Source: Acholeplasma hippikon
GTDB taxonomy: Bacteria; Bacillota_I; Bacilli_A; Acholeplasmatales; Acholeplasmataceae
Direction: 5' to 3'
DNA length: 64,000 nt
Assembly (NCBI RefSeq): GCF_900660755.1
Contig: NZ_LR215050.1
Location: 558,001-622,000, forward strand
Shown here one piece after another: positions 1 to 64,000 of the stretch. Every line of letters begins with the position of its first letter. Position 1 is the first letter of the stretch. The position numbers and the translations under genes are program-made. The notes beneath the pieces are model-generated. The model was not told the origin of the DNA. It was given only the letters and a program-made list of their open reading frames with translations, and made no database searches.

Positions 1-42
1 ATTTTAATTCCCCTTTTACTAAAATTATAACAAATTTTTGTA

Positions 43-198
43 AAATAAAAACCCAGAAAGCGGTGAGAATCTGTTAAGTACAGGTGGGAACTTCCTTTTC
101 GCTTACATCGGGATTCCAAATTAATGGCGTTCAACACACAGTAAACGTTTAAGATCCCATTCTCATAAATATGGGTTCCACCGGTTGCTTCCTAGGCA
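43..198 (-). ncRNA. ssrS: Structured small RNA with 6S-like architecture
   Basis: An independently promoted RNA of about 155 nt with no credible ORF. Its ends pair: a 10-bp closing stem joins 187-196 to 52-61. A second stem joins 175-182 to 83-91 with one bulged base. An open bubble of about 16 and 18 nt follows (159-174 against 92-109). An upper stem joins 148-158 to 110-120 with one mismatch, capped by a hairpin (128-133 with 142-147). Closing stem, large central bubble and apical stem is the plan of 6S RNA, which binds housekeeping RNA polymerase as a promoter mimic. The 3' arm of the closing stem runs into TTTTTATTTT, so it also serves as the terminator. The identity is inferred from shape and size only; I could not match a conserved 6S sequence block with certainty. 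Confidence 0.55.
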
Positions 199-203
199 CT
201 TAT

Positions 204-232
204 AATTTACATCTAATAGACCCTTTTGTCAA
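204..232 (-). promoter_or_regulatory. Promoter of the 6S-like RNA
   Basis: On the minus strand a perfect -35 TTGACA (227-232) is followed by a 17-base spacer and a -10-like TAAATT (204-209). The predicted start is near 197-198, right at the foot of the closing stem of the RNA. It lies just downstream of the galU stop, so the RNA has its own promoter. Confidence 0.7.
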
Positions 233-241
233 GTCTTATGT

Positions 242-1111
242 TTATTTGTTAACCTTACTTTTAAGTAATGCACTAACTTCTTCACTTAAGTCAGGACGGT
301 CTAAAGCAAAGTCAATGATAGCTTCAATGTATCCAACTTTTGATCCAATATCATATCGTTTACCTTCCATATCAAGTGAGTAAACTTCTTCATCATTCAT
401 TAATTTTAAGATTGAATCTGTTAATTGAATCTCACCACCAGCACCACGTTCTTGTGTTTCAAGTAATTCAAAAATTCTTGGTGTTAAAATATAGCGACCA
501 GAGATTGCTGAGTTTGATGGTGCTTTACCTTGAGGTTTTTCTACAACCCCTTTTAATTTAATTACATTTGAACCATCTTGGTTTTCACTCGGAATACAAA
601 TACCATAACGTTTTGTTTCACTATCAGGCACATTTTGTGTTCCAACAATTGATGCCCCTTTTAATTCATATGCATCAATTAATTGACGCAAAGCAGGTTT
701 AATTTTCGAAACATAAACATCATCTCCTAATAAGACTGCAAATGTTTCATTGCCTACAAATGATTTTGCTTGTAAGACCGCATGTCCTAAGCCTAATTGT
801 TCATGTTGAATCACATAAGACATCTTTACGCCTTTTGAGCATTCTTGAACTAATTTTAAATCATCTAGTTTATTTTTATCAATTAAGAATTTTTCTAGTT
901 CTGCATTTGACTCAAAATAACCACCGATTGATGTTTTATTTTCAGAAATAACTAGTAAAATTTCTTCAACCCCTGATTGAACTGCTTCTTCAACAATATA
1001 TGATAAAGCAGGACGATCAATAATCGGTAACATTTCCTTTGGTACAGATTTTGTAATTGGTAAGAATCTTGTTCCCCATCCTGCAGCTGGAATAACAGCT
1101 TTTTTAATCAT
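242..1111 (-). CDS. galU: UTP-glucose-1-phosphate uridylyltransferase
   Basis: Makes UDP-glucose from UTP and glucose-1-phosphate in the cytoplasm, feeding glycolipid and envelope sugar synthesis. The N-terminus carries the nucleotidyltransferase signature AGWGTRFLPITKSVPKEMLP, and GLGHAV and the LLGDD metal/sugar motif follow; length is normal at 289 residues. I start it at the ATG at 1111, which has AAGGAG nine bases upstream; an upstream in-frame ATG at 1129 lacks a good ribosome site. It overlaps the last 8 bases of the preceding membrane-protein gene, which points to translational coupling. Together with pgcA (10857-12491) it would complete glucose-6-phosphate to UDP-glucose. Family call is firm. 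Confidence 0.95.
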   Translation of the reverse strand: MIKKAVIPAAGWGTRFLPITKSVPKEMLPIIDRPALSYIVEEAVQSGVEEILLVISENKTSIGGYFESNAELEKFLIDKNKLDDLKLVQECSKGVKMSYVIQHEQLGLGHAVLQAKSFVGNETFAVLLGDDVYVSKIKPALRQLIDAYELKGASIVGTQNVPDSETKRYGICIPSENQDGSNVIKLKGVVEKPQGKAPSNSAISGRYILTPRIFELLETQERGAGGEIQLTDSILKLMNDEEVYSLDMEGKRYDIGSKVGYIEAIIDFALDRPDLSEEVSALLKSKVNK

Positions 1112-2582
1112 GCTTAAAATCTCCTTCATAATATACTAATATTCTCACATAAGTTGCTCGGTAAATCATTGCATTTAAAAGTACATCTCTTATCTTCTGT
1201 TCCATTAAGAATTTTGAATTTGTTGTTTTAACAGATACTCTTGCGGCGTAATACTGATTTGTATCAAACTCTTCCATTCTTGCTACATAATATTGCTTAC
1301 TCAAGGCTTCAATATCCTCAAGATTTTTAAATGAGAAGATGATTGATACAATTAATTCTTTTTGATAAATACTTAAATCATCTAATAATTCTGATAACTT
1401 TAATGCTCTTGCTACAATATATTCAGTCTTATGGAAAAATGTCATTTCATAAGTTTGTTTATATTTATCTTCATAAATACTACTATCAACTTTTGTTGAA
1501 AAGAGTCCTTCCAAGAAGATAATAAATTTATTTGCTTTTCTATAATCTTTTGTATAAAACTCAGTATAGAGTTCTATATTTTTTCCATTAAATGTATAAG
1601 CTGTAATCATAAAATGTTTACAGTTAGCATAAAATAAAATATCTTTTAATTTTCTTTCGAAATTTTTTAAATCAGATTTGAATCTATAGATACCAACTAA
1701 CGTGTAAGTTTCATTATACACAAAAGGCTCGTAAAATTCATTAGCATAAACATATCTTTTATCTGCTGGGTCATAATATTCATATGCATTATAATCTACA
1801 ATCTTTAGTGAATTGATTTTATCAAATATTAAATACCCAATTCCCATTAAGGTAATTGCAATTGATAAGAAAAGTTTTGAATAAAATGCTAGACCAATCA
1901 TATTAATTAAAAAGATGATTGGAATAAAGGTAAAGGTTATTGACACCCTTATCATTGCGGTAAATCCACTCTTCATTAAAATAAATGCTAAAACGAACAT
2001 TGCTAGAACCGCATAGAAAGTTAGCATTTGCACAGGATTATAGTTCGTTAAGTCAATATAGATATTCTTTAATTCATTGATGAGCAAGAAAATTGCCGTA
2101 AAGAAAAGTGTTATTGTTGTGATTTGTCTTGCACGTAAATACCAAACCTTAGTGAATAACTTTCTTGTTTGAGGTAGGTGAACATAGTTTCTCATCTCTT
2201 GACGATAATCAAAAAATGGCCAGTACTTACCTCTTAATGAAATTCTTAGTGGTAATATATCTTCTTTATTAAATTGTTTTTCTAAGTATTCTTCAAAGTT
2301 AGCTAGTGGGTTAACAATGATAGCCAACGTTCCAATAGCAATTACCGCATGCTGATAGTCACTTAAAAAAATCACACCCAATATGATGGTTATGATATAA
2401 ATTGTCATGATGAGAAATTTAGCAGTACCACTAAATAAGTAGGTCAGCGCTAAACTGATCATTATGATGGTGACAACTCCATAAATGATTTTAAGTTCGG
2501 GATCACTCACGATGAATACAATCACTAAAGAGATTAAGAACATCATAATAAGTACTGAACTTACTATAAGTCTTTTTTTCAT
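1104..2582 (-). CDS. Uncharacterised multi-spanning membrane protein upstream of galU
   Basis: A 492-residue protein I do not recognise. About eight hydrophobic segments fill residues 5-85 (three or four helices with very short loops) and 155-260 (four more). Between them is a basic cytosolic loop with an RGKYWPFFDYRQE-type patch. The C-terminal 230 residues are soluble, mixed alpha/beta and tyrosine-rich. No catalytic motif is visible. It has its own promoter (2609-2637) and shares an 8-base overlap with galU, so it may act in glycolipid or surface polysaccharide assembly; that is inference from context only. The start ATG is preceded by AAGGGGA. Confidence 0.8.
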   Translation of the reverse strand: MKKRLIVSSVLIMMFLISLVIVFIVSDPELKIIYGVVTIIMISLALTYLFSGTAKFLIMTIYIITIILGVIFLSDYQHAVIAIGTLAIIVNPLANFEEYLEKQFNKEDILPLRISLRGKYWPFFDYRQEMRNYVHLPQTRKLFTKVWYLRARQITTITLFFTAIFLLINELKNIYIDLTNYNPVQMLTFYAVLAMFVLAFILMKSGFTAMIRVSITFTFIPIIFLINMIGLAFYSKLFLSIAITLMGIGYLIFDKINSLKIVDYNAYEYYDPADKRYVYANEFYEPFVYNETYTLVGIYRFKSDLKNFERKLKDILFYANCKHFMITAYTFNGKNIELYTEFYTKDYRKANKFIIFLEGLFSTKVDSSIYEDKYKQTYEMTFFHKTEYIVARALKLSELLDDLSIYQKELIVSIIFSFKNLEDIEALSKQYYVARMEEFDTNQYYAARVSVKTTNSKFLMEQKIRDVLLNAMIYRATYVRILVYYEGDFKHD

Positions 2583-2608
2583 TTTTTCCCCTTACACTAA
2601 TTTATTTC

Positions 2609-2637
2609 ATTATATCAAATTATGACTTATTAGACAA
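2609..2637 (-). promoter_or_regulatory. Promoter of the membrane protein-galU operon
   Basis: Minus-strand -35 TTGTCT (2632-2637), 17-base spacer, and -10 TATAAT (2609-2614) preceded by TGA, giving an extended -10. It overlaps the terminator tail of rplT. Confidence 0.7.
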
Positions 2638-2662
2638 AAAAAGTGGTCATAATGACCACTTT
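2635..2662 (-). terminator. Terminator of infC-rpmI-rplT
   Basis: An 11-bp perfect stem (AAAGTGGTCAT) around a single-base centre, followed on the minus strand by a run of T, directly after the rplT stop. Confidence 0.9.
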
Positions 2663-2673
2663 TAAAGTTAAAT

Positions 2674-3489
2674 TTATTTGTTTGCTTTCTTAATAGCTTT
2701 AACTAAATCCGCTTTTAACATTCCTGTTGAATCGATATTTAAGTCTTTAGCCATTTCTTTTAATTCAGTAAATAATAAATCTTCGATTGGTAATTGTCCT
2801 AAAGCTGGTTTATACCCTAACTTAGCTAACGCTTTGATAAGTTCTTCTTTTTTTGCAGTTCTTGCATTAGGAACACCTTCATGAATAGCAGTTTGCTTTA
2901 AAGCAGTTGCTAATACGCTAGCAAGTCCAATTTCAGCTTTTTCTACTTCTTCTTTAGTAACTGGAGCTTCTTGTTTTACAACTTGTGGGGCTGGTTTAGT
3001 AGCCTCTTTAACTTTTGGAGCAGGTTTTTGTACTTCTGGTTTAACAGGAGCTTCTACTACCTTTGCTTCCTTTTTTTCTTCTAATTTATGCGTTTTTTTT
3101 TGCGCTTCTACAGCAACTTGGTATTTAGCAGGATTTGCGATTGCATCTTTAGCTAATTCTACATAATTTGAGAATACTTGTGGTTCTGATACAGCTAAGT
3201 CTGCTAATACTTTTCTGTTTAATTGAACGTTTGCTAAGCTTAATCCATAGATGAATCTTGAATATTTTAATCCGTTAGCTTGTGCAGCTGCATTGATACG
3301 TGAAATCCATAACTTTCTGAAGTTTCTCTTAGTTTGTCTTCTGTCACGGTATGAATATTGTAATGCACGCATAACTTGTTCATGAGCTGTACGATATAAT
3401 GTGTGCTTAGAACCGAAGTAACCTTTAGCTAATTTTAATACTTTTTTACGTCTTGCGCGTGTTGTTACGCCGCCTTTTACTCTAGCCAT
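2674..3489 (-). CDS. rplT: Ribosomal protein bL20 with a long C-terminal extension
   Basis: Residues 1 to about 118 are an ordinary bL20 ([20 protein letters not shown] start, [30 protein letters not shown]), a large-subunit assembly protein that also binds its own leader mRNA. The protein then continues to 271 residues, more than twice the family length. Residues 125-180 form a Lys/Pro/Ala/Glu/Val-rich linker. The last 90 residues hold two short helical units with the pattern of Rho-N/SAP-like modules ([15 protein letters not shown] and [13 protein letters not shown]...[13 protein letters not shown]). The extension is in frame with no stop, so it looks genuine. It is third in infC-rpmI-rplT. 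The bL20 call is certain; the tail's role is unknown, possibly RNA or ribosome binding. Confidence 0.97.
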
Positions 3490-3503
3490 TTTTTACTTCC
3501 TCC

Positions 3504-3704
3504 TTATTTTAAGTTAGCGATTAAGCGTTTGATTCTTTTAGCATCTGTCTTATGAACAGTTGTTTCTCCCGCTAATTGTCTATTTTGTTTTGTTGTTTTT
3601 GATGCTGCTAAGTGGTTTGAATATGCTTTATGTCTCATTAATTTACCAGTTCCTGAAACTTTAATACGTTTCTTTAAACCACTGTGTGTCTTTTGTTTTG
3701 GCAT
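3504..3704 (-). CDS. rpmI: Ribosomal protein bL35
   Basis: A 66-residue basic protein with the bL35 start MPKQKTHSGLKKRIKVSGTG and the RHKAYSNHLAASKTTKQNRQL core. It is a structural protein of the 50S subunit. It sits 4 bases after infC and 14 before rplT in the standard infC-rpmI-rplT order, and is likely co-regulated by the upstream leader. Confidence 0.97.
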   Translation of the reverse strand: MPKQKTHSGLKKRIKVSGTGKLMRHKAYSNHLAASKTTKQNRQLAGETTVHKTDAKRIKRLIANLK

Positions 3705-3708
3705 GTTG

Positions 3709-4254
3709 TTAACCTCTTTCCTCTAATTTCTTAGGAGCTACAATACCAATTAAAGTATTACCTTCAAGTTTTGGAGCTGCCTCAACCACTACGTTTTGTA
3801 ATGATTCAATAAATTTGTTTACTTGTTGTAAACCAATATCTTTATGGGTGATCATACGACCTCTAAAGCGAAGTGTTACTTTCACTTTATCCCCACCATC
3901 TAAAAATCTTTGAGCATTCTTAAGTTTAGTTTCAAAGTCATGTTTATCAATTGTTGGTGAAAGTCTAATTTCTTTGATTTCAACAACCTTTTGATTTTTC
4001 TTCATTTCCTTAAGTTTCTTTTGTTGATCGTATCTATATTTAGAGTAATCAAGAATTTTAGCTACCATCGGTTTTGAATCCGGTGATACAACTAGAATAT
4101 CGAATCCTCTGTCATTAGCGATCGCTAATGCTTGATTACGATCAAATAGCCCTAATTTAGTACCTGCATCGTCAATAACTAAGTATTGTCCAAATGGCAG
4201 TTGCTCATTTACTAAATCTTGTGTGTTTTTATTATTGCTTTTAAGTGGTTTAAT
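3709..4254 (-). CDS. infC: Translation initiation factor IF-3, starting at an ATT codon
   Basis: IF-3 binds the 30S subunit, blocks subunit joining and discriminates start codons. Reading upstream of the first in-frame ATG (4068) gives 62 further residues that complete the IF-3 N-domain (NEQLPFGQYLVIDDAGTKLG, then LGLFDRNQALAIANDRGFDI), ending in SPDSKP-M-VAKILDYSKYRYDQQKK. The reading frame opens at ATT (4252-4254) with AGGAG nine bases upstream. The product is 181 residues, the normal length. AUU initiation of infC is the classic device by which IF-3 represses its own synthesis. The C-domain residues are all present. The gene follows an attenuator leader and a consensus promoter. Confidence 0.95.
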   Translation of the reverse strand: MKPLKSNNKNTQDLVNEQLPFGQYLVIDDAGTKLGLFDRNQALAIANDRGFDILVVSPDSKPMVAKILDYSKYRYDQQKKLKEMKKNQKVVEIKEIRLSPTIDKHDFETKLKNAQRFLDGGDKVKVTLRFRGRMITHKDIGLQQVNKFIESLQNVVVEAAPKLEGNTLIGIVAPKKLEERG

Positions 4255-4416
4255 AGTCAGCCACTCCTTTCATTATTGTTGGCAAAACAATGAAAAAGTG
4301 AGTATATAAATATACCCACTTAGCACTAAAATCAGTTATCGAATTTAAGCTGTGCTTCTTTACCCAAGGATGGACCATCAGGTGAGAGGGTATCTCTTCT
4401 TTTCACATTATTACCA
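4255..4416 (-). promoter_or_regulatory. L20-type leader (attenuator) of infC-rpmI-rplT
   Basis: A roughly 160-nt untranslated leader between promoter and infC. It contains paired blocks (for example GAGATACCCTCTC) and, near its end, a strong hairpin with T run. Position, length and built-in terminator match the Firmicutes L20 leader, in which excess bL20 binds the RNA and favours termination. Assignment is by context and structure, not alignment. Confidence 0.75.
4288..4320 (-). terminator. Attenuator terminator in the infC leader
   Basis: A 10-bp stem (4311-4320 with 4297-4306, one G-U pair) with a four-base loop, then TTTTTCATTGTTTT on the minus strand, ending about 35 bases before the infC ATT. 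It is the regulated terminator expected in an L20 leader. Confidence 0.8.
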
Positions 4417-4421
4417 TAGCA

Positions 4422-4450
4422 ATTATATATCAATCACCATTGTATGTCAA
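4422..4450 (-). promoter_or_regulatory. Consensus promoter of infC-rpmI-rplT
   Basis: Minus strand: TTGACA (4445-4450), exactly 17 bases, TATAAT (4422-4427). A perfect match to the housekeeping sigma consensus, placed at the head of the L20-type leader. Confidence 0.93.
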
Positions 4451-4483
4451 CTAATAAATTATTTTTTTGTATTCTAACACAAA

Positions 4484-6283
4484 TTAAGAGAATTGAGACA
4501 TGAATAAATCATAGTATGAACCACGTTTATCCATCAATTCCTCATGTGTGCCTTGTTCAATTATATTACCATTTTGCATAAGTAGGATTAAATTTGCATT
4601 TCTAATCGTACTTAAACGGTGCGCAATCACAAAACTTGTTTTATCTTTCATCAAGTTTTTCATTGCTTCTTGAATATTGACTTCTGTATATGTATCAACA
4701 TTTGAAGTTGCCTCATCAAGAATTAAAATTTGTGATTTAGATAGCATTGCTCTTGCAATCACGATTAATTGTTTTTGTCCTTTTGAAATATTGATACCAT
4801 CATCAGAAAGGATTGTATGATAACCCTCTGGTAAATGTGAAATATAATGATGAATCTTAGCTTTTTTTGCTGCTTCTACGACTTCATCAAATGTTACATC
4901 GCCATTACCATATTTAATATTATCTAGTACACTACCTTTAAAAATCCATGTATCTTGTAAGACCATTGAGAATACTTTTCGGTAGTAATCGCGTTGATAG
5001 TTTTGAATTGGTTCATTATCTAAAGTGATTAATCCGCTATCAATTTCATAATAACGCATGAGTAAATTAACAAGCGTCGTTTTTCCAGCACCGGTTTGAC
5101 CAACAATCGCAATCATTTGACCTTTATCTGCTTTAAATGAAACATTTTTTAAAACTGGTTGATCTTTTTTATAACCAAAACTAACATCATTAAATTCAAT
5201 TACGCCTTCATTAATACCTTCTTTTAATGCATTTGGTATATCTTTTACTTCATCTGGTTGATCTAAAACATAAAATATTCTTTCAGCAGCTGCAAGTGCT
5301 GATTGGATATCTGCAACTAAATTACTTAATTGATTAATTGGTCCAGAAAAACGTTTTGAATATAACATGAATGAAGATAAATCTCCAACCGTTATAAATG
5401 AATATAGATATAAAATGACACCTGCGGTTGATACTAAGGCTGTCCCAAAGTTATTAATAAAGTTAACTGAAGGTCCAACAGTTGTTGAATAATACCCTGC
5501 TTCATAACTTTTCTTTTCAGCATCCTTATTTAATTGTTGGAACTGTTTATAAACATTTTCTTCTTGTACATATGATTGAATCGTTTTTTGAGCTGTAATC
5601 ATTTCTTCAGCATATCCATTTAAGATACCTAATTGTTGATTTCTTGCTCTTAATCGTTTCTTAATTACACGAGATAGTGCTGTTGTAATAATAAAGGATA
5701 AAGGAATTGTGATGACATAGATTCCAAGTAATGGAATTGAAATAATAATCATCATCACAAGTGAAACAATTAAAGTAATTGATGATGTAATCAAACTCAT
5801 GATATCTGCAGATATTGTTGTAGAAATGGTATCAATATCATAACTCATACGAGAAATAATATCTCCAGTTTGTGTTGTATCAAAGTAATTAACAGATACT
5901 TTTGTCATCTTATCAAAAAGGTCAGTTCTTAATTTATGAATTACACTTTGGCTTATTTTAACAAGCGCAACCGATAAGAAATAGTTCATAGTAGCTGATA
6001 CTAAATAGAACGCAATCATTAAACCAGCAAGCATGAAGATATTTTCAAAATTGATTTCTAGTTTATTATCATTTAATGTCATTTCATTAATCATACGACC
6101 TGTTAAATAAGGGCCGATTAAAGACAATGCATTCGCAATAATTGTTAAGACAAATCCAATGATTAGTCGTTTCTTATAATAAGATAGGTAGTACCAAAGA
6201 CGTTTAATTGTTTGTTTTTTATTTTTAGGTACTTGTGATCCATCATTTCTGGATTGGTGGCGTGATCCTGACATCTGATTCAT
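4484..6283 (-). CDS. ABC exporter half-transporter, second subunit
   Basis: A 599-residue fused permease-ATPase (type IV exporter fold): a cytosolic tail of about 35 residues, six membrane helices (about 38-330), then an ATPase with Walker A GQTGAGKTT, signature NISKGQKQL, Walker B ILILDEATSNVD and the H-loop AHRLS. The signature is off-consensus (SKGQ for SGGQ) while the catalytic Glu is intact. Its partner at 6280-8001 has the reciprocal defect, so the two should form a heterodimer with one degenerate and one consensus ATP site, as in LmrCD/TM287-288. The start overlaps the partner's stop as ATGA. Substrate unknown; multidrug or lipid export is likely. Confidence 0.9.
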   Translation of the reverse strand: MNQMSGSRHQSRNDGSQVPKNKKQTIKRLWYYLSYYKKRLIIGFVLTIIANALSLIGPYLTGRMINEMTLNDNKLEINFENIFMLAGLMIAFYLVSATMNYFLSVALVKISQSVIHKLRTDLFDKMTKVSVNYFDTTQTGDIISRMSYDIDTISTTISADIMSLITSSITLIVSLVMMIIISIPLLGIYVITIPLSFIITTALSRVIKKRLRARNQQLGILNGYAEEMITAQKTIQSYVQEENVYKQFQQLNKDAEKKSYEAGYYSTTVGPSVNFINNFGTALVSTAGVILYLYSFITVGDLSSFMLYSKRFSGPINQLSNLVADIQSALAAAERIFYVLDQPDEVKDIPNALKEGINEGVIEFNDVSFGYKKDQPVLKNVSFKADKGQMIAIVGQTGAGKTTLVNLLMRYYEIDSGLITLDNEPIQNYQRDYYRKVFSMVLQDTWIFKGSVLDNIKYGNGDVTFDEVVEAAKKAKIHHYISHLPEGYHTILSDDGINISKGQKQLIVIARAMLSKSQILILDEATSNVDTYTEVNIQEAMKNLMKDKTSFVIAHRLSTIRNANLILLMQNGNIIEQGTHEELMDKRGSYYDLFMSQFS

Positions 6284-8001
6284 AATGCTTCCTCCCCAAG
6301 TTGATGTACAATTAGTGTCTTATAATAGTCACTTAATTTTTTCAATTCATCATGTGTACCTTTTGCAACAATTTTTCCATCTTCAACAACCAAAATTAAG
6401 TCTGCATCTTTGATACTTGAAATTCGCTGTGCAACAATTATCTTCGTTGTGTCTTTTAAGTTTTCATTAATTGCTTTTCTTAAATTCCTATCCGTATGAT
6501 AATCTAATGCACTTGAGGCATCATCTAAAATTAAGACTTTTGGTTTACCAGCAATTGCTCTAGCAATTAATAATCTTTGACGTTGTCCCCCTGAAATATT
6601 TGTTCCTCTTTGTGATACTTTATAATCAAATTTTTCAGGTATCTGGTCAATGAAGTTTGCCTGTGCTATTTCTTTAGCAAATTCAACATCTTCTAACTCC
6701 ATATCACGTGAAAACTGAATATTCTCTCTTATTGATGATGAAAATACTGCATCATTTTGTAAAACTAATCCTATATGACGACGTAACGCTTCGTGTTTTA
6801 ATGTTCTAATATCTTCACCAAAGATTTTAATTTGACCTATTTGTGGATCATAAAAACGCATGAGTAAATTAATAATTGTTGTTTTCCCACTTCCAGTAGC
6901 ACCTAAAACACCTAAGGTTTGTCCTTTATAAAGTTTAAAATTGATATTTTCTAAGTGTGCTTCTTTACCATGATAAGAGAATGTAACATCATCAAATTCA
7001 ATATGCGGTGCATCACTTTCAAAAACTTCATTTGTTCCATCAATTAATTTTGTTCCCATTTCTAGAACTTCTTGAATACGATTTGCTGAAGCTTGTGCAC
7101 GTGATGTTTGAATAAAGATCCTTGTAATTGAACTCATTGCATTTAAGATAATTGTAAAATATGAGGTTAACGCTAAAATTTCACCAATCTTTGTTTCTCC
7201 ACGACTCACTCTAAATGCACCAAGAACTAAGACTACAACTAGTCCAATGTTCATGACAATATCAATCATTGGTCTAATTTTATTCATTGTCATGGTTGCT
7301 TTTAATTCTTCTTTAACTGTTTTTGTATTTTCTTCTTTAAAACGTTTATTTTCATGGTCAGTCATTGATAATGCTCTAACCACCCTAACACCAGTTATAT
7401 TTTCGCGAAGTGTTCGAATTAAATTATCAACTTGCTTTTGAATATTTGCATAAAGCGGTTGTCCTCGTTTTGTATAAAAATAAACAATCACAAAGATAAA
7501 TGGTAAAAGTGCAACCATGACTAGTGTTAAGGTAAGATCCATAAAGGATGCTATGATAATTCCACCCAGTAATAACATCGGTGCACGTATACCTAAACGC
7601 TGTAATGATCCTATCATCGAATAAATATTATATGTATCCGATGTAAGTCTTGAAATTAATGAAGTTGTTGTCACTTTATCAACTTGAATCGCATCTAATC
7701 GTTCGATTTTATAGAATAATTCTGCTCTCACATCAGCAACTGATGAGCTTGCAACCCTTTCAGCTAAACGGTTTGCATAAATATTAAAACCCCATCCTAA
7801 GACCGCAACCACCAACATGATTATGCCAATAACATAAACAAGTTTGTGTTCCTCTTTTGTCACATTTAAAACAACATCGTCAATTAAATATGCTAAAAGG
7901 TACGGAAGGATAAGGTCGGCAAAACTACCTAAAGTTTTTAATAATAAGGAGAAAAATACTGTGACTTTGTATTTTCCCATCTTAGCAAAGATAAATTTCA
8001 T
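6280..8001 (-). CDS. ABC exporter half-transporter, first subunit
   Basis: 573 residues: six membrane helices (about 12-310) and an ATPase domain with Walker A GATGSGKTT, consensus signature NISGGQRQR, and Walker B VLILDDASSALD. The residue after Walker B is Asp instead of catalytic Glu, and the H-loop His is replaced (IVAQRIS for the usual AHRLS), so this subunit's own Walker site is likely the non-hydrolysing one. It pairs with the gene that follows by a 4-base overlap. A palindrome lies in the promoter region (8017-8035). Function is inferred as drug or lipid export at the plasma membrane. Confidence 0.9.
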   Translation of the reverse strand: MKFIFAKMGKYKVTVFFSLLLKTLGSFADLILPYLLAYLIDDVVLNVTKEEHKLVYVIGIIMLVVAVLGWGFNIYANRLAERVASSSVADVRAELFYKIERLDAIQVDKVTTTSLISRLTSDTYNIYSMIGSLQRLGIRAPMLLLGGIIIASFMDLTLTLVMVALLPFIFVIVYFYTKRGQPLYANIQKQVDNLIRTLRENITGVRVVRALSMTDHENKRFKEENTKTVKEELKATMTMNKIRPMIDIVMNIGLVVVLVLGAFRVSRGETKIGEILALTSYFTIILNAMSSITRIFIQTSRAQASANRIQEVLEMGTKLIDGTNEVFESDAPHIEFDDVTFSYHGKEAHLENINFKLYKGQTLGVLGATGSGKTTIINLLMRFYDPQIGQIKIFGEDIRTLKHEALRRHIGLVLQNDAVFSSSIRENIQFSRDMELEDVEFAKEIAQANFIDQIPEKFDYKVSQRGTNISGGQRQRLLIARAIAGKPKVLILDDASSALDYHTDRNLRKAINENLKDTTKIIVAQRISSIKDADLILVVEDGKIVAKGTHDELKKLSDYYKTLIVHQLGEEAL

Positions 8002-8016
8002 AAGATACCTCTTCTC

Positions 8017-8035
8017 TTATGATATTTTATCATAA
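8017..8035. promoter_or_regulatory. Inverted repeat upstream of the ABC exporter pair
   Basis: Two perfect 8-base arms, TTATGATA and TATCATAA, around TTT, 16 bases upstream of the exporter start codon. It could be an operator for a local regulator or a weak hairpin ending the upstream gene; no T run of convincing length follows. Confidence 0.4.
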
Positions 8036-8042
8036 AAATATG

Positions 8043-8810
8043 CTAAATTTCGTATTTTGTATAGATTCCAAAGGTTAAAATTTCATAGTTCCAAAAATAC
8101 TTAAAATTAGAAATATGAAATGTTTTACCTTCTACCTCAAAAAGAACAAAGGTTTGACTTAACATATGAATTTCTTCAGGCATCACGATATGAATGATAT
8201 TATCTTTAATATAATATGGGGCTTCATAAGGCCCTACATAGATATGATCAATTTCTCCTTTATCCCAAATACCTACTAAAATTTCATCTAATGTTGGTTC
8301 TAATTCTTTTTTTGTACCTTCTAACGAACGATATTTATAAAAGGGTAGTTCTTCCTTAAATTCAACATGTAAGCTACCTGCATTAAATATATACGTTCCA
8401 TCAAATAATGTCGAAAATTCTATATACATTTTATCCATTGTATAAGTTAAATTTGTATGAGGAAGTGTAAAGTAAACCCTTCTACCATAGAAAAGTTGTC
8501 CATCTTTATATTCACCATGTACATCCTTTTCATATACATCATCGACCATAAATCGCATGGTTTTTTCCTCATTATAAATAAACACCATCATGCCCGGTAC
8601 AACTAAATGAAAATCTTCATCATTAGTAAAATATAGCATACTGCCTTGTGTATCATCACTTATACTATCTTTTAAGTAGTAGTGTGATTCTTCTACAACG
8701 TAAAACTCTCTTTCAATAGGTTGTTCTTTATTCAAAAAGAACTTCACTCCAAAATAGGCTGCAATCATGATTATCATGATTAATATCATTCTTTTAATAT
8801 GTTTTTTCAA
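8043..8810 (-). CDS. Uncharacterised membrane-anchored extracytoplasmic protein
   Basis: 255 residues with one N-terminal membrane helix (about 7-24, after MKKHIKRM) and a long outside domain of alternating beta strands rich in Tyr, Phe and Glu. There is no lipobox Cys and no recognised motif. The start is a TTG that overlaps the stop of the preceding secreted-protein gene (TTGA), with GAGG upstream, so the two are translationally coupled and probably work together at the cell surface. I do not recognise the family. Confidence 0.75.
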   Translation of the reverse strand: MKKHIKRMILIMIIMIAAYFGVKFFLNKEQPIEREFYVVEESHYYLKDSISDDTQGSMLYFTNDEDFHLVVPGMMVFIYNEEKTMRFMVDDVYEKDVHGEYKDGQLFYGRRVYFTLPHTNLTYTMDKMYIEFSTLFDGTYIFNAGSLHVEFKEELPFYKYRSLEGTKKELEPTLDEILVGIWDKGEIDHIYVGPYEAPYYIKDNIIHIVMPEEIHMLSQTFVLFEVEGKTFHISNFKYFWNYEILTFGIYTKYEI

Positions 8811-9424
8811 ATTGGTGTAACCTCTACTCTCTGATAATGTGAAACCATAACAAATGCTTCATATCCGCCTTTTGCTCTTTCCATGTTAAAGAAATACTTT
8901 TTAGCTACGCCATTTGCAACATAGCCTTCTCCATACATGTAAACTAATAATTGTGTTCCCGGTTCAACACTAGTTGACACATTGATTTCTTCATCTTGTT
9001 TTAGTTTTTCAGTTCTCTCATATGTTGCTGAAACTTGCGCATTTAATCCATCACCAAATATTTTCGTTCCTTTTTGAGTTTGAACTTTTATACTTCCTGT
9101 TGCTTTTAAAGAGTATTCATCAATTGTTTGTGATTTAGATGAATATTCAAATTTAATTGGTGACTTACCATTGTTATAGTAATCATATAAAGTTTTTGAA
9201 ATAAACTTAATTTTAATTCGATGATTTATCTCATAATAACTCCACCCAATAAATTTCTTTTGAACTTTCTCGTACGCTTGCAAATAATCTTCGTCTGTAA
9301 ACTCTCCAATGAGTTTATTGTTTCCTACTTTTTCATACCATTCAAAATCTTCATATGCAAAGACTTGATGATATCCTACAAATAAGAAAACGCCAATCAA
9401 TAATACTAAAATAATTTTCTTCAT
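8807..9424 (-). CDS. Uncharacterised secreted protein
   Basis: 205 residues with a clear signal peptide: positive MKK start, hydrophobic core to about residue 20, then VFAYED, a plausible signal-peptidase site after A23. The mature part is beta-rich with Lys and Tyr, without Cys. The sequence around STSVEPGTQLLVYMYGEG resembles a surface beta-sandwich, but I cannot name a family. The ribosome site GGAGG lies seven bases upstream. It is coupled to the membrane-anchored protein gene that follows. Confidence 0.75.
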   Translation of the reverse strand: MKKIILVLLIGVFLFVGYHQVFAYEDFEWYEKVGNNKLIGEFTDEDYLQAYEKVQKKFIGWSYYEINHRIKIKFISKTLYDYYNNGKSPIKFEYSSKSQTIDEYSLKATGSIKVQTQKGTKIFGDGLNAQVSATYERTEKLKQDEEINVSTSVEPGTQLLVYMYGEGYVANGVAKKYFFNMERAKGGYEAFVMVSHYQRVEVTPI

Positions 9425-9550
9425 TTCATAACCTCCATACTATAGTAGTTATTTTTTTGATTTTGACTTTTTTAAAAATAAAAAACTCTGCAAAACAAGT
9501 TAGTGTCTTATAGGAGTTATAAACAAATATAATTTTTATACTTTTAAATA

Positions 9551-9587
9551 AAAAATAAGATGCCTAAAATAGACATCTTATTTTTTT
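9551..9587 (-). terminator. Terminator of the pgcA-pepP operon
   Basis: A 12-bp stem (AAAAATAAGATG with its complement) extended inward by a CTA/TAG pairing across one mismatch, followed on the minus strand by TTTTTTATTT. It can also act in the opposite direction. Confidence 0.85.
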
Positions 9588-9592
9588 ACTTT

Positions 9593-10846
9593 TTATTTTT
9601 TTGCTAAATAACTTTCAATTTCATCAACTTCTTTTAAAATTGATTCACTTAAGTTGATGCATCCATTTTCTGTTAAAAGTAAATCGTCTTCGATTCGAAT
9701 ACCGATACCTTCTTCAGCAATATATAAACCTGGTTCAACAGTAATGATTTGACCCGCTTTAAATGGTACTCTTGGATCAGCAACATCATGCACATCTAAT
9801 CCTAGTGGGTGACCTAAGCCATGGTAATAATATTTAACAATATCTTTATCTTCTTTAATTAAACCGATACGCTTAGCTTCTCTAGTTAATAATTCAACAC
9901 CTTTTTGATTATATTCAAATTGTGTCATACCAGGTTTTGCCCACTTAATAATTTCTTTATTTACATTTAAGACTGCTTGATAAACTTCTTTTTGTCTATC
10001 TGTAAATTTACCATTTAATGGATAAGTTCTTGAAATGTCTGAAGCATAATATTTATATCTAACACCTAAATCAAATAACACTAAGTCACCATGATGTAAT
10101 GGTTGATTATTATCCTCATAGTGTAAGATTGTACCATTCTTACCTGAGGCAATGATTGAGCCGAATGAAGGTACTGTATTATTCATATTTAATACATAAT
10201 TATACTCTGCTTCTAATTCAAATTCATTCTTAGCGTATTTTAATTTATCTAATAAGTGTAAGTTTGCTTTTCTAGAAATTTCAATAGCGCCTTTAACAGC
10301 TTCAATTTCTACTTCATCTTTAACGCTTCTTAAGTTAGATAAAATAGGTCTTGCATTCTTTAACGTAACAAATGGATATTTATCTAAGAATTGTTTAGCT
10401 TTTCTTTCACCTAATAAAGGTTCATCAGTTGCTCTTTGACGTTCAACATCAAAATATACAGTTTCAACATTTCCAAAGATAGAACGTCTTGTTTGTGAGA
10501 ATAATTGACCAACAAATGTATCAAAGGTTTTAATATCTCTAACATTTTCTAATTTGATTCCAGAGATTTCTGATGCCTTTTCAAAAGTTAAAGTTTCACC
10601 AACCCATAAAGCCATTTCTGGATCTACAGCTTGAATAAATAGATATGATTCTTCAATACCATGCGCTTTAGCAATAAGTAAGATTGCATCTTCTTGATCA
10701 ATACCTGATAAATAATAGAAATTATTATTTACTTTGAAATGATAGTAAGCATCATTAGAAAGGTGAGGAGCATGACCTGAATAGAAAAACGATAAACTTG
10801 GAGATACAACTTCTTTTAAATAGTTTTTTCTACGATCTTGTAACAT
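9593..10846 (-). CDS. pepP: Xaa-Pro aminopeptidase (M24B)
   Basis: Removes N-terminal residues next to proline in the cytoplasm; a two-metal enzyme. Residues 1-170 form the aminopeptidase-P N-terminal domain (FFYSGHAPHLSND, FYYLSGIDQEDA). The catalytic domain has the metal ligands in order: Asp in LFDLGVRY and ASDISRTYP, His in YHGLGHPLGLDVHD, Glu in TVEPGLY and Glu in GIRIEDD. Length of 417 is normal. It follows pgcA by 10 bases and ends at a strong terminator. Confidence 0.94.
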   Translation of the reverse strand: MLQDRRKNYLKEVVSPSLSFFYSGHAPHLSNDAYYHFKVNNNFYYLSGIDQEDAILLIAKAHGIEESYLFIQAVDPEMALWVGETLTFEKASEISGIKLENVRDIKTFDTFVGQLFSQTRRSIFGNVETVYFDVERQRATDEPLLGERKAKQFLDKYPFVTLKNARPILSNLRSVKDEVEIEAVKGAIEISRKANLHLLDKLKYAKNEFELEAEYNYVLNMNNTVPSFGSIIASGKNGTILHYEDNNQPLHHGDLVLFDLGVRYKYYASDISRTYPLNGKFTDRQKEVYQAVLNVNKEIIKWAKPGMTQFEYNQKGVELLTREAKRIGLIKEDKDIVKYYYHGLGHPLGLDVHDVADPRVPFKAGQIITVEPGLYIAEEGIGIRIEDDLLLTENGCINLSESILKEVDEIESYLAKK

Positions 10847-10856
10847 AATTTTCTCC

Positions 10857-12491
10857 TTATATTTTAGCTACTACACCTTGAACTTCTTCAACTAGTTTTT
10901 CGATGTATTGTTTAGCTTCTTTTTGATTTGATTTTCTTGTTGAGAAGTAGATTTTTAATTTAGGTTCAGTACCACTTGGTCTGAAGATAATAAATCCATC
11001 TTCGTTTTCAAATTTAACTACATCTGATGATGGTAAATGTATATCATGTGGATTTACATAACCATTAATGTAATCAATTTTATTTTCTACTTTAAATGAT
11101 GGAATATTTAATCCATTATTTCTAAAGTATGACATGATTGCTTGTATACGTTTTGAACCTTCAATACCTTTTAATGAGATATTGACTGTGTGTTCTACAT
11201 AGTATCCAAATTTTTGATAAATTTCATCTAAGTAATCAACTAATGTTAAACCTTTTTGTTTTAACTTATTTCCAATTTCACTTAAGATGAATACTGCTTG
11301 TACAGCGTCTTTATCTCTAACAAAATCTTTAACTAGACTACCATATGATTCTTCACAACCAAATAGGTAATTATCTTTACCCATGATTTTTTCAGCTTGT
11401 TCTCCAATAAATTTAAATCCTGTTAAAGTTTCGCCAACTTTCTTATTGAAACCTAAGGCAATTTGTTTAATTAATGGAGAGGTAACGACTGTCGTATAAA
11501 CGAATCCATCTGGTTGCTTCTTTTCTGTTAATAAATAATATAGTTCAAGTGAAGCTGTTTGGTTACCATTAATTAATACAAATTCATTATTATGTTTAAC
11601 TGCAACCCCTAATCTATCTGCATCTGGGTCAGTAACTAAGACCATATCTGCATCGATTTCTTTTGCATAAGCAATTGAACGTTCATATGCAATACTATCT
11701 TCTGGATTTGAAGATTTTGTGTTAGAAAACGCAGGGTCAACAATCATTTGTTCTTTTAATGGATAAACTTCATAACCAGTTTCTGCTAATAATTTAGGAA
11801 TAACTGTTCCACCTGTACCATGTAAAGGTGAGTAAACAATTTTAATTGTTTTCTTATCGTTATGTATTTGAATTTTCTTAACTTCTTCTAAATAAATTGG
11901 GTCTAATTCATCATGAATTTCATGAACTAATTCGTTCATAACAGTTTCAATATTGAATGGACTAGCAATTTTAGATATTTCATTCATAACCAAGGTTGCC
12001 TCATATGTATTTAATTGAGCGCCAGTTTCATTATAAACTTTATATCCGTTATATTCTTTTGGATTATGTGAAGCAGTCAACATGATACCTGCTGATGCAT
12101 TAAAGTATCTAAGTGCGAATGATAACATAGGTGTTGGACGTAGTGATGAATAGATAAACGACTTAATGCCTTTTGCAGCTAATACTTTAGCGGCCTCGTA
12201 TGCATATTCTCTTGAACCAAAACGGTTGTCATATGAAATTGCAACGCCATTTAATTTATTGTTTTTAATTAAATAGTTAGCTAATCCTAATGTCGCTCTT
12301 CTAATTGTATATGCATTAATGCGATTTGGTCCTAATCCTAATAATCCCCTAATTCCACCCGTACCAAATGAGATTTCTTGATAGAAAGATTCTTCAATAT
12401 CTTTTTCATTCATTTGTTGTAGCGTTTGTTTTTCCTCAGCTAATAATGATGGTTCATTTAGCCAAGTTTGATATACCGCTTGATAACTCAT
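10857..12491 (-). CDS. pgcA: Phosphoglucomutase / phosphomannomutase
   Basis: Interconverts hexose-6-phosphate and hexose-1-phosphate. Motifs of the alpha-D-phosphohexomutase family are all present: the phosphoserine loop TASHNPKEYNGYK, the Mg loop DPDADRLGV, the sugar loop GCEESYGS, and the phosphate-binding FRPSGTEPKLKIY. The N-terminal FGTGGIRGLLGLGPNRIN is typical of the PgcA-type enzymes of Firmicutes. The 544-residue length fits. It supplies glucose-1-phosphate to galU at the left of the window. The 3' neighbour pepP is cotranscribed. Confidence 0.94.
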   Translation of the reverse strand: MSYQAVYQTWLNEPSLLAEEKQTLQQMNEKDIEESFYQEISFGTGGIRGLLGLGPNRINAYTIRRATLGLANYLIKNNKLNGVAISYDNRFGSREYAYEAAKVLAAKGIKSFIYSSLRPTPMLSFALRYFNASAGIMLTASHNPKEYNGYKVYNETGAQLNTYEATLVMNEISKIASPFNIETVMNELVHEIHDELDPIYLEEVKKIQIHNDKKTIKIVYSPLHGTGGTVIPKLLAETGYEVYPLKEQMIVDPAFSNTKSSNPEDSIAYERSIAYAKEIDADMVLVTDPDADRLGVAVKHNNEFVLINGNQTASLELYYLLTEKKQPDGFVYTTVVTSPLIKQIALGFNKKVGETLTGFKFIGEQAEKIMGKDNYLFGCEESYGSLVKDFVRDKDAVQAVFILSEIGNKLKQKGLTLVDYLDEIYQKFGYYVEHTVNISLKGIEGSKRIQAIMSYFRNNGLNIPSFKVENKIDYINGYVNPHDIHLPSSDVVKFENEDGFIIFRPSGTEPKLKIYFSTRKSNQKEAKQYIEKLVEEVQGVVAKI

Positions 12492-12509
12492 CGCGTGACC
12501 TCACTTTTT

Positions 12510-13250
12510 TTATTGATTTTTTTGATAAATATTTAATAATCCTTTTAAGACTAATCGACTATCTCTAATTAATTCTAATCTCAAATATTCTTGAATTAAC
12601 CTTGATAATCCCCCAGTTAAAATGATTTTAAAGTCTTCTTTAACTTCTTCTTTAATACGACCTACCATACCCTCAATCATCGTTACCGTTCCATAAATAA
12701 CGCCTGATTGAATACAATTAACCGTATTATTTCCAAGATATTTACTTGGTGCTTTAACTTCTACTTCATGAAGCAGCGCAGTATTTCCTGCTAAAGCTTT
12801 AATTGATAGATGAATACCTGGTGCAATAATCACACCAGTAATTGTTTTATTTTTGACATAGATAAATTTATTTGCAGTACCTAAGTCAATAATTAATGTT
12901 GAATCATTTGTTTCAACCCCAGCAGCATCAGCAATTAAATCTGCTCCAACTTCTCTCGGGTTATCCGTTTTAATCATAACACCTGTTTTAACACCCGGTT
13001 GGATAATAACTGGATTTATTTTGAAATATTTTTCTGCAATCTTAATTAAAGATAAAGTAACCTGTGGAACAACTGAGCCAATGATGATTCCAGTAACTTC
13101 TTCAGGTTTAACAAATTCTTTAATCGTTAGATAATACTCATCCGGTGTTTTGTTAAGATCAGTATTTAATCTAAAAGTTGATAAAATTTCTCCATTTTTT
13201 CCAACACCAGTATAAATACTCGTATTTCCTACATCAAATAATAAAATCAT
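12510..13250 (-). CDS. coaX: Type III pantothenate kinase
   Basis: Phosphorylates pantothenate, the first step of coenzyme A synthesis; the type III form uses an ASKHA fold. Visible motifs: LLFDVGNTSIYTGV (phosphate loop 1), GADLIADAAG with the catalytic Asp, LIIDLGTANKF (phosphate 2), and ILTGGLS near the C-terminus. The 246-residue length is typical. It lies 18 bases upstream of pgcA and 15 downstream of the hydrolase gene, so all are probably one transcript. Confidence 0.92.
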   Translation of the reverse strand: MILLFDVGNTSIYTGVGKNGEILSTFRLNTDLNKTPDEYYLTIKEFVKPEEVTGIIIGSVVPQVTLSLIKIAEKYFKINPVIIQPGVKTGVMIKTDNPREVGADLIADAAGVETNDSTLIIDLGTANKFIYVKNKTITGVIIAPGIHLSIKALAGNTALLHEVEVKAPSKYLGNNTVNCIQSGVIYGTVTMIEGMVGRIKEEVKEDFKIILTGGLSRLIQEYLRLELIRDSRLVLKGLLNIYQKNQ

Positions 13251-13265
13251 TTTTTTATCCTCTAT

Positions 13266-13886
13266 TTATATTTTACCTTGTTTTTTCCATTTTATATAAA
13301 ATGGGTTACTCTTTTTCTCTTCTCGAATCGTTGTCATATCGTCATGACCCGGACAAACCTTAATATTTGCATTTAAAGTATCTAAAAGTTGAATGATACT
13401 CCTTTTTAAATCAAATAAGTTTCCTCCAAATAAATCATGCCTTCCAACGTCCAGCTTGAATAAGGTGTCCCCGGTAAATAAATGATTATCAAATAAAAAA
13501 GAGACTGAGCCTTGTGTGTGTCCTGGTGTGTGATAACATATGATCTTTTGATCTCCTAGTTGGAGTTCATCTTGATCTTTAATCATTCTTAAATCTAATT
13601 CTTTACGCTTAAATGGTCTTTTATTTGAACCATACCCATTATATTTATCTTCAAAAAGTAGACTTGCGTCTAGCTCATGAATATATACCGGACAGTTAAA
13701 TGAACCTATTAAGTCAACGTGATCTGAATGTGCATGCGTAATTAAAATACCATCCAATGATTGATCACCAAGTTTCGCTAGAATGCCTTCGTAATCATGT
13801 GATGGGTCAATTAACATACAATGTCCAAATCTACAAATTAGATATGAATGTGAAATGTCATCATTTCCTTTAAACAAATTGACCAT
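13266..13886 (-). CDS. Metallo-beta-lactamase-fold hydrolase (GloB-like)
   Basis: 206 residues. The metal-binding set is complete: THAHSDHVD (HxHxDH), HTPGHTQGS (second His), FTGDTLF (bridging Asp) and CPGHDD (last His). The layout matches the short glyoxalase-II-like/YcbL group, thioester hydrolases of unknown physiological substrate in most Firmicutes. It is first in a tight group with coaX, pgcA and pepP. The exact substrate cannot be told from sequence. Confidence 0.88.
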   Translation of the reverse strand: MVNLFKGNDDISHSYLICRFGHCMLIDPSHDYEGILAKLGDQSLDGILITHAHSDHVDLIGSFNCPVYIHELDASLLFEDKYNGYGSNKRPFKRKELDLRMIKDQDELQLGDQKIICYHTPGHTQGSVSFLFDNHLFTGDTLFKLDVGRHDLFGGNLFDLKRSIIQLLDTLNANIKVCPGHDDMTTIREEKKSNPFYIKWKKQGKI

Positions 13887-13919
13887 GTCTCTTTTTTCCT
13901 TATTGTCTGTTTTTAGATA

Positions 13920-13943
13920 GAAAAAAAACTATACGATGATAGT
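13920..13943 (-). terminator. Terminator of rpmG
   Basis: A stem AACTAT/ATAGTT around CATCGT directly after the rpmG stop, followed on the minus strand by eight or more T. Confidence 0.8.
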
Positions 13944-14093
13944 TTATTTCTTTTCTCTATGAATAGTGTACTTTCTTAAACGTGGACAATACTTTTTCAT
14001 TTCTAAACGATCTGGTGTTGTCTTCTTATTTTTAGTTGTGTAATAATTTTCATCGCCACATTCTGTACAAACTAATTTAACTAATTCACGCAT
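13944..14093 (-). CDS. rpmG: Ribosomal protein bL33
   Basis: A 49-residue 50S protein. The translation opens [20 protein letters not shown] and continues with [22 protein letters not shown], the bL33 pattern. The first zinc pair (CTEC) is intact, but the second is CPRL, so only three of four zinc-ribbon Cys remain, a form between the zinc and zinc-free paralogues. GGAGG precedes the ATG. It is a single-gene unit with its own terminator. Confidence 0.95.
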
Positions 14094-14156
14094 GAACTTA
14101 CCTCCAAACTTGCATTATAAGTATAACAAATTATTTTCTAAATATCAACTTAAAAA

Positions 14157-15698
14157 TTAGTTATTGGTTAAATGTATTTCATAATCACAAATTCCATCAT
14201 AGAAATTCTTCTCATGCGATACTAAAATAACTGTTCCTTGATATTCGATTAAAGCTTCTTTCAACGCATCCTTAGCAATTTGATCTAAGTGATTTGTTGG
14301 TTCATCTAATATTAACACATTTGACTTATCATTTCTAGTTAAAGCGAACTTAACTTTTGTTTTTTCGCCCCCAGAAAGTGTCTTAATTGGCCTATTTGCC
14401 ATCTCAAAATCAATACCAAAGCTTGCTAATACACCATAAATATCTTTTTTAGTATAGTCTGAGTGTTGTTCATGAACAAGATTAAATGGTGTAAATTTTT
14501 CATCTAAATTAATTTCTTGTTCAAAGTATAACATTTGCGTTGTATCAATCCATTCAAATGAACCTTCAAGTGGGTCAATTTTACCAGTAATTGTTTTAAT
14601 TAATGTAGATTTACCAATACCATTTTTTCCAGTAATTGCTACTTTATCACCTTTGGTAATAATAAAATTCAACTTATCTACAAGTGGTTCATCATAACCA
14701 ATTAATAGATTTTTAACCTTTAATACATCTCGACCTGTCGGTGCAGCCATTTGGAATTTAATTTTAATTTTTCTTTCGGATAATGGTTTAGCTATTCTTA
14801 CAACCTTACTTAGCATCTTTCTTCTTGATTGAGCCATTTTAGTGGTTGTCGCTCTTACAATATTTCTTGCAATATAATCTTCAGTTTTTGCAATAAACTT
14901 TTGTTGTGCTTCGTAGTTCTTTTGTTGTTGTTCGAATCTTAATTCTCTTTCTTTTATGTAGAAATCAAAATTACCTTTATAACGATTAATTTGTTTACCT
15001 TCGATAGCAAACACAGTTTTCGCAATATTTCTTAAGAAATATTCATCATGCGAAACAACAATGAATGTTTTCGGTGTATTATTTAAAAACTTAATTAACC
15101 ATTCAATATGTTTAATATCCAAGAAGTTTGTTGGTTCATCTAATAATAAAATATCAGAATCTTCTAATAACAACTTACCTAAGATGATTTTTGCACGCAT
15201 GCCACCTGATAATGTAGAAATTTCTTGTTCTAAAACTGATGGGTCTAACCCTAAACCATTTAGCACGTTATTAATAGTTGAAGAAATCGCATAGAAGTTT
15301 TCTTTTTCTAGTTCTTGTTCTAATTCGTGTGCACGATTTAAAATCTTATCGTACTTGCTCTCTGGAGCAGTTGCTATTGATTCATATAAATCTTGAATTG
15401 CCTTTTCTTTTTCAAATAGAGGTAAAAATACATCATAAATATAAGCTTTAACTGTTAGTTTTGGATCTATTTTCGCATATTGGTCTAAATAACCAACCTT
15501 ACGATAATTTACCCATTCTATTTTTCCTTTATCAGGAATTAATTCTTTATATAATAATTTTAATAATGTAGATTTACCAGCTCCATTTACCCCAACTAAT
15601 ACTGCATGTTCACCTTCAAAAAGACGCATATTTGCATCTTCGTATAATGTTTCACCTGCATAGGAAAATTTTAAATTGGTAACATCTAATAAACTCAT
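14157..15698 (-). CDS. ABC-F family ATPase (translation or ribosome-associated)
   Basis: 513 residues with two ATPase domains and no membrane helices. Domain 1: Walker A GVNGAGKST, signature TLSGGMRAK, Walker B ILLLDEPTNFLD. Domain 2: GKNGIGKST, TLSGGEKTK, VLILDEPTNHLD. Between them is a charged linker of about 80 residues (KERELRFEQQQKNYEAQQKF...) typical of the P-site tRNA interaction motif of ABC-F proteins. Such proteins act on the ribosome E-site to relieve stalls or, in some subgroups, to protect from antibiotics. It resembles YfmM-like housekeeping members. It sits 4 bases after the next gene upstream. Confidence 0.9.
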   Translation of the reverse strand: MSLLDVTNLKFSYAGETLYEDANMRLFEGEHAVLVGVNGAGKSTLLKLLYKELIPDKGKIEWVNYRKVGYLDQYAKIDPKLTVKAYIYDVFLPLFEKEKAIQDLYESIATAPESKYDKILNRAHELEQELEKENFYAISSTINNVLNGLGLDPSVLEQEISTLSGGMRAKIILGKLLLEDSDILLLDEPTNFLDIKHIEWLIKFLNNTPKTFIVVSHDEYFLRNIAKTVFAIEGKQINRYKGNFDFYIKERELRFEQQQKNYEAQQKFIAKTEDYIARNIVRATTTKMAQSRRKMLSKVVRIAKPLSERKIKIKFQMAAPTGRDVLKVKNLLIGYDEPLVDKLNFIITKGDKVAITGKNGIGKSTLIKTITGKIDPLEGSFEWIDTTQMLYFEQEINLDEKFTPFNLVHEQHSDYTKKDIYGVLASFGIDFEMANRPIKTLSGGEKTKVKFALTRNDKSNVLILDEPTNHLDQIAKDALKEALIEYQGTVILVSHEKNFYDGICDYEIHLTNN

Positions 15699-15702
15699 TT
15701 TT

Positions 15703-16179
15703 TTATAGTCCTTCTTTTAATGCTTCTTCTAAGAGTGATGCTGGAATAACTTGCATATTCCAGAACTTTTCTTTAGGCTTTGTGAATCTAATTTCATTTT
15801 CATCATAATGATACATAAATGGTCCTGGATGTGGATAGATAATCACTATTTTTTTACCAGGAATACTGGCAAATACTTTTTGTTCAAGATAAAGTTTACT
15901 TCCACCTTTTTTTCTTTCCCAAATAGTTTTTGAATTAAAGGTTAGTTTATACTCAGGGTTTAACTTTAAAAACATCACAGAATAAGTTTCGTCTTGATAT
16001 GTGTACTTAGTAAACATACTATGACCTTCCTCATGAAGTTTACCATATTTTTCTAAAGTTTCTTTAATCTCTTGAAGATGTTTAGCATCTTTTTCAATAC
16101 TTTTTGATGTGAAAAAATAAACTAAATATCCAATAACAATTACTAAAACACTAATAATTGCATATATTAAAACATCCAT
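15703..16179 (-). CDS. Small membrane-anchored protein of unknown function
   Basis: 158 residues: one N-terminal membrane helix (about 3-25), a short charged coiled-coil-like stretch (EKDAKHLQEIKETLEKYGK), then a small beta-rich domain with FNSKTIWERKKGGSKLYLEQK. I do not recognise the family. Its ATG overlaps the stop of the Nudix gene (TAATG), and the ABC-F gene starts 4 bases after it, so the three form an operon. Confidence 0.75.
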   Translation of the reverse strand: MDVLIYAIISVLVIVIGYLVYFFTSKSIEKDAKHLQEIKETLEKYGKLHEEGHSMFTKYTYQDETYSVMFLKLNPEYKLTFNSKTIWERKKGGSKLYLEQKVFASIPGKKIVIIYPHPGPFMYHYDENEIRFTKPKEKFWNMQVIPASLLEEALKEGL

Positions 16180-16664
16180 TATATTTCCTCTACTTCTACT
16201 TTCGCTAAAATATTTCCATCAAATGTGCAATGATAATGATATCTCTTTTCATTAAAACATACGTTTTCTAAGAAATATGGGATATTATAACTTACACCCA
16301 AATTATCTTTATCAACTAACCATTCAATTGATTTCCACTCAATGATTCCCTCATCTGTTGCTACAGGTGTTTGATATGTAAAGTCATTATCTAAATTTAC
16401 TAAGAATAAATGCAAGCCACTATCTTGTGCAGTAAAATCTTTATTCCAAGTACATAGACCTTTATCTTTAATTTGATCTAAGTTTATATTTATACCCGTT
16501 TCTTCTTTAATTTCTCTTAAGATGCAATCAAGTGGAGTTTCATTTCGATGACGTTTTCCACCTATTCCGTTCCACATACCTTTCCAAGGTTGTTTTAAAC
16601 GGTTCATCATTAAGATTTCATTGTTTCTTTTTATAAATGCTAAAGTATAAATAAATTCCATCAT
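16179..16664 (-). CDS. Nudix hydrolase (8-oxo-dGTPase-like)
   Basis: 161 residues. The Nudix box is complete: 23 residues from GKRHRNETPLD to REIKEETGI, fitting Gx5Ex7REUxEExGU. The N-terminal TLAFIKRNNEILMMNRLKQPWKGMWNGIGG is typical of MutT/8-oxo-dGTP diphosphatases and related nucleotide cleaners. I start it at the ATG at 16664, with TTGGAG six bases upstream. A longer reading frame to 16745 would begin inside a terminator hairpin and is rejected. First gene of a three-gene unit with the membrane protein and ABC-F genes. Confidence 0.88.
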   Translation of the reverse strand: MMEFIYTLAFIKRNNEILMMNRLKQPWKGMWNGIGGKRHRNETPLDCILREIKEETGININLDQIKDKGLCTWNKDFTAQDSGLHLFLVNLDNDFTYQTPVATDEGIIEWKSIEWLVDKDNLGVSYNIPYFLENVCFNEKRYHYHCTFDGNILAKVEVEEI

Positions 16665-16703
16665 CAAAGTCTCCAATATGTTAATTATTATATCGTATTT
16701 ATA

Positions 16704-16765
16704 CAAAAATAGAGCCATTTTCTTCAAATGTTTGTTTACAAACATCGTAATGGCTCTATTTTTAA
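16704..16765. terminator. Large bidirectional terminator hairpin
   Basis: Outer 15-bp stem (705-719 with 749-763 of the 16,000 block), inner perfect palindrome of 8-base arms (16728-16745), and T runs on both strands. It ends any transcript coming from the peptide gene and separates it from the Nudix operon. Confidence 0.9.
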
Positions 16766-16926
16766 ATTATTTGATTGGGAGATTCAAATAACTTTAAGAT
16801 TTTACTTTCTTGAAGTGGGAGAATTCAAGTCAGTCTTTCATTATTTTTTTATTTGGCCTTACAGACGTCAGAAAAGGACGTATATAAGGGTTTAAAATTA
16901 CATAATTAATGGTATAATTTAATCAA
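16704..16926 (-). ncRNA. Candidate regulatory RNA or structured 3' UTR with two UCUCCCA loops
   Basis: The segment after the peptide gene has no ORF but ordered structure. Hairpin A (16809-16829) has a 6-bp stem and a 9-nt loop UUCUCCCAC. Hairpin B (16766-16792) has an 8-9-bp stem and a 9-nt loop AUCUCCCAA. They are 16 nt apart and are followed by the large terminator. C-rich loops of this kind bind Shine-Dalgarno regions in RNAIII and Rsa RNAs of staphylococci. Either it is the 3' UTR of the peptide mRNA or a separate RNA; a poor promoter (TTAATT, 17, TATATA) exists upstream. The hairpins are seen; function is inferred. Confidence 0.5.
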
Positions 16927-17109
16927 TTAGAATCCGCCAGCAAACTCAATTTTGCCAATTGGATTTCTTAGATCCGGACCTACATCATCAAATCCAACTT
17001 GTACAGCTGATTTATTATCTTCAGCTAATGCTTGTGGTTTTAAACTAATAACAGTAACACCTAAGATTAACACGAATAGTAAAGCTACAAAAATTTTGAT
17101 TTTTTTCAT
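16927..17109 (-). CDS. Putative secreted signalling peptide precursor
   Basis: 60 residues. A positively charged start (MKKIKIF) and a hydrophobic core to about residue 22 form a signal peptide, with a good cleavage site in PQALA-EDNK (after A29). The mature part is 31 residues, ending in the hydrophobic tail GKIEFAGGF. This is the build of RRNPP pheromone precursors such as PapR: export signal, short linker, active C-terminal oligopeptide. It is divergent from an Rgg/PlcR-like regulator, with an 88-base intergenic region holding a palindrome. Ribosome site GAGGTGA seven bases upstream. No other known family is evident; a plain secreted small protein remains possible. Confidence 0.7.
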   Translation of the reverse strand: MKKIKIFVALLFVLILGVTVISLKPQALAEDNKSAVQVGFDDVGPDLRNPIGKIEFAGGF

Positions 17110-17131
17110 ATGTAAATCACCTCATGTCTAT

Positions 17132-17160
17132 ATTGTACATAATATTTTTCAAATATTACA
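17132..17160 (-). promoter_or_regulatory. Probable activator-dependent promoter of the peptide gene
   Basis: Minus strand: weak -35 TGTAAT (17155-17160), 17-base spacer, good -10 TACAAT (17132-17137), start near 17125 just ahead of the ribosome site. The -35 matches consensus poorly and directly touches the palindrome at 17161-17174, the arrangement seen at Rgg- and PlcR-activated promoters. Confidence 0.55.
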
Positions 17161-17174
17161 CGACATATATGTCG
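17161..17174. promoter_or_regulatory. Perfect 14-bp palindrome, candidate operator of the regulator
   Basis: CGACATATATGTCG is fully self-complementary. It lies between the divergent peptide and regulator genes, abutting the -35 of the peptide promoter and 24 bases before the regulator start codon, so it could both activate the peptide gene and autoregulate the regulator. Confidence 0.6.
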
Positions 17175-17197
17175 CATCTTTATGAAAGGAGACACAA

Positions 17198-18139
17198 ATG
17201 GTCGTTGACTACTCAAAAGAATTAGCGTTGTTTTTAGAAAAGCTCCGTTTTTTAAGGGGAATTTCTCAAGAAGATTTTACCGACGGAATCATTTCTAATA
17301 GACAATATCAGCGTTATGTTCGAGGCGAATCTCCGATGCCATTTCATTTAATAAATGAATTCGCAGTAAAACTGAATATAAAAAAAGAGGATTTAATCCT
17401 TGAATTTCAAAATAGTTCAATCGATGAAACAACCCGTGTCATAAACTATTTTTCAGCAGTATTAAACAGGGATCTGGAGAAAATACCAGTTTTAAAAAAG
17501 AAAATATCGAGAGAATTTTTAATTGAACTAGAAAATAAATCTCTATTTAAACATGCAGAAAGTGTGGAATTCTTTTTTGATAAAAAGATTTCAACTGATC
17601 AACTTAGAAGAAATCTTTTTGAATTATGTAACTATCCAGATGTTTTAAATCGCGTCCCAATTTCATTAAACGATGCATTAATCTTGTCTTCGATATTAAA
17701 TTACACTGACACAAACGATAAATCTCAAATAGCCAATAAAATTCTAGATGTAATCGAAAATCCTAAATATACATTTAGTGCTTATCAAATTACAACATTT
17801 AATATCTTAACTTTTAATCTCGCTAAATATCATGGTCGAAATAAAGAGTTTGAAAAGTGTATTGAAATTTGTAAAATTGGTATTTCATTTAATCAACGTA
17901 AAGAATCTATTCAAAATATGATTCAATATTACTACTTCCAAGCACTATGCTACAAAGAGTTACAAAATACTGATATGATGAAGTATTGTTTATTTAAATG
18001 CTATAGTTCTATAAATATCTCTGATTCTGAAGAAAAGATGCAATTTTATACCAAATTAATCGAAACTGATTTCAATATTAATTTTGATGAATTTATTGCA
18101 GACTATATTAAAAATAAAAAAGGCCTAAGAAAATCTTAG
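17198..18139 (+). CDS. Rgg/PlcR-like transcriptional regulator (RRNPP family)
   Basis: 313 residues. Residues about 8-62 are an HTH domain of the XRE type (LEKLRFLRGISQEDFTDGI, then SNRQYQRYVRGESPMPFHLI and LNIKKEDL). From about 80 to the end it is all alpha-helical with TPR-like spacing (for example AKYHGRNKEFEKCIEICKIG and YFQALCYKELQNTDMMKYCL), the peptide-binding domain of cytosolic pheromone receptors. On the plus strand against the general direction, it is divergent from a gene for a 60-residue secreted peptide. AAGGAG lies six bases before the ATG. A terminator follows at 18120-18147. That it senses the neighbouring peptide is inference, though the arrangement is classic. Confidence 0.82.
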   Translation: MVVDYSKELALFLEKLRFLRGISQEDFTDGIISNRQYQRYVRGESPMPFHLINEFAVKLNIKKEDLILEFQNSSIDETTRVINYFSAVLNRDLEKIPVLKKKISREFLIELENKSLFKHAESVEFFFDKKISTDQLRRNLFELCNYPDVLNRVPISLNDALILSSILNYTDTNDKSQIANKILDVIENPKYTFSAYQITTFNILTFNLAKYHGRNKEFEKCIEICKIGISFNQRKESIQNMIQYYYFQALCYKELQNTDMMKYCLFKCYSSINISDSEEKMQFYTKLIETDFNINFDEFIADYIKNKKGLRKS

Positions 18140-18147
18140 GCTTTTTT
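18120..18147 (+). terminator. Terminator of the regulator gene
   Basis: GCCTAAGA and TCTTAGGC form an 8-bp stem around AAA, followed by six T. It overlaps the regulator stop and the convergent gene's 3' end. Confidence 0.85.
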
Positions 18148-18753
18148 GATGACTTGTTTTTCTAGTAAATTTTTTAGGAAAACTAAGAATACTGTAAATA
18201 CAGCAATGACAGGTAATAAAATTAAACAGCAAAATACTAATACACTTGTTAAACTTGCATCCGGTAACGTAGGATTTAAGAATCCATAAGGATACCAATT
18301 CGTAAATGCTCCTTGAATTAAAATGATAACGAAATAACAAAGTGGAAAGATTAATGTAACCCAAAAATCTCTAATTTTAATTCCTGGTGTGACAAATAAA
18401 AAATAGAAAATTGGAAATGCTATTGGTGAGAATGTATGTACAAAGTGATTATTGAGTGATAAATTACCATCACTTAAAAGTGCATGGTAGATTATACCGG
18501 TGATCAAAATTGATACTAATGTTATGACGCTAAAATACTTATAAAACGGTTTACTATCCAATTTTAAGACATAAAACAATACTGCTAAAAATGCTAAAAT
18601 ATTTGATAAATTCGTGAAGAATCTAAGTCTTTCAAAAAACTCAAAGAAGTTATCGTTAAAAAACATTTGTAATACTGAATATGAATGAATAGCTAAAATA
18701 AATCCTACAATGACCCATTTAATTCTTTCATTATTTCTTAAATTATTTACCAT
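18136..18753 (-). CDS. Pr6Pr/FAR-17a-like six-helix membrane protein
   Basis: 205 residues with six hydrophobic helices. Features resembling the Pr6Pr family of bacterial membrane proteins are the early FFTNLSNILAF, a central NNHFVHTFSPIAFPIFYFL and a late NWYPYGFLNP. Function is unknown. I start it at the ATG at 18753, because GGGAGA lies six bases upstream; the longer frame (to 18834) has no ribosome site. The ribosome site sequence GGGAGAA is exactly complementary to the UUCUCCC loop of hairpin A downstream of the peptide gene. It converges on the regulator gene. Confidence 0.78.
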   Translation of the reverse strand: MVNNLRNNERIKWVIVGFILAIHSYSVLQMFFNDNFFEFFERLRFFTNLSNILAFLAVLFYVLKLDSKPFYKYFSVITLVSILITGIIYHALLSDGNLSLNNHFVHTFSPIAFPIFYFLFVTPGIKIRDFWVTLIFPLCYFVIILIQGAFTNWYPYGFLNPTLPDASLTSVLVFCCLILLPVIAVFTVFLVFLKNLLEKQVIKKA

Positions 18754-18852
18754 AAATTTCTCCCTCATTTTTAATTTATTACAATAATTATATGAGTATC
18801 GACGATATTTTTCTATGAATATACACTTATTCATATTTTTTTGAAATTACTG

Positions 18853-18881
18853 TTGACAAAAGAAAAACTTAGAGTTACAAT
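18853..18881 (+). promoter_or_regulatory. Promoter of tRNA-Lys
   Basis: TTGACA (18853-18858), 17-base spacer, TACAAT (18876-18881), about 18 bases ahead of the tRNA. Confidence 0.88.
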
Positions 18882-18898
18882 ACTAATGCTTAATAAAT

Positions 18899-18974
18899 GC
18901 ACCCTTAGCTCAGCTGGCAGAGCAATTGACTCTTAATCAATGGGTCGACGGTTCGATCCCGTCAGGGTGTACCA
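18899..18974 (+). tRNA. tRNA-Lys (CUU anticodon)
   Basis: 76 bases with encoded CCA. The acceptor stem GCACCCT pairs with AGGGTGT (first pair G-U). The D arm contains AGCTCAGCTGGCAGAGC, the anticodon stem is ATTGA/TCAAT around CTCTTAA, and the T arm contains GGTTCGATCC. The anticodon CTT reads AAG. It is a single-gene unit with its own promoter and terminator. Confidence 0.97.
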
Positions 18975-18987
18975 TTTGTAAATTGAC

Positions 18988-19014
18988 AGAACTTCTTAAG
19001 AAGTTCTTTTTTTT
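18988..19014 (+). terminator. Terminator of tRNA-Lys
   Basis: A perfect 20-base palindrome AGAACTTCTTAAGAAGTTCT followed by seven T. Confidence 0.85.
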
Positions 19015-19088
19015 GTCCAAATAGGCCTTCTTGTTAGACTTCTCTTTTTTATTGAATTGACTATAATAAAATTATAGGGTGATAACGG

Positions 19089-19379
19089 ATGAAGAAAAAA
19101 ATAGAAAAGAAGATGTCAATTGCATTTATCTTAATGGCTTTAATTAATATGGCTTTTTTAGTTATTTTATTTATTATTTTTTCTTCTATTCGATTATCAT
19201 TATTAACTAAACTCATCATTCGAATTCTGATGAGTCTTACATTAATACCATATCTATATAGTATTTATACTTGGCATCTCACAAAGAAAAATCATCAAGA
19301 TCCTTTCCAGTTACTGATACATATTGGACATTTGGTTTTATATAGTATCTTTTCTATCCTATTAAGTATGATGATATAA
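19089..19379 (+). CDS. Small three-helix membrane protein, unknown
   Basis: 96 residues: a very basic start (MKKKIEKKM), then three hydrophobic helices at about 11-33, 38-60 and 75-95. No family recognised. GGGTGATAACGG before the ATG gives only a weak ribosome site. Its own terminator follows at 19382-19403, supporting a real single-gene unit. Confidence 0.65.
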   Translation: MKKKIEKKMSIAFILMALINMAFLVILFIIFSSIRLSLLTKLIIRILMSLTLIPYLYSIYTWHLTKKNHQDPFQLLIHIGHLVLYSIFSILLSMMI

Positions 19380-19381
19380 AT

Positions 19382-19403
19382 AATCCCTTTGGGGATTTTT
19401 TTC
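19382..19403 (+). terminator. Terminator of the small membrane protein gene
   Basis: AATCCC/GGGATT stem with a four-base loop and a following T run. Confidence 0.75.
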
Positions 19404-19428
19404 TTTAAAGCACTTAATTTCATTTAGA

Positions 19429-19447
19429 TTGATTAATCAACTATAAT
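19429..19447 (+). promoter_or_regulatory. Aquaporin gene promoter region with a palindrome
   Basis: The perfect 12-bp palindrome TTGATTAATCAA (19429-19440) sits one base ahead of a consensus -10 TATAAT (19442-19447). No good -35 is seen at 17 bases, so the palindrome may hold a regulator. Confidence 0.45.
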
Positions 19448-19480
19448 CATTATGTAAATAAACTTTAAGGAGGATGAAAA

Positions 19481-20152
19481 ATGAAAGTTAATTTTAAAAA
19501 GGTAAGTGCTGAATTACTTGGTACATTTGTCTTAGTACTCATTGGTACTTCAACTGCTGTTTTAACAAACGGTAATATTTTAGCAACCGCCTTAGCATTC
19601 GGTTTAGCAGTGATGATGATGGCATTTGCTGTTGGTCCTTATAGTGGAGGGCATTTCAATCCTGCCGTGTCACTTGCGATGTTTTTAAAGAAAAAATTAA
19701 GTGGTTGGGAACTTTTAACTTACGTTGCATCACAAGTTATTGGAGCCATTTTAGGGTCTTTAGTTCTATTCTTACTTCTTGATTCAAGCGCTCAATTAGG
19801 TGCCAACCAAGTTAATCAATTTATTTTTGGAAGTGATTTTTTAGGATTAATTAAAGGTTTTATTGTTGAAGTTATACTTACATTCATCTTTATCTTTGTG
19901 ATTATTAATGTTGTTAAAAATGAAGATGCTTCTAAGTTTGCTGGATTATTTATCGGCTTAACTTTAGTAGCTATTATCTTAGCTGGATTTAACTTCACAG
20001 GATTATCTGTTAACCCTGCAAGATCACTAGCACCTGCAATTTTTGAAGGTGGAGAATCATTTACTCAATTATGGGTATTCATTTTTGCTCCTTTAACTGG
20101 TGGTGCATTAGCAGCTTTAGTTTCAAATTTATTTGATAAAAACGAAGGGTAA
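19481..20152 (+). CDS. Aquaporin (MIP family)
   Basis: 223 residues, six membrane helices and the two half-helix NPA loops: GGHFNPAVSLAMF and LSVNPARSLAPAIFE. The residue after NPARS is not the Asp typical of glycerol facilitators, so a water channel of the AqpZ type is more likely than GlpF. There is no glpK or glpD beside it. AAGGAGG lies ahead of the ATG. It is a plus-strand single-gene unit with a palindrome near its -10. Confidence 0.92.
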   Translation: MKVNFKKVSAELLGTFVLVLIGTSTAVLTNGNILATALAFGLAVMMMAFAVGPYSGGHFNPAVSLAMFLKKKLSGWELLTYVASQVIGAILGSLVLFLLLDSSAQLGANQVNQFIFGSDFLGLIKGFIVEVILTFIFIFVIINVVKNEDASKFAGLFIGLTLVAIILAGFNFTGLSVNPARSLAPAIFEGGESFTQLWVFIFAPLTGGALAALVSNLFDKNEG

Positions 20153-20154
20153 AA

Positions 20155-20190
20155 AAAATAGCGGCTATCGTAAAGATAACCGCTTTTTTT
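20155..20190. terminator. Bidirectional terminator between aquaporin and peptidase genes
   Basis: AGCGG-C-TATC pairs with GATA-A-CCGCT around GTAAA, with T on one side and A on the other, serving both convergent genes. Confidence 0.85.
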
Positions 20191-20875
20191 ATCTAATTTT
20201 TTTACCATCTTGGTAATATTTTTTAACGTGATAACTATAAATGATTTCTTTATTTTCCAAGATCATAAAGCCTTCATCATCAATTACGTAAACTGGTCTT
20301 GGGTTAAAGTGACTAACCCTTCTAATTCCCTTCTTTTGTTGTTTGCGACGACGATAGTGTACTTCAACACCAAAATCTTCGATAAAGCCTAAGCCATCAG
20401 ATAAGATGAAACGTTTGTAGTCTCTATCTTTTGAAATATGGAACCAGTTAAATTGAACCATTGTGCCTGCACTTGGTCCCATCACAATCTTATTGTCTAA
20501 TCCGGCAAGTACTTTAACTAAATCATATGATTCCAAGCGTTCATAGAATAAATCTGGAGCCCCTCCTGGCAAGAAAATAATGTCGCTTGATAATACTTTT
20601 TCTTTGGCTTCTTCTTTTGTGTCTTTTCCATAAAGAATAAATTCGAAATTAGACTCATCTAATCCATATCGTCTAAATGGTTCAACAATGTGTAGATACC
20701 ATTTACCAAGTGGTGCTTCATAATCTTTAAGATAAGTTGCTTGGCTAAAGTTGTTTTCAAAAAATGAAAAGGCAATGACACAAACCTTTTTATCTTTTGT
20801 AATATACTTATTTAATTTTTCATATACGTGGTCTTTTTCGTATATTGTTCTAGAACTTAAAATATTTATCATCAT
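20189..20875 (-). CDS. S51-type (peptidase E / cyanophycinase-like) hydrolase
   Basis: 228 residues with a class-I glutamine-amidotransferase-like fold. The Ser nucleophile elbow is GPSAGTMVQF, preceded by DIIFLPGGAPDLF, the two hallmarks of S51 serine peptidases; a HYRRR segment may supply the His. Members cleave Asp-X dipeptides or related amides; the substrate here is unknown. It opens ATGATG without a ribosome site, and a TACAAT box lies six bases upstream, so a leaderless mRNA is possible. Its terminator is shared with the aquaporin gene. Confidence 0.85.
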   Translation of the reverse strand: MMINILSSRTIYEKDHVYEKLNKYITKDKKVCVIAFSFFENNFSQATYLKDYEAPLGKWYLHIVEPFRRYGLDESNFEFILYGKDTKEEAKEKVLSSDIIFLPGGAPDLFYERLESYDLVKVLAGLDNKIVMGPSAGTMVQFNWFHISKDRDYKRFILSDGLGFIEDFGVEVHYRRRKQQKKGIRRVSHFNPRPVYVIDDEGFMILENKEIIYSYHVKKYYQDGKKIR

Positions 20876-20915
20876 ATTTATATTGTACTAAATTTAATAA
20901 AAAAAAAGAAACATC

Positions 20916-21272
20916 TTATTCGAAAGATGTCTCGCAGTACGCCCCTAATGTTTGATCTTTTTTTACTTTTTCAATTAAATGCATCATAATTTCTTCATCT
21001 AACATAATGTTAGATAAAGCATTCGTAATACCCTTATCTAAGAAGTTTTCTAATTCATCAACTTGTCTCAATTGTTTTTCAAACATTTTTTCTAATTTGC
21101 CATCAATAATTTCTTGTTCATGGTCCATAGCAAGTGCAAGTATAAACTCTTTATACGCCTTAATATGATCGTATAGTTTATCAACACTCATTTGACGCAG
21201 CGAGTTTAATGCTGATTGTTTCTTCTTAGTATATTCAGTCTGTAACCATTCTTTATATGCCTTTTCAGTCAA
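20916..21272 (-). CDS. Uncharacterised helical protein with a TTG start
   Basis: 118 residues, wholly alpha-helical and charged (KAYKEWLQTEYTKKKQSALNSL, VDKLYDHIKAYKEFILALAM). No family recognised. The start is TTG at 21272, with the excellent ribosome site AAAGGAGG nine bases upstream; a frame extended to 21335 has no such site. It ends about 40 bases before the peptidase gene start. Confidence 0.75.
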   Translation of the reverse strand: MTEKAYKEWLQTEYTKKKQSALNSLRQMSVDKLYDHIKAYKEFILALAMDHEQEIIDGKLEKMFEKQLRQVDELENFLDKGITNALSNIMLDEEIMMHLIEKVKKDQTLGAYCETSFE

Positions 21273-21395
21273 CTTGAGTGTCCTCCTTTGCTTTAAATAC
21301 ACATTGATTTTATCACTAGGAATTATATTTGTCATTCAATGTGTATTAGTCAAAAAAGATTATGTGAATATCAATAAATTTAAAAGAAAGAAAAA

Positions 21396-21413
21396 AGAGT
21401 TCGTTTGAACTCT
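21396..21413 (-). terminator. Terminator of the 66-residue protein gene
   Basis: AGAGTTC/GAACTCT stem around a GTTT loop with a T-rich tail on the minus strand. Confidence 0.75.
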
Positions 21414-21614
21414 TTATTGTTTTTTATTCACTAATGGAATTAATGTTTGGTCTTCAAGTGAAGCAGGATATGGATAAGTTTCTTCACGTAAACGTTTGAA
21501 CATTACGTAGATAATCCCTCTTTCCAAATCGATTCTTGTTACGACTCCTGGATCTTTTTCGCCTTCCACACGTACACGTTCACCAATTAAATATGTTTCA
21601 TTACTCCACGCCAT
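21414..21614 (-). CDS. Small KOW/SH3-like protein, unknown
   Basis: 66 residues with a beta-barrel pattern: GERVRVEGEKDPGVVTRID and ERGIIYVMFKRLREETYPYP resemble a KOW or Tudor/SH3-like module. The family is not recognised with confidence. AAGGAG precedes the ATG, and its own terminator follows. Confidence 0.7.
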   Translation of the reverse strand: MAWSNETYLIGERVRVEGEKDPGVVTRIDLERGIIYVMFKRLREETYPYPASLEDQTLIPLVNKKQ

Positions 21615-21664
21615 AAAGCATTCTCCTTAAACTAAGTTTCTATATTATTATATCACAAATGATG

Positions 21665-22699
21665 CTAATTATCTTTAAGAGTTTTTCCAATTAAGTAACT
21701 TTGGTCTGAATCACTTATTTTACTAAACCAAATAAGTAGTCGATCCAGTTCATCATCTTCAACCAAATTGATAAGCATTTCTAAGTGTTCATTAAATAAT
21801 GGATGGTTTTTATCTTTAAAATAAGTCATCAATTCGTCATATTTATTAATTCTTTTTAATTCCTTCTCAAACCTGGTTAATAATTCTGGTTTTTCTAAGT
21901 ACGGAAGTCTTATTTTTTTATCTGTTAAATCTAAATATATTTTATAAATATTTAACATCTCTTTTAATCTAAGATAATCAATTAATTCTTGATACTTATC
22001 ATCTTTCCAAGCATATGTTTTATTTAATAGTTTAATGTGCCAAATCAAACGATTTGGTGAGTTAGATTTAATGTTTTGGTCTTTCATCACTAAAACCTTT
22101 AACTCTGTGATATCTTTTTCATTAAATTCTTTTTTCATACCGCGCTCAAACATATTCACGATATATCCTGGTATATCAATCTTACTTGGTTTTCTTTCTA
22201 AGTAAGAAGCTATATCATCTAAAACCTGGATTTTAGCTTCTTCATAAGCGCTAATAACTTCTTTAAATTCTACATCAATCTTTTTCTTTCGAATTTCTTT
22301 ATCCTTAATGATATATGACATATAACTTAAGTTATCTTTTGTTATTGCCTCATTTAGGATAAATGAAAAACCATAAGAGCCATCTTCATAACTACGATTG
22401 GTTGGATGTCCTACAACGTCATTACGAATATACTTTAATTCTCTTAATTTTTCATTTTGGTTAATGTTGATGTGATATTTATATTTTGTGATGGCAATAG
22501 ATAACTGATAAAGTGAGTCAATACCGACAAAAAGCCCCTGTAAAAGCCCAAAGACATCCAGTAGGATATCTGCTTTAGACTTACTGTCGCGCACCTTAAA
22601 ATCCTCAATCATCATATCAATATACTTTAAAGCAGATACAGAACTTTCTGCTCTAATTCTTGCATCAAAATTTAAGTTACTAATCGCTTTTTCAAACAT
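21665..22699 (-). CDS. Uncharacterised helical protein with a HEPN-like motif
   Basis: 344 residues, almost all helical. Residues about 88-105 contain ELKYIRNDVVGHPTNRSY, in which RNDVVGH fits the R-x(4-6)-H catalytic signature of HEPN ribonucleases. The preceding helices (FGLLQGLFVGIDSLYQLSIAI) could be the rest of a HEPN bundle. The C-terminal 150 residues are Leu/Lys/Glu-rich helices. It starts 2 bases after the stop of the large GGDEF/EAL-like gene, so it is cotranscribed with it. The motif is seen; nuclease activity is not established, and related motifs occur in non-catalytic HEPN domains. Confidence 0.72.
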   Translation of the reverse strand: MFEKAISNLNFDARIRAESSVSALKYIDMMIEDFKVRDSKSKADILLDVFGLLQGLFVGIDSLYQLSIAITKYKYHININQNEKLRELKYIRNDVVGHPTNRSYEDGSYGFSFILNEAITKDNLSYMSYIIKDKEIRKKKIDVEFKEVISAYEEAKIQVLDDIASYLERKPSKIDIPGYIVNMFERGMKKEFNEKDITELKVLVMKDQNIKSNSPNRLIWHIKLLNKTYAWKDDKYQELIDYLRLKEMLNIYKIYLDLTDKKIRLPYLEKPELLTRFEKELKRINKYDELMTYFKDKNHPLFNEHLEMLINLVEDDELDRLLIWFSKISDSDQSYLIGKTLKDN

Positions 22700-22701
22700 G
22701 T

Positions 22702-25700
22702 TTAATTACCTGCAATCTTGTAGAATAGTTGATCTGCTGTAATTCTCTTGTAGATTGGCCCTTCAATATACTTAATTTGCAATTCTTGAAGTTGTTCTTT
22801 TTGTTCTTTTGTCTTAACATCACGAATGACTAATGCCATTTGATGATTTTGTAACATCAGATTTAATAGTTTAATATAATCATTCCATTTACTATCATTT
22901 TTCTTGTAATCAAGATGAACTGCATTGAATGGATAGTTTAACGCAACTTCAACACTCGTTGTATCCATACCGATACCAACCTTTGCAAGTTCATCAATTA
23001 AAGTAATATGTTCTCTACTCTTTAAGTTATCTCCTTTAATCTTAAATCGTATAAACTCAAATGGAATTTCATATTTTTGGAATAACCCAAATACGTATGG
23101 GTTAAAGTTCAAGTCAGTAAATGTTTCTTTTGCAATTGGAATCGTAATTTTAACTAATTTTTGAGTTTCTTTTTCTAATGTGTTTAAAAACTCACAAACC
23201 ATCTTAATGTGATATTTTTCTAGGTCAAATAAGCGATTACGTTTTTTAGCAATGGCAAGTAAATACTTTGAATCAATATCCATATTTGGTAAGACTAATT
23301 CACTTTCATATTGCCATACGACATTTCTATCAACATCAATGATTTGATTAAATGACAGTGATAACTGACTTTTATTCATCGCTTCATTTAAATAGTTAAT
23401 CACTTGTTGTTCAAAAACTTCATCTTCATAAATCTTATGTTCAAAATAAATAAAGTGTTCATCTGTTCCTAAACGTTTTAAATAGTCTAATGACAATTCT
23501 AAATATCTAAATAACTTAGCTGGATTCTTTTCTTCTGTTACCACTGGATATCGAATAATTGATAGTTTCGGTTGAAACTTCTCATAATTAATTACTTGTG
23601 ATTCGTAGTTTTCAACAAAACGTAAGTAATCCTTAACCATTTTCGTTACACTACGAATATCGTTATAAGGAATATATAAAAATAATTGGTATGTTGAGAA
23701 ACGATAGACTTCTCCATCGGTAAAGAACTTCTTGGTTACCTGACCAAATTCTTTAAAGAATTGTATAGCAACATCATAGCCATAAATCGGTAAGATGGAT
23801 TCATTAAATGATAAGAGAATAAACGAGCCTTTATCTTTAATAAGTTCCACCAAGTTTTCATTTAAGGCATTCATATTTGGTAATGAGGTTTCAAAATCTA
23901 CTGTTGCTTCCATAACTAATTTGCTTCTTTCTTCATAATAATTTGTTAAATCTTCATAGGTTGAGATAATCTTAATTTCATTTTTATCTTGAATTGAAAT
24001 TAAACGCTCTCTAATTTGTTTTCCTTGATATAAATAAGTAACCGCATCTGATAAATTAGGTTTACTAAATAGGCGTTCAATTAAGATTTCGTAACTCTTA
24101 ACTTCATGCACTCCTAAATTTCTTAAGAATATTTCATAAGGCATGTGACTGTCTGCATTAAGCAGTTTTTGTGCTGGAATATTATAACTTGTATGTGCCT
24201 CACACATTATACGATAAGGTGTTAAGTTACTATCAAATATTTTCTTTAAAAACTGTAAATCATCACGTAAACGTTGACGTTTTTCTTCATCCACAAGCAT
24301 TGTATATAAAATTGAAGAAATACCTCTTAATAAATCATAGTATTCACCAGGATCAATAACATCTATGTCAAAGTGTACCAAAAATACCCCTTGATCATAA
24401 ATTGGGAAGGCAAATAAATATTTAATATCGTCTGTATATTTATTTAACGTTAAAATATTTTTATCATATTTCAGCGTTTCAATGGTACCAAAACGTTCTT
24501 CACCATCTTTAATGATTTCATAAATAACCGTATCAGCATAACTTGATTTTAAAAGTGTTTTATCATATAAACGCTCTTTTTTATAATTAAATAGTGTCTC
24601 TGTATCTGCTTTAAAGACAATTAAATCTTTTACAACTAAATACTCCTCTAATTTCATGAAAAAACTTCTTAAGGTATCTCTTAAGTTTTTTGTCTCTGAT
24701 ATTTGATGCGAATAACCAATTAAATCCACTAAATGATTAAAGTTTTGAAGTGTATTTGACTTTGGTTTAATCTTTAATGGGGTAAATGATTCTTCTTGTT
24801 TGGTTTCTAAAACAATTTCTTTCCCATCAACTGATTTTGTTTTCTTTTCTTTTTTCTCTTCTTTAGTGATTTGTTTTAGTTTTTTTGTAAATAAATCAAT
24901 GTTATATTTATTCTTTAATTCTGTGTATAAAGTAATTAATAACGGATAAATCTTTAATTTATAATTTACTGGAGCATTTTCTAACATCACTTCATAATCT
25001 GCATCTAAAATCGTTGCACGGTGAAAATCACGTTCTATAATATAAATTCTAAGTAATGCTAAATACGCATCCATTGCGTAAAGCTGATGTCCTTTATAAC
25101 TTTCAGCTAATTTCTTTAAATCATCTATTTGATTAAGTTTATATAAGGTTTCAAAATAATCTGGTATATAAGTTTGTTTTAAATCAACGCGTTTCAATTC
25201 ATCAATTAAATCAATAATCTTATGTTCTTTTCCTGTATTTAAATATATTTCTAATAGTTCTTTTAAAATTTTTAATTTAATTTCTTCAGGAATAAAATCT
25301 TCTTTTAATGCTTCTAGTTCATGAACATAATCTTGATTGGTTAATTTCTTAAATTCGATTAATTTTAATTGCGCTTTATAATTTTCTAAAACTGGTAACT
25401 CTTCTTTATAAATTTGAATAAATTGGTATGCTACATCAAACTTTCTTAAAATAAGTGCAGCATCAATAATAAAGTTAATTAAATCGAGTTTATCTTTGAT
25501 TACTTCTTTATTCAATCTTTCATAATAAGTTACACCTTGACGAACAACATCTTCATAACGACCTAATTCAAATTTTAGTTTAATTAAATGGGAAAAAACA
25601 GTATGAAATTCAAATACTGTTAAGGTTTTATAATTGATAAAATTTTCTATTTCAACAACTGCTTCATCACTTGCAGTATATTGAAGTAAAGTTTGAATAT

Positions 25701-25707
25701 TTATCAT
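22702..25707 (-). CDS. Large cytosolic protein with degenerate GGDEF and EAL domains
   Basis: 1001 residues, no membrane helix. The first 300 or so are TPR-like helices. A GAF-like region follows (about 310-465), then a helical, PAS-like part. Around residue 600, DFETSLPNMNALNENL resembles the DxLTGLPNRxxL start of GGDEF domains, but the GGDEF loop reads YRFSTYQLFLYIP, so cyclase activity is unlikely. The last 250 residues follow an EAL fold (LSFNQIIDVDRNVVWQYESEL; LIDELAKVGIGMDT; KYIEGPIYKRITADQLF), with the EAL tripeptide and the usual metal ligands largely lost. It is likely a nucleotide-sensing or scaffold protein. It starts 1 base after the kinase-like gene and is coupled to the HEPN-like gene. 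Confidence 0.78.
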   Translation of the reverse strand: MINIQTLLQYTASDEAVVEIENFINYKTLTVFEFHTVFSHLIKLKFELGRYEDVVRQGVTYYERLNKEVIKDKLDLINFIIDAALILRKFDVAYQFIQIYKEELPVLENYKAQLKLIEFKKLTNQDYVHELEALKEDFIPEEIKLKILKELLEIYLNTGKEHKIIDLIDELKRVDLKQTYIPDYFETLYKLNQIDDLKKLAESYKGHQLYAMDAYLALLRIYIIERDFHRATILDADYEVMLENAPVNYKLKIYPLLITLYTELKNKYNIDLFTKKLKQITKEEKKEKKTKSVDGKEIVLETKQEESFTPLKIKPKSNTLQNFNHLVDLIGYSHQISETKNLRDTLRSFFMKLEEYLVVKDLIVFKADTETLFNYKKERLYDKTLLKSSYADTVIYEIIKDGEERFGTIETLKYDKNILTLNKYTDDIKYLFAFPIYDQGVFLVHFDIDVIDPGEYYDLLRGISSILYTMLVDEEKRQRLRDDLQFLKKIFDSNLTPYRIMCEAHTSYNIPAQKLLNADSHMPYEIFLRNLGVHEVKSYEILIERLFSKPNLSDAVTYLYQGKQIRERLISIQDKNEIKIISTYEDLTNYYEERSKLVMEATVDFETSLPNMNALNENLVELIKDKGSFILLSFNESILPIYGYDVAIQFFKEFGQVTKKFFTDGEVYRFSTYQLFLYIPYNDIRSVTKMVKDYLRFVENYESQVINYEKFQPKLSIIRYPVVTEEKNPAKLFRYLELSLDYLKRLGTDEHFIYFEHKIYEDEVFEQQVINYLNEAMNKSQLSLSFNQIIDVDRNVVWQYESELVLPNMDIDSKYLLAIAKKRNRLFDLEKYHIKMVCEFLNTLEKETQKLVKITIPIAKETFTDLNFNPYVFGLFQKYEIPFEFIRFKIKGDNLKSREHITLIDELAKVGIGMDTTSVEVALNYPFNAVHLDYKKNDSKWNDYIKLLNLMLQNHQMALVIRDVKTKEQKEQLQELQIKYIEGPIYKRITADQLFYKIAGN

Positions 25708-25708
25708 G

Positions 25709-26575
25709 TTACTCCATTATTTCAAAATAAAATTGTTCAGCCATATTTAAATACTTTTCAGCAATCATCTTAAAGTCTAAATGAAGTTTTTCACTTAAAC
25801 CAACTTCATCTTTATAAGTTGCTACAATATGCCATTGTAAAACTTGGTACATACGATAGAATTTTAATTTATTTAATTCTAAAAATGTTGGTTCTTTATC
25901 TAGATAGTAACCAAGCAGTCTAACTGAATCTTCAAAACTAATATTACCAAATGATGCAATATCATAGTATGGATCATTCATACCTGAAAACTCGAAATCT
26001 AATAGTTGAATGCCCTCTTTTGTTCTAATTAGGTTAGAACGTTGTGCATCTCCATGACAAAATACTTTTTCATTTTTTTCATACATTTCATCATACATTT
26101 TCAACCATTTTAGTTTAAGTAGGTAATACTTTTGACTTACACGATTGGTTAAGAGTTTTTCATAACTTCTTAAACGATCTTTTAATTCATAATCATGTCC
26201 ACTAATTTTTGATTGATGCAACTTTTTAAGTGTAGTTGCAACATTCATATAATCAGTAATCGTAATATCTCCTGATAAGACTTCACCATCAATATATCTT
26301 GAAATTTTCGCACCTGTATCTACATCTAAAAATAATGTCTCAGAAGTGATACCTAAATCTTTTACTAAAGCTAAATGATCTTTTTCTTTTTTAGGATTAA
26401 CTAAGACTTCACCTTTTTCGCCGATGATACGAATAACATATGGTTCATTTAGAACATAAACTAAATATGTATAGTTACTCATTCCACCTTTTAAACGATG
26501 ATCAACTTTTATATTTTCACTACTAACTTTAAAAAAGTCTGAAGCATTTTTTAACACTTGTTCTTCAATCAGCAT
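25709..26575 (-). CDS. Choline/ethanolamine kinase-like phosphotransferase
   Basis: 288 residues with the aminoglycoside-phosphotransferase/LicA fold: N-lobe RLKGGMSNYTYLV, catalytic VFCHGDAQRSNLI (HGD...N) and metal-binding LLDFEFSGMNDPYYDIA. LicA-type enzymes phosphorylate choline for surface decoration or lipids; other small-alcohol substrates are possible. It overlaps the phosphodiesterase gene upstream by 11 bases and is followed directly by the degenerate GGDEF/EAL gene. Confidence 0.85.
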   Translation of the reverse strand: MLIEEQVLKNASDFFKVSSENIKVDHRLKGGMSNYTYLVYVLNEPYVIRIIGEKGEVLVNPKKEKDHLALVKDLGITSETLFLDVDTGAKISRYIDGEVLSGDITITDYMNVATTLKKLHQSKISGHDYELKDRLRSYEKLLTNRVSQKYYLLKLKWLKMYDEMYEKNEKVFCHGDAQRSNLIRTKEGIQLLDFEFSGMNDPYYDIASFGNISFEDSVRLLGYYLDKEPTFLELNKLKFYRMYQVLQWHIVATYKDEVGLSEKLHLDFKMIAEKYLNMAEQFYFEIME

Positions 26576-27011
26576 TGATAAAGCTCACCCTTCCTGATTC
26601 ATATACTGCATATGATTTATCTTTTAGTCCACTTAATGCACCAGGATTAATAAATTCTACACCCTCAATATTTTTGTAAAACGCTTCGTGTGTATGTCCA
26701 AAGATGCAAATATCTACTTTATTTTTAAATGCTTCTACTTGTAATTTACCTAATCCATATTTAACATCTTCCATATGTCCATGGACAAGTAATATTTTTT
26801 TACCATCAAAATCAATGATTCTTGATAAGGGTAAATCTAAAAAGTAGTCATTATTACCTTTGACCGCAATCATTTTTGATTGTTCAATTGTTACCATATC
26901 TAAACCTAAGTCCCCCGTGTTTAGATGCAAGTCAAAATCAGTTTCTTTTTGTAATATTTTCTTTAAAATATCACTTCTGCCATGTATGTCTCCAGTAATT
27001 AATAATTTCAT
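26565..27011 (-). CDS. YfcE/MJ0936-type metallophosphodiesterase
   Basis: 148 residues, one calcineurin-like domain: LLITGDIHGR, NTGDLG, VKGNNDY, LVHGHM and IFGHTHEAF, all metal-binding loops present. Small stand-alone members hydrolyse phosphodiesters in vitro; the physiological substrate is usually unknown. I start at the ATG at 27011 with GGAGG six bases upstream; the frame to 27026 begins inside that ribosome site. It overlaps the rdgB end by 41 bases. Confidence 0.88.
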   Translation of the reverse strand: MKLLITGDIHGRSDILKKILQKETDFDLHLNTGDLGLDMVTIEQSKMIAVKGNNDYFLDLPLSRIIDFDGKKILLVHGHMEDVKYGLGKLQVEAFKNKVDICIFGHTHEAFYKNIEGVEFINPGALSGLKDKSYAVYESGRVSFINAD

Positions 27012-27573
27012 CCTTATCCTCCACAAATTTTTTTAATGCTTGATATCGATGTGAATGCGTCATCTTATAGTTTTCATCTAGACTCGCAACTACATCTTTC
27101 ATACCATCTGGGATAAAGACAGGATCATATCCAAATCCATTATGTCCCTTCATTTCATTTGCAATTGTTCCATGCCATTTAGCTTCATATGTAAATACTT
27201 TTCCATCTGGAAATGCCAGGGCAATTGCACAAATAAAATATGCTTTTCTATTTTCTTTATTTTTTAATACATCTAATAACTTAACGTTATTTTCATAGTC
27301 ACTTAGCCCTGCATAACGCTTTGAATAAATTCCTGGCATACCATTTAATACATCTACACATAGTCCAGAGTCATCTGCAACAACAACCTTATTTAAATGT
27401 TTTGCATAACTTATAGCCTTCTTTGTTGCATTACCAATAAATGTTAGACTATCTTCAATAACATCAATTTCCTCATTGCTTGTAATTGGTTCACAAGAAA
27501 GTTCTGTATGTTTTAAAATTTCATCTAATTCTTTTAATTTCTTCTTGTTTCCTGATGCTAAAGTAATAATCAT
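26971..27573 (-). CDS. rdgB: XTP/dITP diphosphatase
   Basis: Cleans the nucleotide pool of dITP and XTP. The HAM1 family motifs are all there: LASGNKKKLKEL, VVADDSGLCVDVLNGMPG, YSKRYAG, HNGFGYDPVF and the terminal SHRYQAL. The length of 200 is standard. It is first in a run of four overlapping or touching genes ending at the HEPN-like gene. Confidence 0.95.
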   Translation of the reverse strand: MIITLASGNKKKLKELDEILKHTELSCEPITSNEEIDVIEDSLTFIGNATKKAISYAKHLNKVVVADDSGLCVDVLNGMPGIYSKRYAGLSDYENNVKLLDVLKNKENRKAYFICAIALAFPDGKVFTYEAKWHGTIANEMKGHNGFGYDPVFIPDGMKDVVASLDENYKMTHSHRYQALKKFVEDKDEIINYWRHTWQK

Positions 27574-27682
27574 TTTTCGGTCCTCTAAAACTCTATATCT
27601 TACTCTTTATTATAACACAGACCCACTTTTGAGATTAATCTAGTATAATGAAATTATACATATTATAAAAGGAGAGCTTCTT

Positions 27683-28852
27683 ATGCAAGAACATATGGAC
27701 GAAATTGAGGCTGAGTTCTCATCACTTCACAACCAGGACAATCGCGATGAATTAGAAGGTAAAAATAAATCAAGACATATCATTTCTATTTTTTTATATC
27801 TATGTTTTATGATTGTTCCTGCGCTAATCTTCACCGCAATTGCACCATTATTAAAAAACAGTGATTTTGTATTTAAAGATTATTCTGCTTCTCAAATCGG
27901 TGCAGAACTTGCAGCAACCGAAATTGATTCATTATATTTTGTAAATGAAAACTATTATCAAACATTCAAGAAAGAATACGAATCATTCTTAGTGAAGGTT
28001 TATCAAGATGGGGATTATGCAATTTATACAAATAGTTACGCAAGTATTTACACTGTAGAGGATTTCAGTTATGAGAATAATAAACTTATAGGTATTAAAC
28101 AAGAAACCCTTGATGCCATTTTAAGTGGGGAACGTACAAAGTGGGGTAACAATAAAGATATTTTAATCGTTGTTCCTAAAGATGATGCAGCTCCAATTTA
28201 TACAAATAGTGCAATATTTAATCCACTAACACTGATAGATGGTCAACGTATGGCAACAAGTGACTTCTCTAATTTATTTAGTTTTGTTTTATATATCGGA
28301 TTTACACTTATTATGTACTTCGTAATGAAACCTTCATTAAAACTAGATTTACCTGGTTTCAAGAGTGAAAAACCAATTATCGCAAATCGTATTTTATCTG
28401 GTATTGTAACGATTTTTGCAATCAATATTGTAACAAATATCATTACAACCATCATTTCAACTATTGCAGCTGTTCCAAATGATATCTCTCAAAACCAATT
28501 ATCAATTAATCGATCACTAAATAGTCCTTGGATGATTTTAATGGTCTTAACTGCAGTATGTCTAGCACCAATCATTGAAGAACTAGTTTTCAGAAAAGCA
28601 TTCTTTGGATTAATTAAGAATCCTAAAATAGCTTTAGTTGTATCTTCTATTGTTTTTGGATTAATTCATATGACAACAGAAATTGGTGAAGGAAACTTCT
28701 TAGTTGTCTTCATTACAGGTTTAGGTTATATTGCTGGTGGCATTTCATTAGGTTTAGTTTACATGAGCAATAAAAAGAATATTTATTACCCTATTGTTGT
28801 ACATGCTGCTTATAACTTAATTGGCATGTTACTCCAAATCTTTATGAGATAA
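27683..28852 (+). CDS. CPBP-family intramembrane protease (Rce1/Abi type)
   Basis: 389 residues. A hydrophilic acidic N-terminus of about 35 residues, one membrane helix (38-55), an outside domain of about 130 residues, then six helices holding the protease motifs EELVFRKAFFG (EExxxR), FGLIHMTTE (His) and VVHAAYNLIGM (HxxxN). The family acts in peptide maturation, bacteriocin self-immunity or prenyl-protein processing. The unusually large extracytoplasmic insert is notable. AAAGGAG precedes the ATG; the terminator is at 28857-28881. It is a plus-strand gene with minus-strand neighbours. Confidence 0.87.
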   Translation: MQEHMDEIEAEFSSLHNQDNRDELEGKNKSRHIISIFLYLCFMIVPALIFTAIAPLLKNSDFVFKDYSASQIGAELAATEIDSLYFVNENYYQTFKKEYESFLVKVYQDGDYAIYTNSYASIYTVEDFSYENNKLIGIKQETLDAILSGERTKWGNNKDILIVVPKDDAAPIYTNSAIFNPLTLIDGQRMATSDFSNLFSFVLYIGFTLIMYFVMKPSLKLDLPGFKSEKPIIANRILSGIVTIFAINIVTNIITTIISTIAAVPNDISQNQLSINRSLNSPWMILMVLTAVCLAPIIEELVFRKAFFGLIKNPKIALVVSSIVFGLIHMTTEIGEGNFLVVFITGLGYIAGGISLGLVYMSNKKNIYYPIVVHAAYNLIGMLLQIFMR

Positions 28853-28856
28853 AAAA

Positions 28857-28881
28857 AGACCTTAAGCTAAAGGTCTTAATA
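28857..28881. terminator. Bidirectional terminator between the CPBP and ankyrin genes
   Basis: AAGACCTT/AAGGTCTT stem around AGCTA, flanked by A and T runs, in the convergent gap. Confidence 0.8.
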
Positions 28882-29812
28882 AATTAATACATACTGTTAA
28901 TTTATATTTATTTGCATAGTCTAAGGCCGTTTGTTTTAAACGGTCTTTTTTTAATTTGTAATTTCTATCAATTAATTGTTTTAATAAATTATGATCTCTA
29001 TTTAAAACTGCAATTGTTAATGCTTGTCGTTCTTTTAAATTTTGATAATCAGGTGATATATAATAACTTTCTAATAGGCTTACCATTTGGTGGTCGTGAT
29101 TGAGTTGTGCAATCATACGCGGAGTTTCAAATCGGCGATTCTTAACATCCAAATATGCCTCATGATTGAGTAATGTCATCACCGTTTCTCTTGTTCCATA
29201 TCTTACTGCATAAAATAGTGGTGTTTCAAATGAATCATTTAATTGATTAGGATCTAAATTTTGTTCTAAAAATTTTTCAACTAATTTTAAATTTGTTGTT
29301 TTGCATGCATAATGCAAGAAACTATTTTTAGCATCGTCTAATTCATAATAACTCATATCGCTTTGTTCCATGAGATAGTCAATTAAATGGATGTGACCTG
29401 CTAAAATCGCATAATGAATAGGCAGTTTTTGTTCGTTAGTTAATGCTTTTAAGTTAGCATTCTTTTCTACGAATAATTTAACCATTTCTAAATCACCTTT
29501 ATGACAAGCAAGGTGTAAGACAGTTTCACCTTTACGATTCTTATGATCAACTTTCGCGTAACGAGCTAGTAATTTTTTAGCTAATACAAGTTTCCCTTTT
29601 CTTGCACAATCAAAAAGTGGAGTTTCTCCAGATTCATCTTCGATATTGACGTTAATATCTTGAACCAATAAATAATCTACCACATCGTGTGCACTGCCTA
29701 AAACAGCATAATGAAGGAGTGTTTTTCCTCTAGCATCTTTGATGTGTGTCGATTCAATATGTTGTTGCAATCCAGATAAATCATTATCTAAAGCAAGTTT
29801 AAATAAATCCAT
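28862..29812 (-). CDS. Ankyrin-repeat protein
   Basis: 316 residues made of about nine ankyrin repeats, with recurring GKTLLHYAVLGSAHDVVDYLL, GETPLFDCARKGKLVLAKKLL, GETVLHLACHKGDLEMVKLF and LPIHYAILAGHIHLIDYLM units. There is no signal peptide or membrane helix, so it is a cytosolic protein-binding scaffold of unknown partner. AGGAGG precedes the ATG. Ankyrin proteins are uncommon in free-living mollicutes. Confidence 0.9.
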   Translation of the reverse strand: MDLFKLALDNDLSGLQQHIESTHIKDARGKTLLHYAVLGSAHDVVDYLLVQDINVNIEDESGETPLFDCARKGKLVLAKKLLARYAKVDHKNRKGETVLHLACHKGDLEMVKLFVEKNANLKALTNEQKLPIHYAILAGHIHLIDYLMEQSDMSYYELDDAKNSFLHYACKTTNLKLVEKFLEQNLDPNQLNDSFETPLFYAVRYGTRETVMTLLNHEAYLDVKNRRFETPRMIAQLNHDHQMVSLLESYYISPDYQNLKERQALTIAVLNRDHNLLKQLIDRNYKLKKDRLKQTALDYANKYKLTVCINLLRPLA

Positions 29813-29857
29813 ACTGATCCTCCTTACTTCCTATTCTCATTATACCTTAATTTCATA

Positions 29858-29886
29858 AAAAAAATCCTAAGGATTTACCTTAGGAT
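29858..29886 (-). terminator. Terminator of hup
   Basis: ATCCTAAGG/CCTTAGGAT stem around ATTTA, then eight T on the minus strand. Confidence 0.9.
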
Positions 29887-29899
29887 GTTATTTTACAAA

Positions 29900-30175
29900 T
29901 TATTTAACTGCGTCTTTTAATAACTTACCAGCTTTGAAAGCAGGTGTTTTTTGTGCAGGAACTACGATTTCTTCTCCTGTACGAGGATTTTTCCCCTTAC
30001 GAGCGACACGATTACGAACTTCAAATGTACCAAATCCTGTTACAACTACTTTTTCTTTTCTCTCAGCAAGCGTTTCAGTTACAACTTCTGCAAATGCGTT
30101 AATAATCGCTTCAGCTTGAACTTGTGTTGAACCAGCTTTGTCAGCTACTAGAGCAATTAATTCTGTCTTGTTCAT
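29900..30175 (-). CDS. hup: DNA-binding protein HU
   Basis: 91 residues, the standard histone-like dimer that bends DNA: MNKTELIALVADKAGSTQ, TGFGTFEVRNRVARKGKNPRTGEE (beta arm with the conserved Pro) and TPAFKAGKLLKDAV. I start it at the ATG at 30175, preceded by AAGGGAGGAG; the longer frame to 30217 overlaps the promoter. It has its own promoter and terminator, so it can be expressed apart from gpsA upstream. Confidence 0.96.
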   Translation of the reverse strand: MNKTELIALVADKAGSTQVQAEAIINAFAEVVTETLAERKEKVVVTGFGTFEVRNRVARKGKNPRTGEEIVVPAQKTPAFKAGKLLKDAVK

Positions 30176-30202
30176 AGTACTTTCTCCTCCCTTTATTTCT
30201 TG

Positions 30203-30231
30203 ATTATAACATATCAAATATTTTTATACAA
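30203..30231 (-). promoter_or_regulatory. Promoter of hup
   Basis: Minus strand TTGTAT (30226-30231), 17-base spacer ending TGT, TATAAT (30203-30208): a strong promoter with extended -10. Confidence 0.8.
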
Positions 30232-30243
30232 TGAATTAAGTAA

Positions 30244-31239
30244 TTATCCAATCATTTCTGGTTTTAATTCTCTTGTTAAAAGCCCTGAAATTGCATCACT
30301 AACGCTCAAATTATTAAAGATTACATCATAAGCAATTTCAATGATTGGAAGTTCAATTCCTGTCTTAATTGTTAAATCTTTAGCTGCTTGAATGGCTCTA
30401 ACACCTTCAACAACCATTTTTGATTCATTTAAAACTTGTTCAACTGGAATTCCTTGGCCAATTCTTAACCCTGCATTGAAGTTTCTAGAATTATGACTAG
30501 AAGCCGTAACAATTAAATCTCCAATACCAGTTAAACCGAAGGCAGTTTCTTTGTTTCCACCCATCGCAACCACTACTCTTGTAATTTCTAAAATACCGCG
30601 AGTAATTAAAGCGGCGCGTGCGTTTTCGCCTAATCCATATCCAGTCATAATACCAGATACAATGGCAATCGCATTTTTAATTGCACCACCAACTTCACAA
30701 CCAATTAAGTCGTTTGAAGAATAGACACGTAAGTAATTTTGATTAGAGAATAGTACTTGAACTTCTTTGGCAAATGCTTCATTTTGACTAGCTGCAGTTA
30801 AGACTGTTAATTTTCTTAACACAACTTCTTCAGCATGGGAAGGGCCAGTTAAAGCAGCATATGCACCAAAAAATGCTTCTGAAATTTCATCATTAACAAT
30901 TTCAGACACACGTTTTAATGTATCAGGTTCAATACCCTTAGAAACGTTGATAAAGTACATTTTTCTAAATGCATGTTGGTTAATTGTTTTTAATGATTCT
31001 CTGATAAACTTTGTAGGAACAGCTAATACTAAGCGATCAGAGAATTGCAATGTTTCATCTAAGTTTGTTGTTGCACGCAATCCAGGAATATCAACTTCTA
31101 AAAGTGGATGTCTTCCATTATTTAATGATTCAACAGTTTTCTCGTTAATGTCATAAACTAATGTTTCATGACCATTATCATTTAATACTTGTGCAAGTGT
31201 AGCTCCCCATGAGCCTCCACCAATAATACTAATCTTCAT
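30244..31239 (-). CDS. gpsA: Glycerol-3-phosphate dehydrogenase [NAD(P)+]
   Basis: Makes sn-glycerol-3-phosphate from dihydroxyacetone phosphate for phospholipids. N-terminal Rossmann motif [17 protein letters not shown], then the NVSKGIE segment, GPSHAEEV, the catalytic Lys in [12 protein letters not shown] and [17 protein letters not shown]. 331 residues is normal. It overlaps der by 11 bases; rluB-cmk-rpsA-der-gpsA-hup is the Bacillus-like order. Confidence 0.95.
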
Positions 31240-32545
31240 TAGACTCCTTCTTTCTGAATTGGAATTTAAGTGGCGTACCAGTTAAATCAAACGATGTTCT
31301 AAATTGATTTTGTAAATATCTTTCATATGAGAAATGGATATAGTGTGGATCATTAACAAATACTGTTAATGTTGGTGGCTTAATGCCTGATTGTGTTGCA
31401 TAACTAAATTTAGCTTTACCTTGATTAAATACTGCTGGCGGATTCATTGCCACAGCATCTGTTAAGACGTCATTAATTAATCTTGTTGGTAATTCTTTTG
31501 TATAGTTAGCATAAGCTAATTGAATTGCTGGGAACAAAGTATGAACTCTTTGGTTTTCTTTTGCTGATAAGAATACAATTGGTGCATATGTTAAGAATTT
31601 AAATTCATCACGAATCTTTTCTTCAAATGCTTTCATTGTTTTACTATCTTTTGTAACAGCATCCCATTTATTAACAACAATAATTGCTGCTCTATTATAC
31701 TCTAGTAAATAGCCTGCAACGTGACCATCTTGTTCAGTGATTCCTTCAGAACCATCTAAAACTAAAAGGGCTACATCTGCTCTTTCTAAAGCAGTTAATG
31801 CTCTTAAAACTGAATATTTATCTAAGTTTTCGTAAACTTTACCGCGTTTTTTAATACCCGCAGTATCAATTACTGTATATTTTTGTTTATCTTTTGTAAA
31901 TGTGGTATCAATCGCATCGGTTGTTGTTCCACTAATTGGTGAAACGATAACACGATCTTCCCCTAAAATCGCATTTACTAATGATGATTTACCAACATTT
32001 GGTCTTCCGATAACTGCAAAAGAAATAGTTCCTTTTTCTTTTTCTTTATCTTCTTCCTTCATGTATGATAATACTTTATCAAGTAAATCTCCCATACCAA
32101 TACCATGATGAGTTGATACTGGAATTGGATCTTCAAATCCTAAAGCGTAAAACTCATATGCATTGTTTAAGTGAACTAAATCATCAATCTTATTGACAGC
32201 AACAACTACTGGTTTGTTTGTTCTATATAATTGTTTAGCAATATAGTAGTCACTGTCTGTTAACCCAACTAAACCATCAACGACAAAGACAATAACATCT
32301 GCTTCGTCCATGGCAATTTCTGCTTGTTCTTTAATTTGAGTTAAAAAAGGAGCATCGCCTATTTCAATGCCCCCTGTGTCAATTAGACTAAATTTTTTAG
32401 TTAACCACTCGGCTTGGGCGTAAATACGGTCCCTTGTAACTCCTGCTACGTCATCCGTAATGGAGAATCTTTCACCTAATATTCTGTTGAATAACGATGA
32501 TTTTCCTACGTTTGGACGACCTACTATCGCAACTGTAAATGGCAT
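31229..32545 (-). CDS. der: Ribosome-assembly GTPase Der (EngA)
   Basis: 438 residues with two tandem GTPase domains and a C-terminal KH-like domain. Domain 1: [17 protein letters not shown]. Domain 2: [17 protein letters not shown]. It works in 50S maturation. It lies between rpsA and gpsA with a short overlap to the latter, as in Firmicutes. Confidence 0.97.
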
Positions 32546-32563
32546 CCTAAAACCTTCTTTTAA

Positions 32564-33964
32564 TTATTTTTTATTTTTTAAATCTTCGAATAAGTCACCT
32601 AATGTAACTGATTCTTGTTCTGATTCATTTCCAAGATATTTTTCGAATTCTTGTCTTTCTAAGTTTTCTAATAAACGTCTAACAGATAATTTTAATACCC
32701 AATTATCTCTGTTAAATTCAGTAACGATTGCTTTTACTACGTCACCAACTTGGTAATGATCGGCAATATTTACTTTAGGGTCGTTATGTGCTTCATTATT
32801 TGGAATGAATCCATCAACTGATTCGTAAGAAACGTTCACGCCGTCTTTTGTAACGCCTTCAACTCTTACTTCAATGATTTCACCATGACGTAATGTTAAG
32901 CCTGCCCATGGGTTATGTTCGATAGCTTTCTTAGATAAAGCGATTTTTTCTTTCTTTAAATCTTTAGAAAGAATAACAACTTCCATCTCATCACCAATCT
33001 TGATGTAAGCATCCATATTGGCTTTTGGATTCCAAGAATATTCGTTCTTATGTAATAATCCTTTAACATCTTGTGCAAGTTCAATTAATACACCAAATGG
33101 TAATTTTGAAACGACTTTACCTTTTACGGTATCACCAATTCTATGTTCAGCTAAATATGCTTCATATGGCGTTGGTTGTAGAGCTTTCATTGAAAGGTCT
33201 AAACGATTTCCTTCTTTTTTGATGACTTTAACAGTAACTTTTTGTCCTTTAGCTAATACATCTTCAATCTTATCAATTCTATGATGAGAAACTTGAGAGA
33301 TTCTTAACATACCAGAGATATGATTAAACTTAATGAATGCAGCATGTGATTCAAATGAATCAACTGTACCTTCAAGCACATCGCCTGTATGAATATTTTC
33401 TAACTCAGATTGACGAGCTTGATGACGTTCTTCGTTTTGTTTTTGACGAAGTGCTTCATAGATTGGTTTTCTAGTTGCAATCATCTTTGGACGTCTCTTA
33501 TCTGCTTTAAATTCTTCAATTAAAACAGTTAATTTTTTACCAATTAATTCATCTTTCTTATCTTTTAATTCAAAATCTAATAAAGTGTATGGTAAGAATA
33601 ATTCAAATCCTAAATATTCTAAGATTAATCCTTTATCATTTGATGATTTTACAACAGTTTCAATTTCTTTTTTATCTTGATAGATTTTTTCAATATCATT
33701 AATTTTTTCTTCATTTAATAAAGGTAGACGTGATAAAAGAATTTGGAATGAGTCATCACCTTCTGATGCACTTGTTACTTTTGCACGAATCACATCACCA
33801 ACTTTAACTACTTTAGTTAAATCAGCTGGTGCAGGATTGTCGTAGTACTCTGCATAGATTTTACCCTCAGTAGCTGCATTTTCTAAAGCTACTAAAATTT
33901 CATTTGGCTTAACTTGATAAACTTTCCCTTCAACAATTTGTCCTTTTTTAACAAAATCGAACAT
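32564..33964 (-). CDS. rpsA: S1-domain RNA-binding protein (ribosomal protein bS1-like)
   Basis: 466 residues with about five S1-type OB folds. The best are residues 190-275 (GDVLEGTVDSFESHAAFIKF, GMLRISQVSHHRIDKIEDVL), 280-355 (GDTVKGKVVSKLPFGVLIEL) and 370-450 (GEIIEVRVEGVTKDGVNVSY); the first two, at the N-terminus, are more divergent. The order and position between cmk and der match the Firmicutes S1-like gene. It probably assists mRNA binding or stability rather than being a full E. coli-like S1. Confidence 0.92.
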   Translation of the reverse strand: MFDFVKKGQIVEGKVYQVKPNEILVALENAATEGKIYAEYYDNPAPADLTKVVKVGDVIRAKVTSASEGDDSFQILLSRLPLLNEEKINDIEKIYQDKKEIETVVKSSNDKGLILEYLGFELFLPYTLLDFELKDKKDELIGKKLTVLIEEFKADKRRPKMIATRKPIYEALRQKQNEERHQARQSELENIHTGDVLEGTVDSFESHAAFIKFNHISGMLRISQVSHHRIDKIEDVLAKGQKVTVKVIKKEGNRLDLSMKALQPTPYEAYLAEHRIGDTVKGKVVSKLPFGVLIELAQDVKGLLHKNEYSWNPKANMDAYIKIGDEMEVVILSKDLKKEKIALSKKAIEHNPWAGLTLRHGEIIEVRVEGVTKDGVNVSYESVDGFIPNNEAHNDPKVNIADHYQVGDVVKAIVTEFNRDNWVLKLSVRRLLENLERQEFEKYLGNESEQESVTLGDLFEDLKNKK

Positions 33965-33966
33965 AA

Positions 33967-34626
33967 TTACGCTCCTTTTGCTGAATTAATCAGCCCTATA
34001 ATTTTTTCAACAACTTGATTAATATCTAAGTTGGTTGTATCTATTTCTATTGCATCATCGGCCTTCTTTAAGGGTGATTCTTTTCTTGTTGAATCCTTTT
34101 GATCTCGTATTTGAATTTCTTCTACTAATTTTTCAAATTCAACGTTATGGCCTTTTTTGATTTTTTCTAATTGTCTTCTTTTTGCTCTTTCTTCAACTTT
34201 AGCTGTTAAGAAGATTTTTAGATTTGCATTTGGAAGTACGACAGTTCCAATATCACGACCGTCCATGATGACTCTTCCGTTTTCTGCTGCTTTCTTTTGT
34301 AAGTCCACCATTTTTCTTCTAACATAAGGGAATGATGAGACTAATGAAACATTGTTGGTAACTTCTTTACTTCTAATCTCTTCTGTTACATCACGATCGT
34401 TAACTAATATTCTGTCATGCTCATATGAGATATAAATAGATTCTAAAAACTCATATGCTTTTTCATCATTGAGATCGATATTTTTTTCAATCGCTATTAA
34501 GGTAACAGCTCGATACATCGCTCCTGTATCGATATGAGTCATCTTAAGTTTATCAGCAATCAATTTAGAGATGGTCGACTTCCCGCTTCCAGCCGGTCCA
34601 TCTATGGCGACTTGAAATTCTGCCAT
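33967..34626 (-). CDS. cmk: Cytidylate kinase
   Basis: Phosphorylates CMP and dCMP. Motifs: AIDGPAGSGKSTISKLIAD (P-loop), HIDTGAMYRAVT, GRDIGTVVLPNA and RRQLEKIKKG. 219 residues is typical. It is 2 bases upstream of rpsA in a conserved operon. Confidence 0.96.
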   Translation of the reverse strand: MAEFQVAIDGPAGSGKSTISKLIADKLKMTHIDTGAMYRAVTLIAIEKNIDLNDEKAYEFLESIYISYEHDRILVNDRDVTEEIRSKEVTNNVSLVSSFPYVRRKMVDLQKKAAENGRVIMDGRDIGTVVLPNANLKIFLTAKVEERAKRRQLEKIKKGHNVEFEKLVEEIQIRDQKDSTRKESPLKKADDAIEIDTTNLDINQVVEKIIGLINSAKGA

Positions 34627-34683
34627 AAAACTTCCTCCACGTTAATTTTATTATACCATAGATAATATCTATGCGTGATTCAA

Positions 34684-35406
34684 TCAAGAAATTTCTCGAT
34701 ATAATCTTTTCACTTCATGTGCTCTCAATGGACGATATCCACCACGTTCAACACCTTCTAATGTTAAGAAGTCATAGCGTGTTCTTGTTAAGTTTTTAAC
34801 TGGGTGTTCTAACGTTTTAAATAGCGCACGAATTTCTTTATTTGTTTCATCACCAATAACAATTCTTACTAATGTTGATTGGTTTTTTTTATCAAGTTCC
34901 ATTAATTGAACTTCTCTTGGTTGAATTATTTTCCCTTCAACACTGATTCCATTACGCATTTGTCTTATCTTTTCTTTGATCATAATGCCAGAAACGCGAA
35001 CCATATATTCTTTTTCAATGCCTGAAACACGACGTGTTAATTTTCTTGTTAATTCACCATCATTGGTAACCAGTAATGCTCCTGCTGTATCATATTCTAA
35101 TTTTGCAACAGGAAAAAGTCTAAACTGTTTATCCTCAGGTAGCATTAAATCCAAGAAATTTCTACGTTTATGTTCATCTTGGTTTGTTGATAAATAACCC
35201 GTAGGTTTATTGATTAGAAAATAAACTAATCTTTCTTTATTAATAACTTTTCCATCGACTTCAATCAAGTCACTTTGGTTAGCTTTTGTTCCAAGTTGTG
35301 TGATAACTTCACCATTAACTTTAACTTTTCCTGCTAAAATTAATTCTTCAGCTTTTCTTCTAGAACTGACGCCTGATTGAGCGATTAATTTTGATAATCT
35401 TTCCAT
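34684..35406 (-). CDS. rluB: 23S rRNA pseudouridine synthase RluB-type
   Basis: 240 residues. N-terminal S4 RNA-binding domain (ERLSKLIAQSGVSSRRKAEE), then the RsuA-family catalytic part with FPVAKLEYDTAGALLVTNDGEL, which contains the catalytic Asp. It is the first gene of the rluB-cmk-rpsA-der-gpsA run. RluB modifies helix 89 of 23S rRNA in other bacteria; RluE/RsuA specificity cannot be excluded by eye, but context favours RluB. Confidence 0.92.
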   Translation of the reverse strand: MERLSKLIAQSGVSSRRKAEELILAGKVKVNGEVITQLGTKANQSDLIEVDGKVINKERLVYFLINKPTGYLSTNQDEHKRRNFLDLMLPEDKQFRLFPVAKLEYDTAGALLVTNDGELTRKLTRRVSGIEKEYMVRVSGIMIKEKIRQMRNGISVEGKIIQPREVQLMELDKKNQSTLVRIVIGDETNKEIRALFKTLEHPVKNLTRTRYDFLTLEGVERGGYRPLRAHEVKRLYREIS

Positions 35407-35477
35407 ATATTCACCTTCTTCATTATAGCATAAGCCTATGTTTTTCTAAAACATAAAACTCATAGATTTTATCAATT

Positions 35478-35987
35478 TCAATTTGATGTTTTTTTACGGT
35501 AAGATAAGTAAATTTGTGTAGAGAATCCATTTGGATTTAAATATTTCTCTGCTTCTACTAAATCAAACCAATAAATCTCATCAACTTCTTTTTCCGACTT
35601 ATGAAATGCTTGTTTTTTAACATAAGCAACAAAACCTAATCTGAGTGTTTGCGTAGCCTCATGAAAACTTGATAAATGATATTCAATCTTATCAACCGTT
35701 AATCCTGTTTCTTCAAAAACTTCTCTCTTAATTGCTTCTTCAACACTTTCATATTTTTTCAAGTATCCTGAAATAAAAACTAAAAATGTTTTGCTAATAT
35801 AATTTTGTTTTAACAAACAAACTTCATTAAATTCATTAATGACCATGATAATAGGGGTCACATTAAACATATCAAAAATTGGCTTATTGCAGGTATCGCA
35901 ATAGGCCATTTTTCCTTCGTCACCAATTTCTTTTTTAATTAATTTTGAGCCACAAATTGGACAATAATTAAAAGTATTTACTGACAT
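35478..35987 (-). CDS. Zinc-ribbon Nudix hydrolase
   Basis: 169 residues. The start is a zinc ribbon (FNYCPICGSKL, YCDTCNKP) followed by a Nudix domain whose box reads GYLKKYESVEEAIKREVFEE with TGL after it. The layout matches NADH-pyrophosphatase (NudC)-like and related nucleotide hydrolases. I start it at the ATG at 35987 with AGGAG just upstream; the longer frame to 36050 runs through the efp terminator. It follows efp. Confidence 0.86.
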   Translation of the reverse strand: MSVNTFNYCPICGSKLIKKEIGDEGKMAYCDTCNKPIFDMFNVTPIIMVINEFNEVCLLKQNYISKTFLVFISGYLKKYESVEEAIKREVFEETGLTVDKIEYHLSSFHEATQTLRLGFVAYVKKQAFHKSEKEVDEIYWFDLVEAEKYLNPNGFSTQIYLSYRKKTSN

Positions 35988-36003
35988 TTTTCTCCTATAA
36001 AAT

Positions 36004-36033
36004 AAACAAAAAGACCATTGGTCTTTTTGTTTT
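36004..36033 (-). terminator. Terminator of efp
   Basis: A 12-bp stem ACAAAAAGACC/GGTCTTTTTGT around ATT, directly after efp. The short distance to the next gene's ribosome site suggests partial readthrough or a separate promoter for the Nudix gene. Confidence 0.75.
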
Positions 36034-36042
36034 AGTCTATGA

Positions 36043-36600
36043 TTAAGCACGTGATACGTAAGTACCTTCAGTTGTGTTTACAATGATTTTTTCACCTGCT
36101 TCGATGAACATAGGAACTTTAATTAGGTAACCAGATGGTAACCAAGCATCTTTCATCGCATTTGTTTTAGAATCACCTTTTACACCAGGTACAGTTTCTT
36201 TAACTTCTAATACTAATTTTTCCGGTAAGTTAACACCAATGATTTCTTGACCGAAGAACATAATTTCAACTTCTAAACCTTCGTATAAGAAGTTTAATTC
36301 GTGTTCGATTTGTGAAGCTGGAACTTCGATTTGTTCATAAGTTTCCATATTCATAAAAGTATGCATATCGCCTGATGCATATAAGTATTGCATAGGTGTC
36401 TTGTCGATTTGAGCTCTTTCAACTTTTTCACCTGATTTGAATGTGTATTCAATTACGCCACCAGTTCTTAAATTTTTTAACTTTGTATTAATAACTGCGG
36501 CACTTCTTGCAGATTTTGAGTGTAAGAAATCTAAGATAACATAAATGTTACCATCCATTTCAATTGTTAAACCTGTTTTAAAATCACTTGTAGATATCAT
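36043..36600 (-). CDS. efp: Elongation factor P with Arg at the modified-lysine position
   Basis: 185 residues, three beta-barrel domains, normal length. EF-P enters stalled ribosomes at polyproline stretches. In Bacillus the loop reads KPGKGAA with the modified Lys; here it reads KSARSAA, placing Arg32 at that position and losing the Pro-Gly. This recalls Arg-type EF-P rhamnosylated by EarP, but the loop context differs. Ribosome site AGGAG eight bases upstream. It is followed by a terminator, and aroQ lies upstream on the same strand, a common Firmicutes order. Confidence 0.96.
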
Positions 36601-36633
36601 AATAATAACTCCTTTTTTTAAGCCGTTTATATT

Positions 36634-37062
36634 TTACTTTAAAAACTTGTTTTTTTCAACTAAATAATTCACTGCATCAATATAACTTTGTTCTTTTTTA
36701 CCAAAAAAACTACAATTTACAACATCTTTAATGAAATTTGTTTTTCTAAAGTCCTCGCGATTATTAATATCTGATAAGTGAACTTCTACCTTTAAAAATG
36801 AATGTATTTCTAACGCATCACGTATCGCAACTGAAGTATGTGTATAAGCTGCTGCATTAATAACTAACCCATCACAATCAAGCGTTTGAATATAATCGAC
36901 TAATGCACCTTCATGATTACTTTGGAAAAACGTAAATTCATGTTCTTTAAATGTGTCAACAAGTAGCTGATTAATGCTATCTAAAGTTAAAGTTCCGTAA
37001 TGATCTTTATTACGTTTGCCTAGCATATTTAGATTAGGTCCATTAACAATTGCTATTTTCAT
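36634..37062 (-). CDS. aroQ: Type II 3-dehydroquinate dehydratase
   Basis: 142 residues. Conserved blocks: IVNGPNLNMLGKRNKDHYG (active-site Asn, Arg, Tyr), FQSNHEGALVDYIQ, INAAAYTHTSVAIRDAL and VEVHLSDINNREDFR. It converts 3-dehydroquinate to 3-dehydroshikimate, step three of the shikimate pathway. It begins directly after aroK ends. No other shikimate genes are in the window. Confidence 0.95.
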   Translation of the reverse strand: MKIAIVNGPNLNMLGKRNKDHYGTLTLDSINQLLVDTFKEHEFTFFQSNHEGALVDYIQTLDCDGLVINAAAYTHTSVAIRDALEIHSFLKVEVHLSDINNREDFRKTNFIKDVVNCSFFGKKEQSYIDAVNYLVEKNKFLK

Positions 37063-37545
37063 TTACTTTACCTCAATTGCTTTTAAAATTCTCTCTACAC
37101 ATGCAGTTACTGTATCATGATTTGAAATTATGATATCTGCAAAGTCTTGATATTTTAAAAATCTTTTATCGTATAACTCTTCTAAACTTGTTTGTTTTAA
37201 TAAAGGACGTTGAAATGAATTTTCTAATCTCACTTTTATGGTATCAATTGGCGTGTCTAAATATACTTTCACACCATCCATGATTGCTTTATTTTTTTTA
37301 ACAGTGACAACCCCACCGCCAGTTGCAACCACGCCATGAAAATCAGTTAGTGCCATTAATGCTTCTGTTTCTTTTTCTCTAAAGACTTGTTCACCATATT
37401 GATTGATAATATCTTCAATAAACATCATATTACGTTCAGCAATAAAATCATCTAAATCAATGTAATTCACATTTAATTTTTCTGCTAATTTTTTGCCAAT
37501 TGTTGATTTCCCAGACCCTGGCATACCAATTAAATAAATTCTCAT
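37063..37545 (-). CDS. aroK: Shikimate kinase
   Basis: 160 residues with P-loop GMPGSGKST, the shikimate-binding DLDDFI, the VATGGGVV loop, and RPLL in the lid. It makes shikimate-3-phosphate. It touches aroQ and lies one base after miaA. Together aroK-aroQ imply at least part of a shikimate route, unusual for a mollicute. Confidence 0.94.
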   Translation of the reverse strand: MRIYLIGMPGSGKSTIGKKLAEKLNVNYIDLDDFIAERNMMFIEDIINQYGEQVFREKETEALMALTDFHGVVATGGGVVTVKKNKAIMDGVKVYLDTPIDTIKVRLENSFQRPLLKQTSLEELYDKRFLKYQDFADIIISNHDTVTACVERILKAIEVK

Positions 37546-37546
37546 T

Positions 37547-38395
37547 TTAATTATCCTTCAAAAATTTTATTACATCTTTTTTTACATCTTCAATTAAGTT
37601 TGTGCTTAACGCATCATAAACATGCGGTTTCATTTGATTCATAAACCATGTTTTTTGTCGTTTTGCAAAGCGCATAGATGTTTTAATAATTTCTTCTTTG
37701 GCTTCTTCTAAACTATATTCGCCAAGTAAATATTTCTTTAATTCTCGATACCCAATGATATTTAAATCATAATTCATTAAAGCTTGTGTCTCTGCTAAGA
37801 ATCCTTCTTCAAACATGATATCAAGTCGTCTATAAAGTCTTTCTTTTAATATCGTTCGGTCTAAATCAAGATAGATTAAATAAATATCATAAAGTGGTAC
37901 ATCTTTATTCTTTTTTTCACTTCTTAAAAAACCACTTTTAATATTTCGATAAGCACTTTCTATTCTTCTTTCATTTGATAAATCAAGTGTTAGTTCTGGA
38001 TCATTTTCTTGAATGAATTTTAATTTTTCTTCCAAAGAAACATCATCAAACTTCCCATCAAAACTCTCAAATTCATAATCATATAAAGCTGCTTTAATAT
38101 ATAAACCACTACCACCACAAATAATAGGCGTTGTAATTTCATCTATTTTTTCTCTTGCATCTTTTTGAAAGTGGTAAACCGTATAATCTTCATCCATTGA
38201 TTTAATGCTTAATAAATGATGCTTTACACCATCCATTTCTTCATCTTTAATTTTTGCTGAACCAATATTTAATTCTTTAAAGATTTGAACGGCATCACCA
38301 TTAATGATTTCACCTTGGATTGCTTTGGCTAATTCTATTGATAATTTCGTTTTCCCACTTGCAGTAGGTCCCATAATACATATAACTTTTTTCAT
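37547..38395 (-). CDS. miaA: tRNA dimethylallyltransferase
   Basis: Adds the isopentenyl group to A37 of tRNAs reading UNN codons. P-loop IMGPTASGKTKLSIEL, INGDAVQIFKELNIGSAK, ICGGSGLYIKAALYDYEF and the C-terminal FAKRQKTWFMNQ are all diagnostic. 282 residues. The start overlaps the mutL stop as ATGA, so they are coupled. Confidence 0.95.
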   Translation of the reverse strand: MKKVICIMGPTASGKTKLSIELAKAIQGEIINGDAVQIFKELNIGSAKIKDEEMDGVKHHLLSIKSMDEDYTVYHFQKDAREKIDEITTPIICGGSGLYIKAALYDYEFESFDGKFDDVSLEEKLKFIQENDPELTLDLSNERRIESAYRNIKSGFLRSEKKNKDVPLYDIYLIYLDLDRTILKERLYRRLDIMFEEGFLAETQALMNYDLNIIGYRELKKYLLGEYSLEEAKEEIIKTSMRFAKRQKTWFMNQMKPHVYDALSTNLIEDVKKDVIKFLKDN

Positions 38396-40161
38396 ACAAT
38401 TCTCTTAAACATTTTCTCTACATCATAGTTTGATAATTTAATCAATACAGGTCGCCCATGTGGACACGTATATGGATTATTACACTTTCTTAAATTATCA
38501 ATTAACTTATCTATTTCTTGCATAGAAAGTTGATGATTTGCCATAATAGCACCTTTACATGAAATATCTTTAGCAAGTTGATTTCTTAATTTCTTTAAAT
38601 CAACATCTTGATAATCATTTAATTGTTCAATGATAGACTCAACTGCTTTTTCAATTTCTGATTCATGTAACCAAGTTGGATGTGCATAGAGTTTGTCATT
38701 TTTGATAATAAATCCAATGTTTTTAAGTAAATCTTCAAAATGATTGACTAATTCAACATCTTTAAGTGATAAAAACAGTTGATGTGGTACAAGCAATTCA
38801 TAATAATCTGCTTTTAATTCGCCAACTTTATCAATATAGTACTCGTAACGAATTCGTTCTGCAGCAGCATGCTGATCAATCATGAATAAACCTGTCTCAT
38901 TTTGGAAAAGTAAATAAGTACCCCTAAAGGTTCCAATATAATCAAATGAAGGAATCTTTGGTTCATTTGTTCTTACTACTTCAACTTCCTCTTTAACCTC
39001 TTCGATTAATAATTCTTCGGTAAAGTCTATGCTTTCATTTGTTAAATCTTTTTTCTCAATATAAGTTACTTCTTCTTTAGGTGTAACTTTCACTTCTTCA
39101 AATGTAAAAATATCTTGTTTTTCAACTTTAAAGATTTCTTTTTTAACTTCTTTAATCGTTTCTCTAATTGGGAGTGCCCCTTCTTCAAGAGCTTCTTTAA
39201 TTTGTGGAGTTAATGCATATGCAAGCATCAATTCATTTGCAAGTTTAACTTCCATCTTTTGAGGGTGTACATTGACATCAACTAATGTTGGATCAATTGA
39301 TAAATATACCAACGTAATCGGATATTTATTCGTCATTAAAAATGAATTATATCCTTCAATGACTGCTTGACTTATTGTATAGTTTTTTACATAACGACTA
39401 TTTATAAAAATATTGACATCGTTTCGTTTTGTTTTAGAAAACTTTGGATCTAATAAGTAGGCATCAATTTTAATCTTACCAATTTGTGTATGTAATTCTT
39501 TCATACTTAAAGACATGTTTTTACCATAAACATATTCAACAAGCGCTTTTACTGAGCCATTCCCTAGTGTTTTCTTATATTCTTTTTGATCAATAATTAA
39601 TTTAAATTGAATGTAAGGATGCGATAAAGCCAACTTTTCAAATACTTCAATAACCGCATTTTTTTCAGCGATTTCACTTCGAATATATTTGAATCTAGCT
39701 GGTGTATTGTAAAACAATTCTTTAACAATTACCTTTGTCCCTTGGTTCATCGCAATCGAACCTTCATCGACTAATTTTGAGTTTTCTACATGAATAAAAT
39801 AACCATCTGAATTTTCAGTTCTTGATTGAATGGTAAGTTTAGCAACAGAAGCGATAGAAGGTAAAGCCTCCCCTCTAAAACCTAATGTTTCAATATGATT
39901 TAAGTCATCCTTTTTAAATACTTTAGATGTTGCATGTCTTAAAAAAGATAATTTTAAATCATCTAGCGTCATACCAGATCCATTATCTGTAACAATAATC
40001 GAATCTAATCCAATGTTATTTATTTCAATGGTAATCAAGGTTGCATGTGCGTCAATTGCGTTTTCTACTAATTCTTTTACAACTGATGAAGGACGTTCAA
40101 CGACTTCACCGGCTGCAATCATATTGGCAAGTGACATATCCATGATTGCAATTCTATTCAT
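38392..40161 (-). CDS. mutL: DNA mismatch repair protein MutL
   Basis: 589 residues. N-terminal GHKL ATPase: IAAGEVVERPSSVVKELVENA, DNGSGM, LGFRGEALPSIASVAK and GTKVIVKELFYNTPAR. The C-terminal endonuclease motif DQHAAAERIRYEY (DQHA-x2-E-x4-E) is intact, along with the CKGAIM and CPHGRP zinc-site pieces, so this is a nicking MutL that does not need MutH. A charged Glu/Val/Lys linker of about 90 residues joins the domains. It sits between mutS and miaA. Confidence 0.96.
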   Translation of the reverse strand: MNRIAIMDMSLANMIAAGEVVERPSSVVKELVENAIDAHATLITIEINNIGLDSIIVTDNGSGMTLDDLKLSFLRHATSKVFKKDDLNHIETLGFRGEALPSIASVAKLTIQSRTENSDGYFIHVENSKLVDEGSIAMNQGTKVIVKELFYNTPARFKYIRSEIAEKNAVIEVFEKLALSHPYIQFKLIIDQKEYKKTLGNGSVKALVEYVYGKNMSLSMKELHTQIGKIKIDAYLLDPKFSKTKRNDVNIFINSRYVKNYTISQAVIEGYNSFLMTNKYPITLVYLSIDPTLVDVNVHPQKMEVKLANELMLAYALTPQIKEALEEGALPIRETIKEVKKEIFKVEKQDIFTFEEVKVTPKEEVTYIEKKDLTNESIDFTEELLIEEVKEEVEVVRTNEPKIPSFDYIGTFRGTYLLFQNETGLFMIDQHAAAERIRYEYYIDKVGELKADYYELLVPHQLFLSLKDVELVNHFEDLLKNIGFIIKNDKLYAHPTWLHESEIEKAVESIIEQLNDYQDVDLKKLRNQLAKDISCKGAIMANHQLSMQEIDKLIDNLRKCNNPYTCPHGRPVLIKLSNYDVEKMFKRIV

Positions 40162-40172
40162 AACTTAGCCTC

Positions 40173-42695
40173 TTATTTTTTCTTTAATAAATTTTGTAAA
40201 TATTTTAGTTTAATGAGTGCATCTAGTGGTGTAAGTTGATCAATATTTACACTATCTAACTCATCAAGTAAAGTTTGTACATCATGTGGGATGACTGTAT
40301 CTAGTTTTTCAGTCTCTTCGATTGAGAATAAATCAACTGTCTTAGCTTTACTTGTTTGTTCTAATTTCTTTAAAATTTGTTTTGATCGTTGAATAATCTT
40401 TTCTGGTAAATGTGCAAGTGCTGCCACTTGAATACCATAAGATTTATCCGATGCACCTTGTTCAACTTGGTGCATAAATACCATTTTATCTTTTTCTTCT
40501 TTTGCTTTAACGTGTAAATTTGTAACATTTGGTAGCTGATCTGCTAGGCGTGTTAATTCATGATAGTGCGTTGAAAACATCATTTGTGCACCTATTTCAT
40601 GATGAATATATTCAATCATACCTTGAGCAAGTGCCATACCATCGTATGTTGCAGTACCTCTACCAATTTCATCAAATAAAATGAGTGAATCTTTAGTTGC
40701 CTTAGTTAATGCTTCATTTGCTTCAACCATTTCAACCATGAATGTAGATTTACCACCGGAAATATCGTCTGACGAACCGATACGGGTAAAAATGCCATCA
40801 TAAATTGGAACGTTTGCTCTATTTGCTGGGACAAACATACCTGTTTGAGCCATCACAACAATTAATGCAAACATTCTCATAAATGTTGATTTACCACTCA
40901 TGTTTGGACCAGTTAAAATAAATATTTCTCCAGGTTTCATTGTGATATTATTCGCAATAAATTCTACATGTTGTTCCACAACCGGGTGTCTACCTAATTC
41001 AATTTCAACTATTTTATTTGTATTTAATTTAGGTCTAACATAGTTATATTCACTAGCTACAATCGCCATTGATAAGTACGTATCAATTTGAGCGATTAAT
41101 TGACTTAAGTGTAATAAACTTTCTGTATATTTTTGTGTTTCAGCTTTTACTTCTTGGAAGATTTCATATTCTAATGCCATAGATTTATCTTTTGCATGAA
41201 TAAGTTTATCTTCTTGACGTTTTAACTCCTCAGTAATATAGCGTTCTCCTGTAGATAAGGTTTGCTTTCTAATATATCCAAACTCATCTTTAATTAAATT
41301 CATATTACCTTTAGATACTTCAATAAAGTAACCAAAAACACGGTTGTATCCAACCTTAAGGTTTTTAATACCTGTTTTTTCTCTTTCTTTTTCTAAGAAT
41401 TCTTCTAACCATGCCTCACCATGAGTGGCAATGTTTTTTAACTCATCTAACTCTTGATTATAGCCTTCTTTAATCATGCCACCTTCTTTAATTAATAATG
41501 GTGGTTCATTTACGATTGCTTCATCAAGTAAATGATATAAGTTTTCATGTGTTAAAATGCGTTCATTTAACTCATCAATTAATGGATTTTGATACATTGC
41601 TAAAACTTCTTTTAATCTAGGAATTTTAGCAAGTGTTAATTTTAACTGCACTAAGTCACGTGCATTTGTATTATTGGATGCAATACGTCCAACAATACGG
41701 TTAATATCATAGATATTATCTAATGCATTTTCTAGTTCAGTTCTTGGATCATAATCACTAAAGGCATCCACATAATCATATCTTTTTTCAAGTAATTGTT
41801 TATCTTTTAACGGATGTGTTAAATAATAGCGTAATAAACGTGAACCCATTGCGGTCTTCGTTTTATCAACCCAGTAAACCAATGTTGATTTCACTTGACC
41901 CGTTAGACTTTCTGTTAATTCTAAATGTTCTAATACATGGCTATCTAAGTGCATGTATGTCTTTACTTCTCTAAATTCAAATGGTAAGAGGTGTCTTAAT
42001 TCCTGCTTGCTTTCATTGAATAAGTAGTTCACCAATAGACTTGCTGCTTGTTTAGTCGTTTTTGAATCTAAATTTTTTAGAATTGCTTGATGATAGATTT
42101 CATCATCTTGATAAATTGAAATAACGATATTTAAATCTTTTAAATAACTGATGAGTTTCTCATCCGCTTTATTTTTCAAAATAATTTCTTTAATTGTTAA
42201 GTTTTTAATTTCATCAAGTAAGCCTTGTTTAGTTAAACCATCTAACAAGAATGTGTCGCCTGTAGAAATATCTGCATAAGATAAAATATAACCATACTCA
42301 GCTAATGTGATTGCACCAATAAAATTGAATTCATTTGAAGGTAAAATACCATCGTCAATAATCATCCCTGGTGTAATAACTTTAATAACTTCACGCTCAA
42401 CTAAACCTTTACCTGGTTCAGTGATTTGTTCTGCAATCGCAATTTTAAAACCTTTTGAAACTAATTTTTGAATATATACTTTTGCTGCATGATAAGGTAC
42501 TCCACACATTGGAACCTTATTTCCTGCATCTCTTGATGTCAATGCTATTTCTAAAACCTTAGATGCAACTAATGCATCATCGAAGAACATTTCATAGAAA
42601 TCTCCTAATCGAAAAAAGACTATCGCGTCAGCGTAGTCTTCTTTAAGGCGAATATACTGTTGCATCATTGGAGTATATTTATTAATATCTTCCAT
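40173..42695 (-). CDS. mutS: DNA mismatch repair protein MutS
   Basis: 840 residues. Mismatch-binding Phe-x-Glu in FRLGDFYEMFFDDA (N-terminal), lever and clamp domains, then the ATPase with FILTGPNMSGKSTFMR, GRGTATYDGMALA and the FSTHYHELTRL segment. It recognises mismatches as a dimer. It lies upstream of mutL by 11 bases. The C-terminal tail is short. Confidence 0.97.
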   Translation of the reverse strand: MEDINKYTPMMQQYIRLKEDYADAIVFFRLGDFYEMFFDDALVASKVLEIALTSRDAGNKVPMCGVPYHAAKVYIQKLVSKGFKIAIAEQITEPGKGLVEREVIKVITPGMIIDDGILPSNEFNFIGAITLAEYGYILSYADISTGDTFLLDGLTKQGLLDEIKNLTIKEIILKNKADEKLISYLKDLNIVISIYQDDEIYHQAILKNLDSKTTKQAASLLVNYLFNESKQELRHLLPFEFREVKTYMHLDSHVLEHLELTESLTGQVKSTLVYWVDKTKTAMGSRLLRYYLTHPLKDKQLLEKRYDYVDAFSDYDPRTELENALDNIYDINRIVGRIASNNTNARDLVQLKLTLAKIPRLKEVLAMYQNPLIDELNERILTHENLYHLLDEAIVNEPPLLIKEGGMIKEGYNQELDELKNIATHGEAWLEEFLEKEREKTGIKNLKVGYNRVFGYFIEVSKGNMNLIKDEFGYIRKQTLSTGERYITEELKRQEDKLIHAKDKSMALEYEIFQEVKAETQKYTESLLHLSQLIAQIDTYLSMAIVASEYNYVRPKLNTNKIVEIELGRHPVVEQHVEFIANNITMKPGEIFILTGPNMSGKSTFMRMFALIVVMAQTGMFVPANRANVPIYDGIFTRIGSSDDISGGKSTFMVEMVEANEALTKATKDSLILFDEIGRGTATYDGMALAQGMIEYIHHEIGAQMMFSTHYHELTRLADQLPNVTNLHVKAKEEKDKMVFMHQVEQGASDKSYGIQVAALAHLPEKIIQRSKQILKKLEQTSKAKTVDLFSIEETEKLDTVIPHDVQTLLDELDSVNIDQLTPLDALIKLKYLQNLLKKK

Positions 42696-42719
42696 AATGC
42701 CTCCTTTAAAAACATAATG

Positions 42720-44735
42720 TTATGATTTGAAGTGTGATTTACCAAAAAGTTTGATAATGATATTATCTCTTAACCATGGACCAAAGTTCATGACCTCAAT
42801 ATTTTCATATCCGTAAGTGAAATCTAATCTCCAAATTAAGAATAAGATTAATAGTACTGCAAACACAATTGCTAGAATCACAAAGAAGATCATGAAGATT
42901 GCTCTACCAGCTTTCTTACCAGATTCACCTTTTTGTTTTTTACCACCTAGGTTTGTACCTAAATTATTGATTGCTTCAACAATTCGACCTACACCATCTT
43001 GTGGATGTGGTTTGTAAATTGGTTGTGCTTTTCTAAATGAACCAATTAACATCAGTAAACCTGTGATACCAAATCCTGTTGCTAACTCAATAATACCAAA
43101 GAAAATTGCACTAGCGCGTTTTAATTTCACTTTAAATAGGCGAATTGCAAGGATTAGGTTCATTAAGAACAGGAATGCGCCTCCACCTACTAAGTACCAA
43201 ACATTAATTTGAGTTAAATCATAGAATGGGATGTAACCATTAATAAAGTCTAGTTGTGAGAAGTTTTCAATTGGTAAAACTACAACTGCAAATGCTAACC
43301 AAATGATTGATGATAGTAATGCGAATAACCCAGCAAGTTTGCTTAAACCTTTAGCCATCTTAAATTGTTTGCCAACTTTAATTGGTGCAAATGGCGCTTC
43401 AGCAACTACTTCACCTTTTTTATTTTTCTTTACTTCAACTGGTGTTTGAACCGGAACGCCTAATGCTTCACCAATTTGTTGCACTACAACTGGTTGTTGT
43501 GATGCTTGAGTTGGTTGAATATTTACTGGGAAGTCTTCTTCTTCCTTTAAAAGTTCCTTAATTATTTGTGCATTATCAACTTGAACCGGTTTTGTTGGTT
43601 CATCAATTGATACAACTGGATTAATATTTACAACAAACTCTTTCTTTTCAAAAGCTACTGCTAGTTGTTCAAACGCTTTCGCTAATCTTTCGAACTCCGG
43701 TTTGTAGTCGACTGATTCACGATATACTTCTTTAACAACTTCTTTTTCAATAACTTCTTGTTTTATTTCTTCTTTAACTTCTTCTTTAGTCTCTTCTTTA
43801 ACTTCTTCCATCTTTTCTTCCTGTACCGTTTCTTCTAAGTTGCTTGTCACTTCAGAAGTAAATGATTCTTCAACTTCATCAACTTGTTTCTCATAAACTG
43901 CTGATGAGGCTGGAACAAAGTAAGCTTCTTTTGTTTCTTTAGCATTTGATAAGATGTATTCAATAATTTCTTCTTTTTTAAGTTCTGTTGAAACTTTAAT
44001 ATCGTTATCTTTAGCATAACGTTCTAATAATAGAATATTTTGGCCTGATAACTTATCTTCTAATTCTCTAGTTAATTGTCCTCGTTCACGTAATTTAACT
44101 AAGATGATGTCTAATACTTCTTGCTTTTTCAAACGTTTTGGAATTGGTGCATCAAATTTATCATCGATTGCTCTTAACTCAGTTAAAGTAGAGGCTTTAT
44201 ATGTAACAGGACGGAATGCATCTTGGGTAACCCCATCAATTTCCCCTTTTTCATCATATAAAACATCTTCAATTTGTTGGTTAAATTGTTTTGATTGAGG
44301 TAAAACATGCGTAGTTTCAGCTTTAGTAGCTTCTTCAAATAAATATAAAAGATCGTTTTCAGAAACGCCTTTTTCTACTAAATGACCCAATAAAACAACC
44401 CAAAACTCTTCTAAATATTTTCTAGAAAGAGATGGGCTCTTATACCATTCAAGTAAATTAACTAATTGTGAATCAGTATATCTAGAGAACCATGTTAAAC
44501 GATATCCCATTTCGTCTGCTAATGATTTTCTCTCTTCAATCGTCTTTTCAACTGATTGACGTAAAACATTTTTTAATACTCCCATGCGTAATTTACGCGG
44601 AATATTTAATCCAATATCCTGTAGGTAATTAGCTAAATGATTTCCAGGTATATAAATGAGTTTGCCCACTAAGTCCCCAATTTGATATTGTTTTCCTTTA
44701 ACAATTAAATGACCACCCTTGTCGAATTGAGCCAT
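42720..44735 (-). CDS. Uncharacterised membrane protein with a Rho-N-like region
   Basis: 671 residues, no recognised family as a whole. Residues 1-190 are soluble and helical. Residues about 203-265 (EVLDIILVKLRERGQ, LLERYAKDNDIKVSTELKKEEIIEYILSN, split across two units) resemble Rho-N/SAP-like helix-extended-loop-helix modules, as in the bL20 tail. Residues 283-345 are a Glu/Val/Lys-rich low-complexity linker. Four membrane helices follow at about 475-500, 510-535, 545-575 and 620-645. Function unknown. It has its own promoter and lies just upstream of mutS. Confidence 0.78.
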   Translation of the reverse strand: MAQFDKGGHLIVKGKQYQIGDLVGKLIYIPGNHLANYLQDIGLNIPRKLRMGVLKNVLRQSVEKTIEERKSLADEMGYRLTWFSRYTDSQLVNLLEWYKSPSLSRKYLEEFWVVLLGHLVEKGVSENDLLYLFEEATKAETTHVLPQSKQFNQQIEDVLYDEKGEIDGVTQDAFRPVTYKASTLTELRAIDDKFDAPIPKRLKKQEVLDIILVKLRERGQLTRELEDKLSGQNILLLERYAKDNDIKVSTELKKEEIIEYILSNAKETKEAYFVPASSAVYEKQVDEVEESFTSEVTSNLEETVQEEKMEEVKEETKEEVKEEIKQEVIEKEVVKEVYRESVDYKPEFERLAKAFEQLAVAFEKKEFVVNINPVVSIDEPTKPVQVDNAQIIKELLKEEEDFPVNIQPTQASQQPVVVQQIGEALGVPVQTPVEVKKNKKGEVVAEAPFAPIKVGKQFKMAKGLSKLAGLFALLSSIIWLAFAVVVLPIENFSQLDFINGYIPFYDLTQINVWYLVGGGAFLFLMNLILAIRLFKVKLKRASAIFFGIIELATGFGITGLLMLIGSFRKAQPIYKPHPQDGVGRIVEAINNLGTNLGGKKQKGESGKKAGRAIFMIFFVILAIVFAVLLILFLIWRLDFTYGYENIEVMNFGPWLRDNIIIKLFGKSHFKS

Positions 44736-44769
44736 GTATTATCCCTCCACTTTTGAAAATCTTAACCTT

Positions 44770-44787
44770 ATTATAACATGTTATAAT
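44770..44787. promoter_or_regulatory. 18-bp palindrome containing the promoter -10 of the 671-residue protein gene
   Basis: ATTATAACATGTTATAAT is a perfect palindrome. On the minus strand it ends in an extended -10 (TGTTATAAT) for the downstream gene; a mirror TATAAT faces the other way. It may be an operator, or simply the symmetry of two -10 boxes. Confidence 0.5.
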
Positions 44788-44893
44788 GCATAACGATAGA
44801 AGTATGTATTGAAATTGACCAACTTTTTATGTAAACCTAGTGAAATACCTATGTTAGGCGATTTAATAGTTATAAAAAAGAAACATCATTTGG

Positions 44894-45655
44894 TTATGAC
44901 ATTTCTTCTAAATGTATTTTTTCAATTTTTCTAGTTGGTTCTAAAGTGATTAAAACTGCATTGATTTGTCTTGGTCCTTTGGCTACTTGGTTTGGGACAC
45001 TTTCTGCATAAACAAATCTATTGACGATGATATCTTTATCTACTCCAATAACTCCCCACATTGGACCAGTCATGCCTATATCTGATATATATAAAGTTCC
45101 TTTAGGATACTTCATATTATCATTGGTTTGAATGTGCGTATGCGTGCCAACTACTGCATCAATTTTGCCATCTAAAAAATGAGCCATTGCAACTTTTTCA
45201 GATGTTGTTTCAGCATGAAAATCTAAAATTGAGTAGTCATAAGTTTCTTTTTCTAAAACTTCTTTTACCATTAAAAATGGATTATCATATTCTTCTGCCA
45301 TAAAAGCACGACCTAGTGCATTTAAGACTAATATTTTTTTGTCATTATACTTAATGATTTTATAGCCATTACCTTTATTTGATCGATCATTAATTGGACG
45401 AATAACATTTGAACCTTCAATAAAAGTTTCTAATTCTTTATTCTTCCAGGTATGATTCCCCATGGTTAAAAGACTTATGCCTGATTTCATCAGTTCTTTA
45501 TAAATCTTTAATGTAATACCTCTTCCCTCTTTAGCATTTTCGGCATTGGCAATGATTAAATTTGGTTGGTAGGTTTGTCTGAGATAACTTATATTTTCTA
45601 ATAAATAATTGACCCCAGCTTCACCGTAGATATCTCCGATAAATAATATTTTCAT
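44894..45655 (-). CDS. ymdB: YmdB-type metallophosphodiesterase
   Basis: 253 residues of the TIGR00282 family: MKILFIGDIYGEAGV, IANAENAKEGRGIT, TMGNHTWKN, DFHAETTSEKVAMAHF and VVGTHTHIQTNDN hold the two-metal site. In Bacillus YmdB is a cyclic-nucleotide phosphodiesterase that affects biofilm and motility decisions, and it follows rny as here. I start at the ATG at 45655. It has no ribosome site but has TATAAT six bases upstream, right after the rny terminator, so the mRNA may be leaderless. Confidence 0.93.
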   Translation of the reverse strand: MKILFIGDIYGEAGVNYLLENISYLRQTYQPNLIIANAENAKEGRGITLKIYKELMKSGISLLTMGNHTWKNKELETFIEGSNVIRPINDRSNKGNGYKIIKYNDKKILVLNALGRAFMAEEYDNPFLMVKEVLEKETYDYSILDFHAETTSEKVAMAHFLDGKIDAVVGTHTHIQTNDNMKYPKGTLYISDIGMTGPMWGVIGVDKDIIVNRFVYAESVPNQVAKGPRQINAVLITLEPTRKIEKIHLEEMS

Positions 45656-45667
45656 AGTTCTATTATA

Positions 45668-45693
45668 AAACAAAAGAGGCAAATTGCCTCTTT
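45668..45693 (-). terminator. Terminator between rny and ymdB
   Basis: AAAGAGGCAA/TTGCCTCTTT stem with TTTTGTTTT after it on the minus strand; ymdB starts about 13 bases beyond. Confidence 0.8.
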
Positions 45694-45706
45694 CAAATTT
45701 CTAATA

Positions 45707-47299
45707 TTATTTAGCTACATCAGTTGCGCGTTTTTCACGAATAACTGTAACTTTAATTGTGCCCGGATAAGTCATAGATTCTTCAATCTTTTCCTTAATA
45801 GTACGAGCAACATTTACAATACCTAAATCATCTATCTTTTCAGGTTGAACGATAACACGTACTTCACGTCCTGCTTGAATAGCATATGATTTATCAACAC
45901 CAGGAACCGCATTAGAAATTTCTTCTAATTGACTTAAGCGTTTCATATAGGTATCCATTGATTCGCTACGTGCACCAGGTCTTGCAGCTGATAAGGCATC
46001 CGCTGCTGCAACTAATACTGCGATAATTGATTGTGGTTCAACATCACCATGGTGTGATGCGATTGCATCAATAACTTCTTTAGGTTCTTTGTATCTTGAA
46101 ACAATATCAACACCGATTGTAACGTGTGAACCTTCAACTTCATGATCAACGGCTTTACCGATGTCATGGAATAAACCTGCTCTTCTTGCAAGAATTTCAT
46201 CTTCACCAATTTCGGCTGCTAATTTCCCTGCAAGGAAAGCAACTTCAATTGAGTGTTTTAATACGTTTTGACCATAAGACGTTCTAAAACTCATTCTACC
46301 TAATAGTTTGATTAAGTCTGGATGAACCTTACCGATTGCAGTTTTGAATACTGCTTCTTCACCGGCTTCACGAATGAACATATCAATTTCCATTCTAGCT
46401 CTTTCTACAACTTCTTCAATTCTACCTGGATGAATTCTACCATCTTGGACTAAAATCGTTAATGCACGCTTAGCTATTTCTCTTCTTACTGGATCAAAGC
46501 CTGAAAGCACGACTGCTTCCGGTGTATCATCAATAATTAAGTCAACCCCTGTGAGAGCTTCAAGTGTTCTAATATTTCTTCCTTCTTTACCAATGATTCT
46601 ACCTTTCATATCCTCATTTGGAATTTCTACAACTGAAACTGTTCTTTCAGATGTTGTCTCAGAAGCATATTTTTGCATAGCTAATGCTAATAATTCTTTA
46701 CTCTTTGTTTGAACAATATTCTTAGCTTTATCTTCTTCCTCACGGATATAAGTCGCTATTTCATTTGATATAGAATCTCTCACTTGAGCCATTATCAAGT
46801 CTTTAGCTTGCTCTTTTGTTAACTGAGCAATAGCAACTAACTTAGCCTCTTGTTCTTTAACTAATTCTTCCACTTTGCTATATTGATTATCAAGTTGTAC
46901 TTTACGTTCATCTAATTTTTGTTCTTTTAAATCCAAGCCTTCTTCACGCTTGTCTAGATATTGAGATCTATTATTTAAAGTAATCTCTCTTTGAGATACT
47001 TTTTCTTCAAGGTTTAAAACGACTTGACGTCTTTCACGAACATCATTATCAAATTCTTTACGTAACGCTAAAATCTCTTGTTTTGCTTCAAAAACATGCT
47101 CTCTTTTTGTTTTTTCAGCTTCTTTTTTTCCGTCTTCGATAATACGATTAGCCTCTTCACGAGAACGAGCTAAACTCTTCTCATGATGTGCTACACGTAG
47201 GAAATAACCTACGACGCCACCAACACCTATTCCTAGGACGATTAGCAAAATGAAGGTAATTAGTTCCGATGTTCCGACTGAGAACAATGTGTTAAACAT
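45707..47299 (-). CDS. rny: Ribonuclease Y
   Basis: Membrane-tethered endoribonuclease that starts mRNA decay in Firmicutes. 530 residues: N-terminal membrane helix (about 10-32), long coiled coil (35-200), KH domain ([19 protein letters not shown]) and HD domain with [18 protein letters not shown] start it at the ATG at 47299, with GGAGGT seven bases upstream; the frame to 47314 begins inside the ribosome site. Strong promoter at 47380-47408. Confidence 0.96.
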
Positions 47300-47379
47300 A
47301 ATTTCTACCTCCATATTTAATTTTATTACATATGTTATATAACTTTCTACAATTTATATGTGCAGTAAGTACACAATTC

Positions 47380-47408
47380 ATTATAACTTTAAAACCCTTT
47401 TTAGTCAA
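47380..47408 (-). promoter_or_regulatory. Promoter of rny
   Basis: Minus strand TTGACT (47403-47408), 17 bases, TATAAT (47380-47385), giving a leader of about 75 bases. Confidence 0.85.
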
Positions 47409-47486
47409 TTAATTTTGCCAACAAAGGACTTAATTTTTCCTATTCTGTAGTATAATAAAAATAGATAATTTTATAAGGAGATATAT

Positions 47487-48128
47487 ATGGTACCATTACA
47501 CCAACCAAAGTCAACTTTCGGAAAATGGTTACTAAAATACAGACTAATTCTTACAATTCTAGGAATTTTTATTTTAGTTCCAGCCGCATTTGTAATAGCA
47601 CTTTACGTAGGGGATTATTTAAAGTATCAAAAAGTTACATTTGATGACGTTGTTGTTAGTAAATTTGAAAAGAGTTATCTAACAACTGAATCTTCAACAA
47701 ACCACGAAGAAATCAATTTAGAAAATGCTGATTTAATCGTAAAAATTAAATTAGACTCATTCTTAATTCCCGAGTATTATGATGAGAGTGGGTATTATAC
47801 TTTTAAAGCTAAATATGTTGAACAAGTCAACAAATTGGTTTCAAGCGTTCAAATCACTTTAGTTTTACAAACAGATTGGATGGATGCAAAATCAAATCCT
47901 TATTCAATCTCATTATCAAAAAATTACAGTTCACAACATTCCGTTGCTTTCAATCACATTTTACCTCAATCACCATTATGGTTTGTTAAGGTAGAAAGAC
48001 CTAATTTATATGTCAAAGTAACTTATCAAATTGATTTAGGACTAGGACAAACAGAATTACGTGAAGCCTTCTTTAAAACAAGTTTAGTTGGTTTAACACC
48101 TTCTACTGAAATCGATAATAACAAATAA
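47487..48128 (+). CDS. Uncharacterised single-pass membrane protein
   Basis: 213 residues: a basic cytosolic start (about 25 residues), one membrane helix (27-50), then an outside beta-rich domain with no Cys. No family recognised. AAGGAG lies six bases before the ATG. It is a plus-strand single gene with a strong terminator, divergent from rny. Confidence 0.75.
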   Translation: MVPLHQPKSTFGKWLLKYRLILTILGIFILVPAAFVIALYVGDYLKYQKVTFDDVVVSKFEKSYLTTESSTNHEEINLENADLIVKIKLDSFLIPEYYDESGYYTFKAKYVEQVNKLVSSVQITLVLQTDWMDAKSNPYSISLSKNYSSQHSVAFNHILPQSPLWFVKVERPNLYVKVTYQIDLGLGQTELREAFFKTSLVGLTPSTEIDNNK

Positions 48129-48130
48129 GC

Positions 48131-48172
48131 ATAAAACCTAACGTTTTAAAATCACGTTAGGTTTTATTTTTT
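48131..48172. terminator. Bidirectional terminator
   Basis: AAAACCTAACG/CGTTAGGTTTT stem of 11 bp, followed by TATTTTTTT on the plus strand; between the plus-strand membrane protein and the convergent ABC exporter gene. Confidence 0.88.
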
Positions 48173-50166
48173 TAATCAGTTATTTTAGTTTGTGAACGAT
48201 AAATCGCAGCATATTGTTTATTGTTAAGAAGTAGTTCATCATGTGTACCTTCTTCAACTTTAATACCATTTTCTAAAACTACAATTTTATTAGCATGTTT
48301 AATTGTCGAAAGACGGTGCGCAATAACAATTGTTGTACGCCCTTCCTTTACTTTATTTAAAGCTGTTTGAATGAGTGTTTCGGTTTCTGTATCAATATTA
48401 GCTGTTGCTTCATCCATAATTAAAATTGATGGATTATGCACGACTGCTCTAGCAAATGAAATGAGTTGTTTTTCACCCACAGATAAATTACCACCTCCAC
48501 GCATAACTTCTTGATGAATACCATTTGGTAATTTATCAATCATATGACCGCCACCAATTTCTCTAATAATTGATTCCACTTCTTCATCAGTTGCATCTGT
48601 ACCAAATCTAACGTTACTTGCAATTGTTCCTTTATAGATCATTGGGTCTTGAAGAATCATTCCAATATGTTGACGATATGTACGTTTCGAATATGTTCTA
48701 ATATCAACATCATCTACATAAACATTTCCTAAATCACCTTCTTTTAAGTCATAAAAACGTAAAAGCAAGCTCATCATTGTAGATTTACCACTACCTGTGT
48801 GACCAACAACACCAATCATTTGGCCACTCGGAACATCTAAGTTTACACCTTTTAATACCGGTTTATCTTTTTTATACGAGAACCAAATATTATCAAACTT
48901 AATGTCACCTTTTAATCTAGGCATCTTTTCAAATGATCCATCTTCTTGTTCTGCATCAATAATAGTAAATATTCTATCTGTTCTTACTAATGCTAATTGA
49001 AGGTTCCCAATTTCTCTAAATAGCGTTTGTAAAGGTTCAACTAATCTTGATAAATAATCATTATACGCATAAATTGTACCTGCTGTAACAACAAATCCAC
49101 TTACTGTTAAACTTTGGAATCCAAAGTAACCAACAATGAAAGCTGTTACCATGAGCCCAATAAAACGAATCATGTTCCATCCAATAGTTAAGTGAAGTTT
49201 TTGTTCTTTTAATTGTTCTTTTCGATATTCATTATTAACTTCGGAAAATTCTTTTTCTGTTTGTTCTTGATAGTTAAATATTTGTAGAATATTAATACCA
49301 TTGATTATTTCATTAAGTTTTGCTGTAATCATTGAAGCTGATTCTGATACTCTTTGCGCAATTAAATTTAAATGATATACGAAATATTTTAACCAAAAGT
49401 ATACTAATGGGAAAATAATAAATGTCCATAATGCTAGTTTTGCATCTAAATAGAACATCCCAATATATGCGAACACAACCGCTAATGTTGCATTTAATAG
49501 TAAGTTCATTAAGGTTGAGAATAAGTTAATCATTCCGTTTACATCTGTAATGATACGGTTCGCAATTTTACCTGCAGGTTCATTTTCAAAATAGGTCATC
49601 GGCATTCTTTGTAGTGCTGCTACTGCATCTAATCTGGCATCTCTAACAACATTTACAGTAATGACAGAGGTTGATATTCTTTGAATAAATAAGAATAAAA
49701 TGTGTAAGAAGTATCTAGCAAATAAAAGAATTAATAAAATGGTAATTGGTTTAATAAATGGTGAATAGAAAGTTCTAACTTCTTTACCTGAAAGTAAAGA
49801 CACATCATATAAAATTTCTTCACCTTCAAAAGTGGTAACAATTAATTTTCCATCTTTAATTTGTTGATTCCCGGTAGCTACTTCATCAAATACTGCATAG
49901 TATTTTCCACTTGAAATCACAATTGTTAATGGGTTTTCATTCACTTCATCTTGTGCATAATATCTTCCATCATATAAAACACCTGTCGTATCAGTTGTTT
50001 CATACCAAGTTCTTGTAATACCTACTAATTGTTCGTCTAAGATGTTTTTTACAATTAATGGTGCAACTAATCCTAAGGCTTGAACGATTAGCATACAAAT
50101 AATTGATAGGATTAAATTTTTCTTATATCTTTTGATATATTTCCATACTTTTTTGACTTGTTTCAT
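48172..50166 (-). CDS. ABC exporter subunit with an extracytoplasmic insert (BmrD-like)
   Basis: 664 residues. Between membrane helix 1 (18-42) and helix 2 (about 140-160) lies an outside insert of about 90 residues (contains TRTWYETTDTTGVLYDGRYY), the feature that marks BmrD/YheH of Bacillus. ATPase: Walker A GHTGSGKST, signature NLSVGEKQL (degenerate), Walker B ILIMDEATANID with catalytic Glu, H-loop AHRLS. It pairs with the adjacent gene, which has the opposite defects, as a heterodimeric multidrug exporter. 7-base gap. Confidence 0.9.
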   Translation of the reverse strand: MKQVKKVWKYIKRYKKNLILSIICMLIVQALGLVAPLIVKNILDEQLVGITRTWYETTDTTGVLYDGRYYAQDEVNENPLTIVISSGKYYAVFDEVATGNQQIKDGKLIVTTFEGEEILYDVSLLSGKEVRTFYSPFIKPITILLILLFARYFLHILFLFIQRISTSVITVNVVRDARLDAVAALQRMPMTYFENEPAGKIANRIITDVNGMINLFSTLMNLLLNATLAVVFAYIGMFYLDAKLALWTFIIFPLVYFWLKYFVYHLNLIAQRVSESASMITAKLNEIINGINILQIFNYQEQTEKEFSEVNNEYRKEQLKEQKLHLTIGWNMIRFIGLMVTAFIVGYFGFQSLTVSGFVVTAGTIYAYNDYLSRLVEPLQTLFREIGNLQLALVRTDRIFTIIDAEQEDGSFEKMPRLKGDIKFDNIWFSYKKDKPVLKGVNLDVPSGQMIGVVGHTGSGKSTMMSLLLRFYDLKEGDLGNVYVDDVDIRTYSKRTYRQHIGMILQDPMIYKGTIASNVRFGTDATDEEVESIIREIGGGHMIDKLPNGIHQEVMRGGGNLSVGEKQLISFARAVVHNPSILIMDEATANIDTETETLIQTALNKVKEGRTTIVIAHRLSTIKHANKIVVLENGIKVEEGTHDELLLNNKQYAAIYRSQTKITD

Positions 50167-50173
50167 GTTGCAC

Positions 50174-51907
50174 CTACTTCATACTGATTTGTTGGATATA
50201 TTGTTCTTTATACCAACCATCACGTTTAAGTAATTCTTCATGTGTTCCTTGATCAATGATTCTACCTTGATCCATTACAATAATTAGATCAGCTTCACGA
50301 ATTGCACTGAAGCGGTGAGCAATAATTATATTTGTTTTATTTCTTCTAAATTGTTTTAACTTCTCAATAATGTTTTCTTCAGTATTTGCATCTACTGCAG
50401 ATAATGAATCATCCAAAATTAAAATTTCAGGATCTTTAATCAAGGCTCTTGCAATTGATAATCTTTGTTTTTGACCACCAGAAAGTGTTGCTCCACCTTC
50501 ACCTACTTTTGTATTTAAACCATCAGATAAATACGCAATGTCTTTTTCAAAGTCAGCAATTTGAATCGCTCGTTTTAATTGATCAATCGATGCACTTGAA
50601 TTACCAATAAAGATATTATCATCTACGCCACGTCTAAATAACATGTGTGCTTGAGGAACATACCCAACCATATTTCTAATATCTGAAATGACATATTTTT
50701 TAATGTTTTTATTATCAATATATATGTTTCCTGAAGTAACATCAAATTCACGTAACAATTGTCTGATGAGTGTTGATTTACCTGAACCTGTTGGACCAAC
50801 AACGCCTATGGTTTGACCATTTTTAATCGTTAAGTTAATATCATTAATCGTTGGATGGGTATCAAACGGATACTTAAATGTCACACCCCTAAACTCAATC
50901 GTATCAAATGTCATGATATGATCTGGTTGCTTATCATTATCAACTACAGGTTCTAACCTCATAATTTCTTCATAACGGTCAACAGCAACTGTCGCATTAT
51001 TGATTTGTTGGAAGACACCTGAGATTGCAATGATTGGTCCATATAAAATACCTACATAAGAAATGAATGTAATTAATTGACCAATTGTAATTTCTTGATT
51101 AATGATAAAAATCGAACCAAAAACAAACGCTAAAATATAAGCAATTCCATATACGGTTTCAAATAATGGCGTTAATCTGTTTTCATAGTTAATAATGTAT
51201 CGCCATGATTCGATATCTTGAGTAATTGCTTTCTTTTGTGCTTCTAAGTCATTATCTTCTTGCACATACGCACGAATTGTTTTTTGACCTTCAACAGATT
51301 CTAAAATCTTTTCAGTCATATTCGCATAAATTTCTCTATGTTTTTTAACATATTGACGTTTTTTCATACGAATAATGTTTAAAACTGTCAAGCCGATTGG
51401 CATAACTGTAACAGAGATTAGCGTTAATTTCCAAGAAATTGTAAATGCCATAATGGAAATAGCAAATATAATCATTCCGGTATTAAGCACAATCCCTTCA
51501 AGCATGGATGTTGCAGCAACAGTGATTGAATCTAAATCTGATGTTGCACGAGATATTAAATCCCCTTTTTGATACTTCTCATAGAAATCTGCATCCATAC
51601 TAAATAATTTCTTTAAATAGTTTTGTCTAAATGTATAAGCTAACTTCTGACTTGTTTTATTTACAGTGTAGTTATAAATAAATGATGAGGTATAACGTCC
51701 CACTGGAATTAAAATTAATACACTAAGAATTGATATAAGACTGCGTATGGTTAAATTTTTAGATACAATCGTATCAATCGCAAGTCCTAAGACATAGGCT
51801 GGTGAAAGTGCTAAGATGCCAATCAACATCAGGAAAAAAAACATGAGCGTGTATGCTTTCCACTCTTGTTTAATAAACCAACTTACTTTTTTTAATATGT
51901 TTATCAT
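50174..51907 (-). CDS. ABC exporter subunit (BmrC-like)
   Basis: 577 residues, six membrane helices then an ATPase with Walker A GPTGSGKST, consensus signature TLSGGQKQR, and Walker B ILILDDSLSAVD, where Asp replaces the catalytic Glu. It complements the degenerate signature of the downstream partner, as in BmrCD. It is transcribed first. GGAG five bases before the ATG. Substrate unknown; BmrCD exports drugs. In Bacillus that pair is induced by ribosome-targeting antibiotics through an upstream attenuator, for which I see no counterpart here. Confidence 0.9.
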   Translation of the reverse strand: MINILKKVSWFIKQEWKAYTLMFFFLMLIGILALSPAYVLGLAIDTIVSKNLTIRSLISILSVLILIPVGRYTSSFIYNYTVNKTSQKLAYTFRQNYLKKLFSMDADFYEKYQKGDLISRATSDLDSITVAATSMLEGIVLNTGMIIFAISIMAFTISWKLTLISVTVMPIGLTVLNIIRMKKRQYVKKHREIYANMTEKILESVEGQKTIRAYVQEDNDLEAQKKAITQDIESWRYIINYENRLTPLFETVYGIAYILAFVFGSIFIINQEITIGQLITFISYVGILYGPIIAISGVFQQINNATVAVDRYEEIMRLEPVVDNDKQPDHIMTFDTIEFRGVTFKYPFDTHPTINDINLTIKNGQTIGVVGPTGSGKSTLIRQLLREFDVTSGNIYIDNKNIKKYVISDIRNMVGYVPQAHMLFRRGVDDNIFIGNSSASIDQLKRAIQIADFEKDIAYLSDGLNTKVGEGGATLSGGQKQRLSIARALIKDPEILILDDSLSAVDANTEENIIEKLKQFRRNKTNIIIAHRFSAIREADLIIVMDQGRIIDQGTHEELLKRDGWYKEQYIQQISMK

Positions 51908-51961
51908 AAATACTCCGAATAATTATATTGTTAATTCAATTATACGCCTAAAGCAACAAAA

Positions 51962-51983
51962 AAGGGAGAGGTATCTCTCCCTA
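51962..51983 (-). terminator. Terminator of recA
   Basis: Stem AGGGAGAG/CTCTCCCT of 8 bp around a 4-base loop with six T after it on the minus strand, just after the recA stop. Confidence 0.88.
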
Positions 51984-51989
51984 AAATGC

Positions 51990-52988
51990 CTATTTTTTGA
52001 TATTGTAGTGTTCTAAAATTTTCGCTTCTAATTCATCTAATAATTCAGGTTTATTTTCAAGGTATGCTCTTGCATTTTCTCTACCTTGACCTAAACGTTC
52101 ATCACCAATATTAAACCAAGCACCACTCTTATTAACAAAATCTAATTCAACTGCCATATCAAGAATTTCTCCGCTTCTTGAAATGCCAGTTCCATAGATA
52201 ATATCAATTGATGCTGTTTTTAATGGTGGCGCAACTTTAGATTTAACAACTTTCACGTTAGAGCGAATACCCGTAATATCATTACCAACTTTAATTGATT
52301 CTGCTTTTCTGATTTCTAAACGAACAGATGAAAAGAACTTAAGTGCTCTACCGCCAGTTGTTGTTTCTGGGTTACCAAACATAATACCAACTTTTTCTCT
52401 AATTTGGTTAATGAAAATTGCAACCACATTTGTTTTTGAAATCACGCCTGATAATTTTCTCATTGCTTGGCTCATCATACGTGCTTGTAAACCAACATGG
52501 TTTGCAGACATATCACCATTTAATTCGTTTTCAGGTACTAACGCAGCAACCGAGTCAATAACAATCATATCAATTGAACCAGACTTAATTAAAGCCTCTG
52601 CAATATCAAGTGCTTGTTCTCCTGTATCTGGTTGTGAAAGAATTAAACTGTTTAGGTTTACACCTAAGGCTTTTGCATATGTTGGATCTAAGGCGTGTTC
52701 AGCATCAATAAATGCAACCGTGCCACCTTGTTTTTGGGCACTTGCCATTGCATGTAAAGTTAATGTTGTTTTACCACTAGATTCAGGTCCATAAATTTCA
52801 ATGATTCTTCCTCTTGGATATCCACCAATGCCTAGTGCAACATCTAATGCAATTGACCCTGTTGGAATAACTTCGATTGAGTGATCTGCTTCATCACCAA
52901 GTTTCATAATTGAACCTTTACCGAATTGTTTTTCAATCTGTTTTAACGCAAGTTCTAAGGCCTGCTGTTTTTTATTATCATCACTCAT
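51990..52988 (-). CDS. recA: Recombinase RecA
   Basis: 332 residues. [19 protein letters not shown] (Walker A), [13 protein letters not shown] (Walker B), the L1/L2 DNA loops including [20 protein letters not shown], and [16 protein letters not shown]. It forms filaments on single-stranded DNA for repair and for integrating DNA taken up through comEA/comEC. The acidic C-terminal tail is short. It follows pgsA by 51 bases, the Firmicutes order. Confidence 0.98.
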
Positions 52989-53039
52989 TTTTTCTGCCTC
53001 CTATCTTATAGTAGTATAAATTCTAGAAAAAGACTTTTT

Positions 53040-53627
53040 TTATACACTTTCAAGAATTACTTGTCGATTTTTGTATAAATAATCCCAACCTGAATAAATT
53101 GTGAAGAATACTGCAATGTAGTAAACAATATTTCCAATCCATACAAGGTTAGCATTTAAGCTTGTTAAGCCGAAATCATTAAATAATAAAATAATGATTG
53201 CAACCATTGTTGAGGCAGTCTTATATTTACCCCATTTTGAAGCGGCAATAACTGTACCTTTTTCTACTGCTAATAATCTTACACCAGTAACCATGAACTC
53301 TCTAACTAAAATGATCATCACAGTCCAAAGAGGAACACGGTTAGGCATTACCATCATTAAATGTAATAATGCAGTAAATACTAATACCTTATCCGCAATC
53401 GGGTCTAAGAACTTACCAAATGTTGTAATTTGGTTGTATTTTCTTGCAATATAACCATCTAAAAAGTCAGTTAGACTCGCCAAGACAAATAGCACTGAAA
53501 AAATAATTGTGCTCCATGTCATATTTAAAAATTCTGTTTGAACCTTAAGTGGTTCGAGGTATAATACGATGACCATTAACGGTATCATAAATACTCTAAG
53601 TAATGTTAATTTATTTGCTGTTGTCAT
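53040..53627 (-). CDS. pgsA: CDP-diacylglycerol-glycerol-3-phosphate 3-phosphatidyltransferase
   Basis: Makes phosphatidylglycerol phosphate in the membrane. 195 residues with several membrane helices and the CDP-alcohol phosphotransferase motif D-G-x2-A-R-x8-G-x3-D-x3-D, read here as DFLDGYIARKYNQITTFGKF and LDPIADK. Just upstream of recA. Confidence 0.95.
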   Translation of the reverse strand: MTTANKLTLLRVFMIPLMVIVLYLEPLKVQTEFLNMTWSTIIFSVLFVLASLTDFLDGYIARKYNQITTFGKFLDPIADKVLVFTALLHLMMVMPNRVPLWTVMIILVREFMVTGVRLLAVEKGTVIAASKWGKYKTASTMVAIIILLFNDFGLTSLNANLVWIGNIVYYIAVFFTIYSGWDYLYKNRQVILESV

Positions 53628-53673
53628 ATTTTCATCCTATCTACTTTATTTTATCATATTTAGTGGTTTCTTA

Positions 53674-53702
53674 TTGCTTTTATTCATTCTATTTGATAAA
53701 AT
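53674..53702 (+). promoter_or_regulatory. Promoter of rpsT
   Basis: TTGCTT (53674-53679), 17 bases, TAAAAT (53697-53702) with an extended TGA, about 28 bases before the start codon. Confidence 0.75.
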
Positions 53703-53730
53703 GAATTGTGCTTATTTAGGAGGTGAATTT

Positions 53731-53991
53731 GTGGCTAATATTAAATCTCAAATCAAACGTATCGTGATTAATGAAAAACGTCATCAAGCAAACGTTGCAT
53801 TCAAGTCTTCATACAAAACTGCTTGTAAAGCTGTTGAAGCAGCTGTTAAAGCAAATGATAAAGAAAAAGCAGTATCTGCATTATCTTTCGCATACAAGAA
53901 GTTAGATAAAGGACAAGCTAAAGGAATTTTCCACAAGAACTTTGTTGCTCGTCATAAAGCGACTTTAGCAAACTTAGTTAACTCTTTATAA
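53731..53991 (+). CDS. rpsT: Ribosomal protein bS20
   Basis: 86 residues, basic helical 30S protein: ANIKSQIKRIVINEKRHQAN, then KSSYKTACKAVEAAV and KGIFHKNFVARHKATL. It starts at GTG (53731) with AGGAGG seven bases upstream; the longer frame from 53569 is not coding. It is on the plus strand, opposite to holA, as in Bacillus. Confidence 0.95.
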   Translation: MANIKSQIKRIVINEKRHQANVAFKSSYKTACKAVEAAVKANDKEKAVSALSFAYKKLDKGQAKGIFHKNFVARHKATLANLVNSL

Positions 53992-53997
53992 TAATAA

Positions 53998-54022
53998 ACA
54001 CCTGAATGGTGTTTTTTATTAA
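53998..54022 (+). terminator. First terminator of rpsT
   Basis: ACACC/GGTGT stem around TGAAT (extended by one A-T pair) followed by TTTTTTATT. Confidence 0.8.
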
Positions 54023-54047
54023 ATTTAATTAGCTTTAAGAAAATAAT

Positions 54048-54072
54048 GAACACCAGGATGGTGTTTTTTATT
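54048..54072 (+). terminator. Second, similar terminator
   Basis: ACACC/GGTGT stem around AGGAT followed by TTTTTTATT; nearly identical to the hairpin 50 bases earlier, so it looks like a local duplication. It overlaps the 3' end of the convergent exonuclease gene. Confidence 0.75.
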
Positions 54073-54739
54073 TTCTTGCCTTCTCTATTTCTCTTAAGCC
54101 ACGCATCCCTTGAGGGATTTTTTTTATAATTTGCTTAAAGAAGAATGTATCTGGTTCTCTATATTTTGGATTATAGCCTAAAACATTCACATATAAACTT
54201 AAGTTATCTTCTGCTTCAGCTAACTTTTCTAAAACTTTAAAAGTTGCTAATGCATCATCTGATGCACGGTGTGCGTTCTCATTTACTAAATTAAAACGCT
54301 CAACTGCATTTAATAATTTATGTGGATATTCATATCTATCCTTATAAACAGCCATACAGTCTAAAATATCATTTTTAATCGCGTAATTTTTAGAAATATA
54401 ACGTTGGTACATATTAAATAAGAATCCGATGTCAAATGCTAAATTATATGCAACGAGTAAAGTTTCATCATCAATTAAGTTATTTAACATGTTAAAGGCG
54501 ATTTCTTCATCAACTCCATCTTTTGCTAGCATTTCATTTGTGATGCCAGTTAAGTTTGTGATAAAGTCAGAAATTGGTTTTTCTTGTTTAATTAATAAAT
54601 CTAGTCTTTCTTTGACTTCATACACTAAATCATTTTTTTCAAGTAGAATCGCCCCTACTTCAATTACACGATCTGAAATTGGAGATAATCCAGTTGTTTC
54701 AAAGTCAAAGATTAAAATTTTCTTATAGTTTAAATTCAT
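54068..54739 (-). CDS. DnaQ-like 3'-5' exonuclease
   Basis: 223 residues of the DEDDh family: ILIFDFETTGLSPISDRVIEV (Exo I), VAYNLAFDIGFLF (Exo II), AHRASDDALATF (Exo III with His). It resembles the epsilon proofreading exonuclease or the PolC exonuclease domain; it may serve proofreading or RNA/DNA trimming. Overlaps the holA stop by 4 bases (ATGA). Confidence 0.88.
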   Translation of the reverse strand: MNLNYKKILIFDFETTGLSPISDRVIEVGAILLEKNDLVYEVKERLDLLIKQEKPISDFITNLTGITNEMLAKDGVDEEIAFNMLNNLIDDETLLVAYNLAFDIGFLFNMYQRYISKNYAIKNDILDCMAVYKDRYEYPHKLLNAVERFNLVNENAHRASDDALATFKVLEKLAEAEDNLSLYVNVLGYNPKYREPDTFFFKQIIKKIPQGMRGLREIEKARK

Positions 54740-55683
54740 TTTAAGTTACCCAATAACAATAACTCAAATCCTAATTTTTCATCTTGTCTACCAGATTTAA
54801 TTAAGACATCAAGTTTTGCTAAGTCCTTTATTGTTTTTTCGATGCGTTTCATATTTTGTTCTTTAGCTTCTTTAATTACATAATATGCTCTTCCAGTTGA
54901 AATCCCTAAACTTTGTGCAATTTGTTCCTGTGATTTACCTTGTTTCATAAAGAAGTATGCTTGATAGATTAAATTTACTGTTTGAAATAAGTGATTAAAG
55001 ATTGTTGAAGGCGGCATTTTTGATGACATTAAATCATCATAAATTGCCACATACTGTCTTGTATCACCTTTTAAAAATGCTGTTGAGAAGGTAAAGATAT
55101 TATCTTCTAATGAACGTGAGACAAGTTGTTCAATTTCTAATCTAGAAATTCTTTTTTCTTCAATCGTGAATAACTTTAATTTTTCAATTTCTTGATGTAA
55201 ATGATAAAGTTCATTTTGTGTTCTTATGGCTAACTCTAAAATTGCATCTTTATCAATGGTATATCCATCCATCAAAAACTGTTCTTCAATATACTTTGGT
55301 AATTGCGTGGAATCAAATGATTTAATTTGATCAATATATGCATGCTTACTTAATGCATCGTAGATTGCGTGCGTTTCATCCATTGCTTTAGCGGCAAATA
55401 CTAAGACAATATCTTCGCTTGGGTTTTCAATATACTTAATTAAATCTTTTAAATCTTCTTTTGCATATTTATTTAAATGTTCAGCATGATTAACAATAAC
55501 CATTTTACTTTGGCTAAAAAAAGATACGGTAAATAGCTCTTGAACTAAATCTGAAAGTTCAAGTTCTTCTGCATCATAAGTGATGATATTGAATTCATCA
55601 ATATTTGACTCTTTTTGATAGTATTTAATTTTTCCATTGACCAAGTAGTCAGAGTCACCCACTAATAAGTAAATTCTTTCCAT
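54736..55683 (-). CDS. holA: DNA polymerase III subunit delta
   Basis: Clamp-loader subunit that opens the sliding clamp. 315 residues. MERIYLLVGDSDYLVNGKIK start, then the HolA fold with EEQFLMDGYTIDKDAILELA and GRAYYVIKEAKEQ. I start at the ATG at 55683; the in-frame GTG at 55695 is within its ribosome site (GTGAGG). Position between comEC and rpsT is the classic Firmicutes arrangement. Confidence 0.9.
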   Translation of the reverse strand: MERIYLLVGDSDYLVNGKIKYYQKESNIDEFNIITYDAEELELSDLVQELFTVSFFSQSKMVIVNHAEHLNKYAKEDLKDLIKYIENPSEDIVLVFAAKAMDETHAIYDALSKHAYIDQIKSFDSTQLPKYIEEQFLMDGYTIDKDAILELAIRTQNELYHLHQEIEKLKLFTIEEKRISRLEIEQLVSRSLEDNIFTFSTAFLKGDTRQYVAIYDDLMSSKMPPSTIFNHLFQTVNLIYQAYFFMKQGKSQEQIAQSLGISTGRAYYVIKEAKEQNMKRIEKTIKDLAKLDVLIKSGRQDEKLGFELLLLGNLK

Positions 55684-55734
55684 ATCGTTCCTCACTTAAG
55701 TTAATTATACACATTTTTTATGAAATAAAAAACA

Positions 55735-57711
55735 CTATGGCGGAAAATTGATGATTTCCTTTTTTTTAAATAAAATTGTACCATCTTTAGATGTTTGATA
55801 AACTTTAATACCTCTTATATTAAATCTATCAAGGACTTCAGTTAATGGAAAATTAAATTTGTTATTTAACTTAACAGAAATAATAGCTATACTTGGTTTA
55901 ACTTTATCTAAAAATATTTGACTACTTGAAGTGATTGAACCATGATGTCCAACTTTTAACACATCTGCTTTAAGTAAGTCCTGATAGGTATCAACATATA
56001 ACTTTTCAGCATCTATACCTAAATCACCTGTAAATAAATAGGTTAAATCATTCACTTTAATTTTAAAAAAGATTGAGTTTTCATTTTTATCTTTTAAATC
56101 TCTTAAAGGCCCTAAAAATGTAAGTTCAAGATTTTTTATTTCAAATAATGTTTCATGTGTTAAATAATGTGTATTTTTAAAATTGATTTGATAATTTAGA
56201 TATCCTGATAAATATAAGTTCTTTACTTTGAAATCTTTTAAAATGGTCTCATAATCGCCTGTATGGTCTAAATCATTATGAGTAAGAATTAAATGATCAA
56301 TTGTTTTAATGCCTTCTAGTTTTAAAAATTCATCAACTTTATTGTAGGCATCTACAACAATTACTTCATGATTTTTAAAAATAACTGCTCCATCCCCTTG
56401 TTTAACATCTAAAAAGTATACGCGATTAGAGATCGGTCTAACAATTAAAAAAGTAAATAATAAAATGAAATACGAAAAAATTAAGTATAACTTCTTATCT
56501 TTTAGATAGTAAGTTCCCACAAACAACAAACCTTCATAAAGAATCATTTTTTCTGTACTCATTCTTTTAACCCTTAAGATAAAATTATAGTTCATTAAAT
56601 AATCAATCATTTTATTTAAAAAATTCTCATAAAGTGTTAATAAATTAATACTTCCAAATAATAGCGTTAACAAAAGAATAGAAATAAAACTATATTTACT
56701 TATATTTTTAAATAACGGCATTAAAAGTAGAAAGATATTTAATTCATAACTAAACTTAATTTGAAATGGTATGAAAATCAAAATAGATAAAATATAACTA
56801 AAAATTTTGTTATCTATATCAACAAAGTAAAATAAAAAAGTATATAGAAAAATTAAATTGTAATGATCTTTAAAGATGATATAAGGATTTATTAAAATAA
56901 GTATGATGAGTATAAGCGATTGTTTATCAAGATAACTTAGTTTAAGATGATTTTTATCATCAACATAAAGTATTATATTTTCGATAAGTACATATAAAAC
57001 GATAAAACTTTTTCCTACTGAATAAAAGGAAGTTAAAATAACAATAATCCATACTAACTTCTTTCTTTCATCAATGTCAAAGTAGTAAAGTATTTTTTTA
57101 ATAAGTAGAATTATCAACATGAGGGTAATTGAATTTAACCCAAACAAATGACTTAATTCATTAAGTTCTAAAATAGGCTCATCCATGATGAGTCGAATCA
57201 AAATATGATTCAAATCCAACTTTAAACCATGCATTTTAAGTTCAATATTTGGATTAACTATTTTGTATTTAATTCCTTTAGTTAAATAGTAATTTATTTC
57301 ATTAAAACCATTTGGAATCGTATTTTCATCAAATGGTTTTAATGTCCCCTTAACCTTAACTAAACTAAATAATTCATAAGATGAATCATCATATAATAAA
57401 AATGTTTCATATCCATTTGTTAGTTCATATGTATAACCATATGGGCTATTTTCTATATGGCTGATCATGTAAATGCCATCTATTTTAGTTTTTGTTATAT
57501 GAAAACTTAACATCGGTATCATTAAAAATATAAGCAAAAATAAAGTTAACTTAAGATTCAAACTTCTTCTAGATAAATATAAGTATGTAAAAAATATAAA
57601 AAAGAAAATTGGTTTTAACAAACTTAATATAAATAAAATACTTAATAAAAAATATAAGTGAAACGCTCTATAAGGTAAGGTAAACTTTAAGTTTTTCAAG
57701 AGTCTTTTCAC
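55735..57711 (-). CDS. comEC: DNA uptake channel protein ComEC
   Basis: 658 residues. About ten membrane helices in residues 1-420 form the Competence domain, with an outside part near 85-150. The C-terminal 230 residues are a metallo-beta-lactamase domain: FLDVKQGDGAVI, LTHNDLDHTGDY (HxxxDH), FTGDLG and KVGHHGSITSSS. It carries single-stranded DNA across the membrane. It starts at GTG (57711), overlapping the comEA end by 44 bases; a nearby TTG (57699) is an alternative start. Confidence 0.9.
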   Translation of the reverse strand: MKRLLKNLKFTLPYRAFHLYFLLSILFILSLLKPIFFFIFFTYLYLSRRSLNLKLTLFLLIFLMIPMLSFHITKTKIDGIYMISHIENSPYGYTYELTNGYETFLLYDDSSYELFSLVKVKGTLKPFDENTIPNGFNEINYYLTKGIKYKIVNPNIELKMHGLKLDLNHILIRLIMDEPILELNELSHLFGLNSITLMLIILLIKKILYYFDIDERKKLVWIIVILTSFYSVGKSFIVLYVLIENIILYVDDKNHLKLSYLDKQSLILIILILINPYIIFKDHYNLIFLYTFLFYFVDIDNKIFSYILSILIFIPFQIKFSYELNIFLLLMPLFKNISKYSFISILLLTLLFGSINLLTLYENFLNKMIDYLMNYNFILRVKRMSTEKMILYEGLLFVGTYYLKDKKLYLIFSYFILLFTFLIVRPISNRVYFLDVKQGDGAVIFKNHEVIVVDAYNKVDEFLKLEGIKTIDHLILTHNDLDHTGDYETILKDFKVKNLYLSGYLNYQINFKNTHYLTHETLFEIKNLELTFLGPLRDLKDKNENSIFFKIKVNDLTYLFTGDLGIDAEKLYVDTYQDLLKADVLKVGHHGSITSSSQIFLDKVKPSIAIISVKLNNKFNFPLTEVLDRFNIRGIKVYQTSKDGTILFKKKEIINFPP

Positions 57712-58168
57712 CTATGCCACTAATGTTTATTAATTCATCTAGTGAACGAAATGAAGTATGTTCTTTTCTATAGATTAAAATATCTAACGCTTTTGTTTCA
57801 CTGATATATGGTATTTTAATTAATTCATCATAGCTTGCTGTATTTAAGTTTAGTTTAACAACCTTTTCTACAAGTTTCTTCTCATATTCAGGAATTGTAT
57901 ATTTTTCTTTAGCAACAATACTCTTTAAATCTAATGATTCAATGTTTGCATATGGCGTTAATCCTCCAGCTAGATGTATTAAATATCCAAGCGTTTTATT
58001 GTTACCTTGAAGAATATAAGTACCAGGAAAATTCACTGCTCCATCAATATAAACTGATATTTCTTTAGACTCTAAGGGAATAATTTCTTTTTTTGTTTCT
58101 TTTGGATAAAAATAAATCATTATGCAAATAAACAAGAAAAGTAAAATATAAAATCTATGTTTTTTCAA
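57668..58168 (-). CDS. comEA: DNA receptor ComEA
   Basis: 166 residues: one N-terminal membrane helix (5-20), an SLBB-like domain (VYIDGAVNFPGTYIL) and a C-terminal helix-hairpin-helix DNA-binding pair (LNLNTASYDELIKIPYI, LDELINISGIGEKTLEKL). It binds duplex DNA outside the cell and hands it to ComEC. The start is TTG at 58168 with GGAGG upstream, inside the hairpin described at 58169-58209. Confidence 0.9.
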   Translation of the reverse strand: MKKHRFYILLFLFICIMIYFYPKETKKEIIPLESKEISVYIDGAVNFPGTYILQGNNKTLGYLIHLAGGLTPYANIESLDLKSIVAKEKYTIPEYEKKLVEKVVKLNLNTASYDELIKIPYISETKALDILIYRKEHTSFRSLDELINISGIGEKTLEKLKVYLTL

Positions 58169-58209
58169 AATAAAAAACCTCCTTCATAACTATAATTATG
58201 AAAAAGGTT
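58169..58209 (-). promoter_or_regulatory. Hairpin overlapping the comEA ribosome-binding site
   Basis: On the minus strand AACCU and AGGUU pair, then a 2x2 internal loop, then UUCAUAA/UUAUGAA around a six-base loop. The 3' arm contains the comEA GGAGG, and UUUUUUAUUUUG leads to the TTG start. The same element can be a terminator of the methyltransferase transcript and a brake on comEA-comEC translation. Confidence 0.6.
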
Positions 58210-58220
58210 ATTTTTTACTT

Positions 58221-58865
58221 TTATTTTCTACAGATTAAGTAAACTTTACGATCATCAAAACCATTAATTTTAGAAACTTTAAAGCCAACTTCTTTTAATG
58301 TATCCACATAATAAGATACAGGGTAATAATATTGACTCACCTTGTATTCACCTTCAAACTCACCATTATATACTTTAATATCATGACGAATTTTAGTGCC
58401 TTTTGTTTCTACCTTCCAAGTGTACATAAAATAATCATCATTTTCTGTTTCTATTTCATTCACTGGTGAATGATATAAATCAAGAATTAATGTTCCATTT
58501 GGTGTTAGGCCATTATACATATTTTTAGCGATTGTTTTAATCCCCATAAAATAGTGGAAGACATCTAATAGTGCGATGATTGTTTTAAATTGTCTAGGTA
58601 ATGGTTTTTTTAGATCGTGTTCATATAAATCTGCATTTATATTTAATTCTTCTAAGCGTTGTTTTGCAAGACTTAACATATGTGAATTAATATCTACCCC
58701 TACCATACGATAGCCTTTAGAAGCCAAATTCGTAAGAATATGACCTGAGCCACACCCTGCATCTAATACTTCTTCATTTTTATCAATATATGGTAAAAGT
58801 GGTTTTAATAATTCATCAAAATTTACATCTTCCTGCAAAAAATCATATAAATGTTCAAAGCCCAT
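58221..58865 (-). CDS. SAM-dependent methyltransferase (YqeM-like)
   Basis: 214 residues, class I methyltransferase: VLDAGCGSGHILTNLASKGY (SAM loop), MVGVDINSHMLSLA, IIALLDVFHYF. It lies between rsfS and comEA, the place of yqeM in Bacillus. Substrate unknown. Confidence 0.88.
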   Translation of the reverse strand: MGFEHLYDFLQEDVNFDELLKPLLPYIDKNEEVLDAGCGSGHILTNLASKGYRMVGVDINSHMLSLAKQRLEELNINADLYEHDLKKPLPRQFKTIIALLDVFHYFMGIKTIAKNMYNGLTPNGTLILDLYHSPVNEIETENDDYFMYTWKVETKGTKIRHDIKVYNGEFEGEYKVSQYYYPVSYYVDTLKEVGFKVSKINGFDDRKVYLICRK

Positions 58866-58873
58866 AGCTAACC

Positions 58874-59194
58874 TTATTTGATTTCTTTTCTTAATTCCAT
58901 GAAACGTTTATCAAATCCATAGAATTCTCTGTCTTTTTCAGTAAATAAATGAACAACAACATCTCCTAAGTCAATTAAAGTCCAACCTGTGTTTCCTTTG
59001 TTGCCTTCGATTGCACGTAAGTTTTCTTTTAGTTCTTTACCGAAATAACCAATTGCAGCTTGACCAGCACGTTCGTTTACTGTCGCTACAACGAAATAAT
59101 CATAGTAAGGTGATTTTTCTAAGAATTCATAAACAGCAATATCTTTACCATTTACTTTTTCTAATAATTCAATTGATTTTTTTAATAAGTCCAT
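58874..59194 (-). CDS. rsfS: Ribosome silencing factor RsfS
   Basis: 106 residues of the RsfS/YbeB family (Iojap). It binds uL14 and blocks subunit joining when nutrients are short. Blocks: NGKDIAVYEFLEKSPYYDYF, EGNKGNTGWTLIDLGDVVVH and FTEKDREFYGFDKRF. Three bases after yqeK. Confidence 0.94.
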   Translation of the reverse strand: MDLLKKSIELLEKVNGKDIAVYEFLEKSPYYDYFVVATVNERAGQAAIGYFGKELKENLRAIEGNKGNTGWTLIDLGDVVVHLFTEKDREFYGFDKRFMELRKEIK

Positions 59195-59196
59195 TG

Positions 59197-59751
59197 TTAC
59201 ACTCCTTTTAATTCTTGGATAATACTATCCACTTCTAAAGGATAATTATACCCTTCGTTTTTAACATGTAATTTATAATCTTCTAAGTATTTTATAATTG
59301 CTAAATCTAATGATTCAAATGATAGTTTTCTAAGTTCATCGACAAGTAGAAAATTTCTACTTGGTTCTGTCTTATCAGCAATCAAAATGATTTTATCTAA
59401 TAATGACATCTTAGGTTTACCCCATACATGATTATAGATTGCACTTAAAATTTCAGGATCATGAATTTCATACTTTTGTTCTAATAATCTTGAAGCGCTA
59501 ATTGCATGATACATCACTTCAAAACCTTCATACTTTTTCAATTCTTCTTGGGTTAAAAAACTCATTTGATATGCTTTATCATCATATTTTGTGTAATCGT
59601 GAAAAAGTGCTGCAATTTCTGCCCTTTTCTCATCTACATGATATCTTTTAGCTAACATTACTGCAGTATCTCTTACACCTAAAATATGCAAGAATCGATC
59701 ATATCGATCTTTATATTTTTCTTTTACATCTAAATAGATTTTATCAATCAT
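59197..59751 (-). CDS. yqeK: YqeK HD-domain phosphohydrolase
   Basis: 184 residues, HD domain: RFLHILGVRDTAVMLAKRY, ALFHDYTKYDDKAYQ, YHAISASRLLEQKY and ILIADKTEPSR. YqeK proteins hydrolyse diadenosine tetraphosphate symmetrically. Overlaps the yqeH stop by 4 bases. In Bacillus it follows nadD, which is absent here. Confidence 0.92.
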   Translation of the reverse strand: MIDKIYLDVKEKYKDRYDRFLHILGVRDTAVMLAKRYHVDEKRAEIAALFHDYTKYDDKAYQMSFLTQEELKKYEGFEVMYHAISASRLLEQKYEIHDPEILSAIYNHVWGKPKMSLLDKIILIADKTEPSRNFLLVDELRKLSFESLDLAIIKYLEDYKLHVKNEGYNYPLEVDSIIQELKGV

Positions 59752-60776
59752 CTAAAGAACCCTTCTGTTAAACTTACATGTAACTTAGGATGCGCAATCA
59801 CGCGAACGGTTGCTGGTCCAGTTACTTGTAAAATGCCAAAGTCTGCCATTGTAATTTGATATTTTTTATCATCTTTTAGTACATAGTCTTTATAGCCATA
59901 TTTTTCAAAGACAACATCGAACACTTGGTTTTTTTCTAAAATTGATAATGCTTTATCAGCTTTAGAAAGTTGATGTTTGACATTATCCTTTACATATAAA
60001 ACAGATTTTACTGTACCTTTTATTACACTTAATCCTAAAATACCACCGATTAAAATTGCATCGTCAGTTTCTAATATGCCATTTCTAGGTTTAAACTGTT
60101 TTGTTGGTAAAATTTCTTTATATACATCATATGGTAAGAATTCATGTAAATATCCGCTTTGGTATAACCCAGGTGTATCATAAATATTTACATTTTCTAG
60201 TTTACCTGAAAGAATGGTTTGCGTTAATGCAGCTTTAGGTAATACAATTGCATCTTTATTACCCGTTAAGGACTTAAAGATTGTTGTCTTACCACTATTT
60301 TGTAAACCGATTAAGTAAACATCTTCATATCTTTTATTTAAAATATATGATTTTAATTCTTCAATATCATATGGATTAATTGCACTCATAAGAATAATCT
60401 CATCATATGCAACTCTAAATTCTTTAAAGCGCTTTTTAATATTTCCTAATAAAATTGACTTTGAAGTTGCATCAGGCAATAAATCAATTTGGTTAATTAA
60501 ATAGATAACTTTATAATCATCATTCAATCTTTTAACAGGTGAAGTTAAAAGTGTGTCTAAATAAAGTACACTTGAAACAACAACAATTAAAGAATCTTTT
60601 TTGAATGTAGGTAACTCATCTGGATGGAAATGTCCTTCTGCTTTACCATAATGCATTAATCTAAAACAATTTTGACAAAATACTTGATCGCTTGATTTCG
60701 CATATCCAACAGCTTCTTTATCATGGCTTTGGATGGCTGCACCACAGCCAATACATCTATTCATGCTTTTCTGCAT
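59748..60776 (-). CDS. yqeH: Ribosome biogenesis GTPase YqeH
   Basis: 342 residues. N-terminal zinc finger (CIGCGAA and FCQNCFRL), then a circularly permuted GTPase: NQIDLL (G4) comes before GLQNSGKTT (G1) and DTPG (G3). It acts in 30S assembly. Overlaps the yqeG end by 20 bases. ATG at 60776; the ATG at 60764 is an alternative start. Confidence 0.93.
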   Translation of the reverse strand: MQKSMNRCIGCGAAIQSHDKEAVGYAKSSDQVFCQNCFRLMHYGKAEGHFHPDELPTFKKDSLIVVVSSVLYLDTLLTSPVKRLNDDYKVIYLINQIDLLPDATSKSILLGNIKKRFKEFRVAYDEIILMSAINPYDIEELKSYILNKRYEDVYLIGLQNSGKTTIFKSLTGNKDAIVLPKAALTQTILSGKLENVNIYDTPGLYQSGYLHEFLPYDVYKEILPTKQFKPRNGILETDDAILIGGILGLSVIKGTVKSVLYVKDNVKHQLSKADKALSILEKNQVFDVVFEKYGYKDYVLKDDKKYQITMADFGILQVTGPATVRVIAHPKLHVSLTEGFFR

Positions 60777-61305
60777 AAGCTCTTAATACCTCATCATATT
60801 CTTTAGGGGATTTAACCTTTATTCTATTTAGGAAATACTTTTCTAATTTTCGATTGATACGAGTAGAAAGTCTATCTGATTTACGTAAAACTGCTTCTAC
60901 TAAAATCGTTTTAAACTTCATACGGTTGCCACCAAAGACGTCAGTCATGAGTTGATCACCAATCATCGCAACCTCATTTGATGAAAAATTGATTTTCTTT
61001 AGTGCTTTTTTGAATCCTACTTTTAATGGTTTTCTCGCAAATGACACAAAAGTAAAATGTGAACCAACCGCATTTAATACTCTTTCATTTCTTGAGTTAG
61101 AAATAATAACGACTTTAAAATCGTTTTCTAATTCATTTAAAAATTCTATTGCTTTCACTTCTAGTTTAGTTTGATCATAGTTGATAATCGTATTATCTAA
61201 GTCAAAAAGCAGAGCTTTAATTCCCTGCTTTTTCAACTCATCATATGAGATATCATAGATTGATTTTACGTATAAATTTGGAATACATTTTTTGTAAATA
61301 GCCAT
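60757..61305 (-). CDS. yqeG: HAD-family phosphatase YqeG
   Basis: 182 residues of the YqeG/IIIA subfamily: LLFDLDNTIINYD (nucleophile Asp), VVIISNSRNE, and ARKPLKVGFKKAL with MIGDQLMTDVFGGNRMKFK. The substrate is unknown; the mitochondrial relative PTPMT-like PGP phosphatase Gep4 shares this fold, so a role in phosphatidylglycerol synthesis is possible with pgsA. It starts on the last base of the greA stop. Confidence 0.9.
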   Translation of the reverse strand: MAIYKKCIPNLYVKSIYDISYDELKKQGIKALLFDLDNTIINYDQTKLEVKAIEFLNELENDFKVVIISNSRNERVLNAVGSHFTFVSFARKPLKVGFKKALKKINFSSNEVAMIGDQLMTDVFGGNRMKFKTILVEAVLRKSDRLSTRINRKLEKYFLNRIKVKSPKEYDEVLRAYAEKHE

Positions 61306-61787
61306 TATTTAATTGATAAAATCTCAACTTGGAACGTCTTACCAGTTTCTGATTTAACTGTAACAACATCTCCAACCGTTCTGCCTTTGATTGATTTTCC
61401 TAGTGGTGAGTCAATAGAAACTTTTTTATTTTTTGGATCTGATTCAATTGTACCTACGATATGATAAGTATCTTCTAAATCTCTACCAATACCTAGATAT
61501 TTAATTGTAACTTCTTTACCTAAGTTAACTGCTGAAGAGTCGTTTGATTCTTTAATAATTTTAACGTTTTTGATAATTGTTTCAATTTCTAGAATACGCG
61601 CTTCAATTCTTGCTTGTTCATTTCTTGCTGCATCATAGTCAGCATTTTCTGATAAGTCCCCTTGTTCACGTGCTTCTTTTAAAGCTTCTAGATTTTCTTT
61701 ACGTTTGACGTCTTTTAAATCTTCTAATTCTAATTTTAAAGCGTCTAAACCGGCTTGAGTTAATTCAAATAATTTTTTTTGTGACAT
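61305..61787 (-). CDS. greA: Transcription elongation factor GreA
   Basis: 160 residues: N-terminal coiled coil (LKDVKRKENLEALKEAREQG, then DLSENADYDAARNEQA with the tip acids) and C-terminal FKBP-like domain. It rescues backtracked RNA polymerase. The promoter has an extended -10 (TGTTATAAT) about 30 bases upstream. Confidence 0.96.
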   Translation of the reverse strand: MSQKKLFELTQAGLDALKLELEDLKDVKRKENLEALKEAREQGDLSENADYDAARNEQARIEARILEIETIIKNVKIIKESNDSSAVNLGKEVTIKYLGIGRDLEDTYHIVGTIESDPKNKKVSIDSPLGKSIKGRTVGDVVTVKSETGKTFQVEILSIK

Positions 61788-61818
61788 ATTTGACTCCTTT
61801 TTATTTTCAATAAGTATT

Positions 61819-61835
61819 ATAACATTAAATGTTAT
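61819..61835 (-). promoter_or_regulatory. Inverted repeat and -10 of greA
   Basis: ATAACATT-A-AATGTTAT includes the greA extended -10 (TGTTATAAT). The -35 is poor. Perfect 8-base arms. Confidence 0.5.
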
Positions 61836-61837
61836 TT

Positions 61838-62485
61838 CTAAAACATAATTGTATGTTTTCTTAAGGATTTTTGTACTTGTTTATGGTTTTTCATGACTAA
61901 ATCTAATTTTTTATAGAAGGCTGCTTGATGATTAGGTACTAATAAATGACAATATTCATGAAGTAACACATAATATAAGTAAATTGGGTCGAGTTTTGCT
62001 AAAAACGAATTAATCGTAATTGTTTTTTTGTAAATTTGACATGAACCATATTTTGTTTTTAGTGGTTTTACAATGATTGGAACAAGTGTTAGACCTAACT
62101 TATTTAAATCATTAACTAAATTTGGTGTTAATGTTTCAATCATTTTAAGTGTTTCATTTTTATAAATTTCAAACATGTTTTTTTCAGTTTGAGCTAACCC
62201 ATCAAAAAATACATCAATTGATAGTTCTTTGCCCCATAACTGATATTTTTTAACTTCTACTTTGGATTGTTTTTTATTTTTAAGCTTTAAAATTTTATCA
62301 AAGTTTATATCAATAGCATAAATGATATTTTCTTTTGATAAACGTTCATTTGCAGTAACAACTAAAACATTATTTTTAAATCTAAAGTAGATATGCTTGA
62401 TTTTTTTGTAATGAATTTCATATGAAAGTGATATATCGCGCTTTTCATATGTTCCACTTAACACTTTATTTTTTCTTTGAAACAC
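61838..62485 (-). CDS. YgjP-like zinc metallopeptidase (M48-type)
   Basis: 215 residues with the zinc motif LLHEYCHLLVPNHQAAFYKKL (HExxH) and the preceding KTKYGSCQIYKKTITINSFL, a standard YgjP/WLM-type signature. Cytosolic; role unknown, often near restriction or stress genes. It starts at GTG (62485) with GGAG upstream, overlapping the O-methyltransferase end by 20 bases. Confidence 0.87.
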   Translation of the reverse strand: MFQRKNKVLSGTYEKRDISLSYEIHYKKIKHIYFRFKNNVLVVTANERLSKENIIYAIDINFDKILKLKNKKQSKVEVKKYQLWGKELSIDVFFDGLAQTEKNMFEIYKNETLKMIETLTPNLVNDLNKLGLTLVPIIVKPLKTKYGSCQIYKKTITINSFLAKLDPIYLYYVLLHEYCHLLVPNHQAAFYKKLDLVMKNHKQVQKSLRKHTIMF

Positions 62486-63035
62486 TTAGTCCGTCTCCAA
62501 CTTCTGGTAGAATAATTGAATCAAAATCTTTGTTTTCTATTAAGAAAGTTTTAAATGCTTCTAATTTTCTTAATAAGGCTTTTGTATTTCTATTTTTAAC
62601 ATCTTCTATTTTTAATTGATGGAATGAGATGTTATCACAAATAATTGCACTATCTGTGTTTAAATTATGTTTGAACTTTTCAAAAAACTTTTGATATTGG
62701 CTTTTTGCAGCATCAATAAAGATTAAATCATACTTATCAGTTAACCCTTCATACAGTAGTGCATCTTCATCATAGATTGTTACATTGGCGTTAAATGTTT
62801 TAACCCATTTTTTTGCTTCTACGATACGTTCAGGATCTCTTTCAAAAGTGTCAACAACGGTGTTTTCTAGTGAAAAGCATATGGCACTATAACCATATGC
62901 TGTTCCAATTTCTAGAATTTTTTTAACGTTATTTTTTCTAATGTAATCAATGATATATGCTAAGCCTTCATCAGTAATGATTGGAATATCTCTTTCCAAA
63001 CAATACTGTTTGAATTCATTAAGCTTCGATGTCAT
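62466..63035 (-). CDS. O-methyltransferase (YrrM-like)
   Basis: 189 residues of the COMT-like class I family: KKILEIGTAYGYSAICFSL, FIDAAKSQYQKFFEKF, IICDNISF. In Bacillus YrrM methylates 5-hydroxyuridine in tRNA to 5-methoxyuridine and lies in the same neighbourhood. Overlaps the DUF1292 gene by 17 bases. Confidence 0.88.
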   Translation of the reverse strand: MTSKLNEFKQYCLERDIPIITDEGLAYIIDYIRKNNVKKILEIGTAYGYSAICFSLENTVVDTFERDPERIVEAKKWVKTFNANVTIYDEDALLYEGLTDKYDLIFIDAAKSQYQKFFEKFKHNLNTDSAIICDNISFHQLKIEDVKNRNTKALLRKLEAFKTFLIENKDFDSIILPEVGDGLSVSKKK

Positions 63036-63297
63036 CTTCAGATTCTTCAGCTTCTAAATCTTTTTGATATTGTTCAAACACTCTATCAACTAATTCCCAT
63101 TCTTCTTCAGTTTCAATATCTAATAGTTCGCCTTCTTCAGGAGTAGCACCTTCAACATATCTTGCTGCTGAAATCTCTTTTGATTCATCAAATTCAAAAA
63201 CTACATAGTTTTTTCCATTTTCTGAGAATGTAAAAATAATTGTTACGATTTCTTCTTTATCATCTGAGATGATTGATAATTTATCTAATACGTCCAT
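63019..63297 (-). CDS. DUF1292 (YrzB-like) protein
   Basis: 92 residues, acidic: EEIVTIIFTFSENGKNYVVF, AARYVEGATPEEGELLDIET. Small conserved Firmicutes protein that always sits after alaS-ruvX. Function unknown. Confidence 0.88.
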   Translation of the reverse strand: MDVLDKLSIISDDKEEIVTIIFTFSENGKNYVVFEFDESKEISAARYVEGATPEEGELLDIETEEEWELVDRVFEQYQKDLEAEESEDDIEA

Positions 63298-63299
63298 TT

Positions 63300-63719
63300 T
63301 TAAAATCTTCCTTTCGAGTCTAAATAATTTTGTAAAATCACTTGAGCCGCTACTTGATCTTTTAATGCGCGTTGCTTATCGTATTTTTTATTTGAATCCG
63401 ATAAGATTCTAAGGGCTGACTTAGTAGATAATCTTTCATCCCAAGTAATAATTTCAATTTGTTTTTTTGTTTTTAGTAATGTGTTGAAATCTAGAACCAT
63501 TTGGCCTTTTTCACCAAGATCGTTATTCATGTGTTTTGGTAATCCAATCACAACCACATCAATTTTATATTGATCAATGACTTTAACGAGTTGGTCTGCT
63601 GCATCGTTAAAATCTTTTTCTCTAAAGCGAATGGTTAATAAATCATGCGCAATAATCCCTGATTCACTTAATGCAACACCTAAAGTTTTTTCACCTAAAT
63701 CTAGTCCTAAATATTTCAA
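63300..63719 (-). CDS. ruvX: Pre-16S rRNA nuclease / Holliday junction resolvase-like RuvX
   Basis: 139 residues of the YqgF family (RNase H fold): MKYLGLDLGEKTLGVALS, VVIGLPKHMNND, WDERLSTKSA and KDQVAAQVILQNYL. It processes the 5' end of 16S rRNA. The start is TTG, overlapping the alaS stop (TTGA). Confidence 0.93.
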   Translation of the reverse strand: MKYLGLDLGEKTLGVALSESGIIAHDLLTIRFREKDFNDAADQLVKVIDQYKIDVVVIGLPKHMNNDLGEKGQMVLDFNTLLKTKKQIEIITWDERLSTKSALRILSDSNKKYDKQRALKDQVAAQVILQNYLDSKGRF

Positions 63720-64000
63720 ATTAATCCATTACCTTTCAAGTAATTTGTTAACGCTTCTAAGTTTTGAGTACCACCTTGAGCAAAGTCAGGTTTACCGCCA
63801 CCGTTACCTAAAGTTTCTTTAGCTAAAGCTTGAATAATTGCTTTTGCATCTTTAGACTTAGTCTTCACTAAGAATGAAGCTTTTTCTGAAGTTTGATTAA
63901 TTAAAATCACAACTTCTGTCTTCATTTTATCATATAAAACATCGATTAATGGTTTTAGTGAAGCTTGTGGTAAGTCATTTGTTAATACATAAGTTGTTTC
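63716..64000 (-). CDS. alaS: Alanyl-tRNA synthetase, C-terminal part (runs off the window)
   Basis: Only the last 94 residues are inside the window. ETTYVLTNDLPQASLKPLID and KAIIQALAKETLGNGGGKPD, then FAQGG, are the DHHA1 end of AlaRS, which charges and, with its editing domain, proofreads tRNA-Ala. The order alaS-ruvX-DUF1292 supports it. The catalytic part lies beyond the right edge. Confidence 0.93.
   Translation of the reverse strand, partial: ETTYVLTNDLPQASLKPLIDVLYDKMKTEVVILINQTSEKASFLVKTKSKDAKAIIQALAKETLGNGGGKPDFAQGGTQNLEALTNYLKGNGLI

What the first reader, a model, noticed from the sequence alone, without database searches (positions are those of the whole stretch)
16927..18139. Candidate peptide quorum-sensing locus (RRNPP type) in a mollicute
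A 60-residue precursor with signal peptide and a hydrophobic C-terminal tail is divergent from an HTH plus helical-repeat regulator, 88 bases apart. This is the arrangement of PapR-PlcR and Shp-Rgg. I know of no described peptide pheromone circuit in Acholeplasma-like mollicutes. The pairing and signal function are inference; the peptide and domains are seen directly.
Basis: partly seen in the sequence, partly recalled or inferred. Interest (0 to 1): 0.85.

Follow-up and report, generated by a model that had tools for sequence, protein, structure and literature searches.

The report
Peptide quorum-sensing switch in acholeplasmas
Wall-less bacteria related to Acholeplasma carry what looks like a complete chemical-conversation circuit, a secreted signal peptide beside the protein that should read it and switch the peptide gene on; I found no report of such a circuit in this group, and in several relatives the same switch appears to control large toxin-like surface proteins.

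Summary
Confirmed and extended. A 60-aa secreted-type precursor (16927-17109, -) lies 88 nt from a divergent HTH+TPR regulator (17198-18139, +). The regulator's model (pLDDT 91) matches RRNPP pheromone receptors (PlcR, ComR, PrgX, Rgg). Homologues occur in 44/88 family genomes; a divergent signal-peptide mini-ORF flanks 66/98 of them versus 1/338 other genes. Precursors share a core (here VGFDDVGPDL), often repeated up to 9 times with identical amino acids but diverged codons (pN/pS about 0.004). A palindrome (17161-17174) sits 21 nt upstream of the precursor's -10 at most loci, centred near -42.5, an activator position. In relatives, further copies with the same geometry precede RHS toxin-like proteins, a MACPF lipoprotein and an SPFH/GGDEF operon. 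In the window's genome only the precursor promoter carries it, so its other output is unknown. A complete Opp importer is present. All evidence is computational; binding, processing and density dependence are inferred. Best read as an apparently undescribed mollicute branch of RRNPP signalling, often with polyprotein pheromones.

The parts
16927..17109 (-). Pheromone precursor gene, 60 aa; signal peptide residues 1-29 (site ALA|ED by eye), mature part 30-60
   Evidence: relatives' precursors
16969..16998 (-). Conserved pheromone core VGFDDVGPDL (residues 38-47)
   Evidence: alignment with 7 congeners and tandem-repeat precursors
17132..17137 (-). -10 element TACAAT of the precursor promoter, exactly 21 nt from the operator box
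   Evidence: same spacing in at least 44 of 60 loci
17158..17177 (.). Operator box ACACGACATATATGTCGCAT, palindrome CGACATATATGTCG at 17161-17174, centred near -42.5 of the precursor promoter
   Evidence: conserved at nearly all loci; unique in the window and, as a promoter, in the genome
17198..18139 (+). Regulator/receptor, 313 aa: HTH (about residues 6-58) plus TPR-like helical superhelix (63-311)
   Evidence: AlphaFold model pLDDT 91; PlcR/ComR/PrgX/Rgg matches
16705..16764 (.). Strong hairpin followed by U-run after the precursor gene; precursor probably monocistronic
   Evidence: fold z-score -6.7 for the 3' region
18123..18147 (.). Terminator-like hairpin at the end of the regulator gene
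   Evidence: and sequence

Best explanation
The pair is a self-amplifying peptide-pheromone circuit of the RRNPP type. The precursor is exported by Sec and cut, releasing a peptide around VGFDDVGPDL; it is re-imported by the Opp transporter and binds the TPR superhelix of the regulator. The liganded regulator binds the palindrome centred near -42.5 and activates the precursor promoter, which lacks a recognisable -35 element (positive feedback). The box is also 20 nt from the regulator's start codon, so the regulator probably tunes itself. In relatives the same regulator family switches on further surface and toxin-like genes. Shown by computation: gene pair, fold family, conserved core under purifying selection, operator with fixed promoter geometry, extra operator-driven genes in relatives, Opp genes present. 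Inferred: secretion, cleavage site, import, peptide binding, activation rather than repression, and density dependence.
For: Fold: the 35 PDB matches at E<=1e-3 are RRNPP receptors plus one uncharacterised Listeria regulator (4ryk); PlcR Z 17.3 over 268 residues. Pairing 66/98 versus 1/338; own-genome paralogue has the same layout. Core under selection: repeats identical in amino acids with pS 0.38, pN 0.0017; 6 synonymous, 0 nonsynonymous changes in the L006/L008 pair. Operator and 21-nt spacing in at least 44 of 60 precursor promoters; 22 of 26 extra genomic boxes share that geometry at 0.10 chance each; box counts far above reversed-pattern controls. Complete oppABCDF.
Against: No expression, binding or peptide data. 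In the window genome no second target promoter was found. Opp is nearly universal in the family (84/88), so it does not discriminate. The window peptide has a single core and an atypical tail. A few homologues, mostly distant ones, have no recognisable precursor. Co-variation of recognition-helix residue 38 with the operator rests on only 2-3 independent changes.
Confidence: 0.87

Rival explanations
1. The secreted peptide is itself the effector (for example a bacteriocin-like or surface-active peptide) and the regulator is only its local transcription factor, answering to another ligand; there is no pheromone loop.
For: In the window genome the precursor promoter is the only box-driven promoter found.
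Against: The regulator's fold is that of peptide-pheromone receptors; the core is strongly acidic, unlike usual membrane-active peptides (general knowledge); in relatives the same box drives many other genes.
Confidence: 0.08
2. The regulator is an eavesdropper or nutrient sensor that reads other imported peptides; the adjacent secreted peptide has a separate role.
For: Opp imports many peptides; some distant homologues have no adjacent precursor.
Against: Tight pairing; similarity of peptide core tracks similarity of receptor (Mantel r 0.57, 0 of 5000 permutations, although shared descent alone could give this); both diverge together in the window species.
Confidence: 0.03
3. Chance neighbourhood: an ordinary XRE regulator next to an unrelated or non-coding small ORF.
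For: Neither protein reaches a curated Pfam or NCBIfam cut-off on its own.
Against: 1/338 control genes versus 66/98 regulators; purifying selection; conserved operator and promoter.
Confidence: 0.01

Closest known systems
PlcR-PapR (Bacillus cereus group)
   Same: HTH + TPR receptor, best structural match; adjacent Sec-type propeptide; palindromic box upstream of activated promoters; targets are extracellular proteins (PlcR facts from general knowledge)
   Different: About 15% sequence identity; precursor is divergent from the receptor gene; signal core is longer, acidic, internal and often repeated; different box
Rgg-SHP and ComR-XIP (streptococci)
   Same: Same fold class; Rgg2 is the best profile-to-sequence match in the PDB; divergent Rgg-shp layout is similar (general knowledge)
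   Different: SHP/XIP precursors are short and, per PMC9765709, exported by PptAB and never multi-copy; here a Sec-type signal peptide and frequent multi-copy precursors
Rap-Phr with tandem propeptides (PMC11343458)
   Same: Propeptide with several copies of the mature pheromone; identical copies up to 8 reported
   Different: Rap has no HTH; here the polyprotein form is common in several genera, 3-9 copies of a 13-18 residue unit

Membership tests
RRNPP/RRNPPA pheromone receptors | N-terminal XRE-type HTH (in all but Rap) | tested here: met
   HTH_3 in 31 of 41 homologues; model aligns from residue 5-6 with PlcR, ComR, PrgX and Rgg
RRNPP/RRNPPA pheromone receptors | C-terminal TPR-like superhelix of receptor type | tested here: met
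   RNPP_C in two homologues. Sequence TPR models are sub-threshold
RRNPP/RRNPPA pheromone receptors | Adjacent gene for a small exported propeptide | tested here: met
   66 of 98 loci versus 1 of 338 controls
RRNPP/RRNPPA pheromone receptors | Opp-type importer in the genome | tested here: met
   oppABCDF at G000:C1, L145 7679-16562
RRNPP/RRNPPA pheromone receptors | Mature peptide binds the receptor and changes its activity | not testable with these tools
   needs binding and reporter assays; no complex prediction available
PlcR subfamily | Member of the PlcR sequence clade with a C-terminal PapR-type peptide | tested here: inconclusive
   closest fold but about 15% identity, with ComR, Rgg and PrgX close behind; no tree with the known subfamilies was built; the core here is not C-terminal

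The most novel reading that the evidence does not exclude
An undescribed, widespread RRNPP branch of Acholeplasmatales and related lineages that often uses polyprotein pheromones (up to 9 identical copies of a 13-18 residue acidic unit) and class-II-type activator promoters to coordinate RHS polymorphic-toxin-like and MACPF proteins; by my literature search, the first peptide quorum sensing in Mollicutes.
Probability: 0.72. Interest if true: 0.86.

Novelty: new variant of a known kind. Interest (0 to 1): 0.8.

Why it matters
Mollicutes are usually seen as having little regulation. A complete, testable cell-cell signalling circuit, present also in the cultivable Acholeplasma laidlawii, would change that. 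The tandem-repeat precursors show the signal unit by sequence alone, and the operator with its fixed spacing predicts target promoters genome-wide, including toxin-like genes, so the model can be tested directly with synthetic peptides and a reporter.

Tried and rejected
IEFAGGF as the pheromone: rejected; relatives end in P.G.[VL][NH]P and share the internal core instead. Phage origin or arbitrium-like role: no relative in IMG/VR by the one conserved pattern used; not excluded for other patterns. RHS proteins as output in the window species: no RHS repeat gene in G000. A second box-driven promoter in the window genome: none within 3 mismatches. Single-protein search of PDB sequences: nothing; only the profile reached Rgg2. 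Homologues in the genus of the box-driven secreted protein of A. laidlawii: none, so its role is unknown. The first real-gene control was contaminated by duplicate regulator loci and was redone. Residue-38/operator co-variation is perfect but has too few independent changes to count as proof. Neighbour conservation gave no clear function for the window locus.

Full report
Observation. The window holds a 60-aa ORF (16927-17109, -) and a 313-aa ORF (17198-18139, +) that diverge across 88 nt. Each has a good Shine-Dalgarno sequence. The small protein begins MKKIKIFVALLFVLILGVTV and has a plausible signal-peptidase site ALA|ED after residue 29 (by eye; no SignalP run). Hairpins follow both genes: 16705-16764 after the small gene (z -6.7) and 18123-18147 after the regulator. 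The locus reads as a closed two-gene module.

Regulator. Single-sequence Pfam and PDB searches give almost nothing, but a 41-member alignment reaches Rgg2 structures, HTH_3 in 31 of 41 members and RNPP_C in two. AlphaFold2 with that alignment gives pLDDT 91. Foldseek's 35 PDB hits at E<=1e-3 are PlcR, ComR, PrgX, Rgg and one putative Listeria regulator, 4ryk. VIA-align puts PlcR first at Z 17.3 over 268 residues (rmsd 8.3 over the whole chain), while unrelated TPR proteins sit at Z 11-13.

Distribution. Homologues occur in 44 of 88 genomes of the family and 52 of 160 of the order; the small-genome clade g11, phytoplasma-like in size, has none. A genome-collection scan names Acholeplasma equifetale, oculi, laidlawii and granularum, Izimaplasma MAGs, Haloplasma, Peloplasma and others. 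None was found in IMG/VR with the single pattern used.

Pairing. A divergent ORF with Shine-Dalgarno sequence and hydrophobic basic leader lies 15-200 nt from the regulator in 66 of 98 distinct loci, against 9 of 1960 shuffles and 1 of 338 other genes of the fetched loci. The exceptions are mostly distant homologues and a group (L015, L016, L019, L021, L024, L029, L035, L039) whose divergent small ORFs look leaderless, several with a PE/PD motif, and which keep the box. The window genome's own paralogue has the same layout.

Peptide. After the leader the precursors share a core, roughly [LVI][DG]F.[DN].G.P[ED] (window VGFDDVGPDL). In many relatives the unit is repeated head to tail, for example LDFDDSGYPELIR x5 (L031), LDFDNEDDLPEYVT x9 (L129) and LDFENSGSVEWFGQPDVI x6 (L052; from a 1,598,325-base contig that matches complete chromosome CP076021.1), sometimes with RR between units (L034, L036). 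The copies are the same in amino acids but not in codons: pooled pS 0.38, pN 0.0017 over 20 precursors. Units were picked for similarity, so pN is biased low, but pS shows that the copies are old and each is held by selection. Between L023 and L027 all five copies changed in step. The L006/L008 pair (A. laidlawii type) has 6 synonymous and 0 nonsynonymous changes. In the window species both the receptor (longest branch of its genus) and the peptide tail have diverged.

Operator and promoter. A palindrome lies in nearly every intergenic region: CGACATATATGTCG in the window's genus, AGGGCGTATATGTCCT-like elsewhere. A TAnnnT -10 sits exactly 21 nt from the box towards the precursor in at least 44 of 60 loci (the window too: TACAAT at 17132-17137, missed by the script's tie-break and confirmed), and the best -35 hexamer usually matches only 2-3 of 6 bases. 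This centres the box near -42.5, the position of class II activators (general knowledge). Recognition-helix residue 38 is Q where the operator reads TGTCG (20/20) and R or K where it reads TGTCC (31/31), the strongest association of 119 positions, but only 2-3 independent changes underlie it.

Other targets. In ten g9/g10 genomes the box occurs 31 times (these include the regulator loci themselves) against 0 for the reversed control; four genomes searched with the paralogue-type box gave 7 against 1. Of 26 extra sites, 22 carry TAnnnT at 20-22 nt in the same orientation (chance 0.10 each); the other four have TAAAA[CGA] there. In G002 (two cassettes) and G007 the precursor is followed by a sigma-factor-like ORF (by eye), further ORFs and an RHS gene of about 2250 aa (L210, L211). 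In the window genome the precursor promoter is the only such promoter and there is no RHS repeat gene, so the output there is unknown.

Import. The genome has a complete opp operon. As Opp occurs in 84 of 88 family genomes, this is necessary support, not discriminating.

Literature. Large RRNPP surveys (PMC10075063, PMC9765709, PMC12700828) do not mention Mollicutes, Acholeplasma or Tenericutes in their main text; no held paper combines RRNPP with Mollicutes, or A. laidlawii with peptide pheromone. The library is partial, so this is not proof of absence. Multi-copy propeptides are known in Rap, NprR, AimR and PlcR systems, up to 8 copies, so tandem repeats are not new in kind. A likely reason the branch was missed: TPR models are sub-threshold and many propeptides exceed the 100-aa limit of RRNPP_detector.

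Verdict. By every feature testable here it is of the RRNPP kind and forms a distinct branch. Peptide binding, processing and density dependence are inferred, not shown.

Noticed in passing
L015, L016, L019, L021, L024, L029, L035, L039, upstream of the regulator: A paralogue group with small divergent ORFs that look leaderless (e.g. L024 MKKQPAGALDQTTVDQWDGFYWIGDPEFIWNPKDEPQTSNPSGGTTK), the operator box kept, and in seven of the eight a shared large membrane-protein gene beyond.
   Followed up: partly
L210 3953-13913 and L211 4722-14557: Precursor followed by a sigma-factor-like ORF, a small membrane protein, two conserved ORFs and an RHS-type gene of about 2250 aa with a small ORF after it: a pheromone-linked polymorphic-toxin-like cassette, with two copies in G002.
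   Followed up: partly
L206 323-3577: MACPF-domain lipoprotein with Listeria-Bacteroides repeats directly behind an operator box with the 21-nt -10 geometry.
   Followed up: partly
L026 and L033 precursors: Tandem-repeat precursors that lose the reading frame inside the array: assembly error or real loss.
   Followed up: no
window 22702-25707 (-): A 1001-aa protein with an EAL domain in an acholeplasma genome; no link to the pair shown.
   Followed up: no
window 15706-16745 (-) and 18139-18834 (-): A membrane protein and a NUDIX gene on one side are kept beside the pair in all 8 genus genomes, and a multi-pass membrane protein on the other side in 7; they lie beyond hairpins, so this may be synteny only.
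   Followed up: no
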